A stretch of 64,000 nucleotides of DNA from Neisseriaceae bacterium (lineage in GTDB: Bacteria; Pseudomonadota; Gammaproteobacteria; Burkholderiales; Neisseriaceae): contig JAGBKK010000024.1 of assembly GCA_017934045.1 (NCBI GenBank), positions 62,001 through 126,000 on the forward strand. The letters are read 5' to 3'. The notes beneath the pieces were generated by a model. The model saw only the letters and a list, made by a program, of their open reading frames with translations. It did not search any database and was not told the origin of the DNA. Made by a program: the position numbers and the translations under genes. Each line of letters starts with the position of its first letter. Positions within the stretch are counted from its first letter, which is position 1. Below, in pieces: positions 1-64,000 of this stretch.

Positions 1-1116
1 GAAGATGTGATTGAGTTACACGGACATGGCGGAGGAGTTGTGCTGAATTTGCTTTTGCAACGCGTTTTGCAACTTGGGGCAAGAATGGCAGAAGCAGGCG
101 AATTTTCTCGCCGTGCGTTTTTAAACGGCAAAATGGATTTAGCCCAAGCCGAAAGTGTGGCAGATTTAATCGCCGCGTCAGGCGAAAAAGCGGCACGCAT
201 GGCGGCTCGTTCGTTAAGTGGTATATTTTCTAATAAAATCAATGTCTTATTGCGAAAATTGATTGATTTACGCATGTTGGTCGAAGCAGTCATGGATTTT
301 CCCGAAGAAGACGAAGATTTTTTACAAAACGCAAATATAAGCAAACAAATCAAAGACTTAAAAGCAGAAATTGAAGCCATATTCGCCACAGCACGGCAAG
401 GGGCGGTGTTGCGAGAGGGCTTGCATATTGTGTTAGTGGGAGCCCCAAATGTGGGCAAATCGTCTTTGCTCAACGCCTTATCGGGCGAAGATACGGCGAT
501 TGTAACCGATATTGCAGGCACAACGCGTGATATGGTGCGTGAGCAAATTTTAATAGACGGCGTGCCTGTCTTTATTACCGACACCGCAGGTTTGCGGCAA
601 ACTACTGATATTATTGAACAAAAAGGTATAGAACGCGGACTTTCCACTGCCAAAAACGCAGACGCTGTACTGATTTTAAGCGAAAGCAAACAAGCCTTAT
701 CCGCTGAAACCGCACAATTATTAGCCGATATTCCGCAGGAAATTCAACGCATTTTTGTGGTGAATAAAATCGACAAAACAAATGAGCCGCCTGCGTTAGA
801 GAGCAACGACAAGGGCGATACAATCAAACTGTCCGCCAAAACAGGGGCAGGTTTAAACTTATTAAAACAAGTTTTATTGAACATTATCGGAAAAACGCCA
901 AATGACGAAGGCTTATTTTTAGCCCGCACCCGCCATTTAGAAGCCTTGCAAAACGCTTTGAGCGAATTAGATAACGCATTGATTTATCTACAACAAAACG
1001 ACTTACTCGCCGAACACTTACGCCACACGCAAAATGAATTAGGCAAAATCACAGGCGAATTTAGCCCTGACGATTTATTAGGCGAAATTTTTAGTAGATT
1101 TTGTATTGGGAAGTAG
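1..1116 (+). CDS. mnmE: tRNA modification GTPase MnmE (TrmE), 5'-truncated by window edge
   Basis: MnmE with MnmG makes the 5-carboxymethylaminomethyl modification of wobble uridine in several tRNAs. The reading frame is open from base 1 (EDVIELHGHGG), so the N-terminal formyl-THF-binding domain lies outside the window. Visible are the helical domain, then the G domain: G1 GAPNVGKSS near residue 145, DTAG (G3) and NKID (G4). The C-terminal FCIGK motif contains the conserved cysteine of the family. The gene ends at TAG 1114-1116 and is followed at once by an uptake palindrome and a hairpin terminator. Identification is secure; the true start is not seen. Confidence 0.97.
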   Translation, partial: EDVIELHGHGGGVVLNLLLQRVLQLGARMAEAGEFSRRAFLNGKMDLAQAESVADLIAASGEKAARMAARSLSGIFSNKINVLLRKLIDLRMLVEAVMDFPEEDEDFLQNANISKQIKDLKAEIEAIFATARQGAVLREGLHIVLVGAPNVGKSSLLNALSGEDTAIVTDIAGTTRDMVREQILIDGVPVFITDTAGLRQTTDIIEQKGIERGLSTAKNADAVLILSESKQALSAETAQLLADIPQEIQRIFVVNKIDKTNEPPALESNDKGDTIKLSAKTGAGLNLLKQVLLNIIGKTPNDEGLFLARTRHLEALQNALSELDNALIYLQQNDLLAEHLRHTQNELGKITGEFSPDDLLGEIFSRFCIGK

Positions 1117-1121
1117 TTTTT

Positions 1122-1168
1122 TTCAGGCAGCCTGAAAAAAAACGGCAGTTTTTTGACTGCCGTTTTCA
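1122..1168. terminator. Uptake palindrome plus hairpin terminator between convergent genes
   Basis: TTCAGGCAGCCTGAA (1122-1136) is followed by a hairpin with arms AACGGCAGT / ACTGCCGTT and flanking A and T runs. The two convergent genes (mnmE and the sugar-binding protein) both end here, so it probably works in both directions. Confidence 0.75.
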
Positions 1169-1182
1169 TTACTGGATAAAAA

Positions 1183-2263
1183 TTATTTATCGCCTTTAAC
1201 AATGATGGCGTAAGGCACATTCAGCGTTGTGCCACCATCAAAGGGAATGTCAATGCCGTCACTGGCACTTTTGCCCAAAGCCAAGTTTTCCGCAATTTGA
1301 TACGCCAATTTCGATTGACCAACCACATCTTGCAGTACTGTACCAGCCATTTCGCCGTTTTTCACCGCTTCTTGGGCTTCGTCAATGGCGTTCATACCAA
1401 ACAAGGGTAAAGGTTTCATATTGGCTTCTTTGAATGCGTCCAAAGCACCCAACACCAAGTCATCGGTATTACCCACCATCACTTCCATTTTTTTGATTTG
1501 TCCTGACTTAATCCAGCCAGCAACAATTTCTTTGGCTTTATCGCGTTCAGTGTTGGTGTCTTCGGTCATTGGAATGCGTTCAATATTCAAACCAGAATCA
1601 TTGACGGTACGCATAAAGAACTGCGAACGCACTTGCATTTTCTTATTGTCTTTCGCACCTTCAATAATGACAAATTGCATTTTGCCATCGGTATTCAAAT
1701 CCCATTCAGGGTGTTTTTTCCATTGATCAACCACCATTCTGCCTTGATAAGCACCTGCTTGCTCGGCAGATGAAGCCACCGAAATCACATTATCAAAACG
1801 AGAATGAATGGCTTTGGAAGCAGGACGGCGTGCAGCAATAATGGTTACGCCTTTTTCTTTGGCATATTGCAACACTTCTTGTATCGGTGTTTCAGCATCT
1901 TTGCCTTTAATGGCTTTGAACACCACCACCACCGATTTTGCACCGTTATCAATCATACCTTTCACTTGATTGACTTGATTCATTAAATCGTCTTTGGTTT
2001 GACTTTCGTTTGCCGATTCAAACAACAAATTTGCACCGCGTTCTTGTGCGATTTCTTTAATCGCATCTTCGGACGCGTCCATTGTGGAAATTTCACCACG
2101 CACACAGCAATGTGAAAAACCAATGGTTACACCTGCCGCATGCATTGTTGGATTGCGTGGTTTGACTTTGTTGTTGATTTTGACTGCTTTGCTGACCACA
2201 AGCTGCCAAAGAAAATACAGCAACGGTACTGGCACACAACTTAAAGAATGTTTTTTTGTCCAT
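1183..2263 (-). pseudogene. MglB-like periplasmic sugar-binding lipoprotein, frameshifted after the signal peptide
   Basis: The mature part resembles MglB/RbsB-type substrate-binding proteins of sugar ABC transporters (GMIDNGAKSVVV, NTDDLVLGALDAF, LFGMNAIDEA). The best start is ATG 2263, 8 nt after AGGAGG; it opens with MDKKTFFK and a lipobox SLAAC, but this frame stops soon after (TGA about 165 nt downstream). The conserved domain is in another frame, also open through the N-terminal region, whose own ATG (2268) sits only 3 nt from the Shine-Dalgarno site and gives no signal peptide. One indel near 2100-2170 would join the two. No permease or ATPase gene is nearby. Could be a real lesion or a sequencing error; I treat it as broken. 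Confidence 0.6.
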
Positions 2264-2657
2264 AGCATTAACCTCCTACCATGTGAAAGCACTGACAAAA
2301 AATGAAGAACATCTTGATATTTAAAGATGAACCAAACATACTACAACTCGCTGTTGTAACGGCTAATCATACTGAAATATGCTTGCGTATGCAACAAGCA
2401 ATTACTAATGTTTAGGCAGCCTGAAAGAAAAAACAGCAATTTTCACTGCCGTTTTGCGATAGAGATAGTCGTTAAATTTCAAAACAATAACAAGCGGCTT
2501 TGCCTGCAACAGTATAACTAATACGGTAAGACATAGCATACGCATTAGTATTTTGAAGTTTAACAACGATAACCGTTCTATCCCAAACTTTTTGGCACTT
2601 GGATTGTCAATTGATCATTGAATAAAACATTTATGGATAAAAAATCAATTAAAAATT
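2264..2657. other. Intergenic region with degenerate uptake sequence and Correia-like repeat
   Basis: Holds the divergent leader of the sugar-binding gene, a degenerate uptake palindrome (2412-2425), a weak hairpin near 2430-2455 and the Correia-like element described separately. No coding region is supported. Confidence 0.5.
2466..2571. repeat. Correia-like miniature element, copy A
   Basis: About 106 bp with terminal inverted repeats TAGTCGTTAAATTTCAAAAC and its partner TTTTGAAGTTTAAC plus an eroded end. The core reads CAGTATAACTAATACGG, close to the CAGTACAAATAGTACGG core of neisserial Correia elements. It is a more decayed relative of the perfect copy at 38414-38521. Confidence 0.75.
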
Positions 2658-3542
2658 TTATTCACTAATGATAAATTGCCGACATATCCGATTGATTTTC
2701 CAATGTTTTACTGCCCATTGTAATAAATTGGCACAATGTTCATCAGGAATAGGCTGTGGCAAATTAAGATATACCAAGACTTTTTTGAGCAATGTTTCTT
2801 TATTCGATAAATCCAAACAAGGAGCAAGCGTTTGTTTTGACCATTTCTGCCCTAATCGATTGGTTAATAAGGGCAAATGTGCATATTGTGGTACAGAATA
2901 TTTCAGGCAGCCTGCAAGATAAATTTGACGGGGCGTAGAAACCAATAAATCTGCCCCACGCACAATATGTGTTACGCCTTGATGAAAATCATCAACCACC
3001 ACCGCCAATTGATAAGCCCACTCACCGTCCGCACGCAACAGCACAAAATCGCCAATGTCGTGTTGCAGATTTTGTTGCTGTATGCCAAAAATTTTATCTT
3101 CAAAAACAATGGGTTGATTATCTGTTTTCATTCGCCACGCAGCTTGCTTGGCATTATGTTCAGGCTGCCTAAAACGGCAATTTCCGTTATAAACCATACC
3201 GTCAATGCCTTGCCGACCGTTTTCCTGTACAGTTTTGCGACTGCAATAGCACGGATAAACCAAATTTTGCCGTTGAAGTTCGTCCAAAGCCGCACGATAC
3301 AAAGCGTGTCGCTGGCTTTGATACACTACGCAATCGTCCCAATGCAAAGAAAATGCGTCCAATGTACGCAAAATATCGTCCGCCGCACCTTTAACTTCAC
3401 GCGGTTTATCCAAGTCTTCCATACGCACCAACCACTTGCCGTTGTTAGCTTTTGCGTCCAAAAAACTTGCCACCGCCGTTAAAAGCGAACCAATATGTAA
3501 ATGCCCAGTAGGACTGGGGGCAAAGCGTCCGATGTATTGCAT
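2658..3542 (-). CDS. gluQRS: Glutamyl-Q tRNA(Asp) synthetase
   Basis: Truncated GluRS paralogue that glutamylates the queuosine at position 34 of tRNA(Asp). The sequence shows [14 protein letters not shown] (HIGH motif) at the N terminus, the zinc site CYC near residue 98 with YNGNC downstream, and a KMSKS-like KWSKQ. Length 294 aa is typical. An uptake palindrome encodes FRQPE inside it, just after the zinc cysteine, and GCLKY further on. The ATG follows another uptake palindrome (3547-3561) by only a few bases and no Shine-Dalgarno site is visible. Confidence 0.95.
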
Positions 3543-3702
3543 TATTTTCAGGCTGCCTGAAAGATTTTTAACAAACGAAATAATTTAAAAACTATATGAT
3601 ATATTTAAATAATTTTTTTATCCTATCATAACCCCCATAAAAAATCAAACCGCACAAACTTCTGCAAATAATCTACGCTTGCTTGACTAAATTTACTTTG
3701 GA

Positions 3703-3892
3703 GAGACTCCTGCAAAACTAATCTTTTAAAACGAAACGCCGTAGGCGGGGCTTTGCCCACCAATCGCCTGATAGAACAGAATAAATATTATTGAAATTCA
3801 AGTGGTTATAAATTGCTCAATTTTGGTGGGGAACATGCCCACCCTACGATAGAATTAAATTTTTGTTTCTGTATAGGTTTTGCAGGGGTTTC
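3703..3892. mobile_element. 190-bp MITE-like element with IS5/IS1031-type ends
   Basis: Ends are imperfect inverted repeats GAGACTCCTGCAAAAC (3703) and, on the other strand, GAAACCCCTGCAAAAC (3892). This resembles the GAGACC-TTTGCAAAA ends of some IS5-family elements. The interior has no ORF; it contains two GTGGG/CCCAC palindromic motifs (near 3757 and 3823). Probably a non-autonomous or internally deleted element. Family assignment is inference from the ends. Confidence 0.55.
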
Positions 3893-3900
3893 TTGGAACG

Positions 3901-3955
3901 AAAAATATCCGTTATCGATTGTGCAGAAAAAGCACTCCGATAACGGATATTTTTT
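3901..3955 (-). terminator. Strong hairpin terminator of the CZB gene
   Basis: A 17-bp perfect stem (AAAAATATCCGTTATCG, 3901-3917, pairing with 3938-3954) encloses a 20-nt loop. On the minus strand it lies just downstream of the CZB gene and ends in a T run. Confidence 0.8.
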
Positions 3956-3983
3956 ATTTTTGTGCTAATTTGGTAAAGATTTC

Positions 3984-4433
3984 CTACTTTTTATTTTCCT
4001 GATACACAATCAACAACGCCACCAAAGCAATTTGCACATTATTGGACAATTCAACCAACTCATTGCGTAAAGCAAACATAGCATCTGCAAAGCGTTTTTG
4101 TTGATGTTTTTTCAAAATACCGCCTGCACACTCGTGAAAAGCAGCGTGTTCTTTTTTCAAAGTTTCGTATTCTTTGAATTGTTCTAATTTTTTGCCATCG
4201 CCATACAGCCATTTGCCTACGGCACACAAATGGTCTGCCCCCACAATTTCAGGGTCATATTCTTCTGGATTCTGCCCTTTAAGCGTGAGTTGCAATTTAT
4301 CAATCCACGCCGCATGGGCGGCAATGGCATTACCCAAAGTCAAACCATGCAAATCTTGTTGATCTTGCGGTAAATTTAAAGGAATTTTATTTCCTGCTAA
4401 CTGTTGTTCTAACCAATATTTTAAGTGGTTCAT
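3984..4433 (-). CDS. Stand-alone CZB (chemoreceptor zinc-binding) domain protein
   Basis: 149 aa. The CZB fold binds zinc through one cysteine and three histidines and usually sits at the end of chemoreceptors or diguanylate cyclases. Matching elements here are AAHAAWIDKL (first His, near residue 40), LCAVGKWLYGDG (Cys, near 70), and HAAFHECAG (two His, near 96-100). No receptor or cyclase domain is attached, so it may be a soluble zinc or hypochlorite sensor; the partner is unknown. It is monocistronic with its own terminator. The start ATG 4433 has a weak AAAGG upstream. Confidence 0.85.
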   Translation of the reverse strand: MNHLKYWLEQQLAGNKIPLNLPQDQQDLHGLTLGNAIAAHAAWIDKLQLTLKGQNPEEYDPEIVGADHLCAVGKWLYGDGKKLEQFKEYETLKKEHAAFHECAGGILKKHQQKRFADAMFALRNELVELSNNVQIALVALLIVYQENKK

Positions 4434-4780
4434 TGTGTGAGCCTTTCTTTTGATAAGTGGAAAATTTTATATTTTAATGAAACATTAAAATATGTTTAGC
4501 AGTTTAACTTTAAAAACAAAATATCAATGAATTAAATATTTTCATATCCGTATATTGATATTAAAAAAATTGATTGTATTATGGAATAAAAAATCATATA
4601 TCGTATATGACTTAATTTTAATATTTGATTAAAAAATATTCATTCCAATAAAATAATAATTGAATTTCAGTATGCTAATGAATTTGAAAAATTTTGATAT
4701 GGGTAAAATAAAAAACAGTGAAAAACAATAATTTTTCATATTGCAATAAATTGATTTTCAGGCTGCCTGAAACGGTTTTT
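4434..4780. other. AT-rich intergenic region, no gene seen
   Basis: Very AT-rich DNA upstream of the CZB gene, with an uptake palindrome at 4757-4771 near its right end. It probably contains the CZB promoter, but I cannot choose a specific site among many AT-rich candidates. Confidence 0.5.
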
Positions 4781-4888
4781 TATAGTCGATTCAGAGCAAA
4801 AGCATGCAAGGCAACTTTGCCTGCGACAGTATAAATAATACGGCAAGGCTTTCCCAATGAAGCATAATTTTGGTATGAATTTACTATG
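4781..4888. repeat. Correia-like miniature element, copy D (second TIR subtype)
   Basis: 108 bp with ends TATAGTCGATTCAGAGCAAAA-like on the left and the complement of CATAGTAAATTCATACCAAAA-like on the right. The core GACAGTATAAATAATACGGCAAGGC is shared with copy C. The right end touches the stop codon (4889-4891) of the FAD-linked oxidase gene, so the element inserted exactly at the gene's 3' end. Confidence 0.75.
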
Positions 4889-6253
4889 TCAAGGATAAAC
4901 CTTATTTGGATTCATAATATTCAAAGGGTCAAGGTGTTGTTTAACGGCTTTCATCAATGCCAATTCAGCAGAAGAACGCATTTTTGCCACCCAATGTTTT
5001 TTCAACACACCAACGCCGTGTTCAGCGGCGATTGTGCCGCTATGTTGCAAAACTGCTTGATAAACGATTGAATTGATTTGATTTTCAAATTGATACGCTG
5101 TGTTATTCGCATAATCAGGCAGAAAAATATTGTAGTGCAAACTGCCATCGCCCAAATGTCCAAACAACACAATTTCTGCGTTTGAAAAGGCTGCCTGAAT
5201 ATTTTTTTCACATCGTGCCACAAAATCTGCCAAAGCACAAATCGGCACGGCAATGTCGTGTTTAATGCTCACGCCACGCCGTTTTTGAGCGGCGGAAATG
5301 TTTTCTCGCAAACGCCACCATTGTTGGCGTTGGCTCACATTTTGAGCAATTAAAATATGTTCAAAACCGTGTTGTAACAAGGTTTCAGGCAGCCTATCGC
5401 TGGCGTGCGTTTGTTCCCATTCGCACAGAATATGCCATTTTGCGTTGGTGGGCGGTTTTATGTGTAAATCTTGTGCAGAAATCATCAACGCCGTGTGCGA
5501 AATCAATTCAAAACTTTTGAGCGTACCTAAACTATGTTTTTGTAATATATTCAATAAGTTAATACATTCTTCTATTGAAACACAATCCGCCCACAGTGTC
5601 GTCATTTCTTGCGGCGGTGGAAATAATTTCAGCGTTGCCGCCGTAATCACGCCCAGCGTGCCTTCGCTACCGATAAACAAATGTTTCAAATCCAAACCTG
5701 CGGTGTTTTTATGTAAGGGCGACAGTTGCGAAATCAGTTCGCCATTGGGCAAAACCACTTCCAAACCCAACACCAAATCACGCATAGTGCCGTATCGCAA
5801 CACATTGATTCCGCCTGCATTTGCCGCAATATTGCCACCGATTTGACAACTGCCCTCGCTGGCTAACGACAGTGGAAAAAACAAACCTGCGTCTTTTGCC
5901 GCTTGCTGCACTTGATACAACAGGCAGCCTGAACCCACGGTAATGCAACGGTCGGCAGTATTCACTGGATTGATTTGATTGAATTTATCTAACGACAACA
6001 AAACGCCGCCGTCAATGGTCGCTCCGCCACATAAACCTGTGTTACCGCCAATCGGCACAACAGGGATTTTGTGTGCAGAACAAATCCGCATAATGTTTTG
6101 CACCGATTGCGTTGAAATCGGCGACAGCACAATATCTGCACGACTTTGATAGCGTTCTCTTCTGTCTAACAATAAGGCAGAAATTTTGTCATCATCACGC
6201 ACTATTTCATCAGCAGATAAGTGGGCAGAGAATAAATCGAACAGCGACATCAT
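4889..6253 (-). CDS. FAD-binding oxidase/dehydrogenase (GlcD / D-lactate dehydrogenase family)
   Basis: 454 aa flavoprotein of the FAD-linked oxidase C-terminal family, which oxidises 2-hydroxyacids such as D-lactate, glycolate or D-2-hydroxyglutarate. The FAD-binding PP-loop reads PIGGNTGLCGG near residue 73, followed by GGNIAANAGG. Near the C terminus are FGHLGDGSLHYN and AAEHGVGVLKK, the metal/flavin-site histidine motifs of the family. No glcE/glcF or lldP neighbour is present, so the substrate cannot be named. Uptake-sequence fragments fall inside the gene (near 5185, 5385 and 5920) and are translated. Two adjacent ATGs at the start make the first residue ambiguous. Confidence 0.88.
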   Translation of the reverse strand: MMSLFDLFSAHLSADEIVRDDDKISALLLDRRERYQSRADIVLSPISTQSVQNIMRICSAHKIPVVPIGGNTGLCGGATIDGGVLLSLDKFNQINPVNTADRCITVGSGCLLYQVQQAAKDAGLFFPLSLASEGSCQIGGNIAANAGGINVLRYGTMRDLVLGLEVVLPNGELISQLSPLHKNTAGLDLKHLFIGSEGTLGVITAATLKLFPPPQEMTTLWADCVSIEECINLLNILQKHSLGTLKSFELISHTALMISAQDLHIKPPTNAKWHILCEWEQTHASDRLPETLLQHGFEHILIAQNVSQRQQWWRLRENISAAQKRRGVSIKHDIAVPICALADFVARCEKNIQAAFSNAEIVLFGHLGDGSLHYNIFLPDYANNTAYQFENQINSIVYQAVLQHSGTIAAEHGVGVLKKHWVAKMRSSAELALMKAVKQHLDPLNIMNPNKVYP

Positions 6254-6598
6254 GTTTTCTCATCATTGAATGGCGTGATTGTAAGATGATTTGTTGATTT
6301 GCAAAATACTTTTTTCACTTCGCCTTGCGGCTTGTTTGCTTCGCAAACCTTTTATTGACTTCGTCAATAAAGATTTTAACTTTGTTAAAATAAACCTTAT
6401 TTTGGCTTCGCCTAAATTTCAGCTTGATTGCTTCGCAATCTACTTTTATGAACTTTGTTCATAAAAGATTTGATACTTCGTATCAAACAAACCTTATTTT
6501 CTACACTCTTTGACACCGCCACTATCGTGTGGCGTTTTTGGGGTTGGAAAGCCCACCCTATAAGCACCTGCGGTATTTTGGTGTGTTGAAGATTCACC
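6254..6598. repeat. Array of seven mini-hairpins with CTTCG/CTTTG centres
   Basis: Between 6335 and 6487 lie seven consecutive small palindromes: TTTGCTTCGCAAA (6335), TTATTGACTTCGTCAATAA (6352), TTTTAACTTTGTTAAAA (6374), TTTGGCTTCGCCTAAA (6401), GATTGCTTCGCAATC (6426), a 25-mer at 6443-6467, and TTTGATACTTCGTATCAAA (6469). Each has the same CTT(C/T)G centre but different arms. A GTGGC/GCCAC hairpin and a GGGTTGG..CCCACCC motif follow (6515-6565). No gene is seen. Function unknown; see findings. Confidence 0.8.
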
Positions 6599-7921
6599 CT
6601 ACTTCTGCACCACCGCTTTTGTTTCGCCTTGTGCAAAGCGAATATTGATGATTTCTTTATCGGCTAAATCTTGGGCAGAAACCACTGCTTTGCCTTGCTT
6701 GTTTAGCACCACGCTAAAACCTCTTTGCAAAATGGTTTGTGGGGATACGGCTTGTAATAGTTGTTCTTTGCTGTCTAATTTTTGTGATAACTCTTTGATT
6801 TTATTGTTGATAGATTGATTAAGCGTTATTTGAATATCATCTACTTTTTTCAGGCTGCCTGAAAGATTAGGACGCACAAAGGAGAGTAAATCGTTTTGGT
6901 GAGAAACTGCCGTTTGTGCTGTGATACAGCGTTGTTTCAGGCTGCCTGAAAATTGTAAAACGCAATCAGACAGGCGTTTTTGTTGTTTTTCTAACAGGCT
7001 TTGTGGCGATAAAAGCAGGCGTTCTAATCGGTCAATGTGTTGAGCCGTGTCATAATAGCGGCGGTGGATATTTTGTTGCAATCTTTCTTCTAATTTATTG
7101 ATTTGTAATAATAATTCTTCTTTATCAGGACTACACAATTCTGCTGCCGCAGTCGGCGTGGCGGCACGCATATCGGCGGCAAAATCGCACAGGGTAAAGT
7201 CGGTTTCATGTCCTACGCCGCTGACAATCGGCAACGCCGAATTGGCAACCGCACGCACGGTGATTTCTTCGTTAAACGCCCACAAATCTTCAATACTGCC
7301 GCCGCCACGACACACAATCAGCGTATCCACTTCGGCTCGTTCATTTGCCACACGAATGGCGGTGGCGATTTCGTTTTCACTGCCTTTGCCCTGCACCGCT
7401 GTGGGATAAATAATCAATTCAATCAAAGGCATACGGCGGCGTAGCGTGGTTATCACATCGCGTAATGCCGCCGCCGCTGGGCTAGTAACAATGCCGATTT
7501 TTTGTGGGCATGTGGGTATGGGGCGTTTTTTGGCGGTGTCAAACAATCCTTCTGCAGATAAGCGTTTTTTCAAGGCTTCAAACGCCGCATACAACCGCCC
7601 TGCCCCTGTGGGACGCATTTGGCTAACAATAATTTGATATGAGCCACCTGCTTCATACACCGTAACTTTGCCGAACAATTCGACTGCGTCTCCGTCTTTG
7701 GGTGCAAAGTCCAAACGGCTTGCCTGTCCTTTGAATAAGGCACACCGCACTTGTGCGTTGTCGTCTTTCAAAGAAAAATAACAATGCCCAGACGCAGACG
7801 GTTTCCAGCCTGAAATTTCGCCTGATACCCACACACTGCCGATTTGTTCTTCTAATAAAAATCGTGCATGGGCATTTAATTGTGAAACGCTTAATGGGGT
7901 GTTGGTTTGTTCGCTATTCAT
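6599..7921 (-). CDS. xseA: Exodeoxyribonuclease VII large subunit
   Basis: 440 aa, usual length. XseA with several XseB subunits degrades single-stranded DNA. The N-terminal OB domain begins NTPLSVSQLNAHARFLLEE and contains VWVSGEISGWK and SGHCYFSLKD; the catalytic part contains PTCPQKIGIVTSPAAAALRDV, CRGGGSIEDLW and SGVGHETDFT. The coiled-coil region near residues 250-380 carries two in-frame uptake sequences that encode SGSLK. The start ATG 7921 follows an AGGTAGCCTGAA-type uptake sequence by two bases, with no Shine-Dalgarno site. xseB is not in the window. Confidence 0.96.
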   Translation of the reverse strand: MNSEQTNTPLSVSQLNAHARFLLEEQIGSVWVSGEISGWKPSASGHCYFSLKDDNAQVRCALFKGQASRLDFAPKDGDAVELFGKVTVYEAGGSYQIIVSQMRPTGAGRLYAAFEALKKRLSAEGLFDTAKKRPIPTCPQKIGIVTSPAAAALRDVITTLRRRMPLIELIIYPTAVQGKGSENEIATAIRVANERAEVDTLIVCRGGGSIEDLWAFNEEITVRAVANSALPIVSGVGHETDFTLCDFAADMRAATPTAAAELCSPDKEELLLQINKLEERLQQNIHRRYYDTAQHIDRLERLLLSPQSLLEKQQKRLSDCVLQFSGSLKQRCITAQTAVSHQNDLLSFVRPNLSGSLKKVDDIQITLNQSINNKIKELSQKLDSKEQLLQAVSPQTILQRGFSVVLNKQGKAVVSAQDLADKEIINIRFAQGETKAVVQK

Positions 7922-7938
7922 TATTCAGGCTACCTGAA

Positions 7939-7970
7939 AAAATACCGTCATCATTGGATAACGGTATTTT
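7939..7970 (-). terminator. Hairpin terminator downstream of zipA
   Basis: Arms AAAATACCGT (7939-7948) and ACGGTATTTT (7961-7970). It lies between zipA and xseA on the minus strand, next to the uptake sequence at 7924-7938. Confidence 0.6.
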
Positions 7971-7989
7971 ATTGATGAAAAACAGTTTA

Positions 7990-9180
7990 TTAAGAAAACA
8001 AGCGATTCGCTAATTCATCGCCTGGGGTTAAACCTGCGGCAAGCATTTCTTCTTGGCGTTCTTCAATATAATCGCCGACTTTACGCAACCATTGTGGCGA
8101 CAGTTCTTGCAACTGGTCATCAACCAAATTGAGTGATAAATCGCCTGCCAATCGCACGGTTAAATCCATAAATTTGTCGAAGTTTTTGCGTCCTGGTGGC
8201 ACATGGGCAACATCAAACAGAATGCTGAAACCACGATATTCTTGGGTGGAAAGTTGTTCGGAAGTGAACGAACGACCTTCCAAATCCACAGCTGAAAACA
8301 TTGGTTCATCAGAATCAGGATAATAAAATGCACCGTCATGCGAGAGTTCAAAACCACGCGATTGCAAGGCAGTACGCATTCTGGTACCTGTAACCGTGCC
8401 GTGTCCGACCAAGTGAATGGCGATGATTTGATCCACTCTGGCACACAATTCGTCCAAAGGTTGGGCGTTTTGTAAGAAATTGCTGATATTGGTAAGTTCA
8501 ATTTCGCCGTTCATTTTTTTAGCAAATTCTTTGACTTTATCGCCAAATTTATCTAATTCATTGCGTTCGGCTAAACCTGCACGGCTAATGGCTTGCAAGC
8601 CGATGACAAACGCTTGGTAATGCACCCCTGGAATGGGGTCGGCAGGCTGAAATTGTCCGTCCATAGTGCAACCGACAATACGAAAACGATGCAAACCTGT
8701 GGATAACGATGGCAGTGTAGTGAGTTCTTTGGGTTCATACAGCGAAATATACGCCATATAATCAAACGATGGGTGAAACCACGATAATTCGGTGTTTTTT
8801 AAATCGTCTAATTTAATCAGCAAGTTGCCTTTGGTTTCTGTTGTTTCGGCGGCGGTATCATCGCTTGTGGCTTGTTCGGCAGGGTCGTCTGTGGTAGCAA
8901 ATTCAAACACATCGTCCATATTGTCGGCTTTTTTCTTATTTTTTGTTGCCGTAGGCGTTGCGGTATTATCGTCATCAACTTTGGCGAAAGTGTTTAATAC
9001 GCCTGTTTCGCCGTCTCGCACCGAAACCGCATTTTCTTCTAATAAAGCATCACGGTCGGAATGACCAAATTGTTTGCGAATTTTTTTGCGATATTGTGCT
9101 TCTTGATAAGCGTTAAACGCCAACACCAACAAAATCACTGCCGCCGCTAATACCAAAACCATAATAATTGTTTGCAACAT
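7990..9180 (-). CDS. zipA: Cell-division protein ZipA homologue
   Basis: Inner-membrane protein that tethers FtsZ and bundles its filaments. The N terminus is a single membrane anchor (LQTIIMVLVLAAAVILLVLA) followed by charged NAYQEAQYRKKIRKQFG, a long acidic/Thr-rich linker to about residue 130, then the ZipA C-terminal FtsZ-binding domain (PGVHYQAFVIGLQ, YPDSDEPMFSAVDLEG, FDVAHVPPG, FMDLTVRLAGDL). I use ATG 9180 rather than the TTG two codons upstream because a GGAAA site lies 7 nt before it. About 396 aa. Confidence 0.9.
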   Translation of the reverse strand: MLQTIIMVLVLAAAVILLVLAFNAYQEAQYRKKIRKQFGHSDRDALLEENAVSVRDGETGVLNTFAKVDDDNTATPTATKNKKKADNMDDVFEFATTDDPAEQATSDDTAAETTETKGNLLIKLDDLKNTELSWFHPSFDYMAYISLYEPKELTTLPSLSTGLHRFRIVGCTMDGQFQPADPIPGVHYQAFVIGLQAISRAGLAERNELDKFGDKVKEFAKKMNGEIELTNISNFLQNAQPLDELCARVDQIIAIHLVGHGTVTGTRMRTALQSRGFELSHDGAFYYPDSDEPMFSAVDLEGRSFTSEQLSTQEYRGFSILFDVAHVPPGRKNFDKFMDLTVRLAGDLSLNLVDDQLQELSPQWLRKVGDYIEERQEEMLAAGLTPGDELANRLFS

Positions 9181-9326
9181 AGCCAAATTTCCGTTCAGAC
9201 GAATACAAAACGACAGATTATAACAAACATTCTTAACTATCAGAATATTTCAGGCTGCCTGAACTTGAATATTTTGTAAAATGCCTAATCTATGCAACAA
9301 TTCACACTTTTTATTGAGGACAAAAA

Positions 9327-9860
9327 ATGCAACAGTTTGACGGAACAACTATTGTGTGCGTTCGCCGTGATGATCAAGTGGCAATCGGCGGAGACGGACA
9401 AGTAACGCTGGGTAACACGGTGGTGAAAGGCACGGCACGCAAAGTGCGGAAATTGTATCAAAATCAAGTGTTGGCAGGCTTTGCAGGTGGCACAGCAGAC
9501 GCTTTTTCGTTGATTGAATTGTTTGAAGGCAAATTGCAAAAACATCAAGGCAAATTACTCACCGCCGCAATCGAATTAGCCAAAGAATGGCGAACCGACC
9601 GAGCTTTACGCCGTTTAGAAGCAATGTTAATCGTTGCCGATAAAAACAACACACTGATTTTAACAGGCAACGGCGATGTGTTAGAACCTGAAAAAGGCAT
9701 TGCGGCGATTGGTTCTGGCGGAGCTTTTGCACAATCGGCGGCGATTGCTTTGAAAGAAAATACCGACTTGCCACCCGAAGTGATTGTGAAAAAATCGTTA
9801 GAAATTGCAGGCAGTATTTGTATTTATACCAATCAAAATCATATTGTGGAGATTTTGTAA
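9327..9860 (+). CDS. hslV: ATP-dependent protease proteolytic subunit HslV
   Basis: Threonine protease that forms a double hexamer capped by the HslU ATPase. TTIVCVRR at residues 7-14 gives the catalytic Thr; MQQFDG before it would have to be removed, a longer leader than the single Met in E. coli. [22 protein letters not shown] and AKEWRTDR are family signatures. 177 aa. A GAGGA site precedes the ATG by 7 nt. hslU is not adjacent in this window, unlike in E. coli. Confidence 0.96.
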
Positions 9861-9863
9861 TAG

Positions 9864-9893
9864 CCGTAGGGTGGGCTTCCCAGCCCACCAATA
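9864..9893. repeat. GGTGGGC..GCCCACC hairpin
   Basis: GTAGGGTGGGC TTCCCA GCCCACC just after hslV. Related GTAGG/CCCACC motifs occur near 6541-6565, 3757-3850, 11263-11280 and 19915-19925. It could terminate hslV but lacks a clear T run. Confidence 0.45.
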
Positions 9894-9909
9894 ACGCTGT
9901 TATTTATGT

Positions 9910-10494
9910 TCAGGCTGCCTGAAAATCTTGAAATTCTTGCAAAAAGTTATTAAGCATGGTTAAACCGTGTTCGGTCAGCAGTGCTTCTGGGTGAAATTGT
10001 ACGCCTTCAATCGGTAGATTTTGATGACGCACGCCCATGATTTCGCCGTCTTCGGTTTCGGCGGTAATCAACAAACATTCAGGCAGCGTTTGTCGTTCAA
10101 TCGCCAAACTGTGATAACGCACGCATTGCACAGGATTGGGCAAGCCACGAAACATTCCTATGTCTTGATGAAACACAGGTGAAATTTTGCCGTGCATTAA
10201 CTGTTTGGCACGCACAATTTTTCCGCCAAAAGCCGCACCAATGCTTTGATGTCCTAAACATACGCCCAAAATGGGGATTTGCCCTGCAAAGCGTTGAATG
10301 GCGGCGATTGAAATGCCTGCTTCAAACGGCGTACAGGGACCAGGCCCCACCACCAAATAGTGTGGTTTTAATTGAGCAATCTTATCGCAATCAATTTCGT
10401 CATTGCGAAAAACTTGCACTTCTTGCCCCAACTGTCCTAAATATTGCACAATGTTGTAGGTAAAACTGTCGTAATTATCGATAAAAAGTAACAT
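9910..10494 (-). CDS. Glutamine amidotransferase component (anthranilate / aminodeoxychorismate synthase II)
   Basis: 194 aa class I glutamine amidotransferase that supplies ammonia for anthranilate (TrpG) or 4-amino-4-deoxychorismate (PabA) synthesis. [11 protein letters not shown] starts the protein, GVCLGHQ holds the nucleophile Cys near residue 80, and QFHPEA holds the His-Glu pair. TrpG and PabA cannot be told apart here, and no trpE/pabB is adjacent. The last residues FQAA and the TGA stop are encoded by the uptake palindrome at 9909-9923, so the C terminus is formed by the DUS. Confidence 0.9.
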
Positions 10495-10555
10495 TTTGTT
10501 ATTCCATGGTTTGAATTTAGGCTACCTGAAAGTATTGTACAATAAATAGCGTTTT

Positions 10556-10661
10556 TATAGTCATTAAACTTCAAAACACTAATGCGTTGTCTCGACTTGC
10601 CGTATTAGTTATACTGTCTGCGTCTCGCCGCCTGTTATTGTTTTGAAGTTTAACGACTATC
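10556..10661. repeat. Correia-like miniature element, copy B
   Basis: About 105 bp. Left end TATAGTCATTAAACTTCAAAA, right end TTTTGAAGTTTAACGACTA; the core is the reverse complement of the copy C core (GCCGTATTAGTTATACTGTC). It ends 19 nt before the apt start codon, so it forms most of the apt upstream region. Confidence 0.8.
10587..10615 (+). promoter_or_regulatory. Candidate sigma-70 promoter inside the Correia-like element, facing apt
   Basis: TTGTCT (10587-10592), 17-nt spacer, TATACT (10610-10615). Matches consensus at 4/6 and 5/6. Located 65 nt upstream of the apt ATG and wholly inside the repeat. A GGAG Shine-Dalgarno site follows at about 10666. Confidence 0.5.
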
Positions 10662-10679
10662 TTATGGAGTATTATTCAA

Positions 10680-11225
10680 ATGACTGCCAAAGAAATTATT
10701 CATCACGCCATTCGCAAAATTCCTGATTATCCGCAAAAGGGCATTTTATTTTACGATATTACCACCATACTCAATAACGCCAACGCTTTTCATCAGGTGG
10801 TGAATTTGATTGCGGATTATGCCCAAGATAAGCACATTGAAATGGTGGCAGGTTTGGAAGCACGCGGTTTTATTTTGGGTGCGGCGGTGGCGTATCGTTT
10901 GGGTTTAGGCTTTGTGCCGATTCGTAAAAAGGGCAAATTGCCGTGTGCCACATTTAGTCAAGATTACGCTTTGGAATACGGCAATGCTACGGTGGAAATT
11001 CATCAAGACGCATTGGGCAGTTGTCAAAAAGTATTGCTGTGTGATGATTTAATCGCCACAGGCGGCACAATGTTGGCAGGAGCGGAATTGTTACGCCAAG
11101 CAGGGGCAAGCGATATTTTCACCGCTTGTGTTATTGAATTTACGGATATGGACGGTGGTCAAAAAATTCGCCAAGCAGGTTTGCCACTGTTTTCTATTTT
11201 ACAAGCAGACGGCAGTATGCCCTAA
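10680..11225 (+). CDS. apt: Adenine phosphoribosyltransferase
   Basis: Purine salvage enzyme: adenine + PRPP gives AMP + PPi. 181 aa. IPDYPQKGILFYDITT is the family N terminus, GLEARGFILGAAVAYRLG follows, and the PRPP-binding loop reads VLLCDDLIATGGTM. Monocistronic as far as seen. Its upstream region is occupied by a Correia-like repeat with a promoter-like sequence, and GGAG lies upstream of the ATG. An uptake palindrome (11228-11242) follows the stop. Confidence 0.97.
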   Translation: MTAKEIIHHAIRKIPDYPQKGILFYDITTILNNANAFHQVVNLIADYAQDKHIEMVAGLEARGFILGAAVAYRLGLGFVPIRKKGKLPCATFSQDYALEYGNATVEIHQDALGSCQKVLLCDDLIATGGTMLAGAELLRQAGASDIFTACVIEFTDMDGGQKIRQAGLPLFSILQADGSMP

Positions 11226-11292
11226 CTTTCAGGCTGCCTGAAAATGTATGAACCGCATAGGCAAGAATGCACCCTACGGCGTTTCTGAATTT

Positions 11293-11802
11293 TTAGAACG
11301 CCCCATTAACCATATTCACTTTTTCTAATTTCAAAAGCGATATTTTTTTATCCATTCCGCCTGCATAACCTGTTAAATCACCATTGCTGCCGATAACGCG
11401 ATGACAAGGAATAATCAGCGAAATCGGATTATGCCCCACAGCATTGCCTACGGCTTGTGGCGACATGGTTAAACGGTTTTGTTGATGAGCAATTTTTTGG
11501 GCGATTTCTTTATAAGTTATTGTTTTTCCAAATGGAATTTGCATTAACATTTGCCATACGCGTTGGCGAAAATCACTGGCTGTTATCAATAACGGCGGCG
11601 TAAAATGCGGATTTTTTCCTTGAAAATAAATATCTAACCATTGAGCCGTTTGTGAAAAAATTGCTAATTGATTATTTTCAAGAAATGCACTGATATTCGG
11701 TAAATATTTCTGCCCGTCAAAATAAAGCCCTGTTAAAGCATTATTGTGTGCGGTTAAAATAATTTTTCCCAAAGGAGAAGAATAAAAAGCCCATGTTTGC
11801 AT
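11293..11802 (-). CDS. ogt: Methylated-DNA--[protein]-cysteine S-methyltransferase
   Basis: 169 aa suicide repair protein that removes methyl groups from O6-methylguanine. The active-site motif IPCHRVIGSNGDLTGYAGG is intact, preceded by the helix-turn-helix part FRQRVWQMLMQIPFGKTITYKEIA. There is no AraC-like domain, so it is Ogt-like rather than Ada. Convergent with apt; the sequence between them has only an uptake palindrome and a CACCCTACGG repeat fragment. Confidence 0.93.
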   Translation of the reverse strand: MQTWAFYSSPLGKIILTAHNNALTGLYFDGQKYLPNISAFLENNQLAIFSQTAQWLDIYFQGKNPHFTPPLLITASDFRQRVWQMLMQIPFGKTITYKEIAQKIAHQQNRLTMSPQAVGNAVGHNPISLIIPCHRVIGSNGDLTGYAGGMDKKISLLKLEKVNMVNGAF

Positions 11803-12169
11803 TGTCTGATTGTTTCAGGCAGCCTGAAACACCCATTTAAAATACCGATGAAAAACTGCGTTCTTTTGTCAAACAAAACAACTGTCGCATTATCGTACAA
11901 AAGTGTATGCACTGCTTTGGGAATCATCAATGATTTTTTGGGTTTTAACCGACTGTATCAAAAAAATTCATCTAATCCCACTATTTTTCATCATTTTTTT
12001 CATTCTTCTGCTTGAAGAATAAGGCAGGTGCGAGTATGTTTATGCTTCAACTTCACTTCGTTCGTTGAACTGCGTTTCAGGCTGCCTGAAATATTTGCCT
12101 AAAAAAACAGGGAAATCATATTGATATTTTTCATGCATCCTGAAAAATATTCTCAAAGGATAAACTAAA
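11803..12169. other. Intergenic region between ogt and metF
   Basis: Divergent genes flank it. It holds uptake palindromes at 11814-11828 and 12076-12090 and a palindrome-like TTCAACTTCACTTCGTTCGTTGAA stretch (about 12047-12068, similar in flavour to the CTTCG mini-hairpins). The short ORFs here have no start signal or domain. The AAAGGA site before metF is at about 12155. Confidence 0.5.
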
Positions 12170-13021
12170 ATGCCCACACAACAACGCACACTCAGTTTTG
12201 AATTTTTTCCGCCACGCAATGAGCAAGCACGCGAACAGTTAAAAATCACGCGGCAACAGTTGCGACAATTTTCGCCTGCTTTTTTTTCTTGCACTTATGG
12301 TGCAGGGGGCAGTACACGAGACGGCACGCTACAAACCGTTACCGACATTATTCAAGACGGCTTAAACGCCGCACCACACTTGGCGTGTATTGGGGCGAAT
12401 AAGGCAGAATTGCGTCAATTACTCAATACTTATCAAGATTTAGGCGTGAAACGCATTGTTGCTTTGCGTGGCGATATGCCGTCTGGTATGGGCTTGTTTG
12501 CACAAGATGACGACTTGTTGCATGCGTCTGATTTAGTTAAATTTATTCGTCAAGAATACGGCGACACTTTTCATATTGAAGTGGCAGCGTATCCTGAATT
12601 TCACCCCCAAGCCGACAGTGCCGAGCAGGATATTGCTCATTTTGTTGCGAAATGTCGAGCAGGGGCGGATTCGGCGATTACGCAATATTTTTACAATCCA
12701 GACGCTTATTTTTATTTTGTGGATGCAGTGCAGCGACAAGGCGTGGATATTCCCATTGTGCCTGGCATTATGCCGATTTCAGGCTTTGCCAAATTATCTC
12801 GTTTTTCAAACAGTTGCGGAGCAGAAGTCCCCCGTTGGTTGCGGCTGAAATTGCAATCATTTGCCGATGACAGTGCATCCTTAAAAGCGTTTGGCTTGGA
12901 TGTGGTAACGCAATTATGCGAAACGCTGTTAAAAGGCGGTGCGTCTGGTTTGCATTTTTATACACTCAACAGTGCCGGCATTGTATCAACCATTTGTCAG
13001 CGATTGGGATTGAGTGGATAA
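12170..13021 (+). CDS. metF: 5,10-Methylenetetrahydrofolate reductase
   Basis: Flavoenzyme that makes 5-methyl-THF for methionine synthesis. 283 aa. LSFEFFPPRNEQAR, SCTYGAGGSTRDGT, VKRIVALRGDMP and SAITQYFYNPDAYFYF are the expected folate/FAD-site motifs; GIMPISGFAKLSRFSNSCGAE is the C-terminal signature. AAAGGA lies 9-10 nt before the ATG. Convergent with tsaD, only 6 nt apart. Confidence 0.97.
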   Translation: MPTQQRTLSFEFFPPRNEQAREQLKITRQQLRQFSPAFFSCTYGAGGSTRDGTLQTVTDIIQDGLNAAPHLACIGANKAELRQLLNTYQDLGVKRIVALRGDMPSGMGLFAQDDDLLHASDLVKFIRQEYGDTFHIEVAAYPEFHPQADSAEQDIAHFVAKCRAGADSAITQYFYNPDAYFYFVDAVQRQGVDIPIVPGIMPISGFAKLSRFSNSCGAEVPRWLRLKLQSFADDSASLKAFGLDVVTQLCETLLKGGASGLHFYTLNSAGIVSTICQRLGLSG

Positions 13022-13027
13022 AATTTT

Positions 13028-14038
13028 TCAGGCAGCGTCAAAAGCCATATTCAATGCCCAACGGGGTTTTACCGTAAATCCGCCTGCTTGGTGGGCTTTG
13101 TCTAAATGCTGTGCGGCGGCGTAGGCAATCATTGCTCCGTTATCGGTGCACCATTCGTGTTTGGGGAAAAACACTTCGGCGTTTAAGGTTTTTAATTTCG
13201 CTCGCAAAGCGGCGTTTGCCCCCACGCCACCTGCCACCACCAACTGCGTTAAGCCTGTGTGTTTAAGTGCCGCTTTGACTTTGCTGTATAAAACATCAAC
13301 AACGGCAACCTGAAACGCTCGGCAAATATCGTTACGCGTGCTTTCAGGCAGCCTTTCGCCTTGTTTTTTCACACAAGTTAAAACGGCAGTTTTTAAGCCT
13401 GAAAAACTCATTTGAAAATCGCCTGAATTTATCATCGGACGCGGAAACTCAAACGCACCGTCTTTTCCTAATTCGGCTAATTGCGACAACTTCGCCCCAC
13501 CAGGATAAGGCAGTCCTAAAAGTTTTGCGGTTTTATCAAACGCTTCGCCTGCCGCATCATCAATACTTTCGCCCAACAGCGTGTATTTGCCAACTGCTTC
13601 CACTGCCATAATCTGCGTATGACCGCCTGACACCAACAACGCCAAAAACGGAAAACGAATGTTTTTTTCGCTTAAAAAGGGCGAGAGTAAATGTCCTTCC
13701 AAATGATGCACTTCAATCACAGGAATATTTAACGCAAACGCCAAAGCATTCGCAAATGCCGCACCTGTAAGCAACGCTCCGCCTAAACCTGGCCCTTGCG
13801 TATAGCCTATGGCTTGAATATCGGCGTATGTTTTGTCTGCTTTGTGCAAACATTCGTTGGTCAAAGGCACCAAACGGCGAATGTGATCGCGAGAAGCCAG
13901 TTCAGGTACTACGCCGCCATATTCGGCGTGCATCGCCATTTGCGTGTGCAAAGCGTGAGACAACAAGGCGTTGTGTTCGCTATCAAACAACGCCACACCT
14001 GTTTCATCACAAGAAGATTCAATACCTAATACCAACAT
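13028..14038 (-). CDS. tsaD: tRNA N6-threonylcarbamoyladenosine transferase TsaD
   Basis: Transfers threonylcarbamoyl to A37 of ANN-decoding tRNAs; works with TsaB/C/E. 336 aa. [15 protein letters not shown], the metal ligands HHLEGH near residue 110, SGGHTQ and [10 protein letters not shown] are visible. tsaC is elsewhere in the same window (48459-49028). The C terminus DAA-stop is coded by a degenerate uptake sequence (about 13027-13041). In the same orientation as the aroC-side genes upstream. Confidence 0.97.
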
Positions 14039-14071
14039 TTTGTTTTTCCTAATATTTCAGGCTGCCTGAAA

Positions 14072-15052
14072 CTATCTATTTTTCACAATTTTTTTCATTG
14101 CTTTATCAAAATCACTTTCTAATTGTTGCATTTCTTTTTGGCGATAGGCAATAAATTCTTTTTCTGCTTTTTCAATCGCTTGTTTATGGCTAATTGTTCC
14201 TTTATCTGTTAAAAGTTGGCGATTGTCATTTAAAATTTGTCGGTCTAATTCATCAGTCCAATTTTGCATGGTCATTGTTTTTTCTTCTAATGCCTGTAAT
14301 TCAGCATAATCTAAAAAACGAGAAACCAAAAGGTTTAATATTTTCAATTCTTTTTCATTTAAGTAATTTTTAGCAATGCCCACATCGGATTTAGTAATGT
14401 AATTACCTGAAAAATTTGTCATGCCCATTAACGGTTGATTTTGGTTGGCTCGCTGAAAAATAATTTCGGCGGCAGTGTGATTATGTGCGGCAAAGTGCAA
14501 TTTATTCTGCACGGTTGCAAAAAAGTTTTTGGTTAATGGACTGTTTTTATCATAATCAATGGAAGTGGCAAAAATATCAGTAACTTGTTGATATAAATTG
14601 CGTTCGCTGGAACGAATATCACGAATGCGTTGCAATAATTCTTTGAAATAGCGTCCGCCGCCATTTTTTAAGCGTTCATCATCAAGGGTAAAGCCTTTGC
14701 GGATATATTCGTTCAAGCGTTTGGTTGCCCACTGCCGAAATTGCGTGCCACGCAAGGATTTGACACGATAACCTACGGAAATAATCACATCAAGGTTAAA
14801 GTGTTCCACTTGATAGGTTTTGCCGTCTCGGGCAGTTGTTGCAAAATTTGCAACAACTGAATTTTCGTCTAACTCATTCTCACTAAACACATTTTTAATA
14901 TGCCGAGAAACGGTTGATTTATCTCGCTCAAATAAATTTGCCATTTGTTCCAAAGACAGCCAAACGCTTTCACCGTCAAAGCGAACATCAACGGAAATTT
15001 TGCCGTCTGCACTGGAAAATAAATAAAAATCGCTTTTTATATGATTGCTCAT
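14072..15052 (-). CDS. RhuM-family protein
   Basis: 326 aa from ATG 15052, which has AAGGA 7 nt upstream (an upstream start in the same frame would read through the uptake palindrome). RhuM proteins were named from a Salmonella pathogenicity island; the molecular function is not established. The N-terminal half has a helix-turn-helix-like LSLEQMANLFERDKSTVSRH and the family signature FNLDVIISVGYRVKS..GTQFRQWAT. The C-terminal 150 residues are helical and charged (AIEKAEKEF, KEMQQLESDFDKAMKK). Flanked on both sides by uptake palindromes (14056-14070, 15087-15101), suggesting a cassette gained by transformation. Probably an accessory gene. Confidence 0.85.
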   Translation of the reverse strand: MSNHIKSDFYLFSSADGKISVDVRFDGESVWLSLEQMANLFERDKSTVSRHIKNVFSENELDENSVVANFATTARDGKTYQVEHFNLDVIISVGYRVKSLRGTQFRQWATKRLNEYIRKGFTLDDERLKNGGGRYFKELLQRIRDIRSSERNLYQQVTDIFATSIDYDKNSPLTKNFFATVQNKLHFAAHNHTAAEIIFQRANQNQPLMGMTNFSGNYITKSDVGIAKNYLNEKELKILNLLVSRFLDYAELQALEEKTMTMQNWTDELDRQILNDNRQLLTDKGTISHKQAIEKAEKEFIAYRQKEMQQLESDFDKAMKKIVKNR

Positions 15053-15107
15053 TAAATATTCCTTGATTATTTTATCAATAAATAATTTCAGGCTGCCTGA
15101 ACGCAAT

Positions 15108-15728
15108 TTAATTAAATATTAGCGAACATATTGTAAATATATAATTATATGCGGTTTTTATGGTGCATAAATAAATAATGGTTAAAAGAATAATTAAATA
15201 ATATAAAAAAATAGAAATGTAAGTATTCCATTGCCACTGTATTTCATGACTTTCCCAGTAAATAAAATGCTCTTTTTTCATATTATCTAATTTCCCTTTA
15301 TCCCATTCATTTAATGACATAAAATTATTTTTTTGATAATCATCTAATATACGCTTATTATAAAATTTGAAACTCAATCCAAAATTTAAAACAGTAAATA
15401 TTATAGCAATAAACAATGATAATATAATAATAAAATCAATATAAAATAACCCTTTTGTTTGTGTAGGAACAGTAAAAAAAGAAGTATGCAATAGATAAAA
15501 TAAAGAAATCATTGATAATACCAACCCCAAACCCAAACCAACTAATGCAAAATATTTGTGTGCTTTTTCAGTATTGCGACAACGATTTCTAACCCATTCA
15601 TCGGGGATATTGTTAATACGACTATCCAAATCTTTTGTGCAAACAACCCAACTACGAATAAATAAAAACACACCGATAATCAATAAAATACTTTCCGCAG
15701 TAATGATTTGATATTTTTCGTAAGGCAT
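15108..15728 (-). CDS. Hypothetical four-helix membrane protein
   Basis: 206 aa, not recognised. Hydrophobic segments lie near residues 11-28 (ESILLIIGVFLFIRSWVV), 61-80 (ALVGLGLGLVLSMISLFYLL), 95-118 (FIIILSLFIAIIFTVLNFGL) and 173-200. A soluble loop (about 120-170) is rich in Trp and charged residues. AAGGA precedes the ATG. DNA is distinctly AT-rich compared with aroC and tsaD, and an uptake palindrome lies on each side (15087-15101, 15751-15765). Same strand as the RhuM-like gene, 55 nt apart, so they may be co-transcribed. Confidence 0.7.
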   Translation of the reverse strand: MPYEKYQIITAESILLIIGVFLFIRSWVVCTKDLDSRINNIPDEWVRNRCRNTEKAHKYFALVGLGLGLVLSMISLFYLLHTSFFTVPTQTKGLFYIDFIIILSLFIAIIFTVLNFGLSFKFYNKRILDDYQKNNFMSLNEWDKGKLDNMKKEHFIYWESHEIQWQWNTYISIFLYYLIILLTIIYLCTIKTAYNYIFTICSLIFN

Positions 15729-15767
15729 TATTTTTCCTTAATATTTTATTTTCAGGCAGCCTGAAAC

Positions 15768-16832
15768 TTATTGCCAGCCGCATTGAGCGTGATTTCTCAT
15801 TGCGTGATCGGCTAATACCAAAGCCAACATTGCTTCCGCAATGGGGGCGGCTCGTAAGCCGACACAGGGGTCGTGTCTGCCGTGTGTGGCTAATTCAATT
15901 TCTTCGCCGTTTTCGTTAATGGTTTTGCGTGGCTTCGCAATGCTGGGCGTAGGTTTCACCGCAATTCGCACCACAATTTCATTGCCGTTGCTAATGCCGC
16001 CCAAAATACCGCCTGCGTGGTTGGATAAAAAGCCGTTTTTGTCCATTTCATCGCCGTGTTCGCTTCCTTTTTGGGCGACAACGCCAAAACCGTCGCCGAT
16101 TTCCACGCCTTTCACGGCGTTAATGCTCATCATTGCGTGGGCAATGTCTGCGTCCAAGCGGTCGAACACAGGCTCGCCCAAGCCTACTGGCACTTGGCGA
16201 GCGATAATTTCTAATTTTGCTCCAATGCTATCGGTTTGTTTGCGAATGCTGTCTAAATAATCTTCTAACGCTTTGATTTGCGAACGATTGGCGGCAAAAA
16301 ATGGGTTTTCATTGATATATTCTTCGCTTTCAAACTGAATGATTTGATCGCCAATTTGCGAAACGAATGCCACAATTTCTGTGCTAAATGTGTGTTTCAA
16401 CCATTTTTTCGCCACTGCCCCAGCAGCCACACGAGCGGCGGTTTCGCGTGCAGAACTTCGCCCACCGCCACGATAATCACGAATGCCGTATTTATGCCAG
16501 TAGGTAAAATCAGCGTGTCCAGGACGAAAAGCGTGGGCAATATCGCCGTAATCTTTACTGCGTTGGTCAGTGTTGCGGATTAACAGGGCAATCGGCGTGC
16601 CTGTGGTTTTGCCGTCAAACACGCCTGATAAAATTTCCACCGTATCGCTCTCACGGCGTTGCGTAACATAGCGAGAAGTGCCAGGACGGCGGCGGTCTAA
16701 ATCGGGCTGAATATCATCAACCGACAAGGGCAAATTCGGCGGACAGCCGTCAATCACACAACCAATGCCCACGCCATGACTTTCGCCAAAAGTACTTACC
16801 CTAAATAATTGCCCCAAAGCATTGCCCGCCAT
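15768..16832 (-). CDS. aroC: Chorismate synthase
   Basis: Last shikimate-pathway step, EPSP to chorismate, needing reduced FMN. 354 aa from ATG 16832 ([20 protein letters not shown]), the standard family N terminus; upstream in-frame codons are not conserved. [31 protein letters not shown] and [16 protein letters not shown] match the family. An eik-type uptake sequence (AGGTAGCCTGAA) lies upstream at 16888-16902. Confidence 0.97.
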
Positions 16833-16992
16833 ATTTTTTCCTAAATGAAAAGATAAAGGTGCGATTTTACTATAATTCAAAGGATTATTCAGGTAGCCTG
16901 AAAGAATTTATCAACCGCAATGAAAATCAAACGAAGCGTGTTAAAATGCACCGCTTATCATTGTTTTTCAGGCAGCCTGAAAACTCATTCTT

Positions 16993-18345
16993 ATGCAAAC
17001 CAAAAAACGCTTTTTTTACGAACTGTATCTTATTCTCATCATCGCTTTGCCGATGATGATTGCCCAAGTGGCACAAGTAGGCACAGGCTTTGTGGATACG
17101 CTGATGGCAGGTCATGTGAGCCGTGGCGATTTAGCAGCCGTGGGTTTTGGTTCCAGCGTATTTGCCACCATTTATATCACTTTATTGGGTTTTCCTACGG
17201 CGTTGAATCCCTTGTTATCGCACGCTTTTGGGGCTAAACGCTTTGACGAACTTCGCCACACCACACAACAAGGCGTGTGGTTATGTTTATTGGTGGGCTT
17301 GCTGGGGGCGTTGTTGGTAGCATTAACCGCCATTATTTTACCTAACTTTTTGAATTGGGACGAAAAAACCGTTCGCACCACGCAACTTTATTTATACGGC
17401 ATTGCATTGGGTATGCCTGCCAGCATTGTCGGACGAGCCTTGCAATCTTTTGCCGCCGCCGTTGGCAGAACGCAAGAAATGATGTGGATTGGCATTTTGG
17501 GTTTATTGCTAAATATTCCGCTTAATTATGTGTTGATTTACGGCGTATGGGGCTTGCCGAAATTAGGCGGTGCAGGGTGCGGATTTGCATCTGCGGTGGT
17601 TTTTTATTTTAATATGATTGGCTTATGGTTATGCTTGTCGTATCACACTTATTTCAAAAAATTTGCACTCAATCAAGCGTTCAGGCTGCCTGAATATCAA
17701 GCGTTTAAGCCCATTTTACAATTAGGCACGCCGATTTGTTTTTCGTTTTTTATTGAAGTAAGTTTATTCACCTTTATTTCGCTATTGATCGCCCGTTCAG
17801 GTGAAGAATTTGTCGCCGTACAACAAGTGGTGATGACCATTTCAGGCGTATTGTATATGTTGCCGCAATCGTTGGGTGCTGCCGTTGCCGCACGCATAGG
17901 ACAATCGTTAGGTGCCAAACAAAGACAACGAGCGGCTTTCATTGCCCAAGTGTGTATCATCGCAGGAGCGGTAGGTGCGTTGTTGGTGGGCGTATTATTG
18001 GGCGTTTTCAGGTTGCCTGTTTTACAATTATTCAGCACCGATGAAACGGTTTTAAAATTAGGACGAGACATTCTGTTGCTTGCCGCCGCCTATCAAGTGG
18101 TTGATGCCGTGCAAACCATTGCCGCAGGGGCTTTGCGTGGTTATAAAGCCACCAAAGTGCCGATGATGATACATTTCACCGCCTTTTGGCTGTTGGGTTT
18201 AGGCTTGGGTGCGTATTTGTGTTTTGGTATAGGTTTAGGATTACACGGCTTTTGGTATGCTTTGGTGGTGGCACTCACTGCTGCCGCTGTACTTTTGACC
18301 GCTTATTTGTATTATTTGGCAAGATATATGATACACAGTCGATAA
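16993..18345 (+). CDS. MATE-family multidrug efflux transporter (NorM-like)
   Basis: 450 aa with about 12 membrane helices. MATE pumps export cationic drugs using Na+ or H+. GTGFVDTLMAGHVSRGDLAAVGFGSS is the N-terminal MATE signature (helices 1-2) and VGRALQSFAAAVGRT / AAVAARIGQSLGAKQR are the repeated loop motifs of the two halves. Two uptake sequences inside the gene are translated as FRLPE and FRLPV. An uptake palindrome (16967-16981) precedes the start. Substrate cannot be predicted. Confidence 0.92.
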   Translation: MQTKKRFFYELYLILIIALPMMIAQVAQVGTGFVDTLMAGHVSRGDLAAVGFGSSVFATIYITLLGFPTALNPLLSHAFGAKRFDELRHTTQQGVWLCLLVGLLGALLVALTAIILPNFLNWDEKTVRTTQLYLYGIALGMPASIVGRALQSFAAAVGRTQEMMWIGILGLLLNIPLNYVLIYGVWGLPKLGGAGCGFASAVVFYFNMIGLWLCLSYHTYFKKFALNQAFRLPEYQAFKPILQLGTPICFSFFIEVSLFTFISLLIARSGEEFVAVQQVVMTISGVLYMLPQSLGAAVAARIGQSLGAKQRQRAAFIAQVCIIAGAVGALLVGVLLGVFRLPVLQLFSTDETVLKLGRDILLLAAAYQVVDAVQTIAAGALRGYKATKVPMMIHFTAFWLLGLGLGAYLCFGIGLGLHGFWYALVVALTAAAVLLTAYLYYLARYMIHSR

Positions 18346-18486
18346 TTTAAATTGTGCAACATTTCAGCAAATGTCAAATGGTTTTCTTCTGCTGTGAAAA
18401 AATTCAGTTCGTGATAGAATGTTGCGTTTAACCGAATGGTGGTTTTAAGTACCACGCTTATAATTTAAAATTTAAGGATATTTCAA

Positions 18487-19857
18487 ATGCTTGACAATAT
18501 TTCTGACCGCCTGCACCAATGGGCAAAAACCATGCGAGGACACGCTCGTTTAACCGAAGACAATATCAAAGACGCTTTGCGTGAAGTGCGTATGGCTTTG
18601 TTAGAAGCCGATGTCGCCTTGCCTGTGGTGAAAGACTTTATCGAAAAAGTTAAAGTGCGTGCAATGGGGCAGGAAGTCATCGGTAGCCTAACACCTGGTC
18701 AAGCATTTATCGGCGTGGTGAATAAAGAACTCACCGATTTAATGGGGACGGAAAACAGCGAACTGAATTTAGCCTGTGTGCCACCTGCGGTGGTGTTGAT
18801 GGCAGGTTTGCAAGGGGCGGGTAAAACCACCACCACTGGCAAGTTAGCCCGAATGATTAAAGCCGATAAACGCAAAAAAATTCTGTTGGTGTCTGCCGAT
18901 GTGTATCGTCCTGCGGCGATTGAACAGTTGAAACTCTTGTCCGAACAAGTGGGTGTGGATTTTTATCCGTCTGATACCACGCAAAAAGCGGAAGAAATTG
19001 CCGCCGCCGCACTCGATTATGCGAAGAAACATTATTACGATGTACTGATGGTTGATACCGCAGGTCGTTTGGCGATTGATGAAGAAATGATGACGGAAAT
19101 CAAGAACTTACATAATATTCTTAATCCGATTGAAACTTTCTTCGTGGTCGATGCGATGTTGGGGCAAGACGCAGTGAATACCGCCCAAGCGTTTAATGAC
19201 GCTTTGCCTTTAACTGGCGTTATTTTGACGAAAATGGACGGCGATGCACGAGGCGGTGCGGCGTTATCCGTGCGTCATGTAACAGGCAAACCGATTAAAT
19301 TCATTGGCGTGGGCGAAAAAATCAACGGTTTAGAACCGTTCTACCCAGACCGTATGGCAAGCCGTATTCTCGGTATGGGCGATGTGTTGAGCCTGATTGA
19401 AAATGTACAAAAAGGCATAGACGAAAAAACCGCGTCCGATATGGCGAAAAAACTGCACCGAGGCAAAAAATTCGACTTAAACGACTTCAAACTGCAAATT
19501 CAACAAATGCGACAAATGGGCGGTTTGGAAAGCATTATGTCCAAATTGCCTGGCGAATTAGGGCAAATGGCAGCCAAAGTCCCCGAAGGCACAGCGGAAA
19601 AAGCGATGGCACGCACCGAAGCGATTATCAACTCGATGACCAACAAAGAACGCGAAAATCCGCAAATTATCAAAGCCACACGCAAACGCCGCATTGCATT
19701 GGGTGCAGGCGTTTCCGTGCAGGAAGTCAATAAAATGTTGGAACAATTTGAACAATCGCAAAAAATGATTAAACGCTTAACCAAAGGCGGTATGGGCAAG
19801 TTAATGCGAATGGCACAAAGCATGAAAGGCGTATTTCCTGGCAATTTTACACATTGA
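18487..19857 (+). CDS. ffh: Signal recognition particle protein Ffh (SRP54)
   Basis: 456 aa GTPase that binds 4.5S RNA and targets nascent membrane proteins to FtsY/SecYEG. N domain, then G domain with GLQGAGKTTTTGKLA (G1), DVYRPAAIEQL, DTAGRLAIDEEMM (G3) and TKMDGDARGG (G4), then the Met-rich M domain (LQIQQMRQMGGLESIMSKLPG; MAQSMKG). AAGG precedes the ATG. No 4.5S RNA gene was recognised nearby. Confidence 0.98.
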   Translation: MLDNISDRLHQWAKTMRGHARLTEDNIKDALREVRMALLEADVALPVVKDFIEKVKVRAMGQEVIGSLTPGQAFIGVVNKELTDLMGTENSELNLACVPPAVVLMAGLQGAGKTTTTGKLARMIKADKRKKILLVSADVYRPAAIEQLKLLSEQVGVDFYPSDTTQKAEEIAAAALDYAKKHYYDVLMVDTAGRLAIDEEMMTEIKNLHNILNPIETFFVVDAMLGQDAVNTAQAFNDALPLTGVILTKMDGDARGGAALSVRHVTGKPIKFIGVGEKINGLEPFYPDRMASRILGMGDVLSLIENVQKGIDEKTASDMAKKLHRGKKFDLNDFKLQIQQMRQMGGLESIMSKLPGELGQMAAKVPEGTAEKAMARTEAIINSMTNKERENPQIIKATRKRRIALGAGVSVQEVNKMLEQFEQSQKMIKRLTKGGMGKLMRMAQSMKGVFPGNFTH

Positions 19858-19872
19858 TTTTCAGGCAACCTG

Positions 19873-19899
19873 AAAAACCGTCCCAAAGGGGCGGTTTTA
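19873..19899 (+). terminator. ffh terminator
   Basis: Hairpin AAAACCGTCCC aaa GGGGCGGTTTT followed by a T/A-rich tract, directly after a degenerate uptake palindrome. Confidence 0.75.
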
Positions 19900-20067
19900 T
19901 TATTTTCAACAACGCCGTAGGATGGGATTGGTTTTCAGGCTGCCTGAAAAGCATATAACTTATTGAATAATATAATATTTTACTCAACACTAAGACAATT
20001 TTTATCAGCACGCATATCTTAAATCATTTATCATTACGCCTTGTTTAATTGATTCAGGCTGCCTGAA

Positions 20068-23000
20068 ATGAAAACCCCTTTTGTTCCTTTGCGTTTGCAT
20101 TCTGAATTTTCTTTAACCGATGGCACCATTCGTGTGCCAGAGGCGGTGGCTTTTGCGGAAAAACAAGGATTTCCTGCTTTGGCTTTGACGGACGCAATGA
20201 ATATGTTTGCCGCCGTTAAGTTTTATAAGGAATGTCGCAAAAAGGGGATTGTGCCGATTTTTGGTGCGGATTTTTTGCTGGCAGCAAAAGACGAAAATTC
20301 TTCATCTACTCGCTTGTTATTATTAGCAAAAAATCATAATGGTTATTTGCGTTTGTGCGAACTTTTAACCGCCGCTTATACCGATGAAAATCGTGCTGAC
20401 AACGCACAAATCTCGTGGCAAATGCTTGAAAATGCAGATCGTTCTGGGCTAATTTGTCTATCAGGCGGTATTCACAGCGAGATTGCAGGGTATTTGTTGA
20501 AAGATAAATTTGATTTGGCGGTGCAATCGGCACAAAAATTAGCGGGGCTTTTTCCTGACGCTTTTTATTTGGAATTACAGCAGTTGCCTGATTATTCAGG
20601 AAATTTCACACAACAAGAAAATCAACGCTTTCACGAAATCAATCAACAATATAAAACCGTTTTTTCAGGCTGCCTGAAACTCGCTGGCGAGTTGGATTTG
20701 CCGCCAGTTGCCACGTACCCAGCACAATTTATGACGGCAGACGATTTTGTCGCCCACGAAACGCGTGTGTGTATTGCGTCAGGGGACGCTTTGGCTGACC
20801 CCAAACGCGTGCGGCATTTTCACCCATCGCAATATTTTTTATCTTTCGATGAAATTCAGACACTCTTCAAAGATATTCCCGAAGCGATTGAAAATACAGT
20901 AGAAATTGCCAAACGCTGTGCCACGGAAATTGATTTAGGCAATCACTATTTGCCGCTTTTTCCCACACCTGACGGTGTTTCTTTGGACGATTTTTTACGC
21001 CAGCAAGCCAATGACGGCTTGCAAGAACGCTTGAAAATCTTATATCCTGACGAAACCGAACGCAATCAAAGGCTGCCTGAATACCAAAATCGTTTGGATT
21101 ATGAGTTGGGCATTATTATTCAAATGGGTTTTCCAGGTTATTTTTTAATTGTGGCAGACTTTATTAACTGGGCGAAAAATAACGGCTGTCCTGTGGGGCC
21201 AGGACGCGGTTCAGGAGCAGGTTCGCTGGTGGCTTATTCTTTAAAAATCACCGATTTAGACCCCTTGCGATACGCCCTACTCTTCGAGCGATTTCTTAAT
21301 CCTGAACGCGTGTCTATGCCTGACTTCGATGTGGATTTCTGCACCAACAACCGCGACCGTGTGATTGATTATGTGCGACACAAATACGGCGAAAATGCGG
21401 TGAGCCAAATTGTTACTTTCGGCACGCTGTCCAGTAAAGCCGTGGTGCGAGATGTGGGGCGTGTGTTGGGTTTGCCGTTTGCGGTGTGCGATAAGTTGTC
21501 CAAACTCATTCCTGTGGAAGCCAACAAGCCCTTGCCGCTTGCCAAAGCTATGGAAGCCGAACCTGCCATCGGCAAATTATTAGCCGAAGAAGAAGCCGAA
21601 GAGTTAATGGTTTTAGCCCAAAAATTAGAAGACTTAACGCGTGGCACAGGTATGCACGCAGGCGGCGTGCTGATTGCTCCGAGCAAACTGTCGGACTTCT
21701 GCCCTGTGTATCAAGCAGATAAAAGTTCAGGCAGCGTGTCAATGTATGATAAAGACGATGTCGAACAAGCAGGCTTGGTGAAATTCGACTTTTTGGGTTT
21801 GCGAAATTTAACCATCATCAAATTAGCCGAAGAGATGATTTTCAAACTGCGTGGTGAAAGTGTAGATACTGCCCATATTCCATTAGATGACGCTAGTGTT
21901 TATCGTGATATTTTCGCCGCAGGCAACACCAACGCCGTGTTTCAGTTTGAATCGGTGGGTATGAAAAAAATGTTGAAAGAAGCACGCCCCACCAAGTTTG
22001 AAGAAATCATTGCCTTTGTGGCGTTGTATCGTCCAGGCCCTATGGACTTAATCCCTGACTTTATCCGCCGTATGCACGGCAAGGAAAAATTTGAATATCT
22101 TCACCCTACTCTATCCGAAGTTTTGCAACCGACTTATGGCATTATGGTGTATCAAGAACAGGTGATGCAAACCGCCCAAGTGTGTGCTGGTTATTCCTTG
22201 GGCGGTGCGGATATGCTCCGCCGTGCGATGGGTAAGAAAAAAGTCGAAGAAATGGTTAAACAGCGTGCCACATTCGTTCAGGGTGCCCATGAAAAAAATA
22301 TTCCAGAAGAAAAAGCCAACGAAATTTTCGACTATATGGAAAAATTTGCAGGCTACGGTTTTAACAAATCGCACGCCGCCGCATACGCACTCGTTGCCTA
22401 TCAAACGGCATGGCTGAAAAAACACTATACGGTGGAATTTATTGCGGCAACGATGTCCAATGAATTGACCAACACCGATCAACTGAAAAATATGCACGAT
22501 GACGCGATTGCCAACGGCATAAGTTTTCTACCGCCTGATATTAACCGTTCAATGTATCAATTTGAACCTGTTTCCACAAGCGAAATTCGCTACGCTTTGG
22601 GGGCAATTAAAGGCACAGGCGAGGCTGCCTGCAAAACGATGATTCGTGAGCGAGAGAAAAACGGCGACTTCAAAGACATTTTCGACTTCTGCCGCCGCAT
22701 CGACAACCAAACCGCCAATCGCCGAGTGATTGAAGCCCTGATTAAAGCAGGCACATTCGATAGCCTGCACCCCAATCGAGCCGAAGTATTAGCCAATTTG
22801 GAAATGGCAATGGAATACGGCGTACAACAAAACGACAACGCCAATCAAGGCGGCTTATTTGACGAAGTATCCGACGCAATCGAAGAAGTCAAACTCACCC
22901 CCCACACCGCGTGGAGTTTGTCGCAACTTTTGGCAGAAGAAAAACAAGTGTTGGGCTTTTATTTTTCCGCCCACCCATTTTCGCCGTATGCCGAAGAAAT

Positions 23001-23565
23001 CCGCCCACGCACACCGTTAAACGCCATAGCCCCAGCCAAAGAACGCCAATGGATTAGCGGATTTGTGATACAAACACGCACCATTTTTACGCAAAAAGGC
23101 AACAAAATGACGATTGTCGCCATTGAAGACGAAAACGGCAAATGCGAAATTATCCCCAGAAATGACGCTTTGGAAGAATACAAAAACACCTACGGCGAAG
23201 AACTCACCACCGACCAAGTGTTGCTGTTTGAATGCACCGTTAGCCAAAATCTTAACAGCGATACCGAACAACTCCGCATTTCTGCCTATAAAATGCTCAA
23301 ATTAGACACCGCACGACAAAACTATGCCCGAGCCTTGCATTTAACCGTAACGCCAACGGCGGACATACCTCTACTTGCCCACACCTTACAACAACACACC
23401 CAAGGCGAACGCAAAATTCCACTGAAATTTCTTTATCACAATGCAGAAAAAAACTTTTCAGGCAGCCTGAACGCTTCTGAACAATGGCTCATCAATCCCA
23501 ACCAAGCCTTGATTGACGAATTGCACGGACAGTTGGGATATAAACAAGTGCAAGTGAAATGGTAA
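20068..23565 (+). CDS. dnaE: DNA polymerase III alpha subunit
   Basis: 1165 aa replicative polymerase. N-terminal PHP domain (PLRLHSEFSLTDG), polymerase core with GPGRGSGAGSLVAYSL and the catalytic aspartates in MPDFDVDFC, helix-hairpin-helix region near residues 820-860 (LGAIKGTGEAACKTMI), C-terminal OB fold (ISGFVIQTRTIFTQKGNKM). Uptake sequences are translated inside it as SGCLK, RLPE and SGSLN, the last close to the C terminus. The ATG abuts the uptake palindrome at 20053-20067 with no Shine-Dalgarno site; the start still matches the family N terminus. Confidence 0.98.
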   Translation: MKTPFVPLRLHSEFSLTDGTIRVPEAVAFAEKQGFPALALTDAMNMFAAVKFYKECRKKGIVPIFGADFLLAAKDENSSSTRLLLLAKNHNGYLRLCELLTAAYTDENRADNAQISWQMLENADRSGLICLSGGIHSEIAGYLLKDKFDLAVQSAQKLAGLFPDAFYLELQQLPDYSGNFTQQENQRFHEINQQYKTVFSGCLKLAGELDLPPVATYPAQFMTADDFVAHETRVCIASGDALADPKRVRHFHPSQYFLSFDEIQTLFKDIPEAIENTVEIAKRCATEIDLGNHYLPLFPTPDGVSLDDFLRQQANDGLQERLKILYPDETERNQRLPEYQNRLDYELGIIIQMGFPGYFLIVADFINWAKNNGCPVGPGRGSGAGSLVAYSLKITDLDPLRYALLFERFLNPERVSMPDFDVDFCTNNRDRVIDYVRHKYGENAVSQIVTFGTLSSKAVVRDVGRVLGLPFAVCDKLSKLIPVEANKPLPLAKAMEAEPAIGKLLAEEEAEELMVLAQKLEDLTRGTGMHAGGVLIAPSKLSDFCPVYQADKSSGSVSMYDKDDVEQAGLVKFDFLGLRNLTIIKLAEEMIFKLRGESVDTAHIPLDDASVYRDIFAAGNTNAVFQFESVGMKKMLKEARPTKFEEIIAFVALYRPGPMDLIPDFIRRMHGKEKFEYLHPTLSEVLQPTYGIMVYQEQVMQTAQVCAGYSLGGADMLRRAMGKKKVEEMVKQRATFVQGAHEKNIPEEKANEIFDYMEKFAGYGFNKSHAAAYALVAYQTAWLKKHYTVEFIAATMSNELTNTDQLKNMHDDAIANGISFLPPDINRSMYQFEPVSTSEIRYALGAIKGTGEAACKTMIREREKNGDFKDIFDFCRRIDNQTANRRVIEALIKAGTFDSLHPNRAEVLANLEMAMEYGVQQNDNANQGGLFDEVSDAIEEVKLTPHTAWSLSQLLAEEKQVLGFYFSAHPFSPYAEEIRPRTPLNAIAPAKERQWISGFVIQTRTIFTQKGNKMTIVAIEDENGKCEIIPRNDALEEYKNTYGEELTTDQVLLFECTVSQNLNSDTEQLRISAYKMLKLDTARQNYARALHLTVTPTADIPLLAHTLQQHTQGERKIPLKFLYHNAEKNFSGSLNASEQWLINPNQALIDELHGQLGYKQVQVKW

Positions 23566-23582
23566 AGGTATGATCATTTAAA

Positions 23583-23651
23583 TAGTCAATTCAGACCAAA
23601 AGCAGGCAAGACGAACCAACGCTACCTAATTTTGCTCTAAATTGACTGTAT
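23583..23651. repeat. Correia-like miniature element, copy E (internally deleted)
   Basis: About 68 bp with TIRs TAGTCAATTCAGACCAAAA and, reversed, CAGTCAATTTAGAGCAAAA, the same subtype as copy D. The CAGTATAAATAATACGG core is missing. Lies just after the dnaE stop, between convergent genes. Confidence 0.6.
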
Positions 23652-23661
23652 TGAGCAAACA

Positions 23662-24204
23662 CTATCTAAAATCTTTCACACTCATTTGCGTATTGTATCC
23701 GCCCACCATTAAATCGTTTTCATAGCGGTTAATGCCTGTGTATTCCCCATTGCCCTGCACAATGTTTTGACTAATCACATAACGAATGCTGTCAAAAAAT
23801 TGATTGTTGTGCGTGTATTTATCCGCCGTCCAAAAATGACGGCATTTATCTTCATAATAAAAACGAAAAACATTGAGTAAATTACGCCGACAATGCAAAA
23901 CATTGTCCGCTAACAACTCAATGCCGTATAACGATGACACAGAGAAAAACGCCTGAATTTCAAATGCAGGCTGATTGCGATTGCGGCGATAATAAAATTG
24001 TCGATAAATTTCCTGCAAACGGCGTTCTAAAATGGCACAGAGAAAATTACCATCGCCACAAGCAGGTTCTAAAAATCGTGCTTGATGATTTTTGACTTTG
24101 GCATCAACTAAATCCAACATATCCGCCACAATAAAAGGCGGCGTAAAAACTTCACCATGCTCTTGCACACGATAACGAGATTTAATCAGTGCGTTAGAAG
24201 CAGT
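23662..24204 (-). CDS. Short N-6 DNA methylase-like protein, probably a remnant
   Basis: 180 aa from ATG 24204 (MTASNALIKSRYRVQ). The N-terminal part has the typical EHGEVFTPPFIVADMLDL and motif I FLEPACGDGNFLCAIL (SAM binding), then YGIELLADNVLHCRRNL. No catalytic NPPY/DPPY motif is present before the stop, so it cannot methylate DNA alone unless a partner supplies it. Either a truncated remnant of a restriction-modification gene or a short uncharacterised family of similar length. A 16-bp-stem palindrome and a heptanucleotide repeat tract lie upstream. Confidence 0.65.
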   Translation of the reverse strand, partial: TASNALIKSRYRVQEHGEVFTPPFIVADMLDLVDAKVKNHQARFLEPACGDGNFLCAILERRLQEIYRQFYYRRNRNQPAFEIQAFFSVSSLYGIELLADNVLHCRRNLLNVFRFYYEDKCRHFWTADKYTHNNQFFDSIRYVISQNIVQGNGEYTGINRYENDLMVGGYNTQMSVKDFR

Positions 24205-24231
24205 CATCACACACACTCCAAACGCACAAAG

Positions 24232-24264
24232 CACCAAGCATTCAGGCTGCCTGAATGCTTGGTG
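24232..24264 (+). terminator. Uptake palindrome extended to a 16-bp perfect stem
   Basis: CACCAAGCATTCAGGC (24232-24247), centre T, then its exact complement to 24264, followed by TTTTTA on the plus strand. This is the longest stem around any uptake sequence here. It faces away from the methylase-like gene but sits 28 nt upstream of its ATG, so it would also be in that gene's leader. Confidence 0.65.
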
Positions 24265-24333
24265 TTTTTATAATAAGTTATTGATTTTATTAAGAAATTT
24301 TGATATAATGATAAAGAGCAATTCTTAATTAGA

Positions 24334-24386
24334 ATTGTCGATTGTCGATTGTCGATTGTCGATTGTCGATTGTCGATTGTCGATTG
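24334..24386. repeat. Heptanucleotide tandem repeat (ATTGTCG)x7
   Basis: Seven perfect copies of ATTGTCG (24334-24382) plus a partial ATTG. The unit length is not a multiple of three, the type used for phase variation. It lies about 130 nt upstream of the methylase-like gene on the minus strand. The minus-strand frame through it is open from ATG 24395 but ends before or at the methylase start region, and the methylase frame has a TAA between, so translational switching is not possible as the sequence stands. Confidence 0.9.
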
Positions 24387-24508
24387 CATAATCAATACTC
24401 GTTACTTGGAAAAATCAAATTATCTTTGCAAATTATAGCATTTTATCAAGTGTACTTTCGCGTTTGATCATATAGATAACCTTTCAGGCTGCCTGAAAGC
24501 CCCCCACC

Positions 24509-24973
24509 CTACACTTCATGCGGATTTAAGCGGGGTTTATCTTCTTCGCCCAAATCAATTAAACGCCGTAAATTTGTTATATAACCATTAACATCAAAGC
24601 CGCCGCCATAGCGTTGGGCTTGCCAAATCATTTCTACCAATGCCTCCATCATTAAGTGTTCGGCGTGCATTTCATCGCCTGTTTTTTGGCACAATTTTTG
24701 GTGAATTTCGGCAATGCCAAACGGCTGATTCATTGCTACTTGCTCTTGCAGAGCTAAATGTAAAGACATATGCAAAAATGGATTGGTTTCGCCCTGTTCA
24801 GGCAGCCAGTTATGATCTTTCCATTGTTCCAAATGTTCAACAATATGCTGATATTCGGGGTGTGCATGAATAATTTTAATCACTCTTTGTTGCAATGGGT
24901 CTTGTGTTATATAACGCATTGCCCACGCATCTGCAAAAAATTGTCGTGAATCATCGGTGTTGATATTAAACAT
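24509..24973 (-). CDS. DUF1841 family protein
   Basis: 154 aa, matches the conserved proteobacterial family DUF1841 by WLPEQGETNPFLHMSLHLALQEQV, MNQPFGI and the helical C-terminal EALVEMIWQAQR. Function unknown. It is the third gene of a minus-strand operon with the HTH-RibBA gene and a membrane protein; 24 nt separate it from the latter. No signal peptide or membrane segment. Confidence 0.85.
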   Translation of the reverse strand: MFNINTDDSRQFFADAWAMRYITQDPLQQRVIKIIHAHPEYQHIVEHLEQWKDHNWLPEQGETNPFLHMSLHLALQEQVAMNQPFGIAEIHQKLCQKTGDEMHAEHLMMEALVEMIWQAQRYGGGFDVNGYITNLRRLIDLGEEDKPRLNPHEV

Positions 24974-24997
24974 TGAAGTTCCTGTAAATTAAATAAA

Positions 24998-25396
24998 TTA
25001 TTTTTTCAATCGCAATAACGCTTTCAAAGAGCAATCTTTATACCACAAACACGCACACAAGCCATATAAACACACCGAAGTTTGCCACTGGATACTTCGC
25101 ATAGCGTCCAAGGCGTAAGGATTTTGCCACGCCCAGTATGCCCAATAAACGCCGTCAATCGACAGCCACGCACCAAACACGCCTAACGGCAACCATTGCC
25201 AATATCGCCGAAACAGCGAACGAGCCGTAATCGGTGCAAAAATGTAAGTGGCAAGCCCCATAATAAAACTAATCGGAATATCCCAATCAATCGCAGGCAT
25301 AACAAATGAGCCAATAATCAGCAAACCAATGCCACAAAAAAGCGTGAAAAGTTTCCACGGACGCAAATAATCTTTAATAGAAACAATGGCTTGCAT
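24998..25396 (-). CDS. Hypothetical small inner-membrane protein
   Basis: 132 aa from ATG 25396 (MQAIVSIKDYLRPWK). Four hydrophobic stretches, near residues 16-33 (LFTLFCGIGLLIIGSFVM), 38-60, 70-85 and 105-120. Rich in Trp (WAYWAW). Not recognised. Between ribBA and the DUF1841 gene in one operon; a variant uptake sequence lies in the short gap after ribBA. Confidence 0.7.
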   Translation of the reverse strand: MQAIVSIKDYLRPWKLFTLFCGIGLLIIGSFVMPAIDWDIPISFIMGLATYIFAPITARSLFRRYWQWLPLGVFGAWLSIDGVYWAYWAWQNPYALDAMRSIQWQTSVCLYGLCACLWYKDCSLKALLRLKK

Positions 25397-25431
25397 AAAT
25401 AAAAATCCTTTTTCAGGCAGGCTGAAACGCA

Positions 25432-26745
25432 TCATACCCCATTTGTTTCAAAGCCCACAATTTCCAAGCCAAAGCCATTTAGGCTATTCATTGCGGACGG
25501 ATTGCCCATAACACGCATTTTGCGGACATTGAGACGAGCTAAAATTTGCGCACCTATGCCGTAAGTTTTGCTGTCCCATTGAAATGGCGTGTTTTTATGC
25601 GGCAAGGCTCGGTTTAATAATGCCGTGCCGTCTTCGGTGCGGTGCAGCAATATGGCTACGCCGCAATCGGCTTGTGCGATTTTTCGCAACGCCACAGGCA
25701 ATGCCCACGAGTGTTTGGGGTCGGGCGAGATAAAATCCATCGCACTAAATGGCTCATGCACACGCACAAGGGTTTCGTTTTCAGGTTGCGGATTGCCTTT
25801 AATTAAGGCTAAATGCGTCTCACCTGTGAGCGTATCGGTGAAAATATGCTGCACAAATTCGCCCCACTCGGTTTTAATCGTATATGAACCCATATCTTCA
25901 ATCAGGCTTTCGGTGCGACTGCGGTATTCAATTAAATCCGCAATCGTGCCGATTTTAATATCGTGTTTGCCTGCAAAATCAATCAGTTCAGGCAGCCTTG
26001 CCATAGTGCCGTCATCGTTGATAATCTCGCAAATCACCGCCGCAGGAATTAAACCTGCCATCGTTGCCAAATCTACACCTGCTTCGGTGTGTCCTGCACG
26101 CGTCAAAACGCCGCCTTTTTTGGCACGCAAGGGGAAAATGTGTCCAGGTTGCACCAAATCTTCCGCCTGTGCTTTGGGCGAGACTGCCGTTAAAATGGTG
26201 TGGGCACGGTCGGCGGCGGAAATGCCTGTGGAAATGCCCGTTGCGGCTTCAATCGACACCGTAAAATTGGTGCCAAATTGGGCACCGTTGCGTTGTGTCA
26301 TCAACGGCAGATTGAGTTTATCTGCCATATCGTCCGTCATCGGCAAGCACACCAAACCGCGTGCGTGCTTAATCATAAAGTTAATTGCGTCAGGCGTTAC
26401 AAACTGTGCCGCCATTAACAAATCGCCCTCGTTTTCACGATCTTCGTCATCGGTGATAATCACCATTTTGCCTGCTTTAATATCCGCCAAAATTTCGGGA
26501 ATGGTTGCGATTGCCATTTTGTTATCCTTTTTTGTGTGTGATTGTTTTTTATTAGAAAACAAATAGTTATTCGGCAAATTTAATGCCGTTTCAATGTGCT
26601 GTGCCGTTTTATCGGTCATATTACGAATGCCGTTTAACCATTGATAAATGTGGGTCGGCGTTTTACCAATCGCTCTGGCAAAGGCATTTTTATTGCCGCC
26701 AAAGCGTTCATCAATGATTTTTTGTAATTGGTCAATGCGGTTCAT
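25432..26745 (-). CDS. ribBA: HTH domain fused to RibBA-like riboflavin enzyme (DHBP synthase + degenerate GTP cyclohydrolase II)
   Basis: 437 aa. Residues 1-65 are a Cro/CI-type helix-turn-helix like the N terminus of prophage S24 repressors (NKNAFARAIGKTPTHIYQWLNG). Residues 77-280 are DHBP synthase (ribulose-5-P to 3,4-dihydroxy-2-butanone-4-P): DDEDRENEGDL, GHTEAGVDLA. The rest is GTP cyclohydrolase II-like but lacks the zinc cysteines expected after VRVHE, so only the RibB step is likely active. An internal ATG (26517, MAIATIP) has AAAGGA 7 nt upstream, so a 361-aa HTH-free enzyme may also be made. Leads an operon with a membrane protein and DUF1841. No FMN riboswitch fold was recognised. 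Confidence 0.9.
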   Translation of the reverse strand: MNRIDQLQKIIDERFGGNKNAFARAIGKTPTHIYQWLNGIRNMTDKTAQHIETALNLPNNYLFSNKKQSHTKKDNKMAIATIPEILADIKAGKMVIITDDEDRENEGDLLMAAQFVTPDAINFMIKHARGLVCLPMTDDMADKLNLPLMTQRNGAQFGTNFTVSIEAATGISTGISAADRAHTILTAVSPKAQAEDLVQPGHIFPLRAKKGGVLTRAGHTEAGVDLATMAGLIPAAVICEIINDDGTMARLPELIDFAGKHDIKIGTIADLIEYRSRTESLIEDMGSYTIKTEWGEFVQHIFTDTLTGETHLALIKGNPQPENETLVRVHEPFSAMDFISPDPKHSWALPVALRKIAQADCGVAILLHRTEDGTALLNRALPHKNTPFQWDSKTYGIGAQILARLNVRKMRVMGNPSAMNSLNGFGLEIVGFETNGV

Positions 26746-26777
26746 TGCGATTAAAATGTGAAATGAAAAGAGTTTGT

Positions 26778-26806
26778 ATTATAACAATAGGTGATTTTGA
26801 CGGCAA
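26778..26806 (-). promoter_or_regulatory. Promoter of HTH-ribBA with operator-like overlap
   Basis: On the minus strand TTGCCG (26806-26801), 17-nt spacer, TATAAT (26783-26778). The -10 box is inside a near-palindrome TTGTTATAATACAA (26774-26787). Confidence 0.65.
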
Positions 26807-26814
26807 TAATGTAT

Positions 26815-26830
26815 TTTGTTATATAACAAA
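26815..26830. promoter_or_regulatory. Operator-like 16-bp perfect palindrome
   Basis: TTTGTTATATAACAAA, just upstream of the -35 box of the HTH-ribBA promoter, shares TTGTTATA with the site over the -10 box. A likely pair of repressor sites; the natural candidate ligand is the HTH domain encoded downstream (inference). Confidence 0.5.
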
Positions 26831-26863
26831 TATTTTTCAGGCTGCCTGAAAATCAATAAAAAT

Positions 26864-26887
26864 GCGTGGGCAATAAATTGCCCACGC
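26864..26887 (-). terminator. hldD terminator
   Basis: GCGTGGGCAAT / ATTGCCCACGC, 11-bp stem with a 2-nt loop, followed on the minus strand by ATTTTTATTG. Confidence 0.75.
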
Positions 26888-26897
26888 TGTGCGGTAC

Positions 26898-27896
26898 TTA
26901 GTGTTTCAATAACTGTTTGATATATCTTGAAACGCCTTCTTCTACCGTCAAAAACTTGTCGGTATAACCTGCGTCAATCAGTTGATTTAAATCGGCTTGG
27001 GTGAAACTTTGGTATTTGCCTTTGAGTGCGTCAGGAAAATCGATATAGCGAATTATTTTTTGCTCGACTAATTCCGATAGAGATAATGGCGGTTTATTTT
27101 CTGCAGCACGACACGCATTAACTGTGGCAGTCGCTAAATCATTAAACGATTGTGCGCGTCCTGTGCCTAAATTAAATATGCCGCTGATTTCTGGGTGTTC
27201 TAAAAAATACAAATTGACTTTCACCACATCTTCTACACTCACAAAATCACGTTTTTGTTCGCCACTGGCGTAACCGTCATATTCGCCAAAAAGAGAAACA
27301 AAGCCGTCTTGTTGATATTGATTAAAATGATGAAAGGCAACGGACGCCATTCTACCTTTATGCTGTTCGTGAATGCCATACACATTAAAGTAACGAAAGC
27401 CAACTGTTTGAGATTTCAAGCCTTTTTTAATATGACGGCGTAGCACTTGGTCGAACAAAAATTTAGAATAACCATACACATTTAATGGTTTTTCGTATTT
27501 GCGATTTTCTTTAAAAACCGCACCACCGCCATACACCGCAGCTGACGACGCATACAATAAAGGTATTTTATTTTCTTGACACCACAAAAATAAATCGTAG
27601 GTGTAACGGTAATTATTTGCCATCATAAAAACGCCATCGTGTTCCATTGTGTCTGAACACGCACCCTCGTGAAATATAGCGTTAATGTTTTTTATAGGAA
27701 ATTGATAATTACGAATGGCATCAATAAATTCGATTTTATCCCAATAATCTAAAATATCGCAGTCGGATAAATTCGCAATTTTGGTGCCATCGGTTAAATC
27801 ATCAACCGCAATAATTTTGCGAATACCTTTTTCGTTGAGAGCTTTAACGATATTGCTGCCGATAAAACCTGCGGCTCCTGTAACAATGTAAGTCAT
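26898..27896 (-). CDS. hldD: ADP-L-glycero-D-manno-heptose 6-epimerase
   Basis: 332 aa short-chain dehydrogenase/reductase that makes the heptose donor for the lipo-oligosaccharide inner core. NAD(P) fingerprint [12 protein letters not shown] at residues 5-16, epimerase signature [10 protein letters not shown], and [15 protein letters not shown] typical of HldD. Start ATG 27896 chosen because the Rossmann motif must begin a few residues in; the upstream extension is not conserved. Other LOS genes (waaA, lpxH, lpxK) lie in the same window but in separate units. Confidence 0.95.
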
Positions 27897-27976
27897 TATA
27901 TTTTCCTTATTCAGATTATTGGCACAAAGATCCATTTTATTGCGATCATCAATAAAATACAATCTTTTTTTTAATT

Positions 27977-28012
27977 AAAAAACGGACGATTAACAATAAC
28001 CGTCCGTTTTTT
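27977..28012 (-). terminator. Terminator of the Roadblock-like gene
   Basis: AAAAAACGGACG (27977-27988) pairs with CGTCCGTTTTTT (28001-28012); on the minus strand it ends in a T run. Confidence 0.8.
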
Positions 28013-28024
28013 CAAACCGTTAGA

Positions 28025-28384
28025 TTACAGTTCCAATTTGCTTGCAATGTCTTTTAATTGACGGCGAGCCAAAGCCAAAGTGCCTTTGTTTTTATCCAAC
28101 ACGAAGTAGATAAACACACCGTCTAATTGATGAGCAGGCATCAGGATATGCAATTGCGTGGTCAAGGTGATTAAGAAGTCATCAATTTTTTCACCAGTTA
28201 AACCCAAGTTTTTCATAATTTTTTGTTTGGCGTGGTATAACTCGGTGTTACCTGCTGATGCGTATTCCAAATCCAAACCTTTGCCTTGCGCACCCAACAT
28301 AAAACCGTTGTTAGAATCAACAACCGATGCAGCAATGGCACCGTCAATGGCCATGCATTCGTCTAATGCTTGTGAGATTTTCAT
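28025..28384 (-). CDS. Roadblock/LC7-like small protein
   Basis: 119 aa with the look of a Roadblock/LC7 (MglB-like regulator of small GTPases) fold: an N-terminal helix (ISQALDECMAI), strand and turn IAASVVDSNNGFMLGAQG, a long middle helix KQKIMKNLGLT, then DFLITLTTQLHILMP and VFIYFVLDKNKGTLALARRQL. The assignment is from pattern only. No small GTPase gene is adjacent. GGAG lies 9 nt before the ATG, and the gene has its own terminator. Possible roles in polarity or motility cannot be judged from the sequence. Confidence 0.6.
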   Translation of the reverse strand: MKISQALDECMAIDGAIAASVVDSNNGFMLGAQGKGLDLEYASAGNTELYHAKQKIMKNLGLTGEKIDDFLITLTTQLHILMPAHQLDGVFIYFVLDKNKGTLALARRQLKDIASKLEL

Positions 28385-28416
28385 TATTTATGTCTCCATA
28401 TTATGAGGTTAATAAA

Positions 28417-28488
28417 ATGGGCGAACAGAATTGTGTTCCATGTCGTCCTTTTACTGGCATTCCCTACAACTGCATAATTCAGGAATAG
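28417..28488 (+). CDS. Possible 23-aa cysteine-containing micro-ORF
   Basis: ATG GGC GAA CAG AAT TGT and on to TAG 28486-28488, with GAGG 8 nt before the ATG. The peptide contains CVPC and a third Cys (NCVPCRPFTGIPYNC). It runs divergently from the Roadblock-like gene. The Shine-Dalgarno spacing is good, but such ORFs arise by chance; speculative. Confidence 0.2.
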   Translation: MGEQNCVPCRPFTGIPYNCIIQE

Positions 28489-28593
28489 GCGTAAGCATAC
28501 CGACAAATGCGGTACAAAACAAGAATTATTTTTCAATAAAAATCAAATAGTTATAAAACAGACTTTTTATGTATTCAAAAGAATTAAATTATC

Positions 28594-28611
28594 TTTTTTT
28601 TTTTTTTTTTT
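28594..28611. repeat. T18 homopolymer tract
   Basis: Eighteen consecutive T (A on the minus strand), about 210 nt upstream of the Roadblock-like ATG and outside any gene. Long enough to vary in length by slippage; it could alter promoter geometry. Confidence 0.85.
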
Positions 28612-28802
28612 GAAATCAATAACTTATATATTATTTTTATTCTTCTTTACTTTTTTGCATACAAAACAATTAAGTTGATGAATTTTTTTAATATAAATAA
28701 TGTTGCAAAGCATAAAAAGCATGGGTAAATTCAGGCTGCCTGAAAAAAATAAACAAAATTGAAAACACAAAAGACATAAAAAATAATATCAAAAACAATA
28801 AG

Positions 28803-30077
28803 TTAATTATTATTGATAAGTTTAACAATATCATCTGCCATTCGCTTGGCAGCACCTGTGTGTTGTTGAATAAAATCGATAGTTTGCTGTTTCATCATTT
28901 GCATTTTCTTGTTGTTGTGTAGCAGTTGCACTGCGGTTTCTGCCCATTCGTCTGCGGTTTGCACTTGTTGGGCGATGCCTGCATTCAGTGCGTCCTGTGT
29001 GGCTTGCCTAAAATTGTAAGTGGAAAAACCAAAAAGTACAGGTTTTTGACACAACAAAGGTTCAATCACATTTTGGCAACCTGTATCCACCAACGAACCG
29101 CCAACAAACACTAAATCAGCACACAAACAATAGGCGGTCATTTCCCCCATAGAATCACCAATCCATACTTGCGTTTGTTGATGAACGGATTGATTATCCG
29201 TGCGTTTTTGTGTTTGAAAGCCCAATTCACAAGCGTATTCAAAAGCTGCACCAAAGCGTTCAGGGTGCCTTGGCGTAATGATTAAAAGTGTATTTTTAAC
29301 TGCATTTTCTTGTTTTTTCCACGCATTTAACAGCATTTTCGCTTCATCTTCGCCATTTTTTTCTCTTGTACTGGCACACAAAACAATTGGGCGATTACCT
29401 ATTTTTTGCCGAAATTCCGCCGCTAATGTCCGCATTTTTTCTGTGATTTCAATATCATATTTGGTATTACCAACAACACTAACAGCGTTTGCCCCTACTT
29501 CATGCAAGCATTGTTTATCGTCTTCGCTTTGAGCAAAAACGGCAGACAAAGACGAAAAAGCAGGGCGAAATAAAGACGCAAATTTCAAATAGCCTGAAAG
29601 TGATTTTTGCGACAAGCGTGCATTGGCTAACACCGTTGGTATATGGCGTTTTTGACATTCGGACAATAAATTCACCCAAATTTCGGTTTCCATAAACACG
29701 GCGATTTTGGGGGAATGTTCATCTAAAAACTGCTGAATATATTTAAGATGATCATACGGTAAATAACGGCATTGTGCGTTAGGAAACAAATCCTGTGCGG
29801 TTTGGCGACCCGTTGGCGTGGTCTGCGTGATGAGTAAAGGCATTTCAGGCAGCCTGTTTTGCAATGCGTTAATTAACGGCAATGCCGCACGCGTTTCACC
29901 CACTGATACGGCGTGTATCCAAATTGCATTTTGCAGAGGATTTTGATAAGGCACGCCAAAGCGTTCGTCCCAATGCTTTGAATAATCAGGATTTTTCTTT
30001 GCTCTGCGTTGTAAATAAAAACGCAACACAGGTAGAGCGATATGCCACAATAAATTATAAATACGGTGTAAAAACAT
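28803..30077 (-). CDS. waaA: 3-Deoxy-D-manno-octulosonic acid (Kdo) transferase
   Basis: 424 aa GT-B enzyme that adds Kdo to lipid IVA at the inner membrane. N-terminal membrane anchor (MFLHRIYNLLWHIALPVLRFYLQRR), then IWIHAVSVGETRAALPLI with the catalytic Glu near residue 60, LLITQTTPTGRQTA, FMETEIWVNLL and GGSLVDTGCQNVIEPL. The ATG follows an uptake palindrome by two to three bases (30080-30094). Last gene of a gshA - WG protein - waaA operon. Confidence 0.96.
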   Translation of the reverse strand: MFLHRIYNLLWHIALPVLRFYLQRRAKKNPDYSKHWDERFGVPYQNPLQNAIWIHAVSVGETRAALPLINALQNRLPEMPLLITQTTPTGRQTAQDLFPNAQCRYLPYDHLKYIQQFLDEHSPKIAVFMETEIWVNLLSECQKRHIPTVLANARLSQKSLSGYLKFASLFRPAFSSLSAVFAQSEDDKQCLHEVGANAVSVVGNTKYDIEITEKMRTLAAEFRQKIGNRPIVLCASTREKNGEDEAKMLLNAWKKQENAVKNTLLIITPRHPERFGAAFEYACELGFQTQKRTDNQSVHQQTQVWIGDSMGEMTAYCLCADLVFVGGSLVDTGCQNVIEPLLCQKPVLFGFSTYNFRQATQDALNAGIAQQVQTADEWAETAVQLLHNNKKMQMMKQQTIDFIQQHTGAAKRMADDIVKLINNN

Positions 30078-30099
30078 TGTTCAGGCTGCCTGAAATGAT

Positions 30100-30585
30100 T
30101 TATAACGATTGTTTTTCAAGCCATTTTTTTAATTGTTCAGGATTATTCATTACTTCGTTAGGTATGCAGCCTGAAATTTCTTGTGGTTCATCAATCATGG
30201 CATTTTGTTTGTTGATATGAAACGATTGACAGTCTTTTTCTACTTTGGCTTTGCCTTGCCAAAAATCTTGTGCATTATCATATTCTAACGGAATAACCAC
30301 TTGCCCTGATTTGTTGATATAGCCCCATTTGTCGCCTTTTTTAACAGAAGCAAACTCATCGGCGAACATACCCACAAAATCCCATTCAGCAGGAATAACT
30401 AAATTGCCTTTTTTATCTTTAAAACCCATTTTGATTTCGTCCCCATAAACTTCTGAATGGGGCATTAAGTCTGGTTTCCAGCAAAATATTTCCACTTGAC
30501 CATCAGGTTTTACGGTGCGTGTACATTCTTCGGCAAATGCGGCAGAAGACAACAGAGCGAAAAATAAAAAAGAAAGATATTTCAT
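30100..30585 (-). CDS. Secreted WG-repeat protein
   Basis: 161 aa from ATG 30585. Signal peptide MKYLSFLFFALLSSAAFA, then EECTRTVKPDG. WG-type repeats in the middle (IKMGFKDKKGNLVIP, KWGYINKSGQVVIP), each with AEWD/LEYD after. Two or three repeats is short for this family. Periplasmic location predicted; function unknown. Lies between gshA (17-nt gap, with uptake palindrome) and waaA (22-nt gap, with uptake palindrome) on the same strand. Confidence 0.8.
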   Translation of the reverse strand: MKYLSFLFFALLSSAAFAEECTRTVKPDGQVEIFCWKPDLMPHSEVYGDEIKMGFKDKKGNLVIPAEWDFVGMFADEFASVKKGDKWGYINKSGQVVIPLEYDNAQDFWQGKAKVEKDCQSFHINKQNAMIDEPQEISGCIPNEVMNNPEQLKKWLEKQSL

Positions 30586-30602
30586 TATATTATTCCTTTT
30601 TT

Positions 30603-31949
30603 TCAGGCAGCCTGAATATGATTTTCCAACTCCAAAGCCGCTGCTAATAGCGACAGTCTTGCAATTACGCCATACACATAAAAGCGGTTGCATACGCAAT
30701 CGGGGTTGGCGGCTAATTGTGGAATGGCGGCGGTGTCCCATTGTTCAAAACAGCGATTTTGTTGATATTGTTGCAGTAATTCATCTTCCGTTTGTGGAAT
30801 TTCGCCGCTTAACGGAATAAACCGCATACCAGACGCATTTAAGTTTTCAGACGCACTACGCCCCTCATGCACACGGTAAAAGCCGCCCAAAACAAATCTG
30901 TCCATCATATACACCACAGGTTCAGCCACCGCACCGCCAACCGTTTCGCAAGTATAAACGCCTTCTTGAATAATTACTTCGGCAACTTCCAAGCCCTCTT
31001 TCACGGTTGCCATTTTGTTGCGGTTTTTGCGATTTAAGCCCAACACTTCATCAGGCGATTTCACGCTCATCACCCCCATACCATAAGTGCCTGCGTCCGC
31101 TTTAACAATCACAAACGGTTCATCTTGAATATGATTTTCGGCATATTTTTGCTGAATTTTTTGCAAAAGTTGCGATACTTCATCAGCCAAGCGTTCTTCG
31201 CCTGTGCGTTCGTGAAAATTCAAACCGCCACACGCGGCAAAATAAGGGTTAATCTGCCATTCATCTATGCCAACCAACTGTGCAAATTCGCTTGCCACAC
31301 GATTAAAAGCGGCAAAATGTTGCGTTTTACGACGCGTTGTCCAGCCTGCATGTAAGGGCGGCAGCAATTTTTGTTCGATATTTTTCAAAATATCAGGTAC
31401 ACCGCCTGATAAATCGTTATTTAACAATACCACACACGGCGTAAAGCCGTCTGCCAAGCTTAATCGATTGCCATTGCGTTGCAAGGGTTCTAACAAAAGC
31501 GTATCGCCGCCTGCTGTGGTTAATTCAGTAGGCTGCGTGATTTCGGGATTGAGTGAGCCCAAACGCACCGCAAAACCTGCTTGACGAAAAATTTCAGCCA
31601 AAGCAAACACATTTTGCAGATAAAACAAATTGCGTGTGTGATTTTCAGGCACAATCAGAAGCGATTTTGCGTCAGGACAGGTGCGTTCCATCGCGTCTGT
31701 TGCGGCGATAATTTCCGACTGCAAAAATTGCGGATTGAGATTATTAAATCCGCCAGGAAACAAATTCATATCCACCGATGAAATTTTATACGCCGCATTG
31801 CGAATATCCACCGAACCATAAAACGGCGGACGATGTGCTTGCCACTTTTGACGAAACCACGCTTCAATTTGCGGCTGATGAGCTAAAATCTGTTTTTCAA
31901 ACGCAATCAAACGGTCAAGATAAGGGGAAGTTAAAACGCTTTGTTTCAT
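30603..31949 (-). CDS. gshA: Glutamate--cysteine ligase (proteobacterial alternative type)
   Basis: 448 aa. First step of glutathione synthesis, gamma-Glu-Cys formation. This resembles the GshA family found in Neisseria, Xylella and Acidithiobacillus rather than the enterobacterial enzyme: SVDIRNAAYKISSVDMNLFPGGFNNL, VKADAGTYGMGVM (ATP-grasp-like), GGFYRVHEGRSASENLNASG. The ATG directly follows an uptake sequence (31951-31965) with no Shine-Dalgarno site, and the C-terminal HIQAA plus stop comes from another (30602-30616), so DUS copies mark both ends of the gene. Confidence 0.93.
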   Translation of the reverse strand: MKQSVLTSPYLDRLIAFEKQILAHQPQIEAWFRQKWQAHRPPFYGSVDIRNAAYKISSVDMNLFPGGFNNLNPQFLQSEIIAATDAMERTCPDAKSLLIVPENHTRNLFYLQNVFALAEIFRQAGFAVRLGSLNPEITQPTELTTAGGDTLLLEPLQRNGNRLSLADGFTPCVVLLNNDLSGGVPDILKNIEQKLLPPLHAGWTTRRKTQHFAAFNRVASEFAQLVGIDEWQINPYFAACGGLNFHERTGEERLADEVSQLLQKIQQKYAENHIQDEPFVIVKADAGTYGMGVMSVKSPDEVLGLNRKNRNKMATVKEGLEVAEVIIQEGVYTCETVGGAVAEPVVYMMDRFVLGGFYRVHEGRSASENLNASGMRFIPLSGEIPQTEDELLQQYQQNRCFEQWDTAAIPQLAANPDCVCNRFYVYGVIARLSLLAAALELENHIQAA

Positions 31950-32023
31950 TTTCAGGCTGCCTGACAGAATATTAGAAAATGCGATTATATTTTATTTTCA
32001 GGCAGCCTGAAACTGCTTATTGT

Positions 32024-34237
32024 TTAAACCCGTCTGACTTCCGACACGCCCTGAATGTCTGCCAATGATGACAAGACGCGTGGCAGTTCTTCGCCTTGTT
32101 TGACTTCGGCGGTGAAACGCATGGTGGCGGTGTGGTCGCGTGTGAGTGTATTCACGCCGATGACATTGATTTTGTTTTTGGCAAATGCGTCTGACACATC
32201 GCGTAACAAGCCGCCTCTGTCGTGGGCGATGATTTCAATATCCACAGGGAAAACATTTTGCAAGCCGTGTAATGACCATTGTGCGTTCATTGTTTTTTCA
32301 GGACTGCGTTCGGCAAGGTGAGCAAATGCAGAGCAGTTTTTGCGGTGTATCGACACCCCACGCCCTGCCGTTACAAAGCCCACAATCTCATCAGGCGGTG
32401 CAGGTTTGCAACATTTGGCAAGCACCGTTAGCAAACCGCTTTCGCCGTTAAGCAACACACCGTTTTTGTCGTTCTTTTTAGCTTTACTGATTTTTAAGAC
32501 TTCGGCAGGTTTTTTGTTATCTTGTTGTTCTTTTTCGATAAATTCGTTTAATGCGCGTTCGACTGCGGTCATCGATATATCGCCTTGACCCAAGGCAACC
32601 TGAAAATCTTCCGCTTTGCTGTATCCACAATATTCGATGAGTTTTTGCATATTCGGTTTATGGGGCGTGCGATTGAGCAGTTTTTCCAACAGATTTTTAC
32701 CATTTTCACGAACCGAATCAATAGTTTGCGAACGAATATAGGCTTTAATTTTGCTAATCGCTTTACCGCTTTTCACCCAGCCGTTGTGCAACCAGTCAGG
32801 CGATGGATTGCCTGTTTTTGCGGCGATAATTTCCACCCTTTGTCCGTTTTCTAATGGTGTGGAGAGTGGCACCATCTGCCCATTGACTTTCGCACCACGA
32901 CAGCGATTGCCCAAATCGGAATGTAAGCCGTAGGCAAAATCAATCGGCGTAGAACCCTCGGGCAGCGACAAAACGCGTCCTTGTGGGGTTAAAACATAAA
33001 TCGTGTCGCTAAATAATTCGGTTTGAAAAGCGGCTGCCAAGTTGGCTTTGTCGCTACTTGCCATATTTTCACGCCAGTCAAGCAGTTGGCGTAACCACGC
33101 AATTTTTTGTTCATACACCGAATCGCCCTGTCCGCCCTCTTTATACCGCCAGTGTGCTGCCACGCCAAATTCGGCGTATTCGTGCATTTCAAATGTGCGA
33201 ATTTGAATTTCCACGCCTTTATTTTCAGGTCCCACCACCACCGTGTGCAAACTGCGATAATCATTCGCTTTGGGGTGCGAAATATAATCGTCAAACTCGC
33301 CTGAAATCGGCTGCCACAGGCTATGCACAATCCCCAGCGTGGTGTAACAATCGGCTACTGTTTCCACCAACACACGCACCGCACGAATGTCATACAGCCC
33401 TGAAAACGGCAGGTGTTTTTTCTGCATTTTGCGATAGATTGAATAAATGTGCTTGGGGCGACCTGCCACTTCGCATTTCAAACCTAAATTATCCAATTCG
33501 GCTTTCAGGCTGCCTGAAAAGGCGGCAATATACGCCAAGCGTTCATCACGATTGCCGTCCAAGGCTTCGGCAATTTCACGATATTCATCAGGGTGTTGAT
33601 AGCGAAAGCCCAAATCTTCCAATTGCCATTTCAACTGCCACACACCCAAGCGGTTTGCGAGTGGTGCGAAAATATCCATCGTTTCCTTGGCAATCGCTCT
33701 TTTTAACGGACTGTCAGGCACTCTACCCAAAAACTGCATCGTGCGTGTGCGTTGTGCCAATTTAATCAGCACCACACGAATGTCCGACACCATCGCCAAC
33801 AACATTTTCCGCATGGTTTCCGCTTGGCGATTGCGTTCATCAGGTGTTGCCAGCGAATCCACCTTGGCAAATTCGGTGAGTTTAGACACTTGATCTATGC
33901 CTTCAACCAACTTAACAACTTGTTTTCCAGCGATTTTTTCTAATTGAATTTTCCATTCAGGCACAAACGCAGGAAACACAGAAGCAAGTGTCGCAATCAC
34001 TGCGTCAGGCAATAAATCCAACTCTTCCACCATTTCGGCGGTGCGTAACAAATGGCGAAACAACGGCTCGCCCACAGGCGTTTGGTGTTCATCATTAAGC
34101 GTATTTTTCAGCAAAGTCAAAACGCTGTAAAAAATTTTCTTATCTTTTTCAGGCAGCCTTTTGGCATACAAAACCACCCATTCTTCGGGGGTGTCGTCAG
34201 GTGTCCAGTCAAAATGTTGGCGTAGTTCTTCACTCAT
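32024..34237 (-). CDS. relA: (p)ppGpp synthetase RelA
   Basis: 737 aa from ATG 34237. Ribosome-dependent synthetase of the stringent response. The hydrolase HD domain is degenerate: the position of the HD pair reads LASVFPAFVPEW, so hydrolase activity is probably absent. Synthetase domain: GLYDIRAVRVLVETVADCYTTLG, DYISHPKANDYRSLHTVV and EIQIRTFEMHEYAEFGVAAHW. TGS domain (VLTPQGRVLSLPEGSTPIDFAY) and C-terminal ACT (FPVDIEIIAHDRGGLLRDV). An in-frame uptake sequence gives FSGSLK near residue 250. Its start overlaps the end of ccoS. A hydrolase-competent paralogue is at 45361-47523. Confidence 0.95.
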   Translation of the reverse strand: MSEELRQHFDWTPDDTPEEWVVLYAKRLPEKDKKIFYSVLTLLKNTLNDEHQTPVGEPLFRHLLRTAEMVEELDLLPDAVIATLASVFPAFVPEWKIQLEKIAGKQVVKLVEGIDQVSKLTEFAKVDSLATPDERNRQAETMRKMLLAMVSDIRVVLIKLAQRTRTMQFLGRVPDSPLKRAIAKETMDIFAPLANRLGVWQLKWQLEDLGFRYQHPDEYREIAEALDGNRDERLAYIAAFSGSLKAELDNLGLKCEVAGRPKHIYSIYRKMQKKHLPFSGLYDIRAVRVLVETVADCYTTLGIVHSLWQPISGEFDDYISHPKANDYRSLHTVVVGPENKGVEIQIRTFEMHEYAEFGVAAHWRYKEGGQGDSVYEQKIAWLRQLLDWRENMASSDKANLAAAFQTELFSDTIYVLTPQGRVLSLPEGSTPIDFAYGLHSDLGNRCRGAKVNGQMVPLSTPLENGQRVEIIAAKTGNPSPDWLHNGWVKSGKAISKIKAYIRSQTIDSVRENGKNLLEKLLNRTPHKPNMQKLIEYCGYSKAEDFQVALGQGDISMTAVERALNEFIEKEQQDNKKPAEVLKISKAKKNDKNGVLLNGESGLLTVLAKCCKPAPPDEIVGFVTAGRGVSIHRKNCSAFAHLAERSPEKTMNAQWSLHGLQNVFPVDIEIIAHDRGGLLRDVSDAFAKNKINVIGVNTLTRDHTATMRFTAEVKQGEELPRVLSSLADIQGVSEVRRV

Positions 34238-34415
34238 TATTTTTATCACTCCGTTGCGAAATCAAATGTTCGGTATCGTCATCGTCCATAATAATGCGAT
34301 GCCCAGGACCTTCCAAATCGTCAAACTGCCCACTTTTAGACGACCACCACAGTGCAATGCCAATCAACAACACCAACACAATGCTAATCGGAATTAAAAT
34401 ATAAATGCTTTCCAT
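34230..34415 (-). CDS. ccoS: cbb3-type cytochrome oxidase assembly protein CcoS
   Basis: 61 aa. Single membrane helix (IYILIPISIVLVLLIGIALWW) followed by the CcoS signature KSGQFDDLEGPGHRIIMDDD. Required for cofactor insertion into cbb3 oxidase. No ccoNOP or ccoI in the window, so it is separated from the structural genes. It overlaps relA by 8 nt and starts at the base after the stop of the 100-codon gene, so the three are one operon. Confidence 0.92.
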   Translation of the reverse strand: MESIYILIPISIVLVLLIGIALWWSSKSGQFDDLEGPGHRIIMDDDDTEHLISQRSDKNNE

Positions 34416-34718
34416 TTACAATGCTCCTGTTAAGTCGTTCAAAATAAAAGAATATTTTTGATAAGACAAAATGCCGTTGAATAAAGTTAAAGCAACTTCA
34501 TCATCAACAATCAGCACTTTTTCGCCTTTAACCTGCCACAAAAACGAACGATTTTCCAAACTTTGCAAAGCCACAAATTCAGGCAAATTTTGACTGTTTT
34601 CGTCCGTGGTTTGAGCTTTAATCATCACCTGACCGTGCAGATTGTCGTCCTGCGTCATCGCCAAAAAACCCAAATGAACACCGCTGATAGTATTGATAGC
34701 AAATGATTGAACACTCAT
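34416..34718 (-). CDS. Hypothetical protein upstream of ccoS
   Basis: 100 aa, mostly predicted beta structure (VHLGFLAMTQDDNLHGQVMIKAQ; FLWQVKGEKVLIVDDEVALTLF). Not recognised. No signal peptide or helix. The ATG follows a degenerate uptake sequence (AAGCAGCCTGAA) by two bases, and the stop directly abuts the ccoS ATG, so translation is probably coupled. Its upstream region is one copy of the 82-bp direct repeat. Confidence 0.7.
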   Translation of the reverse strand: MSVQSFAINTISGVHLGFLAMTQDDNLHGQVMIKAQTTDENSQNLPEFVALQSLENRSFLWQVKGEKVLIVDDEVALTLFNGILSYQKYSFILNDLTGAL

Positions 34719-34800
34719 TTTTCAGGCTGCTTGAAAAGTAAAATTAAGCGTTATTTTACTATGAGAAGTGTCAAAATTAAATTTTTTAGGCTGCCTGAAA
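34719..34800. repeat. 82-bp direct repeat, left copy
   Basis: Matches 36209-36290 with two mismatches (34731 and 34736). Contains uptake-type motifs at both ends and AAGCGTTATTTTACTATGAG in the middle. The SIR2-like stop codon lies inside this copy. Confidence 0.95.
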
Positions 34801-36111
34801 CAATTCTGCAATATCAATTTCATCTGCTTTGGCAGAAATTAATCTTAAATTTCTACATGTAAGTGCAGGTTTGTCTTGTACCGTAATAGTGCAAAATTGA
34901 TCGATGGGAACTTGAAACACTTTGTTCATGCGTTCTTTGAAGTCATCTCGTCCAGCATTGGGAACTACAATATCAATTCTACGATTTGATGTATGCTGAC
35001 GCAAAATATCATTAAAATGCTCGTCTGCACTATTAAATGAATATCCGACAACCACAATATGTTCGGCTTCTTGAACCCATTTAGAAGCATTTGCCCAAAG
35101 GTCAATATATTTATTTGAAAGAACTGGTTTTATTCTTAATGGGGGAACTAATGCAGGAATAACATGACGGTGTCTTTTAATATCATCATCACTAACATTG
35201 ATATTTGGCTGAACAATATTAGATATAACCCATTGTGGGGAAGATTCTAATATATTTTCAATAGACATTAAGTTTCGTGTATCCATTCGCACATATTCGG
35301 CTAATCCGCCATGAAAATAAATCACATTGTCATTTCTCAACTGTTTTTGAAGAAATGAAGTGTAATTAAGCGTTATGGCACGGATATTATTGGGAAGATT
35401 ACTATAAAACGGCAAGTTACCGTCAGGATAAGCATTAAACACTTGTTTTTGTTTTTCAACCAAAAACGCCCATAATGCCCAAGATATGTACAGATAGTTT
35501 TTAATATCTGCAAGTTTGTTGCTATAAAAACCGAAAAACTTTTCTACTAACAAGGTCTCTATATTGAGTAATTCTGCTCCCAAAGCATTGGCAACAGCAT
35601 GATATTCACCAGTAAGCCCCATTTTTAATGTGCGTTTGAGTACTGCTTTGAATGTATCAGAAAGTGATAATTTATGAATATCCAAAATAGAATCGCTATC
35701 TAAAAAATTATCAGCATCTCGTGGAAAAATTTCTCTAATCAACTGCTCTGTTTCGTCATCTAATTGACTTTCTTCCGCAATAGTAGCCAACTTATTAAAC
35801 AGTAAAATAATCAATCTACCGTGTTTTTTTACAATATCATCATCTGAAAGATTGGTAATAGCATTTTGTACTTGTCTAACCATTTCCCTTTGTTCGTGTG
35901 GTTCTCGTATGGCAATTTTATCAACGGCACTTGCAATCATTTTATTGAAATCAAACCGAAGACCTGGAAGTATATCGCGTAACGCTGTATTAACTTCTCT
36001 GCCGTCATTTTCCAAATAACGAGCAAGGTCTGCCAACAATGTATTAGCCAAAGGAAAATCAATGCCAGTGGTTCTATCAACACCTGCACCTGTAATCAAT
36101 AAATTGGTCAT
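34786..36111 (-). CDS. SIR2/AbiH-like protein, putative stand-alone defence NADase
   Basis: 441 aa from ATG 36111, which has AGGAG 7 nt upstream. The N terminus LLITGAGVDRTTGIDFPLA resembles the NAD-binding start of SIR2-like and AbiH proteins. The middle has AITLNYTSFLQ and IYFHGG, matching the Asn and His catalytic positions, and the C-terminal part HIVVVGYSFNSADEHFNDIL is typical of SIR2-like defence proteins. The central 230 residues are helical and unrecognised. No HerA, Argonaute or TIR partner is adjacent. The C terminus FQAA-stop is made by an uptake sequence. The gene sits between two 82-bp direct repeats, interrupting an otherwise divergent pair of core genes. Confidence 0.75.
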   Translation of the reverse strand: MTNLLITGAGVDRTTGIDFPLANTLLADLARYLENDGREVNTALRDILPGLRFDFNKMIASAVDKIAIREPHEQREMVRQVQNAITNLSDDDIVKKHGRLIILLFNKLATIAEESQLDDETEQLIREIFPRDADNFLDSDSILDIHKLSLSDTFKAVLKRTLKMGLTGEYHAVANALGAELLNIETLLVEKFFGFYSNKLADIKNYLYISWALWAFLVEKQKQVFNAYPDGNLPFYSNLPNNIRAITLNYTSFLQKQLRNDNVIYFHGGLAEYVRMDTRNLMSIENILESSPQWVISNIVQPNINVSDDDIKRHRHVIPALVPPLRIKPVLSNKYIDLWANASKWVQEAEHIVVVGYSFNSADEHFNDILRQHTSNRRIDIVVPNAGRDDFKERMNKVFQVPIDQFCTITVQDKPALTCRNLRLISAKADEIDIAELFQAA

Positions 36112-36208
36112 TTTTACACTCCTTTTTAGTGTATTTAATTGATAATTTTGATTATGTGGGGGCATTATATTTTTTTTCAATAGTTTTGATTGATAAAAAA
36201 CTAAATAG

Positions 36209-36290
36209 TTTTCAGGCTGCCTGAACAGTAAAATTAAGCGTTATTTTACTATGAGAAGTGTCAAAATTAAATTTTTTAGGCTGCCTGAAA
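36209..36290. repeat. 82-bp direct repeat, right copy
   Basis: Second copy, starting with an intact uptake palindrome (36211-36225) and ending with AGGCTGCCTGAAA. It lies upstream of both the SIR2-like gene (minus) and folD (plus), so it may carry promoter elements for either. Confidence 0.95.
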
Positions 36291-36357
36291 AGATGAAAAA
36301 TTATCGCAAAAATGCGACAATAAACGCTTTTAGATTTATCATCAAAGGACAACACCA

Positions 36358-37212
36358 ATGACCGCACAAATTATTGACGGCAAAGCCGTGTCGCAAAAAT
36401 GTTTAGACAAAATTGCTGCCGAAGTAGCTCAACGCACCGCTGAAAACAAGCGTCCGCCGTGTCTTGCGGTGATTTTAGTGGGCGATAATCCAGCCAGCCA
36501 TGTGTATGTTCGCAATAAGAAAAATGCGTGCGAAAAAGTGGGCTTTCGTTCTTTGTCGTATGAAAAATCGGCTGATTTTAGTGAAGCCGAATTGTTGGCG
36601 TTGATTGACGAACTGAATAACGATGACACTGTTGATGGCATTTTGGTGCAACTGCCTGTGCCGCCGCATATCGACAGCCAAAAGATCATTGAACGAATCC
36701 GCCCTGATAAGGATGTTGATGGTTTTCACCCTTACAACATTGGGCGTTTGGCTGTGAAAATGCCCCTAATGCGTCCTTGCACGCCCAAAGGGGTGATGAC
36801 TATGCTGGCTGAATATGGTATTGATGTTAAAGGAAAAAATGTAACGATTGTGGGGCAGTCAAATATTGTCGGCAGACCGCAAGCGTTGGAAATGCTGATG
36901 AATCGAGCCACCATTACCGTGTGCCACACCGCAACGAAAGACTTGCCTGCGGAAGTGGGTAGAGCGGATATTGTGGTGGCAGCGGTGGGTCGTCCAAATT
37001 GCATTAAAGGCGAATGGATTAAAGACGGTGCGGTGGTGATTGATGTGGGCATTAACCGCTTGGACAACGGCAAATTGTGCGGCGATGTGGAATTTGCAAC
37101 CGCGTCTGAAAAGGCTTCATTTATCACGCCCGTGCCAGGCGGTGTTGGTCCAATGACGATTGCGTCTTTATTGGAAAATACTTTGGAAGCGGCAAAGTTG
37201 CACGATCAATAA
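36358..37212 (+). CDS. folD: Methylenetetrahydrofolate dehydrogenase / cyclohydrolase
   Basis: 284 aa bifunctional enzyme linking 5,10-methylene-THF to 10-formyl-THF. [19 protein letters not shown] carries the catalytic Lys, [11 protein letters not shown] and [11 protein letters not shown] follow, and the Rossmann motif is [10 protein letters not shown]. The C-terminal signature is [21 protein letters not shown] lies upstream of the ATG. Confidence 0.98.
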
Positions 37213-37245
37213 TTGTTTTCAGGCAGCCTGAAAGGAATCAATAGC

Positions 37246-37575
37246 ATGATTACACTCTACGGTATTCCTAATTGCAACAGCGTTAAAAAAGCACGCCGTC
37301 TTTTGGAAGAAACAAATGTCGAATATTCATTTGTGGATTTCAAAAAAACACCGCCCACACAAGAACAAATTTCATTATGGATTAAGGTGTTAGGTTGTGA
37401 TATATTGATCAACAAAAAAGGCACAAAATGGCGTTCATTATCTGATGAAGAAAAACAAATTGATCCCATTTTGCTTATTGCACAATATCCCACACTCATC
37501 AAACGCCCACTGATTGAATGGGCTGACGGCACAATCACCGTAGGATTAGATGAAAAACACTTTCAGGCAGCCTGA
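37246..37575 (+). CDS. ArsC/Spx-family protein (YffB-like)
   Basis: 109 aa thioredoxin-fold protein of the ArsC/Spx superfamily. MITLYGIPNCNSVKKARRLL has a single Cys (PNCNSV) as in YffB rather than an arsenate-reductase CX5R site; the C-terminal part RPLIEWADGTITVGLDE matches the family. Its physiological role is unclear. Start at 37246, after the uptake palindrome at 37218-37232. The last residues FQAA and stop come from a second uptake palindrome (37562-37576). Confidence 0.85.
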   Translation: MITLYGIPNCNSVKKARRLLEETNVEYSFVDFKKTPPTQEQISLWIKVLGCDILINKKGTKWRSLSDEEKQIDPILLIAQYPTLIKRPLIEWADGTITVGLDEKHFQAA

Positions 37576-37602
37576 AAAAACAACAATGCGAGTACAACCC
37601 AA

Positions 37603-38349
37603 ATGAATTGCACCATTTTTATGTCCGATATGCACTTGTGTGCGGACACGCCCCAACTAAACGCCCTATTCTTTCGCAAATTAGACGAATGGGCAGGCAA
37701 AATTGACGCTTTATATTTATTGGGTGATATTTTCGATGTGTGGGTGGGCGATGATGATGACGACCCTGTTTTGATTGAAATCACGCAAAAAATGCAGGCT
37801 TTTACTTCTCAAACACCGTTGTTTGTTATGCGAGGTAATCGTGATTTTTTGTTGGGTAAAAAATTTGCCAAAGCGTCAGGGGCAACAATGTTAGACAATG
37901 ACCCTTGCTTAATTCATTGTTACAATACACCGCTGATACTGTCGCACGGCGATATTTTCTGCACCGATGATGTGGAATATCAAAAGTTTCGCCGCCAAAG
38001 TCGCAAACGCATTTGGCAGTTTTTTGTGCTGATGAAATCATTAGAAAAACGCCGTGTTTTGGCAAATCAAATTCGCACATTATCGCAACACAAAAAAAGC
38101 GAAGCCGTGCAGTATGAAATTTCCGATGTTACGCTTCAAGGCTTAAATAACGCACAAAAACAATTTTCAGGCAGCCTGAAAGGTCAAGTGGCACATATTA
38201 TCCACGGACACACTCACCGTCCTGCAACCCATACACACTCATTTCAAAATCAAGAATATCAACGCTTTGTCTTGCCTGATTGGCAAGACGATAAAGGCGG
38301 TTGCTTGATTATGTGGGCAGATGGCAATATCGATTTTGCATCGTTATAG
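37603..38349 (+). CDS. lpxH: UDP-2,3-diacylglucosamine pyrophosphatase
   Basis: 248 aa calcineurin-like phosphoesterase; gives lipid X in lipid A synthesis. Metal-site motifs: MSDMHL (here DMH in place of the usual DLH), LLGDIFDVW, MRGNRDF, SHGD and HGHTHRPA. An uptake sequence inside is translated as FSGSLKG just before the last motif. Downstream is a Correia-like element. Confidence 0.94.
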   Translation: MNCTIFMSDMHLCADTPQLNALFFRKLDEWAGKIDALYLLGDIFDVWVGDDDDDPVLIEITQKMQAFTSQTPLFVMRGNRDFLLGKKFAKASGATMLDNDPCLIHCYNTPLILSHGDIFCTDDVEYQKFRRQSRKRIWQFFVLMKSLEKRRVLANQIRTLSQHKKSEAVQYEISDVTLQGLNNAQKQFSGSLKGQVAHIIHGHTHRPATHTHSFQNQEYQRFVLPDWQDDKGGCLIMWADGNIDFASL

Positions 38350-38413
38350 GTGCGTAGCACAACAATTCAAAAGCAAAATACGGCAAAGCATACCAACTGA
38401 AATTTAACAACAA
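38350..38413. repeat. Decayed fragment of a Correia-like element
   Basis: Contains AATACGGCAAAGCATACCAA and AAATTTAACAACAATATA, recognisable as the right half of the same repeat family, placed directly before the intact copy C. Confidence 0.45.
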
Positions 38414-38521
38414 TATAGTCGTTAAACTTCAAAACAATAACAGGCGGCTTTGCCTACGACAGTATAAATAATACGGCAAGGCGTGCCATAAGCATTAGTG
38501 TTTTGAAGTTTAACGACTATA
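38414..38521. repeat. Correia-like miniature element, copy C (perfect TIRs)
   Basis: 108 bp. Left TIR TATAGTCGTTAAACTTCAAA(AC) is an exact inverted match of the right end over 22 bases, ending in TA on both sides (probable TA target duplication). Core: GACAGTATAAATAATACGG, CAAGGCG. Confidence 0.9.
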
Positions 38522-38524
38522 CTT

Positions 38525-39481
38525 TTAGGCTGCCTGAAAAAAGGCGGCATAGCCTAAAAAGGCGGTGTATGCGATAAAGCAGGTGATGAATACCACGCCT
38601 TGTGGTTTGCCGATTTTTTGTTTGCAGCAGAAAACAAACAGCAAGGCGTTTAAGAACAGCATCACGGCAATGTCGCGGTATAACACTTCGGGGGGGGCAG
38701 CGATGGGGCGGATAACGCCTGCCATGCCCACCACACACATTAAATTGAAGATATTCGAACCTACCACATTACCCAAGGCAATGTCGTCTTCGCCTTTTTT
38801 GGCGGCAATAATGGAAGACGCTAATTCAGGCAGCGATGTGCCAACGGCGACAATGGTTAAGCCAATGATTAAATCGCTCACGCCTAATTTGTGAGCAATT
38901 TCCACCGAACCCCAAACCAGTAATTTGGAACTGGCTACTAATAAAACAAGCCCTGTAATTAGCCAAAATATGGATATGGGTAATGATTTTGCAGGCGGTT
39001 CTTGTTGATAAAATTCATTGCTTTTTTTATGTTGTTTAATGTCAGAAATCACAATAAACGACATAATCAAAATAAATAAACCCAATAATACCCACGATTC
39101 TAAATGCGAAATAACGCCGTTATATGCCATATAGGCAGATAATACTGTTAAAACGGTGAGTATGGGTAAATCTCTTTTGAGAATTTTTTGCGAAGTGGCA
39201 ATAGGATAAATTAGAGCAGTTACCCCTAATATTAAGGCAATATTGGTTATGTTAGAACCGTAAGCATTTCCTAATGCAATACCTGGGCTGTTATCTAATG
39301 CCGCCATAACCGAAACCGTCATTTCAGGGGCAGAAGTACCAAAGCCCACAATCACCATACCGATGATTAAAGACGGAATACCCATAATTTTGGCAACAGA
39401 CGCACTGCCGTCAATAAATTTATCGGCACTCCAAACCAAAATAATCAAACCGATAATAATCGCAAGTAGTGATAATATCAT
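38525..39481 (-). CDS. Calcium/sodium antiporter (CaCA family, YrbG-like)
   Basis: 318 aa with about ten membrane helices. The two alpha repeats are visible: GFGTSAPEMTVSVMAALDNSPGIALGNAYGSNITN and AVGTSLPELASSIIAAKKGEDDIALGNVVGSNIFN, each with the GNxxGSN ion-binding motif. Physiological ion not certain. A C8 run (38690-38697) occurs in the coding strand. The last residues FFQAA-stop come from an uptake sequence. Downstream of lpxK and the CYTH gene on the same strand. Confidence 0.92.
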   Translation of the reverse strand: MILSLLAIIIGLIILVWSADKFIDGSASVAKIMGIPSLIIGMVIVGFGTSAPEMTVSVMAALDNSPGIALGNAYGSNITNIALILGVTALIYPIATSQKILKRDLPILTVLTVLSAYMAYNGVISHLESWVLLGLFILIMSFIVISDIKQHKKSNEFYQQEPPAKSLPISIFWLITGLVLLVASSKLLVWGSVEIAHKLGVSDLIIGLTIVAVGTSLPELASSIIAAKKGEDDIALGNVVGSNIFNLMCVVGMAGVIRPIAAPPEVLYRDIAVMLFLNALLFVFCCKQKIGKPQGVVFITCFIAYTAFLGYAAFFQAA

Positions 39482-39557
39482 CTTATTTCAATCCATTATG
39501 TGTTGTGTTGTTTAATATTTAATTTTTCAGGCTGCCTGAAAGTATTGAATAGATATT

Positions 39558-40034
39558 TTAATCATAATTTTCCCATAAACTGTAAGGATGTCGGCTTAAA
39601 TAAGCATTGCTGTATCTGCCGTCTGCGGTAATTTCTTCGCCTAACCAGTTAGGTTTGGGATATTGTTCTTTTTCGTCTTTGAGTTCTAATTCCGCAATCA
39701 CCAAAGGGGCGTTTTCTCCTTCATATTCATCAATTTCAAAAGTATAATCGCCTTTGTGAATAATATGTCGTGTTTTTTGTAATGAAAAAGCACACAATTC
39801 TTTTAGCATTGTTTGTGCGTCTTTAACAGGAATGGGGTATTCAAATTCGTGGTGTGAAATATTGCTGATAAAACCTTTTATGGTAATCCAAGCGTGGTTA
39901 TCAATAATACGCACTCTTATGGTACATTCTTTTTCCACCGACATATAACCTTGTTGCATTTTTATGGATTGGCTAATTTCGTTTTGCCAGTCATTATTTT
40001 TTAATAAAAAACGGCGTTCTATTTCAATCGACAT
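39558..40034 (-). CDS. CYTH-domain protein
   Basis: 158 aa. The CYTH (adenylate cyclase/thiamine triphosphatase) signature EIERRFLLKN is at the N terminus, followed by GYMSVEKECTIRVRI, WITIKGF and YTFEIDEYEGENAPLVIAELEL with the alternating acidic metal ligands. Bacterial members are often inorganic triphosphatases; the substrate here is not proven. Its start overlaps the end of lpxK by 16 nt, so translation is coupled. Confidence 0.88.
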   Translation of the reverse strand: MSIEIERRFLLKNNDWQNEISQSIKMQQGYMSVEKECTIRVRIIDNHAWITIKGFISNISHHEFEYPIPVKDAQTMLKELCAFSLQKTRHIIHKGDYTFEIDEYEGENAPLVIAELELKDEKEQYPKPNWLGEEITADGRYSNAYLSRHPYSLWENYD

Positions 40035-41017
40035 TTTGTCATCACCTTATCAATCAATTCGGGGTTAATTTCTGTTTCTATCGGTAAAACATAAACTTGC
40101 GGTAAATTTTCTTGACTTAATTTAACGGCATCTTTTTCGGTCATAATCACCGTTTGGCTTGTCGGTATATCGCTTACAGCAATGGTGGCGTGGTCAGGTA
40201 AAGCCTGCGTTTTGCAAGAAATACCCATATTTTTCAAGGCATTAAAAAAGCGTTCTGGGCGTGCAATGCCTGCTATCGCCAGCACTTTTTTATCGGCAAA
40301 AAAATCAGCCGTAACCGTTTTGTGCGGATTATTCAATAAATAAAACGGCTGATAATGCGTTTTCAGATGAAATACTGCCACGCTTTCAGGCAGCCTGAAA
40401 TCGGTTTTTTCATCATTTATCAATAATATATCCACACTATTTAATCGTTCTAATGGCTCACGCAAATTGCCGTCTGGCAATAAATGGGGTGTGGTTTGTT
40501 GATCGGAAAACAGCACAATTTCCATATCACGATACAAACGATAATGTTGCAAACCGTCATCAGAAACAATGACTTGCGTTTCAGGGTGCCTGTCTAACAA
40601 CAACTTTGCCGCCGCAACCCTATCCGCCCCCACTGCCACAGGGATGGCGGTTTTTTGCCACAACAGCAAAGGTTCATCACCCACATCGTATGCCGTGTCG
40701 TGCGGCGTAATCAGGCGAATATCACGGCTTTCGCGACCGTAACCACGACTGACAATACCCACTTTAATGCCTTGATTTTGCAAACCTTTTACCAACGCTG
40801 CCACAAAAGGCGTTTTGCCACTACCGCCAACATGAATATTGCCCACCACCACAACAGACACAGGCAAACATTCGCTTTTCAAATAAGCCAAACGATACCC
40901 AGCCCGCCGCATTTTCACGCCCAAGCCAAACAGCCACGACAACGGACGCAAAACAAGCGTCAGCCCCAAAATGGGCTTTTGCCAGTGGCGTTCAATGATT
41001 TGCGTCAATAGGGACAT
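40019..41017 (-). CDS. lpxK: Tetraacyldisaccharide 4'-kinase
   Basis: About 332 aa. Phosphorylates the lipid A precursor at the 4' position at the inner membrane. An N-terminal hydrophobic helix (LGLTLVLRPLSWLFGLG) is followed by VVVVGNIHVGGSGKTPFV (Walker A) and GIVSRGYGR; VIVSDDGLQHYRL is the metal-binding site. ATG 41017 or 41026 could be the start; neither has a good Shine-Dalgarno site. An internal uptake sequence encodes FRLPES. Confidence 0.93.
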   Translation of the reverse strand: MSLLTQIIERHWQKPILGLTLVLRPLSWLFGLGVKMRRAGYRLAYLKSECLPVSVVVVGNIHVGGSGKTPFVAALVKGLQNQGIKVGIVSRGYGRESRDIRLITPHDTAYDVGDEPLLLWQKTAIPVAVGADRVAAAKLLLDRHPETQVIVSDDGLQHYRLYRDMEIVLFSDQQTTPHLLPDGNLREPLERLNSVDILLINDEKTDFRLPESVAVFHLKTHYQPFYLLNNPHKTVTADFFADKKVLAIAGIARPERFFNALKNMGISCKTQALPDHATIAVSDIPTSQTVIMTEKDAVKLSQENLPQVYVLPIETEINPELIDKVMTKCRLK

Positions 41018-41275
41018 GGCGGTCATTCGATTAGGTTGAAAAGCGGTTATTCTAATCAAGTTTGTGCCAGTTTTCGATAATTTTTTTGTGAATGAGTTTT
41101 CAGGCTGCCTGAAACATTGTTCAACGAGCGAAGCGAAGTTAAAACTTTTTTACTATAAATATCAAAGTCTATCATTCAGGCTGCCTGAAAATCTATGACA
41201 GAAAACGCAAAAACAGGTACAATACCGAAGTTTTGTTCAAATGTTTTCTCACAACTTTGTATCTGAAAGAGAATT

Positions 41276-43672
41276 ATGTCAGACAATTTCGTTATCTGGT
41301 TTGAAAACCTGCGTATGACCGATGTGGATCGTGTTGGCGGTAAAAATGCCTCTTTGGGCGAGATGATTAGCCAACTCACTGAAAAAGGCGTGCGTGTGCC
41401 AGGCGGCTTTGCCACCACCGCAGACGCTTTCCGTGCGTTTATTGCACATGACGGTTTGGGCGATAAAATCTCTGCCGCACTCAAAGATTTGAATGTCGAT
41501 GATGTCAATGAATTGGCACGCGTCGGCAAAGAAATCCGACAATGGATTATCGACACACCTTTCCCACAGCAGTTAGAAGATGAACTGAAAACCGCTTGGG
41601 ATAAAATGGTTGCAGACGCAGGAACGCCTGATATTTCGGTTGCAGTGCGTTCGTCTGCCACAGCGGAAGACTTGCCTGATGCGTCTTTCGCAGGTCAGCA
41701 AGAAACTTTCTTGAATATTACAGGTTATGAAAATGTGAAAGAGGCAATGCGTCATGTATTTGCCTCTTTGTATAACGACCGTGCGATTGCCTACCGCGTG
41801 CATAAAGGCTTTGACCACGATATTGTCGCTTTGTCGGCTGGCGTGCAAAGAATGGTGCGTTCTGATTCAGGTGCGTCAGGCGTGATGTTCACCATTGATA
41901 CCGAGTCAGGCTTTGATAAAGTGGTGTTCGTTACTGCGTCTTACGGCTTGGGCGAAACAGTCGTTCAGGGTGCAGTAAATCCTGACGAATTTTATGTGTA
42001 TAAAGACAATCTCAAAGCAGGCAAACCTGCGATTTTGCGTAAAGTAATGGGTTCCAAAGCGATTAAAATGATTTTCACCGACACCGCAACCGCTGGTCGT
42101 TCGGTGCAAACCGTTGATGTGCCGCCTGAACAACGCAAACAATTTGCCATTTCGGACGAAGAAATCACCGAATTAGCCAAATATGCGATGATTATCGAAG
42201 AGCATTACGGTCGTCCGATGGATATTGAATGGGGTCGAGACGGCTTGGACGGCAAGATTTACATTCTGCAATCGCGTCCTGAAACGGTGAAATCGCAAGA
42301 AAAACGCATGGACACGCTTCGCCGTTACAACATTAAAAACAAAAGCCGTGTGATTACACAAGGGCGTGCGATTGGTCAAAAAGTCGGTCAAGGCAAAGTG
42401 CGTTTGGTATTGAATGCCGCCGAAATGGACACCGTTAAAGCAGGCGATGTGTTGGTTACCGATATGACTGACCCAGATTGGGAACCTGTAATGAAACGCG
42501 CATCTGCGATTGTTACCAACCGTGGCGGTCGCACTTGCCACGCCGCCATTATCGCTCGCGAATTAGGTATTCCTGCGGTTGTTGGCTGTGGCGAAGCAAC
42601 GCAAATTCTGCAAGAAGGTCAAGAAGTTACCGTATCCTGTGCCGAAGGCGATACAGGCAATATTTACGAAGGTTTGTTAGATGTTGAAATCAACGACATT
42701 GAATTAGGCAATATGCCCGAATCACCCGTAAAAATTATGATGAATGTCGGCAATCCCGAATTAGCCTTCGGCTTTGCGTCCTTGCCCAGTCAAGGCATTG
42801 GCTTGGCAAGAATGGAATTTATCATCAACCGCCAAATCGGTATTCACCCCAAAGCCTTGTTAGACTTCGATAAATTAGAAGACGACTTACAAATGGTGGT
42901 CAAAGACCGCATTTCAGGCTACGCTAATCCGACTGAATTTTTTGTCGAAAAAATCACCGAAGGCGTGGCAACGCTTGCCGCTTCTGTTTATCCGAAGAAA
43001 ATCATCGTACGCATGTCCGATTTCAAATCGAACGAATACGCCAACTTAATCGGCGGCGGCATTTACGAACCCAACGAAGAAAACCCAATGTTGGGCTTCC
43101 GCGGTGCGGCACGCTATGTATCGGAAGACTTCCGCCCCTGCTTTGACTTGGAATGCCGTGCCTTGAAAAAAGTGCGTGATGAAATGGGCTTCACCAATGT
43201 GGAAATTATGATTCCATTCGTACGCACCCTGAAAGAAGCCGAAAGCGTAGTCCGTGCCTTGAAAGACAACGGATTAGAACGCGGCAAAAACGGCTTGCGT
43301 CTGATTATGATGTGCGAATTGCCCACCAACGCCGTGTTGGCAGAACAATTCCTGCAATACTTTGACGGTTTCTCAATCGGCTCAAACGATATGACACAAC
43401 TCACATTAGGCGTGGATCGCGACAGCGGCGGACCGATTGCTGCCACCTTTGACGAACGCGACCCAGCCGTTAAAGTGATGTTATCGTTAGCCATTTCCGC
43501 CTGCCGAAAACTGAATAAATACATCGGCATTTGCGGACAAGGCCCATCAGACCACCCCGACTTCGCCCTGTGGTTAGCGAATGAAGGCATAGAAACCATT
43601 TCTTTGAATCCTGATACCGTGGTGGAAACTTGGTTGTATTTGGCGAAAGAAACCAGCCAAAAAGCGGAATAA
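41276..43672 (+). CDS. ppsA: Phosphoenolpyruvate synthase
   Basis: 798 aa. Pyruvate + ATP gives PEP + AMP + Pi. N-terminal ATP-binding domain ([44 protein letters not shown]), central phosphohistidine domain [14 protein letters not shown] with the active-site His, C-terminal PEP domain ending [19 protein letters not shown] and [14 protein letters not shown]. Two uptake palindromes lie upstream (41099-41113, 41175-41189). Followed by a strong terminator. Confidence 0.98.
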
Positions 43673-43685
43673 GTAGTTGTTCCAT

Positions 43686-43720
43686 AAAAAACAACCGTTG
43701 GAAAAAACGGTTGTTTTTTT
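43686..43720 (+). terminator. ppsA terminator
   Basis: AAAAAACAACCGTT / AACGGTTGTTTTTT, 14-bp stem with T run. Confidence 0.9.
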
Positions 43721-43832
43721 ATTCGTCAAAAACTTTTCAGGCAGCCTAAATTGTTTTTCGACAACACTTTCAAATACTTTTTTGTTAAAATTGCAAGTTT
43801 ATTTGTAAATCATTGTTATAAAGGAAATCCTA

Positions 43833-44951
43833 ATGAAAGTAGGTTTTGTCGGCTGGCGTGGTATGGTGGGTTCTGTGCTGATGCAACGCATGCAAGAAGA
43901 AAACGATTTTGCACACATTAAAGACGCAGTGTTTTTCACCACTTCCAATGTCGGAGGTGTCGCTCCTGATATGGGGCAGGCGGATAAAGTTCTGCATGAC
44001 GCAAACAATATTGATGAATTATCCGCTTGTGATATTGTGGTTACTTGTCAAGGCGGCGATTACACCAAAGCGGTGTATCCCAAAATTCGTGAGAGTGGCT
44101 GGACAGGTTTTTGGATTGACGCAGCAAGTGCTTTGCGTATGAAAGATGACGCCATCATCGTGCTTGACCCTGTTAATCGCAATGTGATTGATAACGCTTT
44201 GAATAATGGCATAAAAAACTTTATCGGCGGCAACTGCACGGTGTCGCTGATGTTAATGGCGTTGGGCGGATTGTTCCAAAACGACTTGGTTGAATGGGCA
44301 ACTTCAATGACTTACCAAGCCGCAAGCGGTGCAGGAGCGAAAAATATGCGTGAATTGATTGCGGGTATGGGTGCGGTTCATAACACCGTTGCCACCGAAC
44401 TTGCCGACCCTGCGTCTGCCATTTTGGATATTGACCGCAAAGTATCCGACTTTTTGCGTTCTGATTCTTATCCCAAAGCTAACTTCGGCGTGCCTTTGGC
44501 AGGCAGTCTTATTTCATGGATTGATGTAGATTTAGGCAATGGTCAATCCAAAGAAGAATGGAAAGGGCAGGCTGAAACCAACAAGATTTTGGGCAGAGAA
44601 AACAATCCATTGGTGATTGACGGCTTATGCGTGCGTGTGGGTGCAATGCGTTGCCACAGCCAAGCGATTACGCTGAAATTGAAAAAAGACATTCCAGTGG
44701 CTGAAATTGAAAGCATTTTGGCAAATGCCAACAAATGGGCGAAAGTCGTGCCAAATGAAAAAGAAGCGTCCATTCACGACTTAACCCCAGCCGCCGTTAC
44801 AGGCACGCTCACTGTGCCAGTGGGCAGAATCCGCAAACTCGGTATGGGCGGTGAATACATCAGTGCCTTTACCGTAGGCGACCAATTACTGTGGGGAGCA
44901 GCCGAACCCGTCCGCCGCATTTTGCGTATTGTGTTGGGCTTGGCGGTGTAA
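43833..44951 (+). CDS. asd: Aspartate-semialdehyde dehydrogenase
   Basis: 372 aa. Reduces aspartyl phosphate for the lysine/DAP, threonine and methionine pathways. [19 protein letters not shown] at the N terminus binds NADP; the catalytic Cys is in [18 protein letters not shown] near residue 136; [15 protein letters not shown] and [18 protein letters not shown] follow. AAAGGA precedes the ATG. This is the gamma/beta-proteobacterial Asd type. Confidence 0.97.
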
Positions 44952-44954
44952 GTT

Positions 44955-45000
44955 TTCAGGCAGCCTGAAAAAATCCCCTGTCATCAATGCAGGGGATTTT
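44955..45000. terminator. Uptake palindrome plus hairpin terminator
   Basis: TTCAGGCAGCCTGAA (44955-44969) followed by AAATCCCCTG / CAGGGGATTT (44971-45000), between convergent asd and yggX. Confidence 0.85.
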
Positions 45001-45009
45001 GTCTATTTT

Positions 45010-45246
45010 TTACTCGCCAAAAAAATAATCTTCCATTTGCTGATAGATATATTCTCGTGCCGCAGGATCGGCAAGACTTAAACGGTTTTCGTTGATAATC
45101 ATCGTTTGCCGTTGTAGCCAACCTGCCCATGCTTCTTGCGATACATGATCAAAAATGCGTTTGCCTAATTCATTTGGCAAAGGTGGAAATTTTAAGCCCA
45201 CGGCTTCTCTGCCTAATTTAACACACTGCACCATTCGTTCAGACAT
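45010..45246 (-). CDS. yggX: Fe(2+)-trafficking / oxidative damage protection protein YggX
   Basis: 78 aa. [32 protein letters not shown] carries the conserved Cys, with [18 protein letters not shown] and [11 protein letters not shown] after. Slightly shorter than the usual 85-90 aa. AAGGAAAC precedes the ATG. Implicated in iron handling and repair of Fe-S clusters. Confidence 0.94.
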
Positions 45247-45360
45247 TGTTGTTTCCTTTTTGAGTTGATTTTTATAATAGGGTAAATCTTTTTATCGTTT
45301 TTTCAGTGAAATGATTACCCAAAACAAGCGTGCATTATACAACACATTTTAAGCATTGAT

Positions 45361-47523
45361 TTAACCATACAAGCGTTTGGCACTGATAATTTGCGGAATG
45401 CTTTGAATATCGTGCAGAATTTGATTGAGTTGTTTGGTATCGGTAACGCTTAATCCAAAACGCATTTCGACAAAGTCGCCTTTGCCCTCGGGTTGGGGGG
45501 GCATTTCCACATTTTCAATATTGGCGTTTTGAGCAGCAATACAGCCTGCCAATGTGGCTAATAAACCAGGTTGGTCTTGACTGATGACGGATATTTTGGT
45601 GCTGAATTTACCTTCTTTGCCAAGGCAGTCCCAATCGGCATCTAATTGATTTTCAACAGGAATACGGAACAGGTTTTCGCAAGTATCGCTGTGGATAATC
45701 AAACCTTGTTCGGGAATAAGTGCGGCTTTAATCGCGTCTCCTGGTATGGGATTACAACAAGTGGAAATGTGAATATTGCTCACAGGGCTGCCTGAAATTT
45801 TGATTGGTGAAAGTTTGGTTTTACCGCCAAATTTTTCGCCTGCTAAATCCGCAATTTGCATGGCAACGGAAACTGGCAATAATTTGCCCATACCCACATC
45901 GTATAACACATCTTCAAAACGAATGTTTTTGCTTTGTAAATCGGCTAAATATTTGTTTTTGACGGTTTCGGATACCAACAAATGTTGTGGCAAAAGTTGG
46001 GTTAAGGTTTGTAGCAACAGTTTTTCGCCCAAAATAATGGCGTCTTCTTTGCCGATATTTTTTAATCGAGAACGAATGGCACTTCTGGCTCTGGCACTCA
46101 CCACAAAACTTAACCACGCAGGATTGGGGTTAGCGTCTTCTCGTGTGATGATTTCCACCGTGTCGCCTGTGTGCAAGCGTTGTCGCAACGGCACAGGATT
46201 GCCATTAACTTTGGCACCTATGCACGAATGTCCAATGTCGGTATGCACGGCGTATGCGAAATCCACAGGTGTTGAACCTCTTTGCAATACCAAAATTTTG
46301 CCATTGGGCGTGAAAAGGTAAATTTCGTTTTGGTATAAATCCACTTTAATGTGTTCAGAAAATTCAATCGCATTACCGCTATCTTGTTGTAATGCCAAGA
46401 TATTTTGTAACCATTGACGGGTGCGAATAACGGCTTCATCGCGCATTTGATCGGTGCGGTTTTGATACAGCCAGTGTGCCGCAATGCCGTATTCAGCGGT
46501 TTTGTGCATTGCAGGTGTGCGAATTTGCACTTCAATCGGCACGCCTTTGGGGCCCACCAATGTGGTGTGCAAACCTTGATAGCCATTACTTTTGGGCAGA
46601 GCAATAAAGTCTTTAAATCGACCTGGGCGTGGTTTATATAAAGCGTGCAACGCACCCATTGTGCGGTAACAATCGTCAATCGATCGCACAACAATGCGTA
46701 AGCCATATAAATTACACACTTCGGCAAAGCGTTTATGACGGCCACGCATTTTGTTGTAAATGCTGTATAAATTTTTTTGGCGTGTTTTGATTTTAGCTTC
46801 GATATTATAAGACGCTAATTGCAACTGAAACGCTTGCATAATTTCTGCAATGGCTTCTTTTTGTTCGCTATGCCAACGATTTAAGGCAGCCTGAAAAACG
46901 GTGTAGCGGCGTGGGTGAATGTTATAAAACGACAAATCTTGCAATTCACGATACACAGGATTCATACCAATGCGATTGGCAAGCAGGGCGTAAGTTTCCA
47001 GCGTTTCGCGTGCAATGCGGCGGCGTTTGTCAGGTCGCATTGAACCCAAAGTTCGCATATTGTGCAGGCGGTCGGAGAGTTTGACAATCAGCACACGAAT
47101 GTCTTTCACCATAGCCAACACCATTTTGCGGAAACTTTCCGCTTGGTGTTCTATGTAATTGTTAAAATTGATTTTTTCTAATTTAGATAAACCATCAACC
47201 ACTTCGGCAATCGTGCCGCCAAATTCTTTCGCTAATTCAGATTTACTTGTACCTGTATCTTCTAACACATCGTGCAGTAAAGCACTGACTACGGTTTTTG
47301 CGTCCAACTGCCATTTAGCGACTTCGGTCGCCACCGCAATGGGGTGCGTGATATACGGCTCGCCCGATTGACGCGTTTGTCCTTGGTGTTTGATAAAAGC
47401 GTAATCGCACGCTTTTTCAATTAAGGCAAAATCGTCCGCACCAAAATACGAGGCAGCCTGAAATAAGGTGTCTTTGGCTTGTTGAGAAATGGGGTCGTAT
47501 TGTGGTGCGGCGTGGTCGGGCAT
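45361..47523 (-). CDS. spoT: Bifunctional (p)ppGpp synthetase/hydrolase SpoT (Rsh)
   Basis: 720 aa. Unlike the paralogue at 32024-34237, the HD hydrolase site is intact (ALLHDVLEDTGT; YITHPIAVA). Synthetase domain contains LYGLRIVVRSIDDCYRTMG and FKDFIALPKSNGYQGLHTTLVG. TGS domain (LFTPNGKILVLQRGSTPVDFAY), zinc-finger-like STCCNPIPGD and C-terminal ACT domain. Third gene of gmk-rpoZ-spoT; 8 nt after rpoZ. Confidence 0.97.
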   Translation of the reverse strand: MPDHAAPQYDPISQQAKDTLFQAASYFGADDFALIEKACDYAFIKHQGQTRQSGEPYITHPIAVATEVAKWQLDAKTVVSALLHDVLEDTGTSKSELAKEFGGTIAEVVDGLSKLEKINFNNYIEHQAESFRKMVLAMVKDIRVLIVKLSDRLHNMRTLGSMRPDKRRRIARETLETYALLANRIGMNPVYRELQDLSFYNIHPRRYTVFQAALNRWHSEQKEAIAEIMQAFQLQLASYNIEAKIKTRQKNLYSIYNKMRGRHKRFAEVCNLYGLRIVVRSIDDCYRTMGALHALYKPRPGRFKDFIALPKSNGYQGLHTTLVGPKGVPIEVQIRTPAMHKTAEYGIAAHWLYQNRTDQMRDEAVIRTRQWLQNILALQQDSGNAIEFSEHIKVDLYQNEIYLFTPNGKILVLQRGSTPVDFAYAVHTDIGHSCIGAKVNGNPVPLRQRLHTGDTVEIITREDANPNPAWLSFVVSARARSAIRSRLKNIGKEDAIILGEKLLLQTLTQLLPQHLLVSETVKNKYLADLQSKNIRFEDVLYDVGMGKLLPVSVAMQIADLAGEKFGGKTKLSPIKISGSPVSNIHISTCCNPIPGDAIKAALIPEQGLIIHSDTCENLFRIPVENQLDADWDCLGKEGKFSTKISVISQDQPGLLATLAGCIAAQNANIENVEMPPQPEGKGDFVEMRFGLSVTDTKQLNQILHDIQSIPQIISAKRLYG

Positions 47524-47531
47524 AATAACAC

Positions 47532-47747
47532 CTATTGACGGCGTTTCAAAATGTCCTTGCTGATTTGTCCTGTGGCGATTTCACGCAGGGCAGTTACAGT
47601 GGGCTTGCTTTGTTGGCGATGATTGGTTTCTTCAACCAAAGCGGTTGCACCGCCTGCCAACTGTCTTGCACGCGTGGCTGCTGCCAGCGTCAATTCAAAC
47701 TGATTTTCAATGTGTGGAATACAATCTTCTACGGTTACTCGTGCCAT
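47532..47747 (-). CDS. rpoZ: RNA polymerase omega subunit
   Basis: 71 aa. [30 protein letters not shown] is the omega signature; the C-terminal [15 protein letters not shown] matches neisserial omega. Between gmk and spoT, the classical order. Omega forms part of the ppGpp site on RNA polymerase, which suits co-expression with spoT. Confidence 0.97.
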
Positions 47748-47760
47748 AATTTTAAGCCTT

Positions 47761-48369
47761 TTAATTTTGTAATAAAGAAATTAACGCTTCATTGTTATTG
47801 CTTTGACGCAAACGCGTTGCATACACAATGGTCATTAAATCTTGGGTTGCGGTGGGCAAATCGTCATTAACCACCAAATAATCAAACAAAGATGCTTGTT
47901 CAAACTCCAATCGTGCATTGTTGATGCGTAAATTCAGTGTTTCAATATCTTCCGTACCGCGTTCAAACAAGCGTTGTTTTAACGCTTCCAAAGACGGTGG
48001 AAGAATAAAAATACTCACAGCGTCAGGCATTTGACGGCGAACTTGTTCGGCACCCTGAACATCAATTTCCAAAATCACATCAATGCCTTGATTGATGATT
48101 TTTTCCACCTCACGCGTGGAAGTGCCATAAAAATTGCCATGCACATTGGCGTGTTCAATAAACGCACCATCGCCTATCATTTGTTCAAAAGTTGCGGTAT
48201 CAACAAAATGATAATGCACGCCGTTGATTTCATTTTCACGCGGTTTGCGTGTGGTGTGCGAAACGGCAACCTGAATATTATCATTGCGTGCTGTCAGTGC
48301 CGTTGTCAGCGAAGTTTTACCCGTGCCGCTGGCAGCAGACACGATAAAAACCGTACCCTTGTCCGCCAT
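47761..48369 (-). CDS. gmk: Guanylate kinase
   Basis: 202 aa. GMP + ATP gives GDP + ADP. P-loop [12 protein letters not shown] near residue 12, [20 protein letters not shown] for GMP binding, and [20 protein letters not shown] lies upstream of the ATG. First gene of the gmk-rpoZ-spoT operon. Confidence 0.97.
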
Positions 48370-48458
48370 TTTTATCTCCCTAAATAAAGTGATTAAAACG
48401 CCCTTAATTATGCCACAAGTGCGGTATTTTTCACATTATTTTATTGATTAAAATGATA

Positions 48459-49028
48459 TTACGAACGAATAATCTTTCCGCTTTGCCAGTCGATAATACT
48501 ACTGGGGCTGTGGTATTTGCCGATTTTGCCTGAAATTACTATCGCTTGTTTGCCGAATAGGCGGCGTACTTGGCGTTTTGTGCGGCAAGGTTTGGCGTGG
48601 GATTTGTTTGCCGAAGTGGAAACCAAGGCGGTGTTTAAGTCTTGGCATAAATTCTGCACGCCTGTGTGGTGTGGTAGTCGCACGCCGATATTATACCGCC
48701 CTGCCCCACGCAATAATGGTAACACTTTGTTTTTGTTCGCAGATAATAAAAATGTGGTTGATGAGTGTTGCCATTGCCTTGTTAATGCTTGCCATTGTTC
48801 AGGCTGCCTGAAATGAGTGAGTGCTTGTAATTGTTCCACTTTTCCACCCACCACAATCATACCTTTGTTCATTGGGCGTTTTTTTAAGCGTAAAATTTTG
48901 CGTAAAGCGTGTGGATTATTGGGCAAACTGCCTAAACCAAAACAACTTTCAGTCGGATACACAACCACGCCGCCACGCTTTAAATGGTGTCGAAGATTAA
49001 ATTTCAGGCTGCCTGAAACTCGCCGCAT
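48459..49028 (-). CDS. tsaC: Threonylcarbamoyl-AMP synthase (YrdC/Sua5 family)
   Basis: 189 aa. Makes threonylcarbamoyl-AMP for t6A synthesis with TsaD (also in this window). LKRGGVVVYPTESCFGLG, LKKRPMNKGMIV and ALVSTSANKSHAKP are the family motifs. The N terminus is encoded through an uptake palindrome (VSGSLK), and another gives HFRQPEQ. The ATG overlaps the TAA of the upstream exonuclease gene by one base. Confidence 0.92.
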   Translation of the reverse strand: MRRVSGSLKFNLRHHLKRGGVVVYPTESCFGLGSLPNNPHALRKILRLKKRPMNKGMIVVGGKVEQLQALTHFRQPEQWQALTRQWQHSSTTFLLSANKNKVLPLLRGAGRYNIGVRLPHHTGVQNLCQDLNTALVSTSANKSHAKPCRTKRQVRRLFGKQAIVISGKIGKYHSPSSIIDWQSGKIIRS

Positions 49029-49801
49029 TATTTGCTCCACGCTGCTAAAAATTCTTGCCAATGTTGTTTGTCGGCATTATCTTGCAAAAATTGGCGTACT
49101 AATTTGATTTCATTAGCATATTCATCACTATCTAACGCACCACGCATTAACTCAAAACGCAGATACATTAAATAAGTGTTTAGAGCGTCCGTTTCGCAAT
49201 AGTCGCGAATTTCCACAATTTTACCGTCCGCAAACGCTTGCCACACTTTCGAGCCGTCCATACCCAACTTACCTGGAAAGCCACACAGTTTGGCAATTTC
49301 GTCCAAAGGAATATTGTTTTTGGGCTGATACATTGCCAATAAATCCATTAAATCGCAATGGCGAAAGTGATAGCGACTAATATAATTATTCCACTTAAAA
49401 TCGCCGTCCATTGCCCAATATTTTGCCGCGGTAACGCCACAAATTAAGCCACGATAATGCAGAACAGGCAAATCAAAACCGCCGCCATTCCAACTGATTA
49501 ACTGTGGCGTTTCGTGTTCGATAATGTCAAAAAATTTAGTAATTACAATATCTTCGCTGTCATTGGGATTGCCTAATGTGGCGACTTTAATTTTGTCCGC
49601 TCCCTTTCGCATACAACACGAAATCGCCACCACTTTTTGCAAATGCAAAGGCATAAAATCACTACCAGTGTCGGCACGGCGTTTTTGTTGCATAAATTCA
49701 ACCACTTCGGTGTCAGATAGGTTTTCAGGCAGCCCATATAATTGACGAATGCCGTGAGCGTCTGGAATGGTCTCAATATCGAAAGAAAGTAGGGTTCTCA
49801 T
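49028..49801 (-). CDS. Predicted 3'-5' exonuclease related to PolB proofreading domain
   Basis: 257 aa DnaQ-like fold. Exo I LLSFDIETIPD at residues 4-14, Exo II PQLISWNGGGFDLPVLHYRG near 105-120, Exo III IRDYCETDALNTYLMYLRFE near 205. Matches the DNA_pol_B_exo2 family. Overlaps tsaC by one base (TAATG), so translation is coupled. A partial uptake sequence encodes GLPENLS. Confidence 0.88.
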   Translation of the reverse strand: MRTLLSFDIETIPDAHGIRQLYGLPENLSDTEVVEFMQQKRRADTGSDFMPLHLQKVVAISCCMRKGADKIKVATLGNPNDSEDIVITKFFDIIEHETPQLISWNGGGFDLPVLHYRGLICGVTAAKYWAMDGDFKWNNYISRYHFRHCDLMDLLAMYQPKNNIPLDEIAKLCGFPGKLGMDGSKVWQAFADGKIVEIRDYCETDALNTYLMYLRFELMRGALDSDEYANEIKLVRQFLQDNADKQHWQEFLAAWSK

Positions 49802-49903
49802 GGTTTATTTTCGCTGTTTGTGATGGGTAGGAGGTATTTTAAACAATTTGAAATTTTTTACAAAATCGGTGTAATGCCTCTATCTCAACTCAAATTAAAA
49901 AAA

Positions 49904-49925
49904 CTCGCCACTGATTTGTGGCGAG
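49904..49925 (-). terminator. Terminator of the TehA-like gene
   Basis: CTCGCCAC / GTGGCGAG hairpin with a run of T on the minus strand. Confidence 0.8.
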
Positions 49926-49965
49926 AAAACTTGCAGATTAATTTTTTAGAGTGAATTAAATGAAT

Positions 49966-50934
49966 TCAGTGTCCTGTTTGGGGTGGATTGTTGGCAATTT
50001 TTTGGAAAAATTGCAGATATTTCACCAACACAAACAGCGTCATCACAATCGCAAAAATGCCCTCGGCGTATGCCAAATAAAACCACACAGGGCTTGCATT
50101 CACAATGCGTAAGCCTTCAAACAGGCTGTTGGCAGTGATGATAAAAGGGAAAGTTAAAGCGGCATACGATGGGAAAAAGCCGTTCTTTAAATAAGACGGT
50201 ACTTGGCTTAATACCATCACAAACAAAAGTTGCGACAAAATCAGCGATACCCAAACCAAAGCAGCTGAATGTTCGCCGTGAGGCAGAAGCCGTGCGTAGC
50301 CCACAATCAGCATAGCCAGCGGTGCAGTGTAAATGGCAAACACAGGGCGAGCGGAAATTTCTTCCACAGGCACTTTCAGGTAGCGTATGGAAATGACGAT
50401 AAACATCACCACAAAGCCGATTGCCGATAAGGCAAACAGACCGTAGCGAATGGTTTGCAGGGGCAACCAGTCAATCGTTAAATGGTGCGAAGTCATCACA
50501 GGGACGCAAAAGCCGACAAAGGGAATAAAATAAGCGGCAAATACTTGTTTTATTTGTAAATGTAAAATATATTTGGCATTAAACCACGCCAGATAAATCA
50601 GCACCGCAATCAGGGAAAATAACCATAAAAAAGCGGCAGCGTTGGGATAAGATGACGATAAATACGCCGCATCCAACATAAACGCAAAGGGAATCACCGT
50701 TGCCACGGCTGCCTGAACAGGGTGTTGCAAGTTGGCTTTAAGATTTTGTGGCAAAAACAGGGCTTTTAACAGCACAATAATCAGCAATGCCGCACCCAAC
50801 ACGCCAAACACAGGCTTTGCCCACGCACCTTGACCAAACTCGGCAAACAAACCGCCTAAACCTGTGATACCAAAAGCTAATCCAGCCACAGGTAAGGGGG
50901 TGTGTCGAACAATATTTTCTAATTTTGGATTCAT
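49966..50934 (-). CDS. TDT-family transporter (TehA/SLAC1-like)
   Basis: 322 aa from ATG 50934 with ten predicted membrane helices. PLPVAGLAFGITGLGGL resembles the first TehA helix, and SRPV-type loops with conserved small residues (FFPSYAALTFPFIITAN) fit the tellurite-resistance/dicarboxylate transporter family (anion channels). tehB is not adjacent. Substrate unknown. Confidence 0.85.
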   Translation of the reverse strand: MNPKLENIVRHTPLPVAGLAFGITGLGGLFAEFGQGAWAKPVFGVLGAALLIIVLLKALFLPQNLKANLQHPVQAAVATVIPFAFMLDAAYLSSSYPNAAAFLWLFSLIAVLIYLAWFNAKYILHLQIKQVFAAYFIPFVGFCVPVMTSHHLTIDWLPLQTIRYGLFALSAIGFVVMFIVISIRYLKVPVEEISARPVFAIYTAPLAMLIVGYARLLPHGEHSAALVWVSLILSQLLFVMVLSQVPSYLKNGFFPSYAALTFPFIITANSLFEGLRIVNASPVWFYLAYAEGIFAIVMTLFVLVKYLQFFQKIANNPPQTGH

Positions 50935-51282
50935 CGTCTGTGTCCTGTAATTTATAGTAAAAAACAAATAAAATTAACTTAATCATTGAATATTGTTATT
51001 TTAGTATATTCTGAAATAATGTCAAGTGTCATATTCACGATGAAATAACAATACAAGCAATAATAAAACGCTATGAGACGCACCGCTTGCAACATACAAA
51101 ACAATTTCAGGCAGTCTGAAAAATAATAATATTCTATTAAAAACAAAAATATATCGCGTAAATACGGTATAGCCGAAAAAATTTATTGCGTCATTTTAGG
51201 CAAAATCGCATACAATCAATACTTTTCCCCCTGTAACAAGGGGTATTTTCCATAAACCATTAACCATAAGGAAAACGGAACT
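50935..51282. other. Divergent regulatory region between TehA-like gene and ackA
   Basis: 348 bp AT-rich DNA. Holds a degenerate uptake palindrome (AGGCAGTCTGAA, about 51107-51121) and a Shine-Dalgarno-like AAGGAAAAC before ackA. Promoters for both genes are expected but I cannot pick specific boxes with confidence. Confidence 0.4.
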
Positions 51283-52479
51283 ATGTCAAACGCAATCGTT
51301 TTAGTCTTAAATTGCGGCTCTTCTTCGGTGAAGGGGGCAGTTGTTGATAGCCAAACTGGCGAAGTGTTGTTCTCGTGCTTGGGCGAAAAGTTGAATTTGC
51401 CTGACGCATTCATTACATTCAAATATCAAGGCGAAAAAGAAGTCGAAGATTTGTCGGCACACCCGCACCACACAGGGGCGATTGAAGCTATGTTGCATGC
51501 TTTGGAACGACACGGCTTGGATAAAAAAATCGGTGCGGTCGGTCATCGCATTGTGCATGGCGGCGAGCATTTTAAGGAATCTACCATTGTCGATGAGGCA
51601 GTGATTGATAATATTCAAAAATGTATTACGCTCGCTCCTTTGCATAATCCTGCTCACTTGTTGGGCATTGCGGCAGCACAAAATGTGTTTCATCATATTC
51701 CGCATATCGTGGTGTTTGATACCGCCTTTCATCAAACCATGCCTGATTATGCTTACACTTACGCCGTGCCGTATGAATTATATAAAGAAACAGGCTTACG
51801 CCGTTATGGTGCTCACGGCACCAGCGTGCGTTATGTGTCAGGTGAAGCGGCACGAATGCTGAATCGTCCTGTGGATAAATTGGCGTTGGTTGTCGCACAT
51901 TTGGGCAATGGTTCATCGATTACCGCAGTGAAAAACGGCAAGGTACAAGACACCAGTATGGGCTTAACGCCTTTGGAAGGCTTGGTGATGGGTACGCGTT
52001 GCGGCGATATTGACGCTTCCGTATTCTCGTTCTTGCACGAACAAAAAGGCTATGATATTGCTGAAATTACCAATATTTTGAATAAAAAAAGCGGCTTATT
52101 GGGCATTTCAGGCGTATCCAACGATTACCGTGTGGTGGAAGAATCAGCCATTACAGGCAATAGCCGTGCATTGTTGGCATTGGAAGTATTCTCCTACCGC
52201 TTGGCAAAATACATTGCCGCAATGACAGTTGCCACAGGACATTTGGACGCATTGGTTTTCACAGGCGGTATTGGCGAAAATTCCAAAACCATGCGTGCGA
52301 ATGTCTTGGAAAAATTGGGCTTTTTGGGCTTGGTGATTGACGATAAACTCAATGCCGAAATGCGTTTTGGTAAAGCAGGCATTATCACCGCTTCGCAAAA
52401 CCCATTGGCAATGGTCATTCCCACCAACGAAGAATTGATGATTGCCCAAGACGCAGCCAAATTGGCTGGTTTGGTGTAA
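51283..52479 (+). CDS. ackA: Acetate kinase
   Basis: 398 aa. Acetate + ATP to acetyl phosphate. VLVLNCGSSSVKGAVVD is the N-terminal phosphate-binding motif, VGHRIVHGGEHF and VFDTAFHQTMP follow, then GAHGTSVRYVS and HLGNGSSITAVKNG. pta is not adjacent. AAGGAAAAC lies upstream. Ends with a strong terminator. Confidence 0.97.
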   Translation: MSNAIVLVLNCGSSSVKGAVVDSQTGEVLFSCLGEKLNLPDAFITFKYQGEKEVEDLSAHPHHTGAIEAMLHALERHGLDKKIGAVGHRIVHGGEHFKESTIVDEAVIDNIQKCITLAPLHNPAHLLGIAAAQNVFHHIPHIVVFDTAFHQTMPDYAYTYAVPYELYKETGLRRYGAHGTSVRYVSGEAARMLNRPVDKLALVVAHLGNGSSITAVKNGKVQDTSMGLTPLEGLVMGTRCGDIDASVFSFLHEQKGYDIAEITNILNKKSGLLGISGVSNDYRVVEESAITGNSRALLALEVFSYRLAKYIAAMTVATGHLDALVFTGGIGENSKTMRANVLEKLGFLGLVIDDKLNAEMRFGKAGIITASQNPLAMVIPTNEELMIAQDAAKLAGLV

Positions 52480-52489
52480 GTCAATGAAC

Positions 52490-52535
52490 AAACGGCTTGG
52501 ATTTTATCCAAGCCGTTTTTTTCAGGCAGCCTGAA
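52490..52535 (+). terminator. ackA terminator with uptake palindrome
   Basis: AAACGGCTTGGAT / ATCCAAGCCGTTT hairpin with T run, followed directly by TTCAGGCAGCCTGAA (52521-52535). Confidence 0.9.
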
Positions 52536-52583
52536 AGGGATTATTTATATTATAATAAACAGATTTTTCACGGAGAAATAAAA

Positions 52584-52907
52584 ATGTCCGATTGTTTATT
52601 TTGCAAAATTATTGCAGGCGACATTCCATCGCAAAAGGTGTATGAAGACGACAATATGTTGGCATTCAAAGACATTCGTCCGTCTGCCCCTGTGCATATT
52701 TTGTTGATTCCCAAAAAACACATTGCGTCTTTACAGGATTTATCCGCTGATGACGCTGATTTAATGGGTAAGTTAATGCTGGCTGTGCCGAAAATTGCCG
52801 CAGACAATGGCTTGTCAAACGGCTTCAAAACGCAGATTAACACTGGTGTCGGCGGCGGTCAGGAAGTGTTTCATTTACATATTCATATTATGGGTCGCCC
52901 TGCATAA
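52584..52907 (+). CDS. hinT: HIT family nucleotide hydrolase (HinT-like)
   Basis: 107 aa from ATG 52584. CLFCKIIAGDIPS at the N terminus and the histidine triad HLHIHIMGRP near the C terminus. Typically cleaves AMP-lysine/aminoacyl-AMP adducts. CGGAGA is upstream of the ATG. 26 nt before tatA; hinT-tatABC linkage suggests one transcript. Confidence 0.94.
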   Translation: MSDCLFCKIIAGDIPSQKVYEDDNMLAFKDIRPSAPVHILLIPKKHIASLQDLSADDADLMGKLMLAVPKIAADNGLSNGFKTQINTGVGGGQEVFHLHIHIMGRPA

Positions 52908-52933
52908 CTTTTTGATTTATAAAGGATTTTATT

Positions 52934-53137
52934 ATGGCTATTGGACCGTTACAAATCATCATTATTTTGTTGATTGTGGTGTTGATTTTCGGCACGAAAA
53001 AACTACGCAATGTCGGTAAAGACTTGGGCGGTGCGGTGCATGATTTTAAAGAAGGCTTAAATCAAGGCACGGAAGACGCTAAAAAAGACAGCACAACCGA
53101 AAAATCCACTGATGACAATGCTGATAAGGCAGCCTGA
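52934..53137 (+). CDS. tatA: Twin-arginine translocase subunit TatA
   Basis: 67 aa. Single helix ([19 protein letters not shown]), FGTKKLR hinge, amphipathic helix [15 protein letters not shown] and acidic tail. The final AA-stop is within an uptake sequence (GGCAGCCTGA). The pore-forming Tat component. Confidence 0.96.
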
Positions 53138-53148
53138 AACACCGCATT

Positions 53149-53562
53149 ATGTTTGATTTTGGTTTCAGCGAAATCGTGGTGATTTTAATGATTTCGCTGA
53201 TTGTTTTAGGTCCTGAACGCCTGCCCAAAGCCGCTCGCCAAGTGGGACTTTGGGTAGGCAAAATTCGTGCGTTTGTGAATACGGCAAAAAGTGATTTGTC
53301 GCAACAATTAGACGCTGCCGATTTAAGCACGCTCAACGCCGTCAAACAAGACATTAGCAATGGTATTCAAGCCTTGCAAAACACCGCAAGCCATTTAACC
53401 GCATTGGATAGGCTGCCTGAACAAAAAACGCCCGATGACTTTCTGCCCCAATACAGGCAACCTGAAAAAAATCTCAAACAAAAAAGTCGTCAAACCAAAC
53501 GACACAATCGTCCCAAACCTGTGGCACAAACTCGCTTAAAAGGTTCGCACAGAACACATTGA
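53149..53562 (+). CDS. tatB: Sec-independent translocase subunit TatB
   Basis: 137 aa. FDFGFSEIVVILMISLIVLGPERLPKAARQVG is the TatB signature (Glu and PERLP). The C-terminal tail is basic and variable, carrying in-frame uptake sequences (RLPEQK, YRQPEK). 11 nt from tatA and 7 nt from tatC. Confidence 0.96.
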   Translation: MFDFGFSEIVVILMISLIVLGPERLPKAARQVGLWVGKIRAFVNTAKSDLSQQLDAADLSTLNAVKQDISNGIQALQNTASHLTALDRLPEQKTPDDFLPQYRQPEKNLKQKSRQTKRHNRPKPVAQTRLKGSHRTH

Positions 53563-53569
53563 TTTTAAT

Positions 53570-54328
53570 ATGAAAAACACACAAAACAACAATTCTAACG
53601 ACAGCGAACAACCTTTGGTTGAGCATTTAATTGAACTGCGGTCGCGGTTAATTCGCGTTGCCTTGGGCATTGCCTTGATTTTGGCGTGTTTATTGCCGTT
53701 TGCCCAAAAAATTTACACACTCATCGCCCTACCCTTGCTGAAATCTATGCCCACAGGCAATACGATGATTGCCACCGATGTGATTTCGCCGTTTTTTGTG
53801 CCGTTAAAAGTAACGCTTTTGGCAGCGTTTGTGTTGTCGCTGCCGCATACGCTGTATCATTTGTGGGCATTTGTTGCCCCTGCTTTGTATAAGCACGAAA
53901 AACGCTTGGTTTTTCCTTTGTTAATTTCATCGGTTTTGCTGTTTTTTATTGGTATGGCATTTGCGTATTTCCTTGTTTTTCCAACGGTTTTTGGCTTTAT
54001 GCAACGCATATCGCCCGAAGGCGTGAATATGGCAACCGATATTGACAAATATTTATCATTTGTGTTGGGTATGTTTATCGCCTTTGGTGCGGCGTTTGAA
54101 GTGCCTGTTGCCGTGGTGTTATTGCACCGATTTGGTTTGATTTCACTCAAAACACTCAAAGCGGCACGCCCATATGTGGTGATTGCCGCTTTCGTAATTG
54201 CCGCCATCATCACCCCACCCGATGTGATTTCGCAGATAATGTTGGCTATCCCTTTGTTATTATTATATGAATTTGGACTAATTGCCTGCAAAATATTCCG
54301 CAGAAAAGAAGATAGTGAAACAGAATAA
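53570..54328 (+). CDS. tatC: Twin-arginine translocase subunit TatC
   Basis: 252 aa, six membrane helices. EQPLVEHLIELRSRLIRV contains the conserved LxELRxR signal-peptide site; KRLVFPLLISSVLLFFIGMAFAYF and ITPPDVISQIMLAIPLLLLYEFG are typical. Third gene of tatABC; pqiA-like gene follows. Confidence 0.97.
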   Translation: MKNTQNNNSNDSEQPLVEHLIELRSRLIRVALGIALILACLLPFAQKIYTLIALPLLKSMPTGNTMIATDVISPFFVPLKVTLLAAFVLSLPHTLYHLWAFVAPALYKHEKRLVFPLLISSVLLFFIGMAFAYFLVFPTVFGFMQRISPEGVNMATDIDKYLSFVLGMFIAFGAAFEVPVAVVLLHRFGLISLKTLKAARPYVVIAAFVIAAIITPPDVISQIMLAIPLLLLYEFGLIACKIFRRKEDSETE

Positions 54329-54365
54329 AAGGCTTTCAGGCTGCCTGAAAGGTGAAAACAACGCT

Positions 54366-55616
54366 ATGTCATCTTGTAACGAATATTCTTTTTCATCTCA
54401 CGCCCCTCACATTGTCGGTTGTCCTGAATGTGGAGAAACAGTGTGTGCGACAGCAAATAACGGAGAAATGGCAGATTGTCCTGTTTGTGGCAAAAATCTT
54501 ATTCGTATCGAAAAAAATCCTTATTTATTGCCGTTTATGTATGCTTTAACCGCATTAGCCGTGTTAGTGCCTGTTTCTTTTGGATTTTTTCTTTCGGTGC
54601 ATATGCCCACGGTGGCAGAACGCTTAACTTTGCCTGGAATGATGCATGCCTTATTGCAACAAGATTACAGTTTTTTAGCCAATGCAATGTTTGTTCTGAC
54701 TTTTGCCACACCATTGTTTTTTTTACTATTACTTTTATATGTATTAGGTGCATTTATTCAGAATAAAAATCGACCCTTTTTATTACCTGCGGCTCGCTGG
54801 TTGTTTCGATTAAAACAATGGTTAATGGTGGATATTTTTGCTTTATCATCAATTGTGGCGTTAATTAAAATTAAGGTTTATGCCGAAGTTGAATTTGGTT
54901 TATCTTTTTATGCGGTTTTTATTTACGCTATTTTATTGGCACGCATTGCACAATCGATTACACCACATTGGTTATTTTCCAAAGCAGCAGAATTATCTAA
55001 TACACAGATAACGCATTATCATCACAATATTTTTTGTCATCGTTGTTTTTTCAGGCAGCCTGAAAATAATGCTCATTGCTCTATTTGTGGCACTTATATT
55101 TTATTTAGACGCACACACAGTTTAATATTATCTACGGCTTTTTTAATTGCGGCAATAATTTGTTATATTCCTGCTAACCTTTTACCAATGATGATTACTT
55201 CTGATCCAACCGTTAGAATTACCAGTCAAATTTTTGACGGTGTTTTAACTTTGTGGCGAAATAAAGATTATTTAGTAGCAATCATTATTTTTACGGCAAG
55301 TATTGCCATTCCATTATTAAAAATTGTGGCAATGATTATTTTATTATTATCGGCAAAATTCAGGCTGCCTCACAAAATTTCCGCTCATCAATTATCCTTA
55401 TTGCATCGCATTGTTGAATTTATTGGTCGTTGGTCAATGATTGATATTTTTGTAACCATTATTTTAATGGCAGCGTTTTCCACGCCCATTGCCAAAGTCG
55501 AAGCAGGCAGTGCAACGATTTATTTTACTTTGGTGGTGGTTTTAACGATGTTGTCCGCTTACTTTTTTGATACCAAACTTTTGTGGCAAAAAGAACAAAA
55601 AAATCATTCCACTTAA
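54366..55616 (+). CDS. pqiA: Paraquat-inducible protein A (PqiA/LetA family)
   Basis: 416 aa from ATG 54366. Two repeated halves, each with a Cys motif pair (CPECGE..CPVCGK near residue 20; CHRC..CSICG near 230) followed by three or four membrane helices. PqiA-type proteins act with MCE-domain proteins in envelope lipid transport. The second zinc motif contains an uptake sequence translated FFRQPEN between its Cys pairs, which the fold evidently tolerates. A pqiB gene is not in the window. Confidence 0.92.
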   Translation: MSSCNEYSFSSHAPHIVGCPECGETVCATANNGEMADCPVCGKNLIRIEKNPYLLPFMYALTALAVLVPVSFGFFLSVHMPTVAERLTLPGMMHALLQQDYSFLANAMFVLTFATPLFFLLLLLYVLGAFIQNKNRPFLLPAARWLFRLKQWLMVDIFALSSIVALIKIKVYAEVEFGLSFYAVFIYAILLARIAQSITPHWLFSKAAELSNTQITHYHHNIFCHRCFFRQPENNAHCSICGTYILFRRTHSLILSTAFLIAAIICYIPANLLPMMITSDPTVRITSQIFDGVLTLWRNKDYLVAIIIFTASIAIPLLKIVAMIILLLSAKFRLPHKISAHQLSLLHRIVEFIGRWSMIDIFVTIILMAAFSTPIAKVEAGSATIYFTLVVVLTMLSAYFFDTKLLWQKEQKNHST

Positions 55617-55907
55617 ATTTTTCAGGCTGCCTGAAAGGTGGTGTGCAATGTCGTTGTAATGGATAGGCTACCCGAATTTATTGCTTATGCAATAAATTCG
55701 GAGATTGCCACGAGTGCTACGCACGCTTGCAATGACGGTTGGGGCTGTCTGACACATTTTTTTATATTAGCAAAAACTGTAAATTATTGATATTTCAATA
55801 TATCAGCACTTTCTTATATACAAAAATAATGCAAAAAATTGATGACAAGATGAAAAAATTTAAGGTAGAATTAAGGCGTTTTTTAACACTTTGTTAAAGG
55901 AAAAACA
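55617..55907. other. Intergenic region with palindromic element
   Basis: Uptake palindrome 55621-55635 and a palindromic repeat (next entry), then AT-rich DNA with AAAGG before ATG 55908. No gene other than the downstream phase-variable one. Confidence 0.5.
55648..55739. repeat. Short palindromic repetitive element with TCGTTG/CAATGACG-type ends
   Basis: Starts TGTCGTTGTAATGG and ends TTGCAATGACGG; the interior has a perfect CCGAATTTATTGC / GCAATAAATTCGG hairpin (55672-55701). Related in its ends to the insert in purL (62056-62119) and the element at 56541-56584. Confidence 0.55.
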
Positions 55908-56500
55908 ATGAACGCCGTTCTCAAACCACTTGGCAAACAGGTTCGCCAAATTTTACCCCCCCCCCCGATGATAATCATTCTCAATTAGTTGCTTATCGTT
56001 CAGGCAGCCTGAAAAGGTTGTTTGCTCCTTTATGTATCGCTCTTATGGGCGTATTTTTTGTGTCCAATGCACAAGCGGTAACTGTTTGTCATATAGAACA
56101 TTTTCAACTTACCTATTGTCCCAAAGACACAGGACTTGCTAAAAGTACTTCTCGTGCCATGAAATTACCGTGCAGGAAAGCAGGTAAGCCAGTAGAAGTG
56201 CAAGTTTGTCGTGAAATTCATCAACGATTACCACATGGGCAAGAACTTTTGGAACGGCTCAAAGGTCAAGCCTTGCGTGATGAAACTATTATGGTTGATT
56301 CGTCCGTTTGGGCAGGATTGCGAAATAATCAAGAGTTCATTGATACTGAAATTGACGCAAGTCAATTAAATCAATCTGTTCGTTTCGATGAGTCAGTGGG
56401 CAGTCGATTAGAGCGTAATCCGTCTGTTCAAGTTTTACCCAAAGAAACTATTCAGCCTGTTCAAGGCAATAGGATAAAACAGGATGTAATTAGGAAATAA
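55908..56500 (+). CDS. Phase-variable secreted Cys-containing protein, OFF in this sequence
   Basis: ATG 55908 has AAAGG 7 nt upstream. Its frame passes through C11 (55956-55966) and stops at TAG about 55986. With C12 or C9 it would continue into the downstream frame to 56500, giving a product of about 197 aa: basic N terminus, DUS-encoded SGSLKR, signal helix LFAPLCIALMGVFF ending SNAQA, then a mature part with four Cys (VCHIEH, TYCPK, LPCRK, VQVCRE) and a polar tail. As written the tract is OFF. The mature protein is not recognised; two disulfides are likely. Its signal helix is nearly the same as that of the autotransporter that follows. Confidence 0.75.
55956..55966 (+). repeat. Poly-C tract (C11), phase-variation site
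   Basis: Eleven C between ATTTTA and GATGAT in codons 17-20 of the preceding gene. One gained base or two lost restores the frame. Confidence 0.9.
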
Positions 56501-56540
56501 AACCATACGGCGGTAGTCGTTTGGTGTGTTTTTCTGCGTT

Positions 56541-56584
56541 CTGATATTGCGTACGCCGTGATAAATCACGGCTCGCAATGACAG
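56541..56584. repeat. Short palindromic element with GCAATGACAG-type end
   Basis: Arms CCGTGAT / ATCACGG around a 2-nt loop, outer arms CTGATATTGCG and CGCAATGACAG. Lies between the phase-variable gene and the autotransporter. Typical of widespread RPE/SERSEES-like repeats. Confidence 0.5.
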
Positions 56585-56650
56585 TAGTTTTATGGAAGAA
56601 AAGTTCTCTGTAAAACGCAAACTTTTTTAACTTTTCATAAGGACACAATG

Positions 56651-59164
56651 ATGAATAAAACATTTCGAGTGATTTTTAATCACGCCACGCAACAATGGGT
56701 TGCGGTTTCTGAACTGGCTCGTGTTAATGGCAAACACACACAAAGCAATCAAAACAGCGTTTCAGGCAGCCTGAAAAAGGCATTTGCTCCGTTGTGCTTG
56801 GCTTTAATGGGCATTTTTTTTGCACCTATGGTTTTTGCAGATGTAGTAGGATGTGCACAGGATACTGGATTAGGTTATTTTTCATGTGGGGTTAACATTC
56901 TATCTACACCAGGTAAAAACTCTCTTACCTTTGGTGGGCAGAACGAAGCAAAAGGGGAGAGTTCTTCTGCCTTTGGTATGGCGAACACGGCAACAGGTCG
57001 ATACTCTGCGGCGTTTGGGTATGACAATCGAGCAGAATCTGATAATTCTTCTGCATTTGGTGTGGATAATCGTACAACTGCTATGTTATCTTCTGCATTT
57101 GGGGTTGGTAACAGGGCAAAAGGTGAATATTCTTCCGCCTTTGGTGCGAAAAGCCAAGCCATTGTGGATTATGGCACGGCAATCGGCTATAAATCTTACG
57201 CTGACCGTGCCGCTTGGGATAGTAGCAGCAATAATTATTCTGCTGCATTTGCACCGTCCGATATGAGTGGTTTTGACGCAAAACAAAAAGCGGCTTGGCA
57301 AGCGACTTCGGCGGCTTTGGCTGTGGGCGACCCAAATGGTACTGGCAATAGTAACAAACCAATCACTCGCCAAATTACAGGCGTGGCGGCTGGCAGTGAA
57401 GATACAGACGCTGTGAATGTGGCACAGTTAAAAGAAGTGGCAGGTATGGTGAGTGGCGGCAGTTCGTTTAGTCCAATTAGCGTGTCGGGTAATACAGGCA
57501 ATTTCAGCGTAGGCAGTGCAGGCAAGCTGAACATTCAAGGCGATGGCACCAATATCACCACAACAGCCAGTGGCGACACGGTTACGATTGGTTTGAGCAG
57601 TGCTTTGAAAACTCAAATTAACACTGCCATCGCAACTGTGGGTACATTAAATACCACTGTTACAAACTTGGGTACTACGGTTGCTGGTTTGGAGACTGAA
57701 ATTAAGGCAGTGGAAACTAATGTAGTCGCATACGACGGTCGAATCACTGCTAATAAAGACAAGATTACGCAACTGGAAAACAACCACAATGCTTTGTCTG
57801 GCGAAGTTACTAACATAAGCAATGCCATGGCGAATAAAGCCGATCAATCGTGGGTTACTGATCAAATCAATAATGCGGCATTAGGCGGCACTGGCGTGGA
57901 TTTAAGCGAATACGCCAAAACCGCAGACGCGAACGCTTACGCTGATACAGCGGCTAATACGGCTGAAAACAACGCCAAAGGTTATACCGATAGCGAAGTG
58001 GCAAAAGCCAAAACGGCGGCAAATACTTATGCCGACACTGCGGCAAACAAAGCCAAAACGGACGCACAAACTTATGCGGATAATGCTGTGAAAGATAAAG
58101 CCACGCAATCGTGGGTTAAAGATGAAATCAATAAAGCGGCATTAAGCGGCACTGGCATGGATTTAAGCGAATACGCCAAAACCGCAGACGCTAACGCTTA
58201 CGCTGATACAGCGGCTAATACGGCTGAAAATAACGCCAAAGGTTATACCGATAGCGAAGTGGCAAAAGCCAAATCGTATGCTGATAATGCGGCTAATACA
58301 GCGGAAACAAACGCCAAAGGTTATACCGATAGTAAATTGGGCGATTACAGCACCACAACGGATATGAATAAGGCGATTGATACCGCAAAAGCAGACGCAA
58401 ACAAATACGCCGACACTGCGGCAAACAAAGCCAAAACAGACGCTAATGCTTATACAGACGGCAAGTTGGCAGATAATGCTACGCAAACATGGGTGAATAA
58501 TCAAAAATTCGCCCAACAACAAGCGGTTACTGACTTAAACAGCAGAGTGGATAAGTTGGTGGTAACAGGCGGCGGTTATGAACATATTACCGTTGCAGGC
58601 GAAAATGGTTCGTTTAATGTGGCAAACAAAGAAACCGCAAAATTTGTGGGCGATGGCAAAAACATTACCACAGACGCATCAGGCGGCGAAGTGAAAATTA
58701 GCCTTGCTGATGATATTGCGGTTAATAGCGTGAATGCTGGCGGCACTGTGGTTAATCAAAACGGCGTTGCCCTGCCGTCTGGCGTGGCATTGACAAACGG
58801 CGGCTTAAATAACGGCGGTCAGGTGATTAGCAATGTCGCACCAGGCGTTCGCCCAACAGACGCTGTGAATGTGAGCCAGTTAAATAATGCTATGGGCGGC
58901 GTGTATGGACGCATTGACAGTATGGAAAAACACGCCAACGCAGGTATTGCACAAGCCATGGCAACAGGTGCGATGATGACTTCAACACAAGCAGGACAAG
59001 GCTTTTTATCCTTATCAGGCAGCACTTACCGTGGCGAACAAGGCTATGCAATGGGCTATTCGCATATGTCCGATAGCGGCAAATGGGGCGTGAAATTTAT
59101 CGGCTCGGGCAATTCTCGCGGTAAATTCGGCGGTGCCGCTTCCGTAGGATTTAGATTGTATTGA
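56651..59164 (+). CDS. YadA-like trimeric autotransporter adhesin
   Basis: 837 aa from ATG 56651 (AAGG 7 nt upstream). The extended signal peptide starts MNKTFRVIFNHATQQWVAVS, then a hydrophobic core to FADV. YadA head repeats (about residues 75-190) with SSAFG / AFGxxNxA units, neck ITGVAAGSEDTDAVNVAQL near 240, alanine-rich coiled-coil stalk (about 320-620) with an 87-residue internal repeat starting WVTDQINNAAL and WVKDEINKAAL, second neck PGVRPTDAVNVSQLNN, C-terminal membrane anchor ending GGAASVGFRLY. Surface trimer, likely adhesion. Uptake sequence codes SGSLKK in the signal region. Confidence 0.93.
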   Translation: MNKTFRVIFNHATQQWVAVSELARVNGKHTQSNQNSVSGSLKKAFAPLCLALMGIFFAPMVFADVVGCAQDTGLGYFSCGVNILSTPGKNSLTFGGQNEAKGESSSAFGMANTATGRYSAAFGYDNRAESDNSSAFGVDNRTTAMLSSAFGVGNRAKGEYSSAFGAKSQAIVDYGTAIGYKSYADRAAWDSSSNNYSAAFAPSDMSGFDAKQKAAWQATSAALAVGDPNGTGNSNKPITRQITGVAAGSEDTDAVNVAQLKEVAGMVSGGSSFSPISVSGNTGNFSVGSAGKLNIQGDGTNITTTASGDTVTIGLSSALKTQINTAIATVGTLNTTVTNLGTTVAGLETEIKAVETNVVAYDGRITANKDKITQLENNHNALSGEVTNISNAMANKADQSWVTDQINNAALGGTGVDLSEYAKTADANAYADTAANTAENNAKGYTDSEVAKAKTAANTYADTAANKAKTDAQTYADNAVKDKATQSWVKDEINKAALSGTGMDLSEYAKTADANAYADTAANTAENNAKGYTDSEVAKAKSYADNAANTAETNAKGYTDSKLGDYSTTTDMNKAIDTAKADANKYADTAANKAKTDANAYTDGKLADNATQTWVNNQKFAQQQAVTDLNSRVDKLVVTGGGYEHITVAGENGSFNVANKETAKFVGDGKNITTDASGGEVKISLADDIAVNSVNAGGTVVNQNGVALPSGVALTNGGLNNGGQVISNVAPGVRPTDAVNVSQLNNAMGGVYGRIDSMEKHANAGIAQAMATGAMMTSTQAGQGFLSLSGSTYRGEQGYAMGYSHMSDSGKWGVKFIGSGNSRGKFGGAASVGFRLY
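57851..58273 (+). repeat. 87-codon internal stalk repeat of the autotransporter
   Basis: Segments starting at 57851 and 58112 (offset 261 bp) are nearly identical over about 160 bp (TGGGTTACTGATCAAATCAA versus TGGGTTAAAGATGAAATCAA). Recombination between them could change stalk length. Confidence 0.8.
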
Positions 59165-59187
59165 TTTGTTTGATTTTATAGAGTAAT

Positions 59188-59235
59188 AAACGGACAGGCT
59201 TTTTGGGCTTGTCCGTTTTTTTCAGGCAGCCTGAA
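59188..59235 (+). terminator. Autotransporter terminator with uptake palindrome
   Basis: AACGGACAGGC / GCTTGTCCGTT hairpin with T run, followed by TTCAGGCAGCCTGAA (59221-59235). Confidence 0.85.
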
Positions 59236-59334
59236 ACAGCGTTCGGCGTGGTCAAAAACAAAAATCGCTCCATATTCCACCGCTTTTTTCGTTAAAATAG
59301 TGGGTTTATTTTGCTTATCTAAAAGGGTTTTCAA

Positions 59335-62300
59335 ATGTCGTCATTATTCTTTTGTGGCTCAAATGCGTTGTCGGATTTTCGTATTGAAAAATTGTTGTCG
59401 CAAGGTATTTCGCAAGGTTTTGCTAAACCGCAAAAAATCAGTACAAAATTTTGGTATATTATTGATATTAAAGAAGATTTATCTAATGACGATATTTTGC
59501 GTTTAAGCAATTTATTAGACGCACGCCCTGTGGCAAGCCCCACATTGAAGAACGGTTTTATCGTTTCGCCACGCATTGGCACGGTGTCGCCGTGGTGTTC
59601 CAAAGCGGTGGATATTGCACATAACTGTGGCGTGTCGGCGGTTCATCGCATTGAACGCTTAACGGCGGTTGAGTTTGATGAAGATTACGCTCAAATCAAG
59701 GAGTTTGCCGCGTTAATGCACGACAGAATGACCGAAAGTGTTTTGGGCGATTTTCATCAAGCCGAAGCCTTGTTCAGGCAGCCTGAAAAACAGTCGTTTG
59801 TTTCTGTGGATATTTTAGGCGGCGGTAAAGTGGCATTGCAGAACGCAAACACAGAAATGGGCTTGGCTTTGTCTCGTGATGAAATTGATTATCTGGTTGA
59901 AAATTATCAAAAAATGGGACGCAACCCGACTGATGTGGAATTGATGATGTTTGCCCAAGCCAATTCGGAACATTGTCGCCATAAAATTTTTAATGCGGAT
60001 TTTGTGCTTGACGGCAAAAAACAAGAAAAATCTTTATTTTCAATGATTAAAGCCACGCACGAAAAAAGCCCCAACGGCACAGTGGTGGCGTATAAAGACA
60101 ATGCGTCTGTGATTCAGGGGGCCAAAATCGCACGCTTTTATCCACAGGCAGACGGAAAATACGAATTTCATCAAGAAGATACGCATATTTTGATGAAAGT
60201 GGAAACCCACAATCACCCCACTGCCATTGCTCCGTTTGCAGGTGCGGCAACGGGTTCGGGCGGTGAAATTCGTGATGAAGGGGCAACAGGGCGGGGTTCT
60301 CGTCCCAAAGCAGGTTTGACGGGCTTTTCGGTCTCCAACTTGTATCTGCCGAATGCAACTCGCGAATGGGAAAAATCGCCCTACGGCAAGCCCAATCGTA
60401 TGGCAAGTGCTTTGCAAATTATGATTGACGGGCCAATCGGCGGTGCGGCGTTTAATAATGAGTTTGGTCGCCCAAATTTGTGCGGTTATTTTCGCTCGTT
60501 GGAAGATGATTTCGGCACACAACGCTACGGTTTTCATAAGCCGATTATGATTGCAGGCGGCGTGGGTAATATTCAAGCAAATCAAACACATAAAAACGAA
60601 ATTCCAGAACACGCCTTGCTTATTCAATTAGGCGGACCAGGTTTTCTCATCGGTTTGGGCGGTGGTGCGGCTTCCAGTATGGCAGGCGGCTCAAACAGTG
60701 AAGCTTTGGATTTTGATTCTGTTCAAAGGGGCAATCCTGAAATTGAACGCCGTTGCCAAGAAGTGATTGACCGCTGCTGGCAAATGGGGGACAACAATCC
60801 GATTATTGCCATTCACGATGTGGGTGCGGGCGGTTTGTCGAACGCTTTTCCCGAATTAGTCAATGACGCACATCGTGGTGCGAAGTTTGAATTGCGAGAT
60901 ATTCCCACAGAAGAGTCGGGTATGACCCCATTGCAACTGTGGTGTAACGAAGCCCAAGAACGCTATGTGTTGTCGATTCTGCCTGACAATTTAGATACAT
61001 TTAAAGCGATTTGCGATAGAGAACGCTGTCCGTTTGCGGTTGTGGGTGTGGCTACTGATGACGGAAAATTACAAGTTTCTGACCGTGAATTTAACAACTA
61101 TCCTGTTGATATTGCTTTGGATATTTTATTAGGCAAACCGCCAAAAACCACGCGTACGGATTCTTTCAGGCAGCCTGAACAAGATATTTTCGATACACAC
61201 AATATCGACTTAAAAGACGCTGCATTCCGTGTATTAAAAATGCCTGCGGTTGCCGATAAAAAATTCTTAATTACCATCGGCGACAGAACAGTCGGCGGTT
61301 TAACCGTGCAGGAGCAAATGGTTGGGCGTTTCCAAGTGCCTGTGGCAGATTGTGCGGTAACCGCAATGGGCTTTGACACATTCACAGGCGAAGCCATGTC
61401 TATGGGCGAACGCCCTGCTCTCGCCATTAAAAACCCTGCGGCAAGCGTGCGTATTGCGGTTGCCGAAGCCTTAACCAACATTGCCGCTGCAAATATTGCC
61501 GCTTTGGGCGATATTAAACTCTCTGCCAACTGGATGGCGGCGTGCGGTGTGGCAGGCGAAGACGCTAATTTATACGCCGCCGTGTCTGCGGTGTCCGCAT
61601 TGTGCCAAGATTTAGGCGTGTCCATTCCTGTGGGCAAAGATTCTTTGTCGATGAAAACCGTGTGGCAAGACGGCGATGAAAATAAATCGGTGATTTCGCC
61701 TGTGTCGCTGATTGTCTCCGCCTTTGCTCCTGTGTCAGATGTTCGCCATACTTTAACGCCTGAACTTGTTGATGAACCAAATAGCGTTTTATTACTCGTC
61801 AAATTAGACGACAAAATGCGTTTGGGCGGTTCTTCGTTAGCACAGGCGTATAATCAATTTGGTGGCGATACGCCTGATGTGGATAATGTTCATCAACTCA
61901 AAGCCTTATATAATGGCGTACGACAATTATCGCCCAAAATTTTAGCCTACCACGATATTTCAGACGGCGGTTTGTTTGCCACTGTTTGCGAAATGATTTT
62001 TGCTTCGCATTTGGGCTGTGAAATAGAAATACCCAATCTTTCAGGCAGCCTTACTCGTCATTCTGAACGCAGTGAAGAATCTCATCAAAAAGATTCTTCG
62101 CTTAACGCTCAAAATGACGGTATCGTTTCAGGCAGCCTGAACTTCTTATTCAACGAAGAAATCGGCGTGGTTCTGCAAATTCATGCCAGCGATTTGACTG
62201 AATTTAAACAACAATTTGCCGATTGTTGTGTGCAAGAATTAGGCACAATCAACCGTTCAGGCAGCCTGAAAATTGTGTGCAACAACAAAGTGCTGTTAGA

Positions 62301-63231
62301 AGAAAATCGTGTTGATTTACAAAAGGCTTGGTCGGACACTTCTTACCAAATCCAAAAATTACGCGACAATCCCGCCTGTGCCGATAGCGAATTTGCCCTA
62401 ATCGAAAGCGAAGAATGTTTGGTCGAAAAACCCACATTCACACCCACCGAAATACCTTATCTTTCAGGGAACACCAAACCCAAAGCCGCCATTTTGCGAG
62501 AACAAGGGGTGAATGGACACTTGGAAATGGCGGTAGCGTTTGCTATGGCAGGTTTTGAGACTTACGACATACACATGGACGACTTAATTTCAGGCAGACA
62601 AAATTTACAAGATTTTCAAATGCTTGCCGCTTGTGGCGGATTTAGTTACGGCGATGTTTTGGGTGCAGGAGCAGGCTGGGCAAAAACCATATTATTTAAC
62701 AACAAGTTACGAGAACAATTTGCCCAATTTTTCCAACGCCAAAACACCTTATCATTAGGCGTGTGCAACGGCTGTCAAATGATGAGCCTGCTTGCCGACA
62801 TTATTCCAGGTACAGACAACTGGGCAAACTTCCGCCGCAACCTGTCCGAACAATTTGAAGCACGACTGGTGAATGTGAAAGTGGCAAACAGTTCGTCCTT
62901 ACTGTTGCAAGGTATGGCAGGCAGTATCTTGCCCGTCGTGGTGAGCCACGGCGAAGGCAGAGCCGATTTTGGCGGCAAAGCATTTGACAGCACCGCATTG
63001 CAATATGTTGATAAACAAGGAAATCCCACCAATATTTACCCACTCAACCCCAACGGAGCCGACAATGCCGCCGCAGGCTTAACCACAAAAGACGGCAGAG
63101 CCACCATTATGATGCCCCACCCCGAACGCACCATTCGCCAAGTGTCTATGGGCTGGCAAAAACACACCCATGAACGACAATCATCAGTATGGTTTGAATT
63201 GTTCGTCAATGCACGGCGAGCGTTTGGGTGA
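59335..63231 (+). CDS. purL: Phosphoribosylformylglycinamidine synthase
   Basis: 1298 aa large-type PurL: FGAR + Gln + ATP gives FGAM. N-terminal PurS-like domain, linker, two ATP-binding halves ([59 protein letters not shown]) and C-terminal glutaminase [13 protein letters not shown]. Between residues 900 and 935 it contains a 29-codon stretch with SERSEES flanked by two SGSL motifs (see repeat entry); the frame is kept. Several in-frame uptake sequences give FRQPE or SGSLK. AAGGG precedes the ATG by 7 nt. Confidence 0.97.
62041..62138 (+). repeat. In-frame palindromic (RPE-like) insert between duplicated uptake half-sites in purL
   Basis: CGTCATTCTGAACGCAG... at 62056 and its imperfect inverted partner ending GCTCAAAATGACG at 62119 form a 64-bp palindrome. 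TCAGGCAGCCT occurs just before (62041) and again at 62128; the spacing is 87 bp (29 codons), so the frame is maintained. Encodes [13 protein letters not shown]-like residues. Confidence 0.85.
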
Positions 63232-63298
63232 TGGTAGGGCTGCCTAAAAAAACTTTCAGGCAGCCTGAAATAATTTAGGATTTTAAAAAATTGTTAAT

Positions 63299-63982
63299 AT
63301 GAAAAAAGGCACAAAATATAAGATATATTTTTCGATATGGTTATTGATTATATCCATTGCTTTGATATTTAGTCCTGCTCTTCGATGGAATAAAAATAAT
63401 GAACGGGAAATAACTATATTAAACCCAAAGGTAGAAAGACATTTTCCATTTAAAAGAAATTCAAAAGACAAATTTGTTTTTATCAATAAAGTAGATGGTG
63501 CAAGATACCCTATACTCTGTTCTTCATTAAAAATTGATGAAAAAGAAACTTTTTGTGATTGGTATGACGGTAAAAATCCAGAGCATAAAGTATCTTCAAT
63601 TCAAAAGGTTTCTATTATTCATTTGTACAGTAATTGGTATAAAAATAGAAAAATTAAAAAACTTTCTTTTATGAATGAAATTGAATTTCTTGATAAAGAA
63701 AAAAATATACACCACTTTGTAGTTGGTAGAGAGAAGATGAATGAACAAATTAAAGCATATATCTCGGGAGAGTGGGGTATTATTTTGGCTACATTTATTC
63801 TCTTTTTTCCAAAAATATTTGAATGGATTTTTTCTGGTGGCAATAAAGAAAGAATGAAACATGATAGAAATTATGAACAACTCATAGCATTGAAACAAGC
63901 ATTAGTTTTTATAATTGTACTCATCATTGTCTTTATTATCTCAATGTCATTAACAAGCAAGATTGTTAATTTTATTTTTTAA
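63299..63982 (+). CDS. Hypothetical membrane protein, AT-rich
   Basis: 227 aa, not recognised. N-terminal helix (IYFSIWLLIISIALIFSPAL), a 110-residue hydrophilic basic domain with two Cys (ILCSSLK, FCDWYDGK), then a helix WGIILATFILFFPKIF near 160 and another ALVFIIVLIIVFIISMSL near the end. Strongly AT-rich compared with purL; may be an acquired gene. Starts 30 nt after an uptake palindrome (63255-63269). Confidence 0.6.
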   Translation: MKKGTKYKIYFSIWLLIISIALIFSPALRWNKNNEREITILNPKVERHFPFKRNSKDKFVFINKVDGARYPILCSSLKIDEKETFCDWYDGKNPEHKVSSIQKVSIIHLYSNWYKNRKIKKLSFMNEIEFLDKEKNIHHFVVGREKMNEQIKAYISGEWGIILATFILFFPKIFEWIFSGGNKERMKHDRNYEQLIALKQALVFIIVLIIVFIISMSLTSKIVNFIF

Positions 63983-64000
63983 TCTTTTGAACATAAAAAA

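Follow-up and report, generated by a model that had tools for sequence, protein, structure and literature searches.

An AbiH-like gene in a recently transferred, DUS-bounded cassette upstream of the HLGFF-ccoS-relA operon of a Neisseriaceae bacterium

What is a single gene doing between two near-identical direct repeats at the edge of a conserved operon, and by what route did it arrive there? The question arises in a stretch of 64,000 nucleotides (the window) of a draft Neisseriaceae genome in 43 contigs (G000), in which two 82-bp repeats, hereafter R (34719-34800) and R' (36209-36290), both read on the minus strand, are identical at 80 of 82 positions in pairwise comparison and, as the original prediction had it, enclose one minus-strand gene and no other. 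To the left lies a minus-strand operon consisting of a gene for a 100-residue HLGFF protein (34416-34718; NF047841), which is its first gene, and then a ccoS-like gene and relA (32024-34415), which together form a conserved flank. To the right, folD (36358-37212) is read from the plus strand. These neighbours are as originally described, the names relA, ccoS and folD having been assigned from their sequences.

The enclosed AbiH-like gene (34786-36111, minus strand) encodes 441 residues if translation begins at the ATG at 36111, upstream of which an AGGAG is found, or 464 residues if it begins at an upstream TTG. The TAA stop codon (34786-34788) and the last four codons lie within the left repeat; in other words, the repeat encodes the final residues of the protein, FQAA. 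The same arrangement is seen elsewhere, in that DUS, or uptake sequences, are read as coding sequence both here (34782-34800) and at 37560-37575, several open reading frames ending in FQAA and a stop, such that uptake sequences form the C-termini. The leader of the gene (36112-36208, minus strand) contains the AGGAG ribosome-binding site at 36119-36123 and a TATAAT-like box at 36164-36169. Neither an integrase nor a transposase gene lies between the repeats, where the AbiH-like gene is alone. An insertion sequence or transposon with a classical target-site duplication was also considered and rejected, there being no transposase and the duplication being one of 82 bp with DUS ends.

The repeat itself is composed of a segment of ~45 bp flanked by two inverted DUS-type palindromes (AGGCWGCCTGAA), with an internal AGTAAAAT...ATTTTACT hairpin (fold z of -3.4). 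No direct repeat in the window exceeds the 64-bp exact run common to R and R', the second longest (42 bp) lying within a repetitive surface-protein gene. R is not a dispersed repeat, since full-length, high-scoring copies of it in the 1.9-Mb genome are these two only; the remaining matches are low-scoring, nearly all partial and located mainly at its DUS ends. Two further repetitive features of the window may be recorded here. At 56648-59164 an 838-residue protein resembling a trimeric autotransporter adhesin has internal repeats of ~261 bp that are near identical in DNA, and at 24334-24386 there are 7.6 perfect tandem copies of the 7-bp unit ATTGTCG, ~100 bp upstream of a minus-strand 191-residue open reading frame (23662-24237) that resembles a piece of a DNA methyltransferase. 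From its sequence, the latter array is a candidate phase-variable switch.

The history of the gene becomes evident on comparison with related species, in which one genome per species was covered. The closest case is G005, a Neisseriaceae MAG from sheep omasum (JAFWRB010000016.1), where the same gene stands in the same orientation beside the HLGFF-ccoS-relA operon. DNA identity between the two genomes amounts to 98.5% in the gene and 97.9% in the leader, which is accordingly counted as part of the transferred cassette, but to 89% in R, 76% in the HLGFF gene and ~85% in relA. The stretch of high identity ends at, or no more than ~20 bp from, a DUS palindrome on both sides, namely the palindrome in R at 34782-34800, which forms the 3' border of the cassette, and that at 36209-36226, which forms its 5' border and its junction with R' and contains the last bases common with G005. 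Past the leader-side DUS nothing is common to the two genomes, folD following here and vapBC with pyrF in G005. Since identity in the gene so exceeds that in the flanks and switches at DUS on both sides, the gene is, by sequence comparison, a recently transferred, DUS-bounded single-gene cassette common to two related Neisseriaceae species. The original claims of an acquired one-gene cassette (98.5% identity against about 75-85% in the flanking genes; 35% GC in the gene against 42% in the window) and of borders at uptake sequences have therefore stood up well.

It should be borne in mind that DUS are frequent in this DNA. In the window the 12-mers AGGCAGCCTGAA and AGGCTGCCTGAA are found 58 and 64 times on the two strands; we assign them to the AG-kingDUS and simDUS dialects. 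Positions within 15 bp of a DUS make up 3% of the whole and 12% of the non-ORF positions, such that, with DUS this frequent between genes, some borders would be expected to fall at a DUS by chance. The AG-kingDUS and simDUS dialects are both named in the literature, where Simonsiella is also described as having two different DUS (PMC3630211). Neisserial recombination hotspots are associated with DUS, which also lie on either side of some elements of recent transfer (PMC2397512).

To which neighbour, then, does the repeat belong? A single orthologous R is found at the same place upstream of the operon in G005 (89% identity) and in G002 (81%), and in none of the four same-genus genomes whose folD surroundings were compared is folD preceded by an R. 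On this sequence evidence R belongs with the HLGFF operon, as its upstream region, and not with folD. R' is a duplicate of this lineage's R, fused to the cassette within its operon-side DUS, on the right of which the sequence reads as R and on the left as cassette leader; it is missing from G005, where the corresponding spot holds only the ~20-bp DUS. The two mismatches between the copies both lie at the HLGFF-side end of the left copy, or the cassette-side end of the right one. At both positions R' has the bases of G005 and G002, so it is the left copy that has been altered.

Because the genome is a draft in 43 contigs and the two junctions peculiar to it are placed at or inside R', a contig misjoined through the 82-bp repeat has to be considered. 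We regard such an artefact as highly improbable: two sites distinguish the copies, their flanks are not the same, ordinary reads are longer than the repeat, and the junction of gene, R and HLGFF is found again in G005, which was assembled independently.

A related species without the gene would be expected, if the cassette was inserted, to carry a single copy of the repeat, and G002 is such a species, with the gene absent and one R. What occupies the site instead is informative. In both G002 and G005 the site is enclosed by pyrF-vapBC and R-HLGFF-ccoS-relA, and the cargo between them is the AbiH-like gene in G005 and, in G002, a DarT1 toxin (PF14487, 2.6e-24) together with a NADAR-DarT1 antitoxin (PF22397, 2.4e-56). 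The DarT1-NADAR pair and vapBC of G002 thus share the position of the present gene upstream of R-HLGFF-ccoS-relA, although they are two-gene toxin-antitoxin systems whereas here there is one gene and no antitoxin candidate. A further species, G006, also has pyrF-vapBC, and its contigs stop short of the site. Its HLGFF gene (L086, 4719-4940) is ~97% like that of G002 downstream of the site and abruptly different in its 5' part, where the contig ends; this suggests a further recombination border at this site.

A variable site of this kind recalls the minimal mobile element of Neisseria, reportedly described by Saunders and Snyder in 2002 and by Snyder et al. in 2007. By definition such an element is bounded by two conserved genes, and the whole-gene cassette lying between them varies from strain to strain, incorporation being via homologous recombination (PMC3082526). 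With the gene lacking in G002, its single R, and vapBC and the DarT1-NADAR pair at the same spot, the site resembles such an element as judged from the sequences. As in the neisserial case, whole-gene cassettes differ between genomes at one site (the AbiH-like gene in G000 and G005, DarT1-NADAR in G002), the locus has no integrase or transposase of its own, and incorporation would be by homologous recombination. Conserved genes on both sides are found between G002 and G005 but not here, where folD is the other neighbour; in contrast to the neisserial element, therefore, only the HLGFF-ccoS-relA flank is conserved across the species, the other being pyrF-vapBC (G002, G005) or folD (here). A second point of difference is that the borders of this cassette lie at DUS and that the upstream region of the flank has been duplicated in this genome. 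By sequence, then, the comparison of G002 with G005 appears to fit the definition fully, and the present genome fits it in part.

As to the protein, the original prediction gave it SIR2/AbiH features and the potential of an NADase. AbiH (PF14253) is an abortive-infection protein of Lactococcus, and its Pfam model matches here at 21.3 bits, under the curated cut-off of 30.9. Pfam SIR2 models, such as PF13289, gave no match, the search at E up to 1 returning only AbiH and a weak unrelated hit; SIR2_2 has no match in this genome, and PADLOC returned weak matches to Aga_SIR2, SIR2 and AbiH. Three motifs are seen, all encoded on the minus strand. The first, GAGVDRTTG (residues 8-16; 36064-36090), has G8, A9, G10, D12, R13, T14 and G16 invariant in four homologues. 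The second, TLNYT...YFH (residues 247-267; 35311-35373), also invariant in the four, contains the candidate active-site residues N249 and H267 at a spacing of the AbiH class. The third, GYSFNSAD (residues 356-363; 35023-35046), is a C-terminal Rossmann-type motif that falls within the PADLOC Aga_SIR2 matches. Overall, the four homologues keep a GAG(V/A)DRT start, TLNYT with N249, YFHGG with H267 and GYSFN.AD near the end.

This is the AbiH motif set (GAGVD, TLNYT, His at +18 and GYSFNSAD, set against AbiH proteins L204-L206). The true AbiH proteins compared have GNGFD, FNYT and a spacing of 20 from Asn to His-Gly, such that the likeness extends to the GxGxD start, the FNYT-like motif, the short spacing (18 here), a GHS/GYS..D near the C-terminus and the single-gene nature of the system. 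Differences from AbiH are the score under the cut-off, ~230 probably helical residues between the first and second motifs, and a length of 441 residues against open frames of ~310-340 codons. The SIR2 defence NADases, on the other hand, have an N-Y-D signature with the catalytic His well downstream, as in DSR2 (N133/H171) and ThsA (N112/H152) (PMC11263360) or SPARSA (N142/H186) (PMC10781750), and in the SIR2_2 proteins compared the Asn-His spacing is mostly 38-47. The present protein shares with ThsA, DSR2, SIR2-HerA and SPARSA a candidate Asn and His and a C-terminal Rossmann-type motif, but it has NYT in place of NYD and a spacing of 18 in place of 38-44, both invariant in the four homologues, and HerA, Thoeris and Argonaute partners are lacking from the locus. 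In view of the GxGxD, the NYT and the spacing of 18, the protein is AbiH-like by its sequence, and its motifs are not those of canonical SIR2-NADases. The superfamily assignment originally made is thus upheld by the motifs, while the NADase reading is weakened by them.

The ~230 residues between the first and second motifs are probably helical, and are mostly helix in an AlphaFold model that was built from two near-identical sequences and is too poor to rely on (pLDDT 35). Searches for PDB relatives, by sequence and by a four-member profile, gave chance matches only. Profile-profile comparison with AbiH and SIR2_2 proteins was weak, at a best probability of 41% against 0.1-0.2% for seven unrelated controls: with SIR2_2 there was one suggestive alignment, at the C-terminal motif (41%), the rest being noise, and with AbiH the NYT-HG stretch matched at 35%. 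Moreover, the mode of action of AbiH is listed as unknown (PMC12322248), so that an NADase activity of this protein can be put forward as a hypothesis only.

The gene family is rare. It was found in two of 61 near relatives, one of 369 class-level and two of 398 phylum-level genomes, each count including the present genome; among the other near relatives of the 61 searched it is absent apart from G005, and no relatives were found in viral contigs and phage records. Two distant homologues, 65-66% identical, were recovered. One is on a Methylococcus plasmid, close to an integrase gene and beside genes of type I restriction-modification; the other (G536, of the gammaproteobacterial class; contig C4, L092, 7508-8842) is beside a complete QatABCD system. 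A protein with an AbiEi-type antitoxin domain is encoded a few kb from this second homologue. The defence neighbours of both distant homologues bear out the contextual part of the original defence assignment, and, taken with the rare, scattered distribution and the toxin-antitoxin genes at the G002 site, make an anti-phage defence role likely from genomic context. Since the AbiH homology lies under the threshold, one may ask if the protein is instead AbiH-like with a housekeeping or regulatory role, carried between DUS by chance. Against such a role speak the gene's low GC, its patchy occurrence and recent transfer, and the defence systems next to both distant homologues; we hold it to be unlikely.

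There remains the matter of folD. It was originally proposed that HLGFF-ccoS-relA facing folD, with one copy of the repeat, is the original intergenic region, and that related strains would show it as an empty site. A single R without the gene is indeed seen in G002. The facing folD is not: folD and the HLGFF-ccoS-relA operon are on separate contigs in G002, alignment of four same-genus genomes to the folD region is limited to folD itself, and a folD-R-HLGFF arrangement with one R was not found in the genomes compared. With folD adjoining R, among those compared, in this genome only, and R going with the HLGFF operon, the "original intergenic region" reading is not supported. This bears directly on the proposal that a SIR2-type NADase was inserted into an ancestral one-R folD/HLGFF intergenic region, from which it loops out via the repeats as a reversible switch. 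The near identity and direct orientation of R and R', the single R of the species without the gene and the weak SIR2 matches in PADLOC would all agree with such a switch; yet folD is beside R here alone, the motifs are of the AbiH type without NYD and the 38-44-residue spacing, the deletion form is not seen among the genomes compared, and loop-out alone is not reversible. We consider it quite unlikely.

An event of rearrangement, as opposed to insertion, deserves similar attention. This genome and G002 have kept almost nothing of a common gene order, though the two are of the same genus with ~75-93% DNA identity; the collinear blocks, at most 4.9 kb long and ~1.3 kb at the median, are spread over many contigs (C14, C29, C22, C6, C33, C11, C35, C39 and others). 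With gene order so broken, the arrival of folD could be a separate event: in G005 the gene has R-HLGFF next to it, and if this was the earlier state here too, folD and a copied R would have come later, by an event that DUS or R mediated; the lack of R' in the G005 order would be in keeping with this. Such a course needs more steps, however, as a second R must first reach folD, upstream of which nothing R-like occurs in the four same-genus relatives compared, and it seems to us rather improbable.

The explanation that we prefer, and think probable on the sequence evidence, is that the gene is a one-gene, AbiH-like anti-phage cassette of abortive-infection-like character, which lies in a variable toxin-antitoxin and defence site upstream of HLGFF-ccoS-relA and entered by transformation via DUS junctions, leaving R doubled. 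The cassette would pass from one species to another within the genus, which is presumably competent, in the form of DUS-ended DNA and without a mobility gene of its own. A donor fragment of the order DUS-gene-R-HLGFF would have been taken up in this lineage, one of its ends recombining via the long homology in the operon and the other joining at that end of the recipient R which is nearest the operon, where 15-20 bp of DUS match. The recipient R would be kept beyond the gene, giving one R per side, as in homology-facilitated illegitimate recombination; the product would be the same if both DUS of R had served for an ends-in insertion. The folD/HLGFF intergenic region could have existed in this lineage right before the insertion; as no folD-R-HLGFF genome with one R was found, this recipient state is one that we infer. 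Thereafter the left R would keep serving the operon, and the right R would be a second upstream region added to the leader of the gene. The protein would be a self-contained abortive-infection factor, its large, probably helical region sensing infection and its AbiH/SIR2-type pocket acting on a nucleotide, perhaps NAD+. Loop-out between the 82-bp repeats is mechanically plausible, and loss by this means would be reversed only through fresh DNA uptake. With one genome per species, mobility within species is not visible in the comparison.

A broader reading is that the DUS palindromes of the genus are joining points of general gene shuffling as well as uptake tags, such that defence genes, and even the core gene folD, move from DUS to DUS, the R-gene-R arrangement being a caught intermediate able to lose its cargo precisely. 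We view this as decidedly doubtful. When contig C17 of this genome (L129-L141) was compared with part of G002, 22 of 68 synteny-block edges lay within 15 bp of a DUS palindrome, to be set beside the 3% of all and 12% of non-ORF positions given above, a figure that is inflated because local alignments run on into conserved DUS. Of two control genus pairs, one, of another genus and at ~79% identity, was collinear over 69 of 80 kb, and the second over only 6.5 kb. Coincidence of block edges with DUS was not adopted as genome-wide proof of DUS-mediated shuffling, the number being inflated and one control pair being scrambled as well.

For the biology of the family, the locus would provide a dated, three-species example of a naturally transforming lineage trading single defence genes without integrases, in which the cargo varies at one site and the borders stay at uptake sequences. 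It also brings forward an uncharacterised AbiH-like family, small enough for direct test and informative given that the mechanism of AbiH itself is unknown. If DUS act as junctions as well as uptake tags, the defence repertoires of Neisseriaceae could turn over gene by gene.

Follow-up and report, generated by a model that had tools for sequence, protein, structure and literature searches.

Comparison with described systems

The nearest known case to the locus described here is Hag of Moraxella catarrhalis, in which a G tract lies near the start of the open reading frame (ORF) (PMC1931440). A slippage switch is the standard model. The locus lies in a Neisseriaceae genome, in a stretch of 64,000 nucleotides that was analyzed as a whole and is referred to below as the window. 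The likeness to Hag/MID, as described in PMC1931440 and PMC7302503, concerns a homopolymer near the ORF start, a surface autotransporter, and translational phase variation. In Hag/MID the tract is of G and confined to one gene, whereas here a C tract sits in a cassette between a leader or ESPR and the signal core, and this cassette is common to several autotransporter-type genes and a small gene of non-autotransporter type. The mechanism is already known from Moraxella Hag; the shared cassette is new. In the titles and abstract openings of openly accessible journal papers, no earlier account was found of a poly-C cassette that separates the ESPR from the signal core, or of phase variation in the ruminant Neisseriaceae considered here.

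The poly-C/poly-G contingency genes of Neisseria meningitidis belong to the same family and likewise tie simple-sequence tracts to surface genes (PMC5084427). Unlike them, our cassette was absent from all 76 family genomes searched beyond the genus. No seven-C run followed an ESPR-like motif in those genomes, the matches in eight of them being mixed G/C. The ESPR (PF13018) has been described in type V proteins (PMC8151025), and four of the seven cassettes carry an ESPR above the family cut-off. The resemblance ends where the ESPR on contig C3 of the window's own genome (G000) precedes, out of frame, a mature part of 119 amino acids in which no autotransporter domain was found, and where the window gene has the cassette and no ESPR. 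A further parallel concerns the kingDUS and simDUS dialects of Kingella oralis and Simonsiella muelleri; the latter carries both about equally often, frequently in overlap (PMC3630211). Two such 12-mers also form overlapping dyads in the window, whereas the dyad at our locus recurs as coding sequence within the signal peptide (SGSLK).

Anatomy of the poly-C locus

The gene begins with an ATG at 55908-55910, with TTAAAGGAAAAACA immediately upstream and a Shine-Dalgarno-like AAAGGA. The 5′ leader frame (MNAVLKPLGKQVRQILPPPP..., 55908-55988, forward strand) reads MNAVLKPLGKQVRQIL from the ATG and then enters a tract of 11 C (55956-55966, forward strand). It is out of frame with the remainder and ends at a TAG at 55986-55988, at most seven codons after the tract, giving a product of 26 residues. 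The downstream coding frame (55967-56500, forward strand) is composed of the linker DDNHSQLVAYRSGSLKR, the signal segment, the mature protein, and a stop codon (56498-56500). This post-tract frame is free of stops over 55898-56500 (200 codons from stop to stop), and 177 of its codons follow the C11 tract. The hydrophobic core and cleavage region, LFAPLCIALMGVFFVSNAQA (56018-56077, forward strand), terminates in NAQA and was recognized by eye as a signal peptide. The mature part (56078-56497, forward strand) comprises 140 amino acids with four invariant cysteines and belongs to an orphan family.

The original prediction of an ATG with a Shine-Dalgarno sequence, a C11 tract, and an early stop was confirmed. 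The joined product of about 197 amino acids also agrees, with 20 residues to the end of the tract and 177 after it. Two separated coding halves around a long C tract are supported, and the gene is presently OFF, as claimed, the leader and downstream frames being out of register in the assembly. A promoter-like site, ATGACA-18-TAGAAT (55842-55871, forward strand), reached 10/12 in a consensus scan; the scan returned two sites where shuffled sequences averaged 3.3, and thus gives no support for a function of this site.

The C11 tract is far beyond chance. It is the sole C or G run of at least nine in the window, where C9 matched three times, in overlapping positions, while shuffled sequences averaged 0.09. 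By a first-order estimate, C or G runs of at least 11 would number 0.003 per window. Shorter G runs, G8 at 38690-38697 and G7 at 45495-45501, lie inside long open frames of the window.

Long tracts were also observed elsewhere in the same genome, each near position 1501 of its locus. On contig C21 (L070), a C12 run stands between a long ORF and, just downstream of the run, a UDP-GlcNAc 2-epimerase gene; it may be a phase-variable switch, of the promoter type, for polysaccharide genes. On contig C29 (L075), an ORF is broken into two frames by a C12 run, which reads G12 on the coding strand; neither part of this ORF has a Pfam family. The gene beside this split ORF is presumably lpxC. On contig C28 (L074), a G9 run on the coding strand lies within a type I restriction specificity (HsdS) gene whose frame is open.

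A recurring 5′ cassette in the genus

The window gene is not alone in having the switch, which belongs to a genus-specific 5′ cassette that also heads trimeric autotransporters. The order of the cassette is a 5′ leader, poly-C, TGATAATCATTCTCA, a DNA-uptake dyad, and a signal peptide. Seven genomes of the genus were searched with ACCCC, 0-12 bases, and then GATAATCATTCTCA, and the cassette was found at seven places in four of them; a second pattern, applied to 83 family genomes, returned the same seven places in the same four genomes, all within the genus. It was absent from the viral sequence collection. Among named genomes, the cassette pattern was found on four contigs of three ruminant-foregut Neisseriaceae metagenome-assembled genomes (MAGs), from sheep omasum, roe deer abomasum, and yak reticulum; the window genome is probably likewise ruminant-associated. 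A pattern match in a Selenomonadaceae MAG (L049) lay between ORFs and not in a leader, and was set aside as unrelated; at 3539-3563, it consists of a C run followed by TTGATAATCATTCTCA and looks like an ordinary operator site.

The tracts of the seven cassettes measure 7, 7, 8, 8, 8, 9, and 11, thus covering all three residue classes with four lengths and both in-frame and out-of-frame states, in a comparison between paralogues and species with one genome per species. The tract is C11 ahead of the small four-cysteine gene of the window and C8 on contig C3 of the same genome, where an ESPR is followed by the small four-cysteine protein out of frame. In G002, contig C6 holds a C8 tract and, 1.7 kb further on, a second cassette with C7, and contig C27 holds another C8 tract. 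The tract is C7 in G001 and C9 in G006. Only in G006, which has an ESPR leader, does the leader continue into the downstream frame, and in this sole in-frame copy the contig breaks off shortly past the tract. The original prediction cited poly-C and poly-G switching of surface genes in Neisseria; the organism is not Neisseria itself. All three length classes are present across the genus, as would be expected under phase variation.

Three cassettes head autotransporter-type genes, one of them cut by the contig end, and four head the small four-cysteine protein. The ESPR cassettes of G002 contig C6 and G001 are followed, out of frame, by frames that encode YadA domains, while the G006 copy is taken for an autotransporter from the likeness of its leader to autotransporter leaders. 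Three of the small-gene copies (that of the window and two in G002) share the leader MNA(V/I)LKPLGKQVRQIL and have no ESPR; one G002 copy of this leader is identical to that of the window, and the other differs by one amino acid and one synonymous change. The genus holds 24 ESPR hits, four of which have the cassette. Of the 20 others, the 19 that were read at the expected start showed no C or G run of at least six between the ESPR and the signal core; L023, read out of register, was left uncounted. Synonymous changes with residues retained are seen in the ESPR half of the cassette as well as in its downstream half, and coding constraint is found on both sides of the tract; the window-type leader alone differs too little for a judgement.

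The small four-cysteine protein and its autotransporter neighbor

In agreement with the original prediction, the mature protein has no recognized family in Pfam, NCBIfam, or PHROGs, and its four cysteines are present and invariant in all four homologues. Acyltransferase matches in Pfam and NCBIfam (E 0.05 and 0.027) were far below cut-off and were rejected. A PDB profile search gave chance-level matches only (best E 0.18), and AlphaFold2, run on the mature part with three sequences, returned a mean pLDDT of 34.8 and a pTM of 0.22. Homologues of the small protein number four, including that of the window, in two of 61 genomes. Against 399 genomes of the order, its profile matched three (G000, G001, and G382), the G001 match covering the signal region only; the G382 match (E 0.008, likewise signal region only) was taken as chance.

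None of the four copies of the small gene is in frame, and they share a single residue class (8, 8, 8, 11). The mature frame is nevertheless open in all four, for which the simulated chance per gene is at most 0.002, while the other five frames of each mature region hold 4-23 stops apiece. Homologue pairs range in dS from 0.13 to 1.34, with dN below dS in six of six pairs and dN/dS of about 0.45-0.67. Since the mature frames have stayed open despite dS of up to 1.3, the small genes are not simple pseudogenes. This weak but real constraint on out-of-register frames fits a gene that may be switched on at times, without proving so.

The link to a trimeric autotransporter proved stronger than originally claimed, through a shared signal cassette and through synteny. 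Wherever the order could be resolved, in three cases, an autotransporter gene follows the small gene directly and in the same orientation; the fourth copy sits at a contig end. The neighbor in the window (56648-59164, forward strand; Pfam) has an ESPR, a YadA head, a stalk, and an anchor, and begins 147 nt downstream of the small gene; the gap is about 1 kb on G002 contig C6 and short on G002 contig C27, where the autotransporter has no ESPR hit. The signal-region DNA at 55999-56060 (62 nt) recurs at 79% identity in the window's autotransporter, which has no C or G run of at least six in its first 420 nt. The window protein itself has no YadA head, stalk, or anchor by Pfam and is not among the seven ESPR hits of its genome, while its homologue on contig C3 carries an ESPR at 44.1 bits (cut-off 25). 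G001 has a cassette autotransporter and no small gene.

Fur-like box and uptake dyad

Directly after the tract and inside the coding region lies TGATAATCATTCTCA (55969-55983, forward strand), which resembles a 7-1-7 Fur box. Compared by hand with the 7-1-7 consensus TGATAATNATTATCA, it matches at 13 of 14 positions. It is identical in all seven cassettes, most of its letters having been demanded by the search pattern. When the box was searched with M for one base, the window's own genome gave exact matches at two sites only, both in cassettes, and this genome encodes one Fur-family protein. None of the first six codon columns varies synonymously, against 16 of 50 overall (chance about 0.08, by hand), which is only suggestive of conservation at the DNA level. 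The best boxes in four TonB-receptor promoters score 11, 11, 12, and 11 of 14, and random 330-base sequences reach 11/14 in 2-8.5% of cases. The weaker TonB-receptor sites, the position within a coding region, and a deficit of synonymous change that is not significant count against a Fur reading, and the box remains a putative lead.

The overlapping kingDUS/simDUS dyad TTCAGGCAGCCTGAA (55999-56013, forward strand) is translated within SGSLK. The window contains 58 kingDUS and 64 simDUS 12-mers, mostly in overlapping dyads. Taken together, the cassette could be imagined as a transformable, iron-sensing secretion switch, in which the dyad would aid spread, the C tract would render phase-variable whatever protein follows it, and a Fur operator within the coding region, immediately past the tract, would supply iron control. 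We regard this reading as speculative and rather unlikely; if true, trimeric autotransporters and small four-cysteine partners would be switched independently by one interchangeable part.

Probable phase variation and alternative explanations

Judged on sequence, the window gene is most probably a contingency gene with translational phase variation by slipped-strand mispairing in the C tract, slippage within populations being part of what we infer. Replication slippage would alter the length of the C tract, which would set whether the downstream signal peptide and mature protein share the frame of the leader. In the off state, translation would end after a short peptide; in the on state, it would continue into the signal peptide and the mature part, with the mature protein presumably exported by the Sec pathway and serving a surface or periplasmic role beside the downstream trimeric autotransporter. 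The cassette as a whole is likely an on/off switch for surface proteins. The window's own genome has four C runs of at least nine, among them those in an HsdS gene, just upstream of a UDP-GlcNAc 2-epimerase gene, and in a split ORF, and these count in favor of phase variation. Against it count the single residue class of the four out-of-frame small-gene copies, the lengths of 7-9 in six of the seven tracts (all but that of the window), at the low end for mutability, and the possibility that draft assemblies miscount a homopolymer. In PMC7302503, single-nucleotide tracts seen solely at 7 or 8 were dropped.

A small secreted protein broken by a frameshift in the tract, with the gene now a pseudogene and the tract a relic, would account for the lack of any in-frame copy among the four, for the weak constraint, and for the presence of the protein in only two of 61 genomes. 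We consider such decay improbable, given four mature frames that are all open at dS of up to 1.3 amid alternative frames full of stops, cysteines invariant in every copy, and the same tract ahead of large open autotransporter frames. An assembly or sequencing artefact, with a miscounted tract in a gene that is plainly in frame and never switches, is suggested by the draft state of the window genome (43 contigs), the metagenomic assembly of the named congeners, and the error-proneness of homopolymers; it is very improbable, as out-of-frame lengths occur in six of the seven copies and in three of the four cassette-holding assemblies, and short reads normally call runs of 7 and 8 bases correctly.

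Two further explanations were weighed. The frames could be joined at a set rate, with the DNA unchanged, if the ribosome or the polymerase slipped along the C run, and the four small-gene copies do fall in one residue class, as a fixed shift requires; yet the ESPR copies that head autotransporters measure 7, 7, and 9, the two other classes, so no single shift serves all, and we hold programmed frameshifting to be highly improbable. Translation might instead restart after the tract and yield an ordinary signal peptide, a change of length then swapping an extended for a short signal. The signal segment does lie wholly after the tract, and a TTG is available at 56018, but this TTG lacks a Shine-Dalgarno sequence at proper spacing, and the codon reads TTA in the G002 contig C6 copy and is missing from the contig C3 copy of the window's genome. 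The downstream frame has no conserved start codon ahead of the hydrophobic core, which makes a restart hardly credible. Phase variation by slippage in the tract is the explanation that we prefer.

Biological significance

If this reading is true, a ruminant-associated genus of Neisseriaceae varies its surface through a single reusable 5′ part and not separately for each gene. The extended signal peptide could then serve small non-autotransporter proteins, and the small four-cysteine protein may partner trimeric autotransporters. As Neisseriaceae are described as a core taxon of the rumen epithelium (PMC8005654), a switching of adhesion there would be ecologically interesting.
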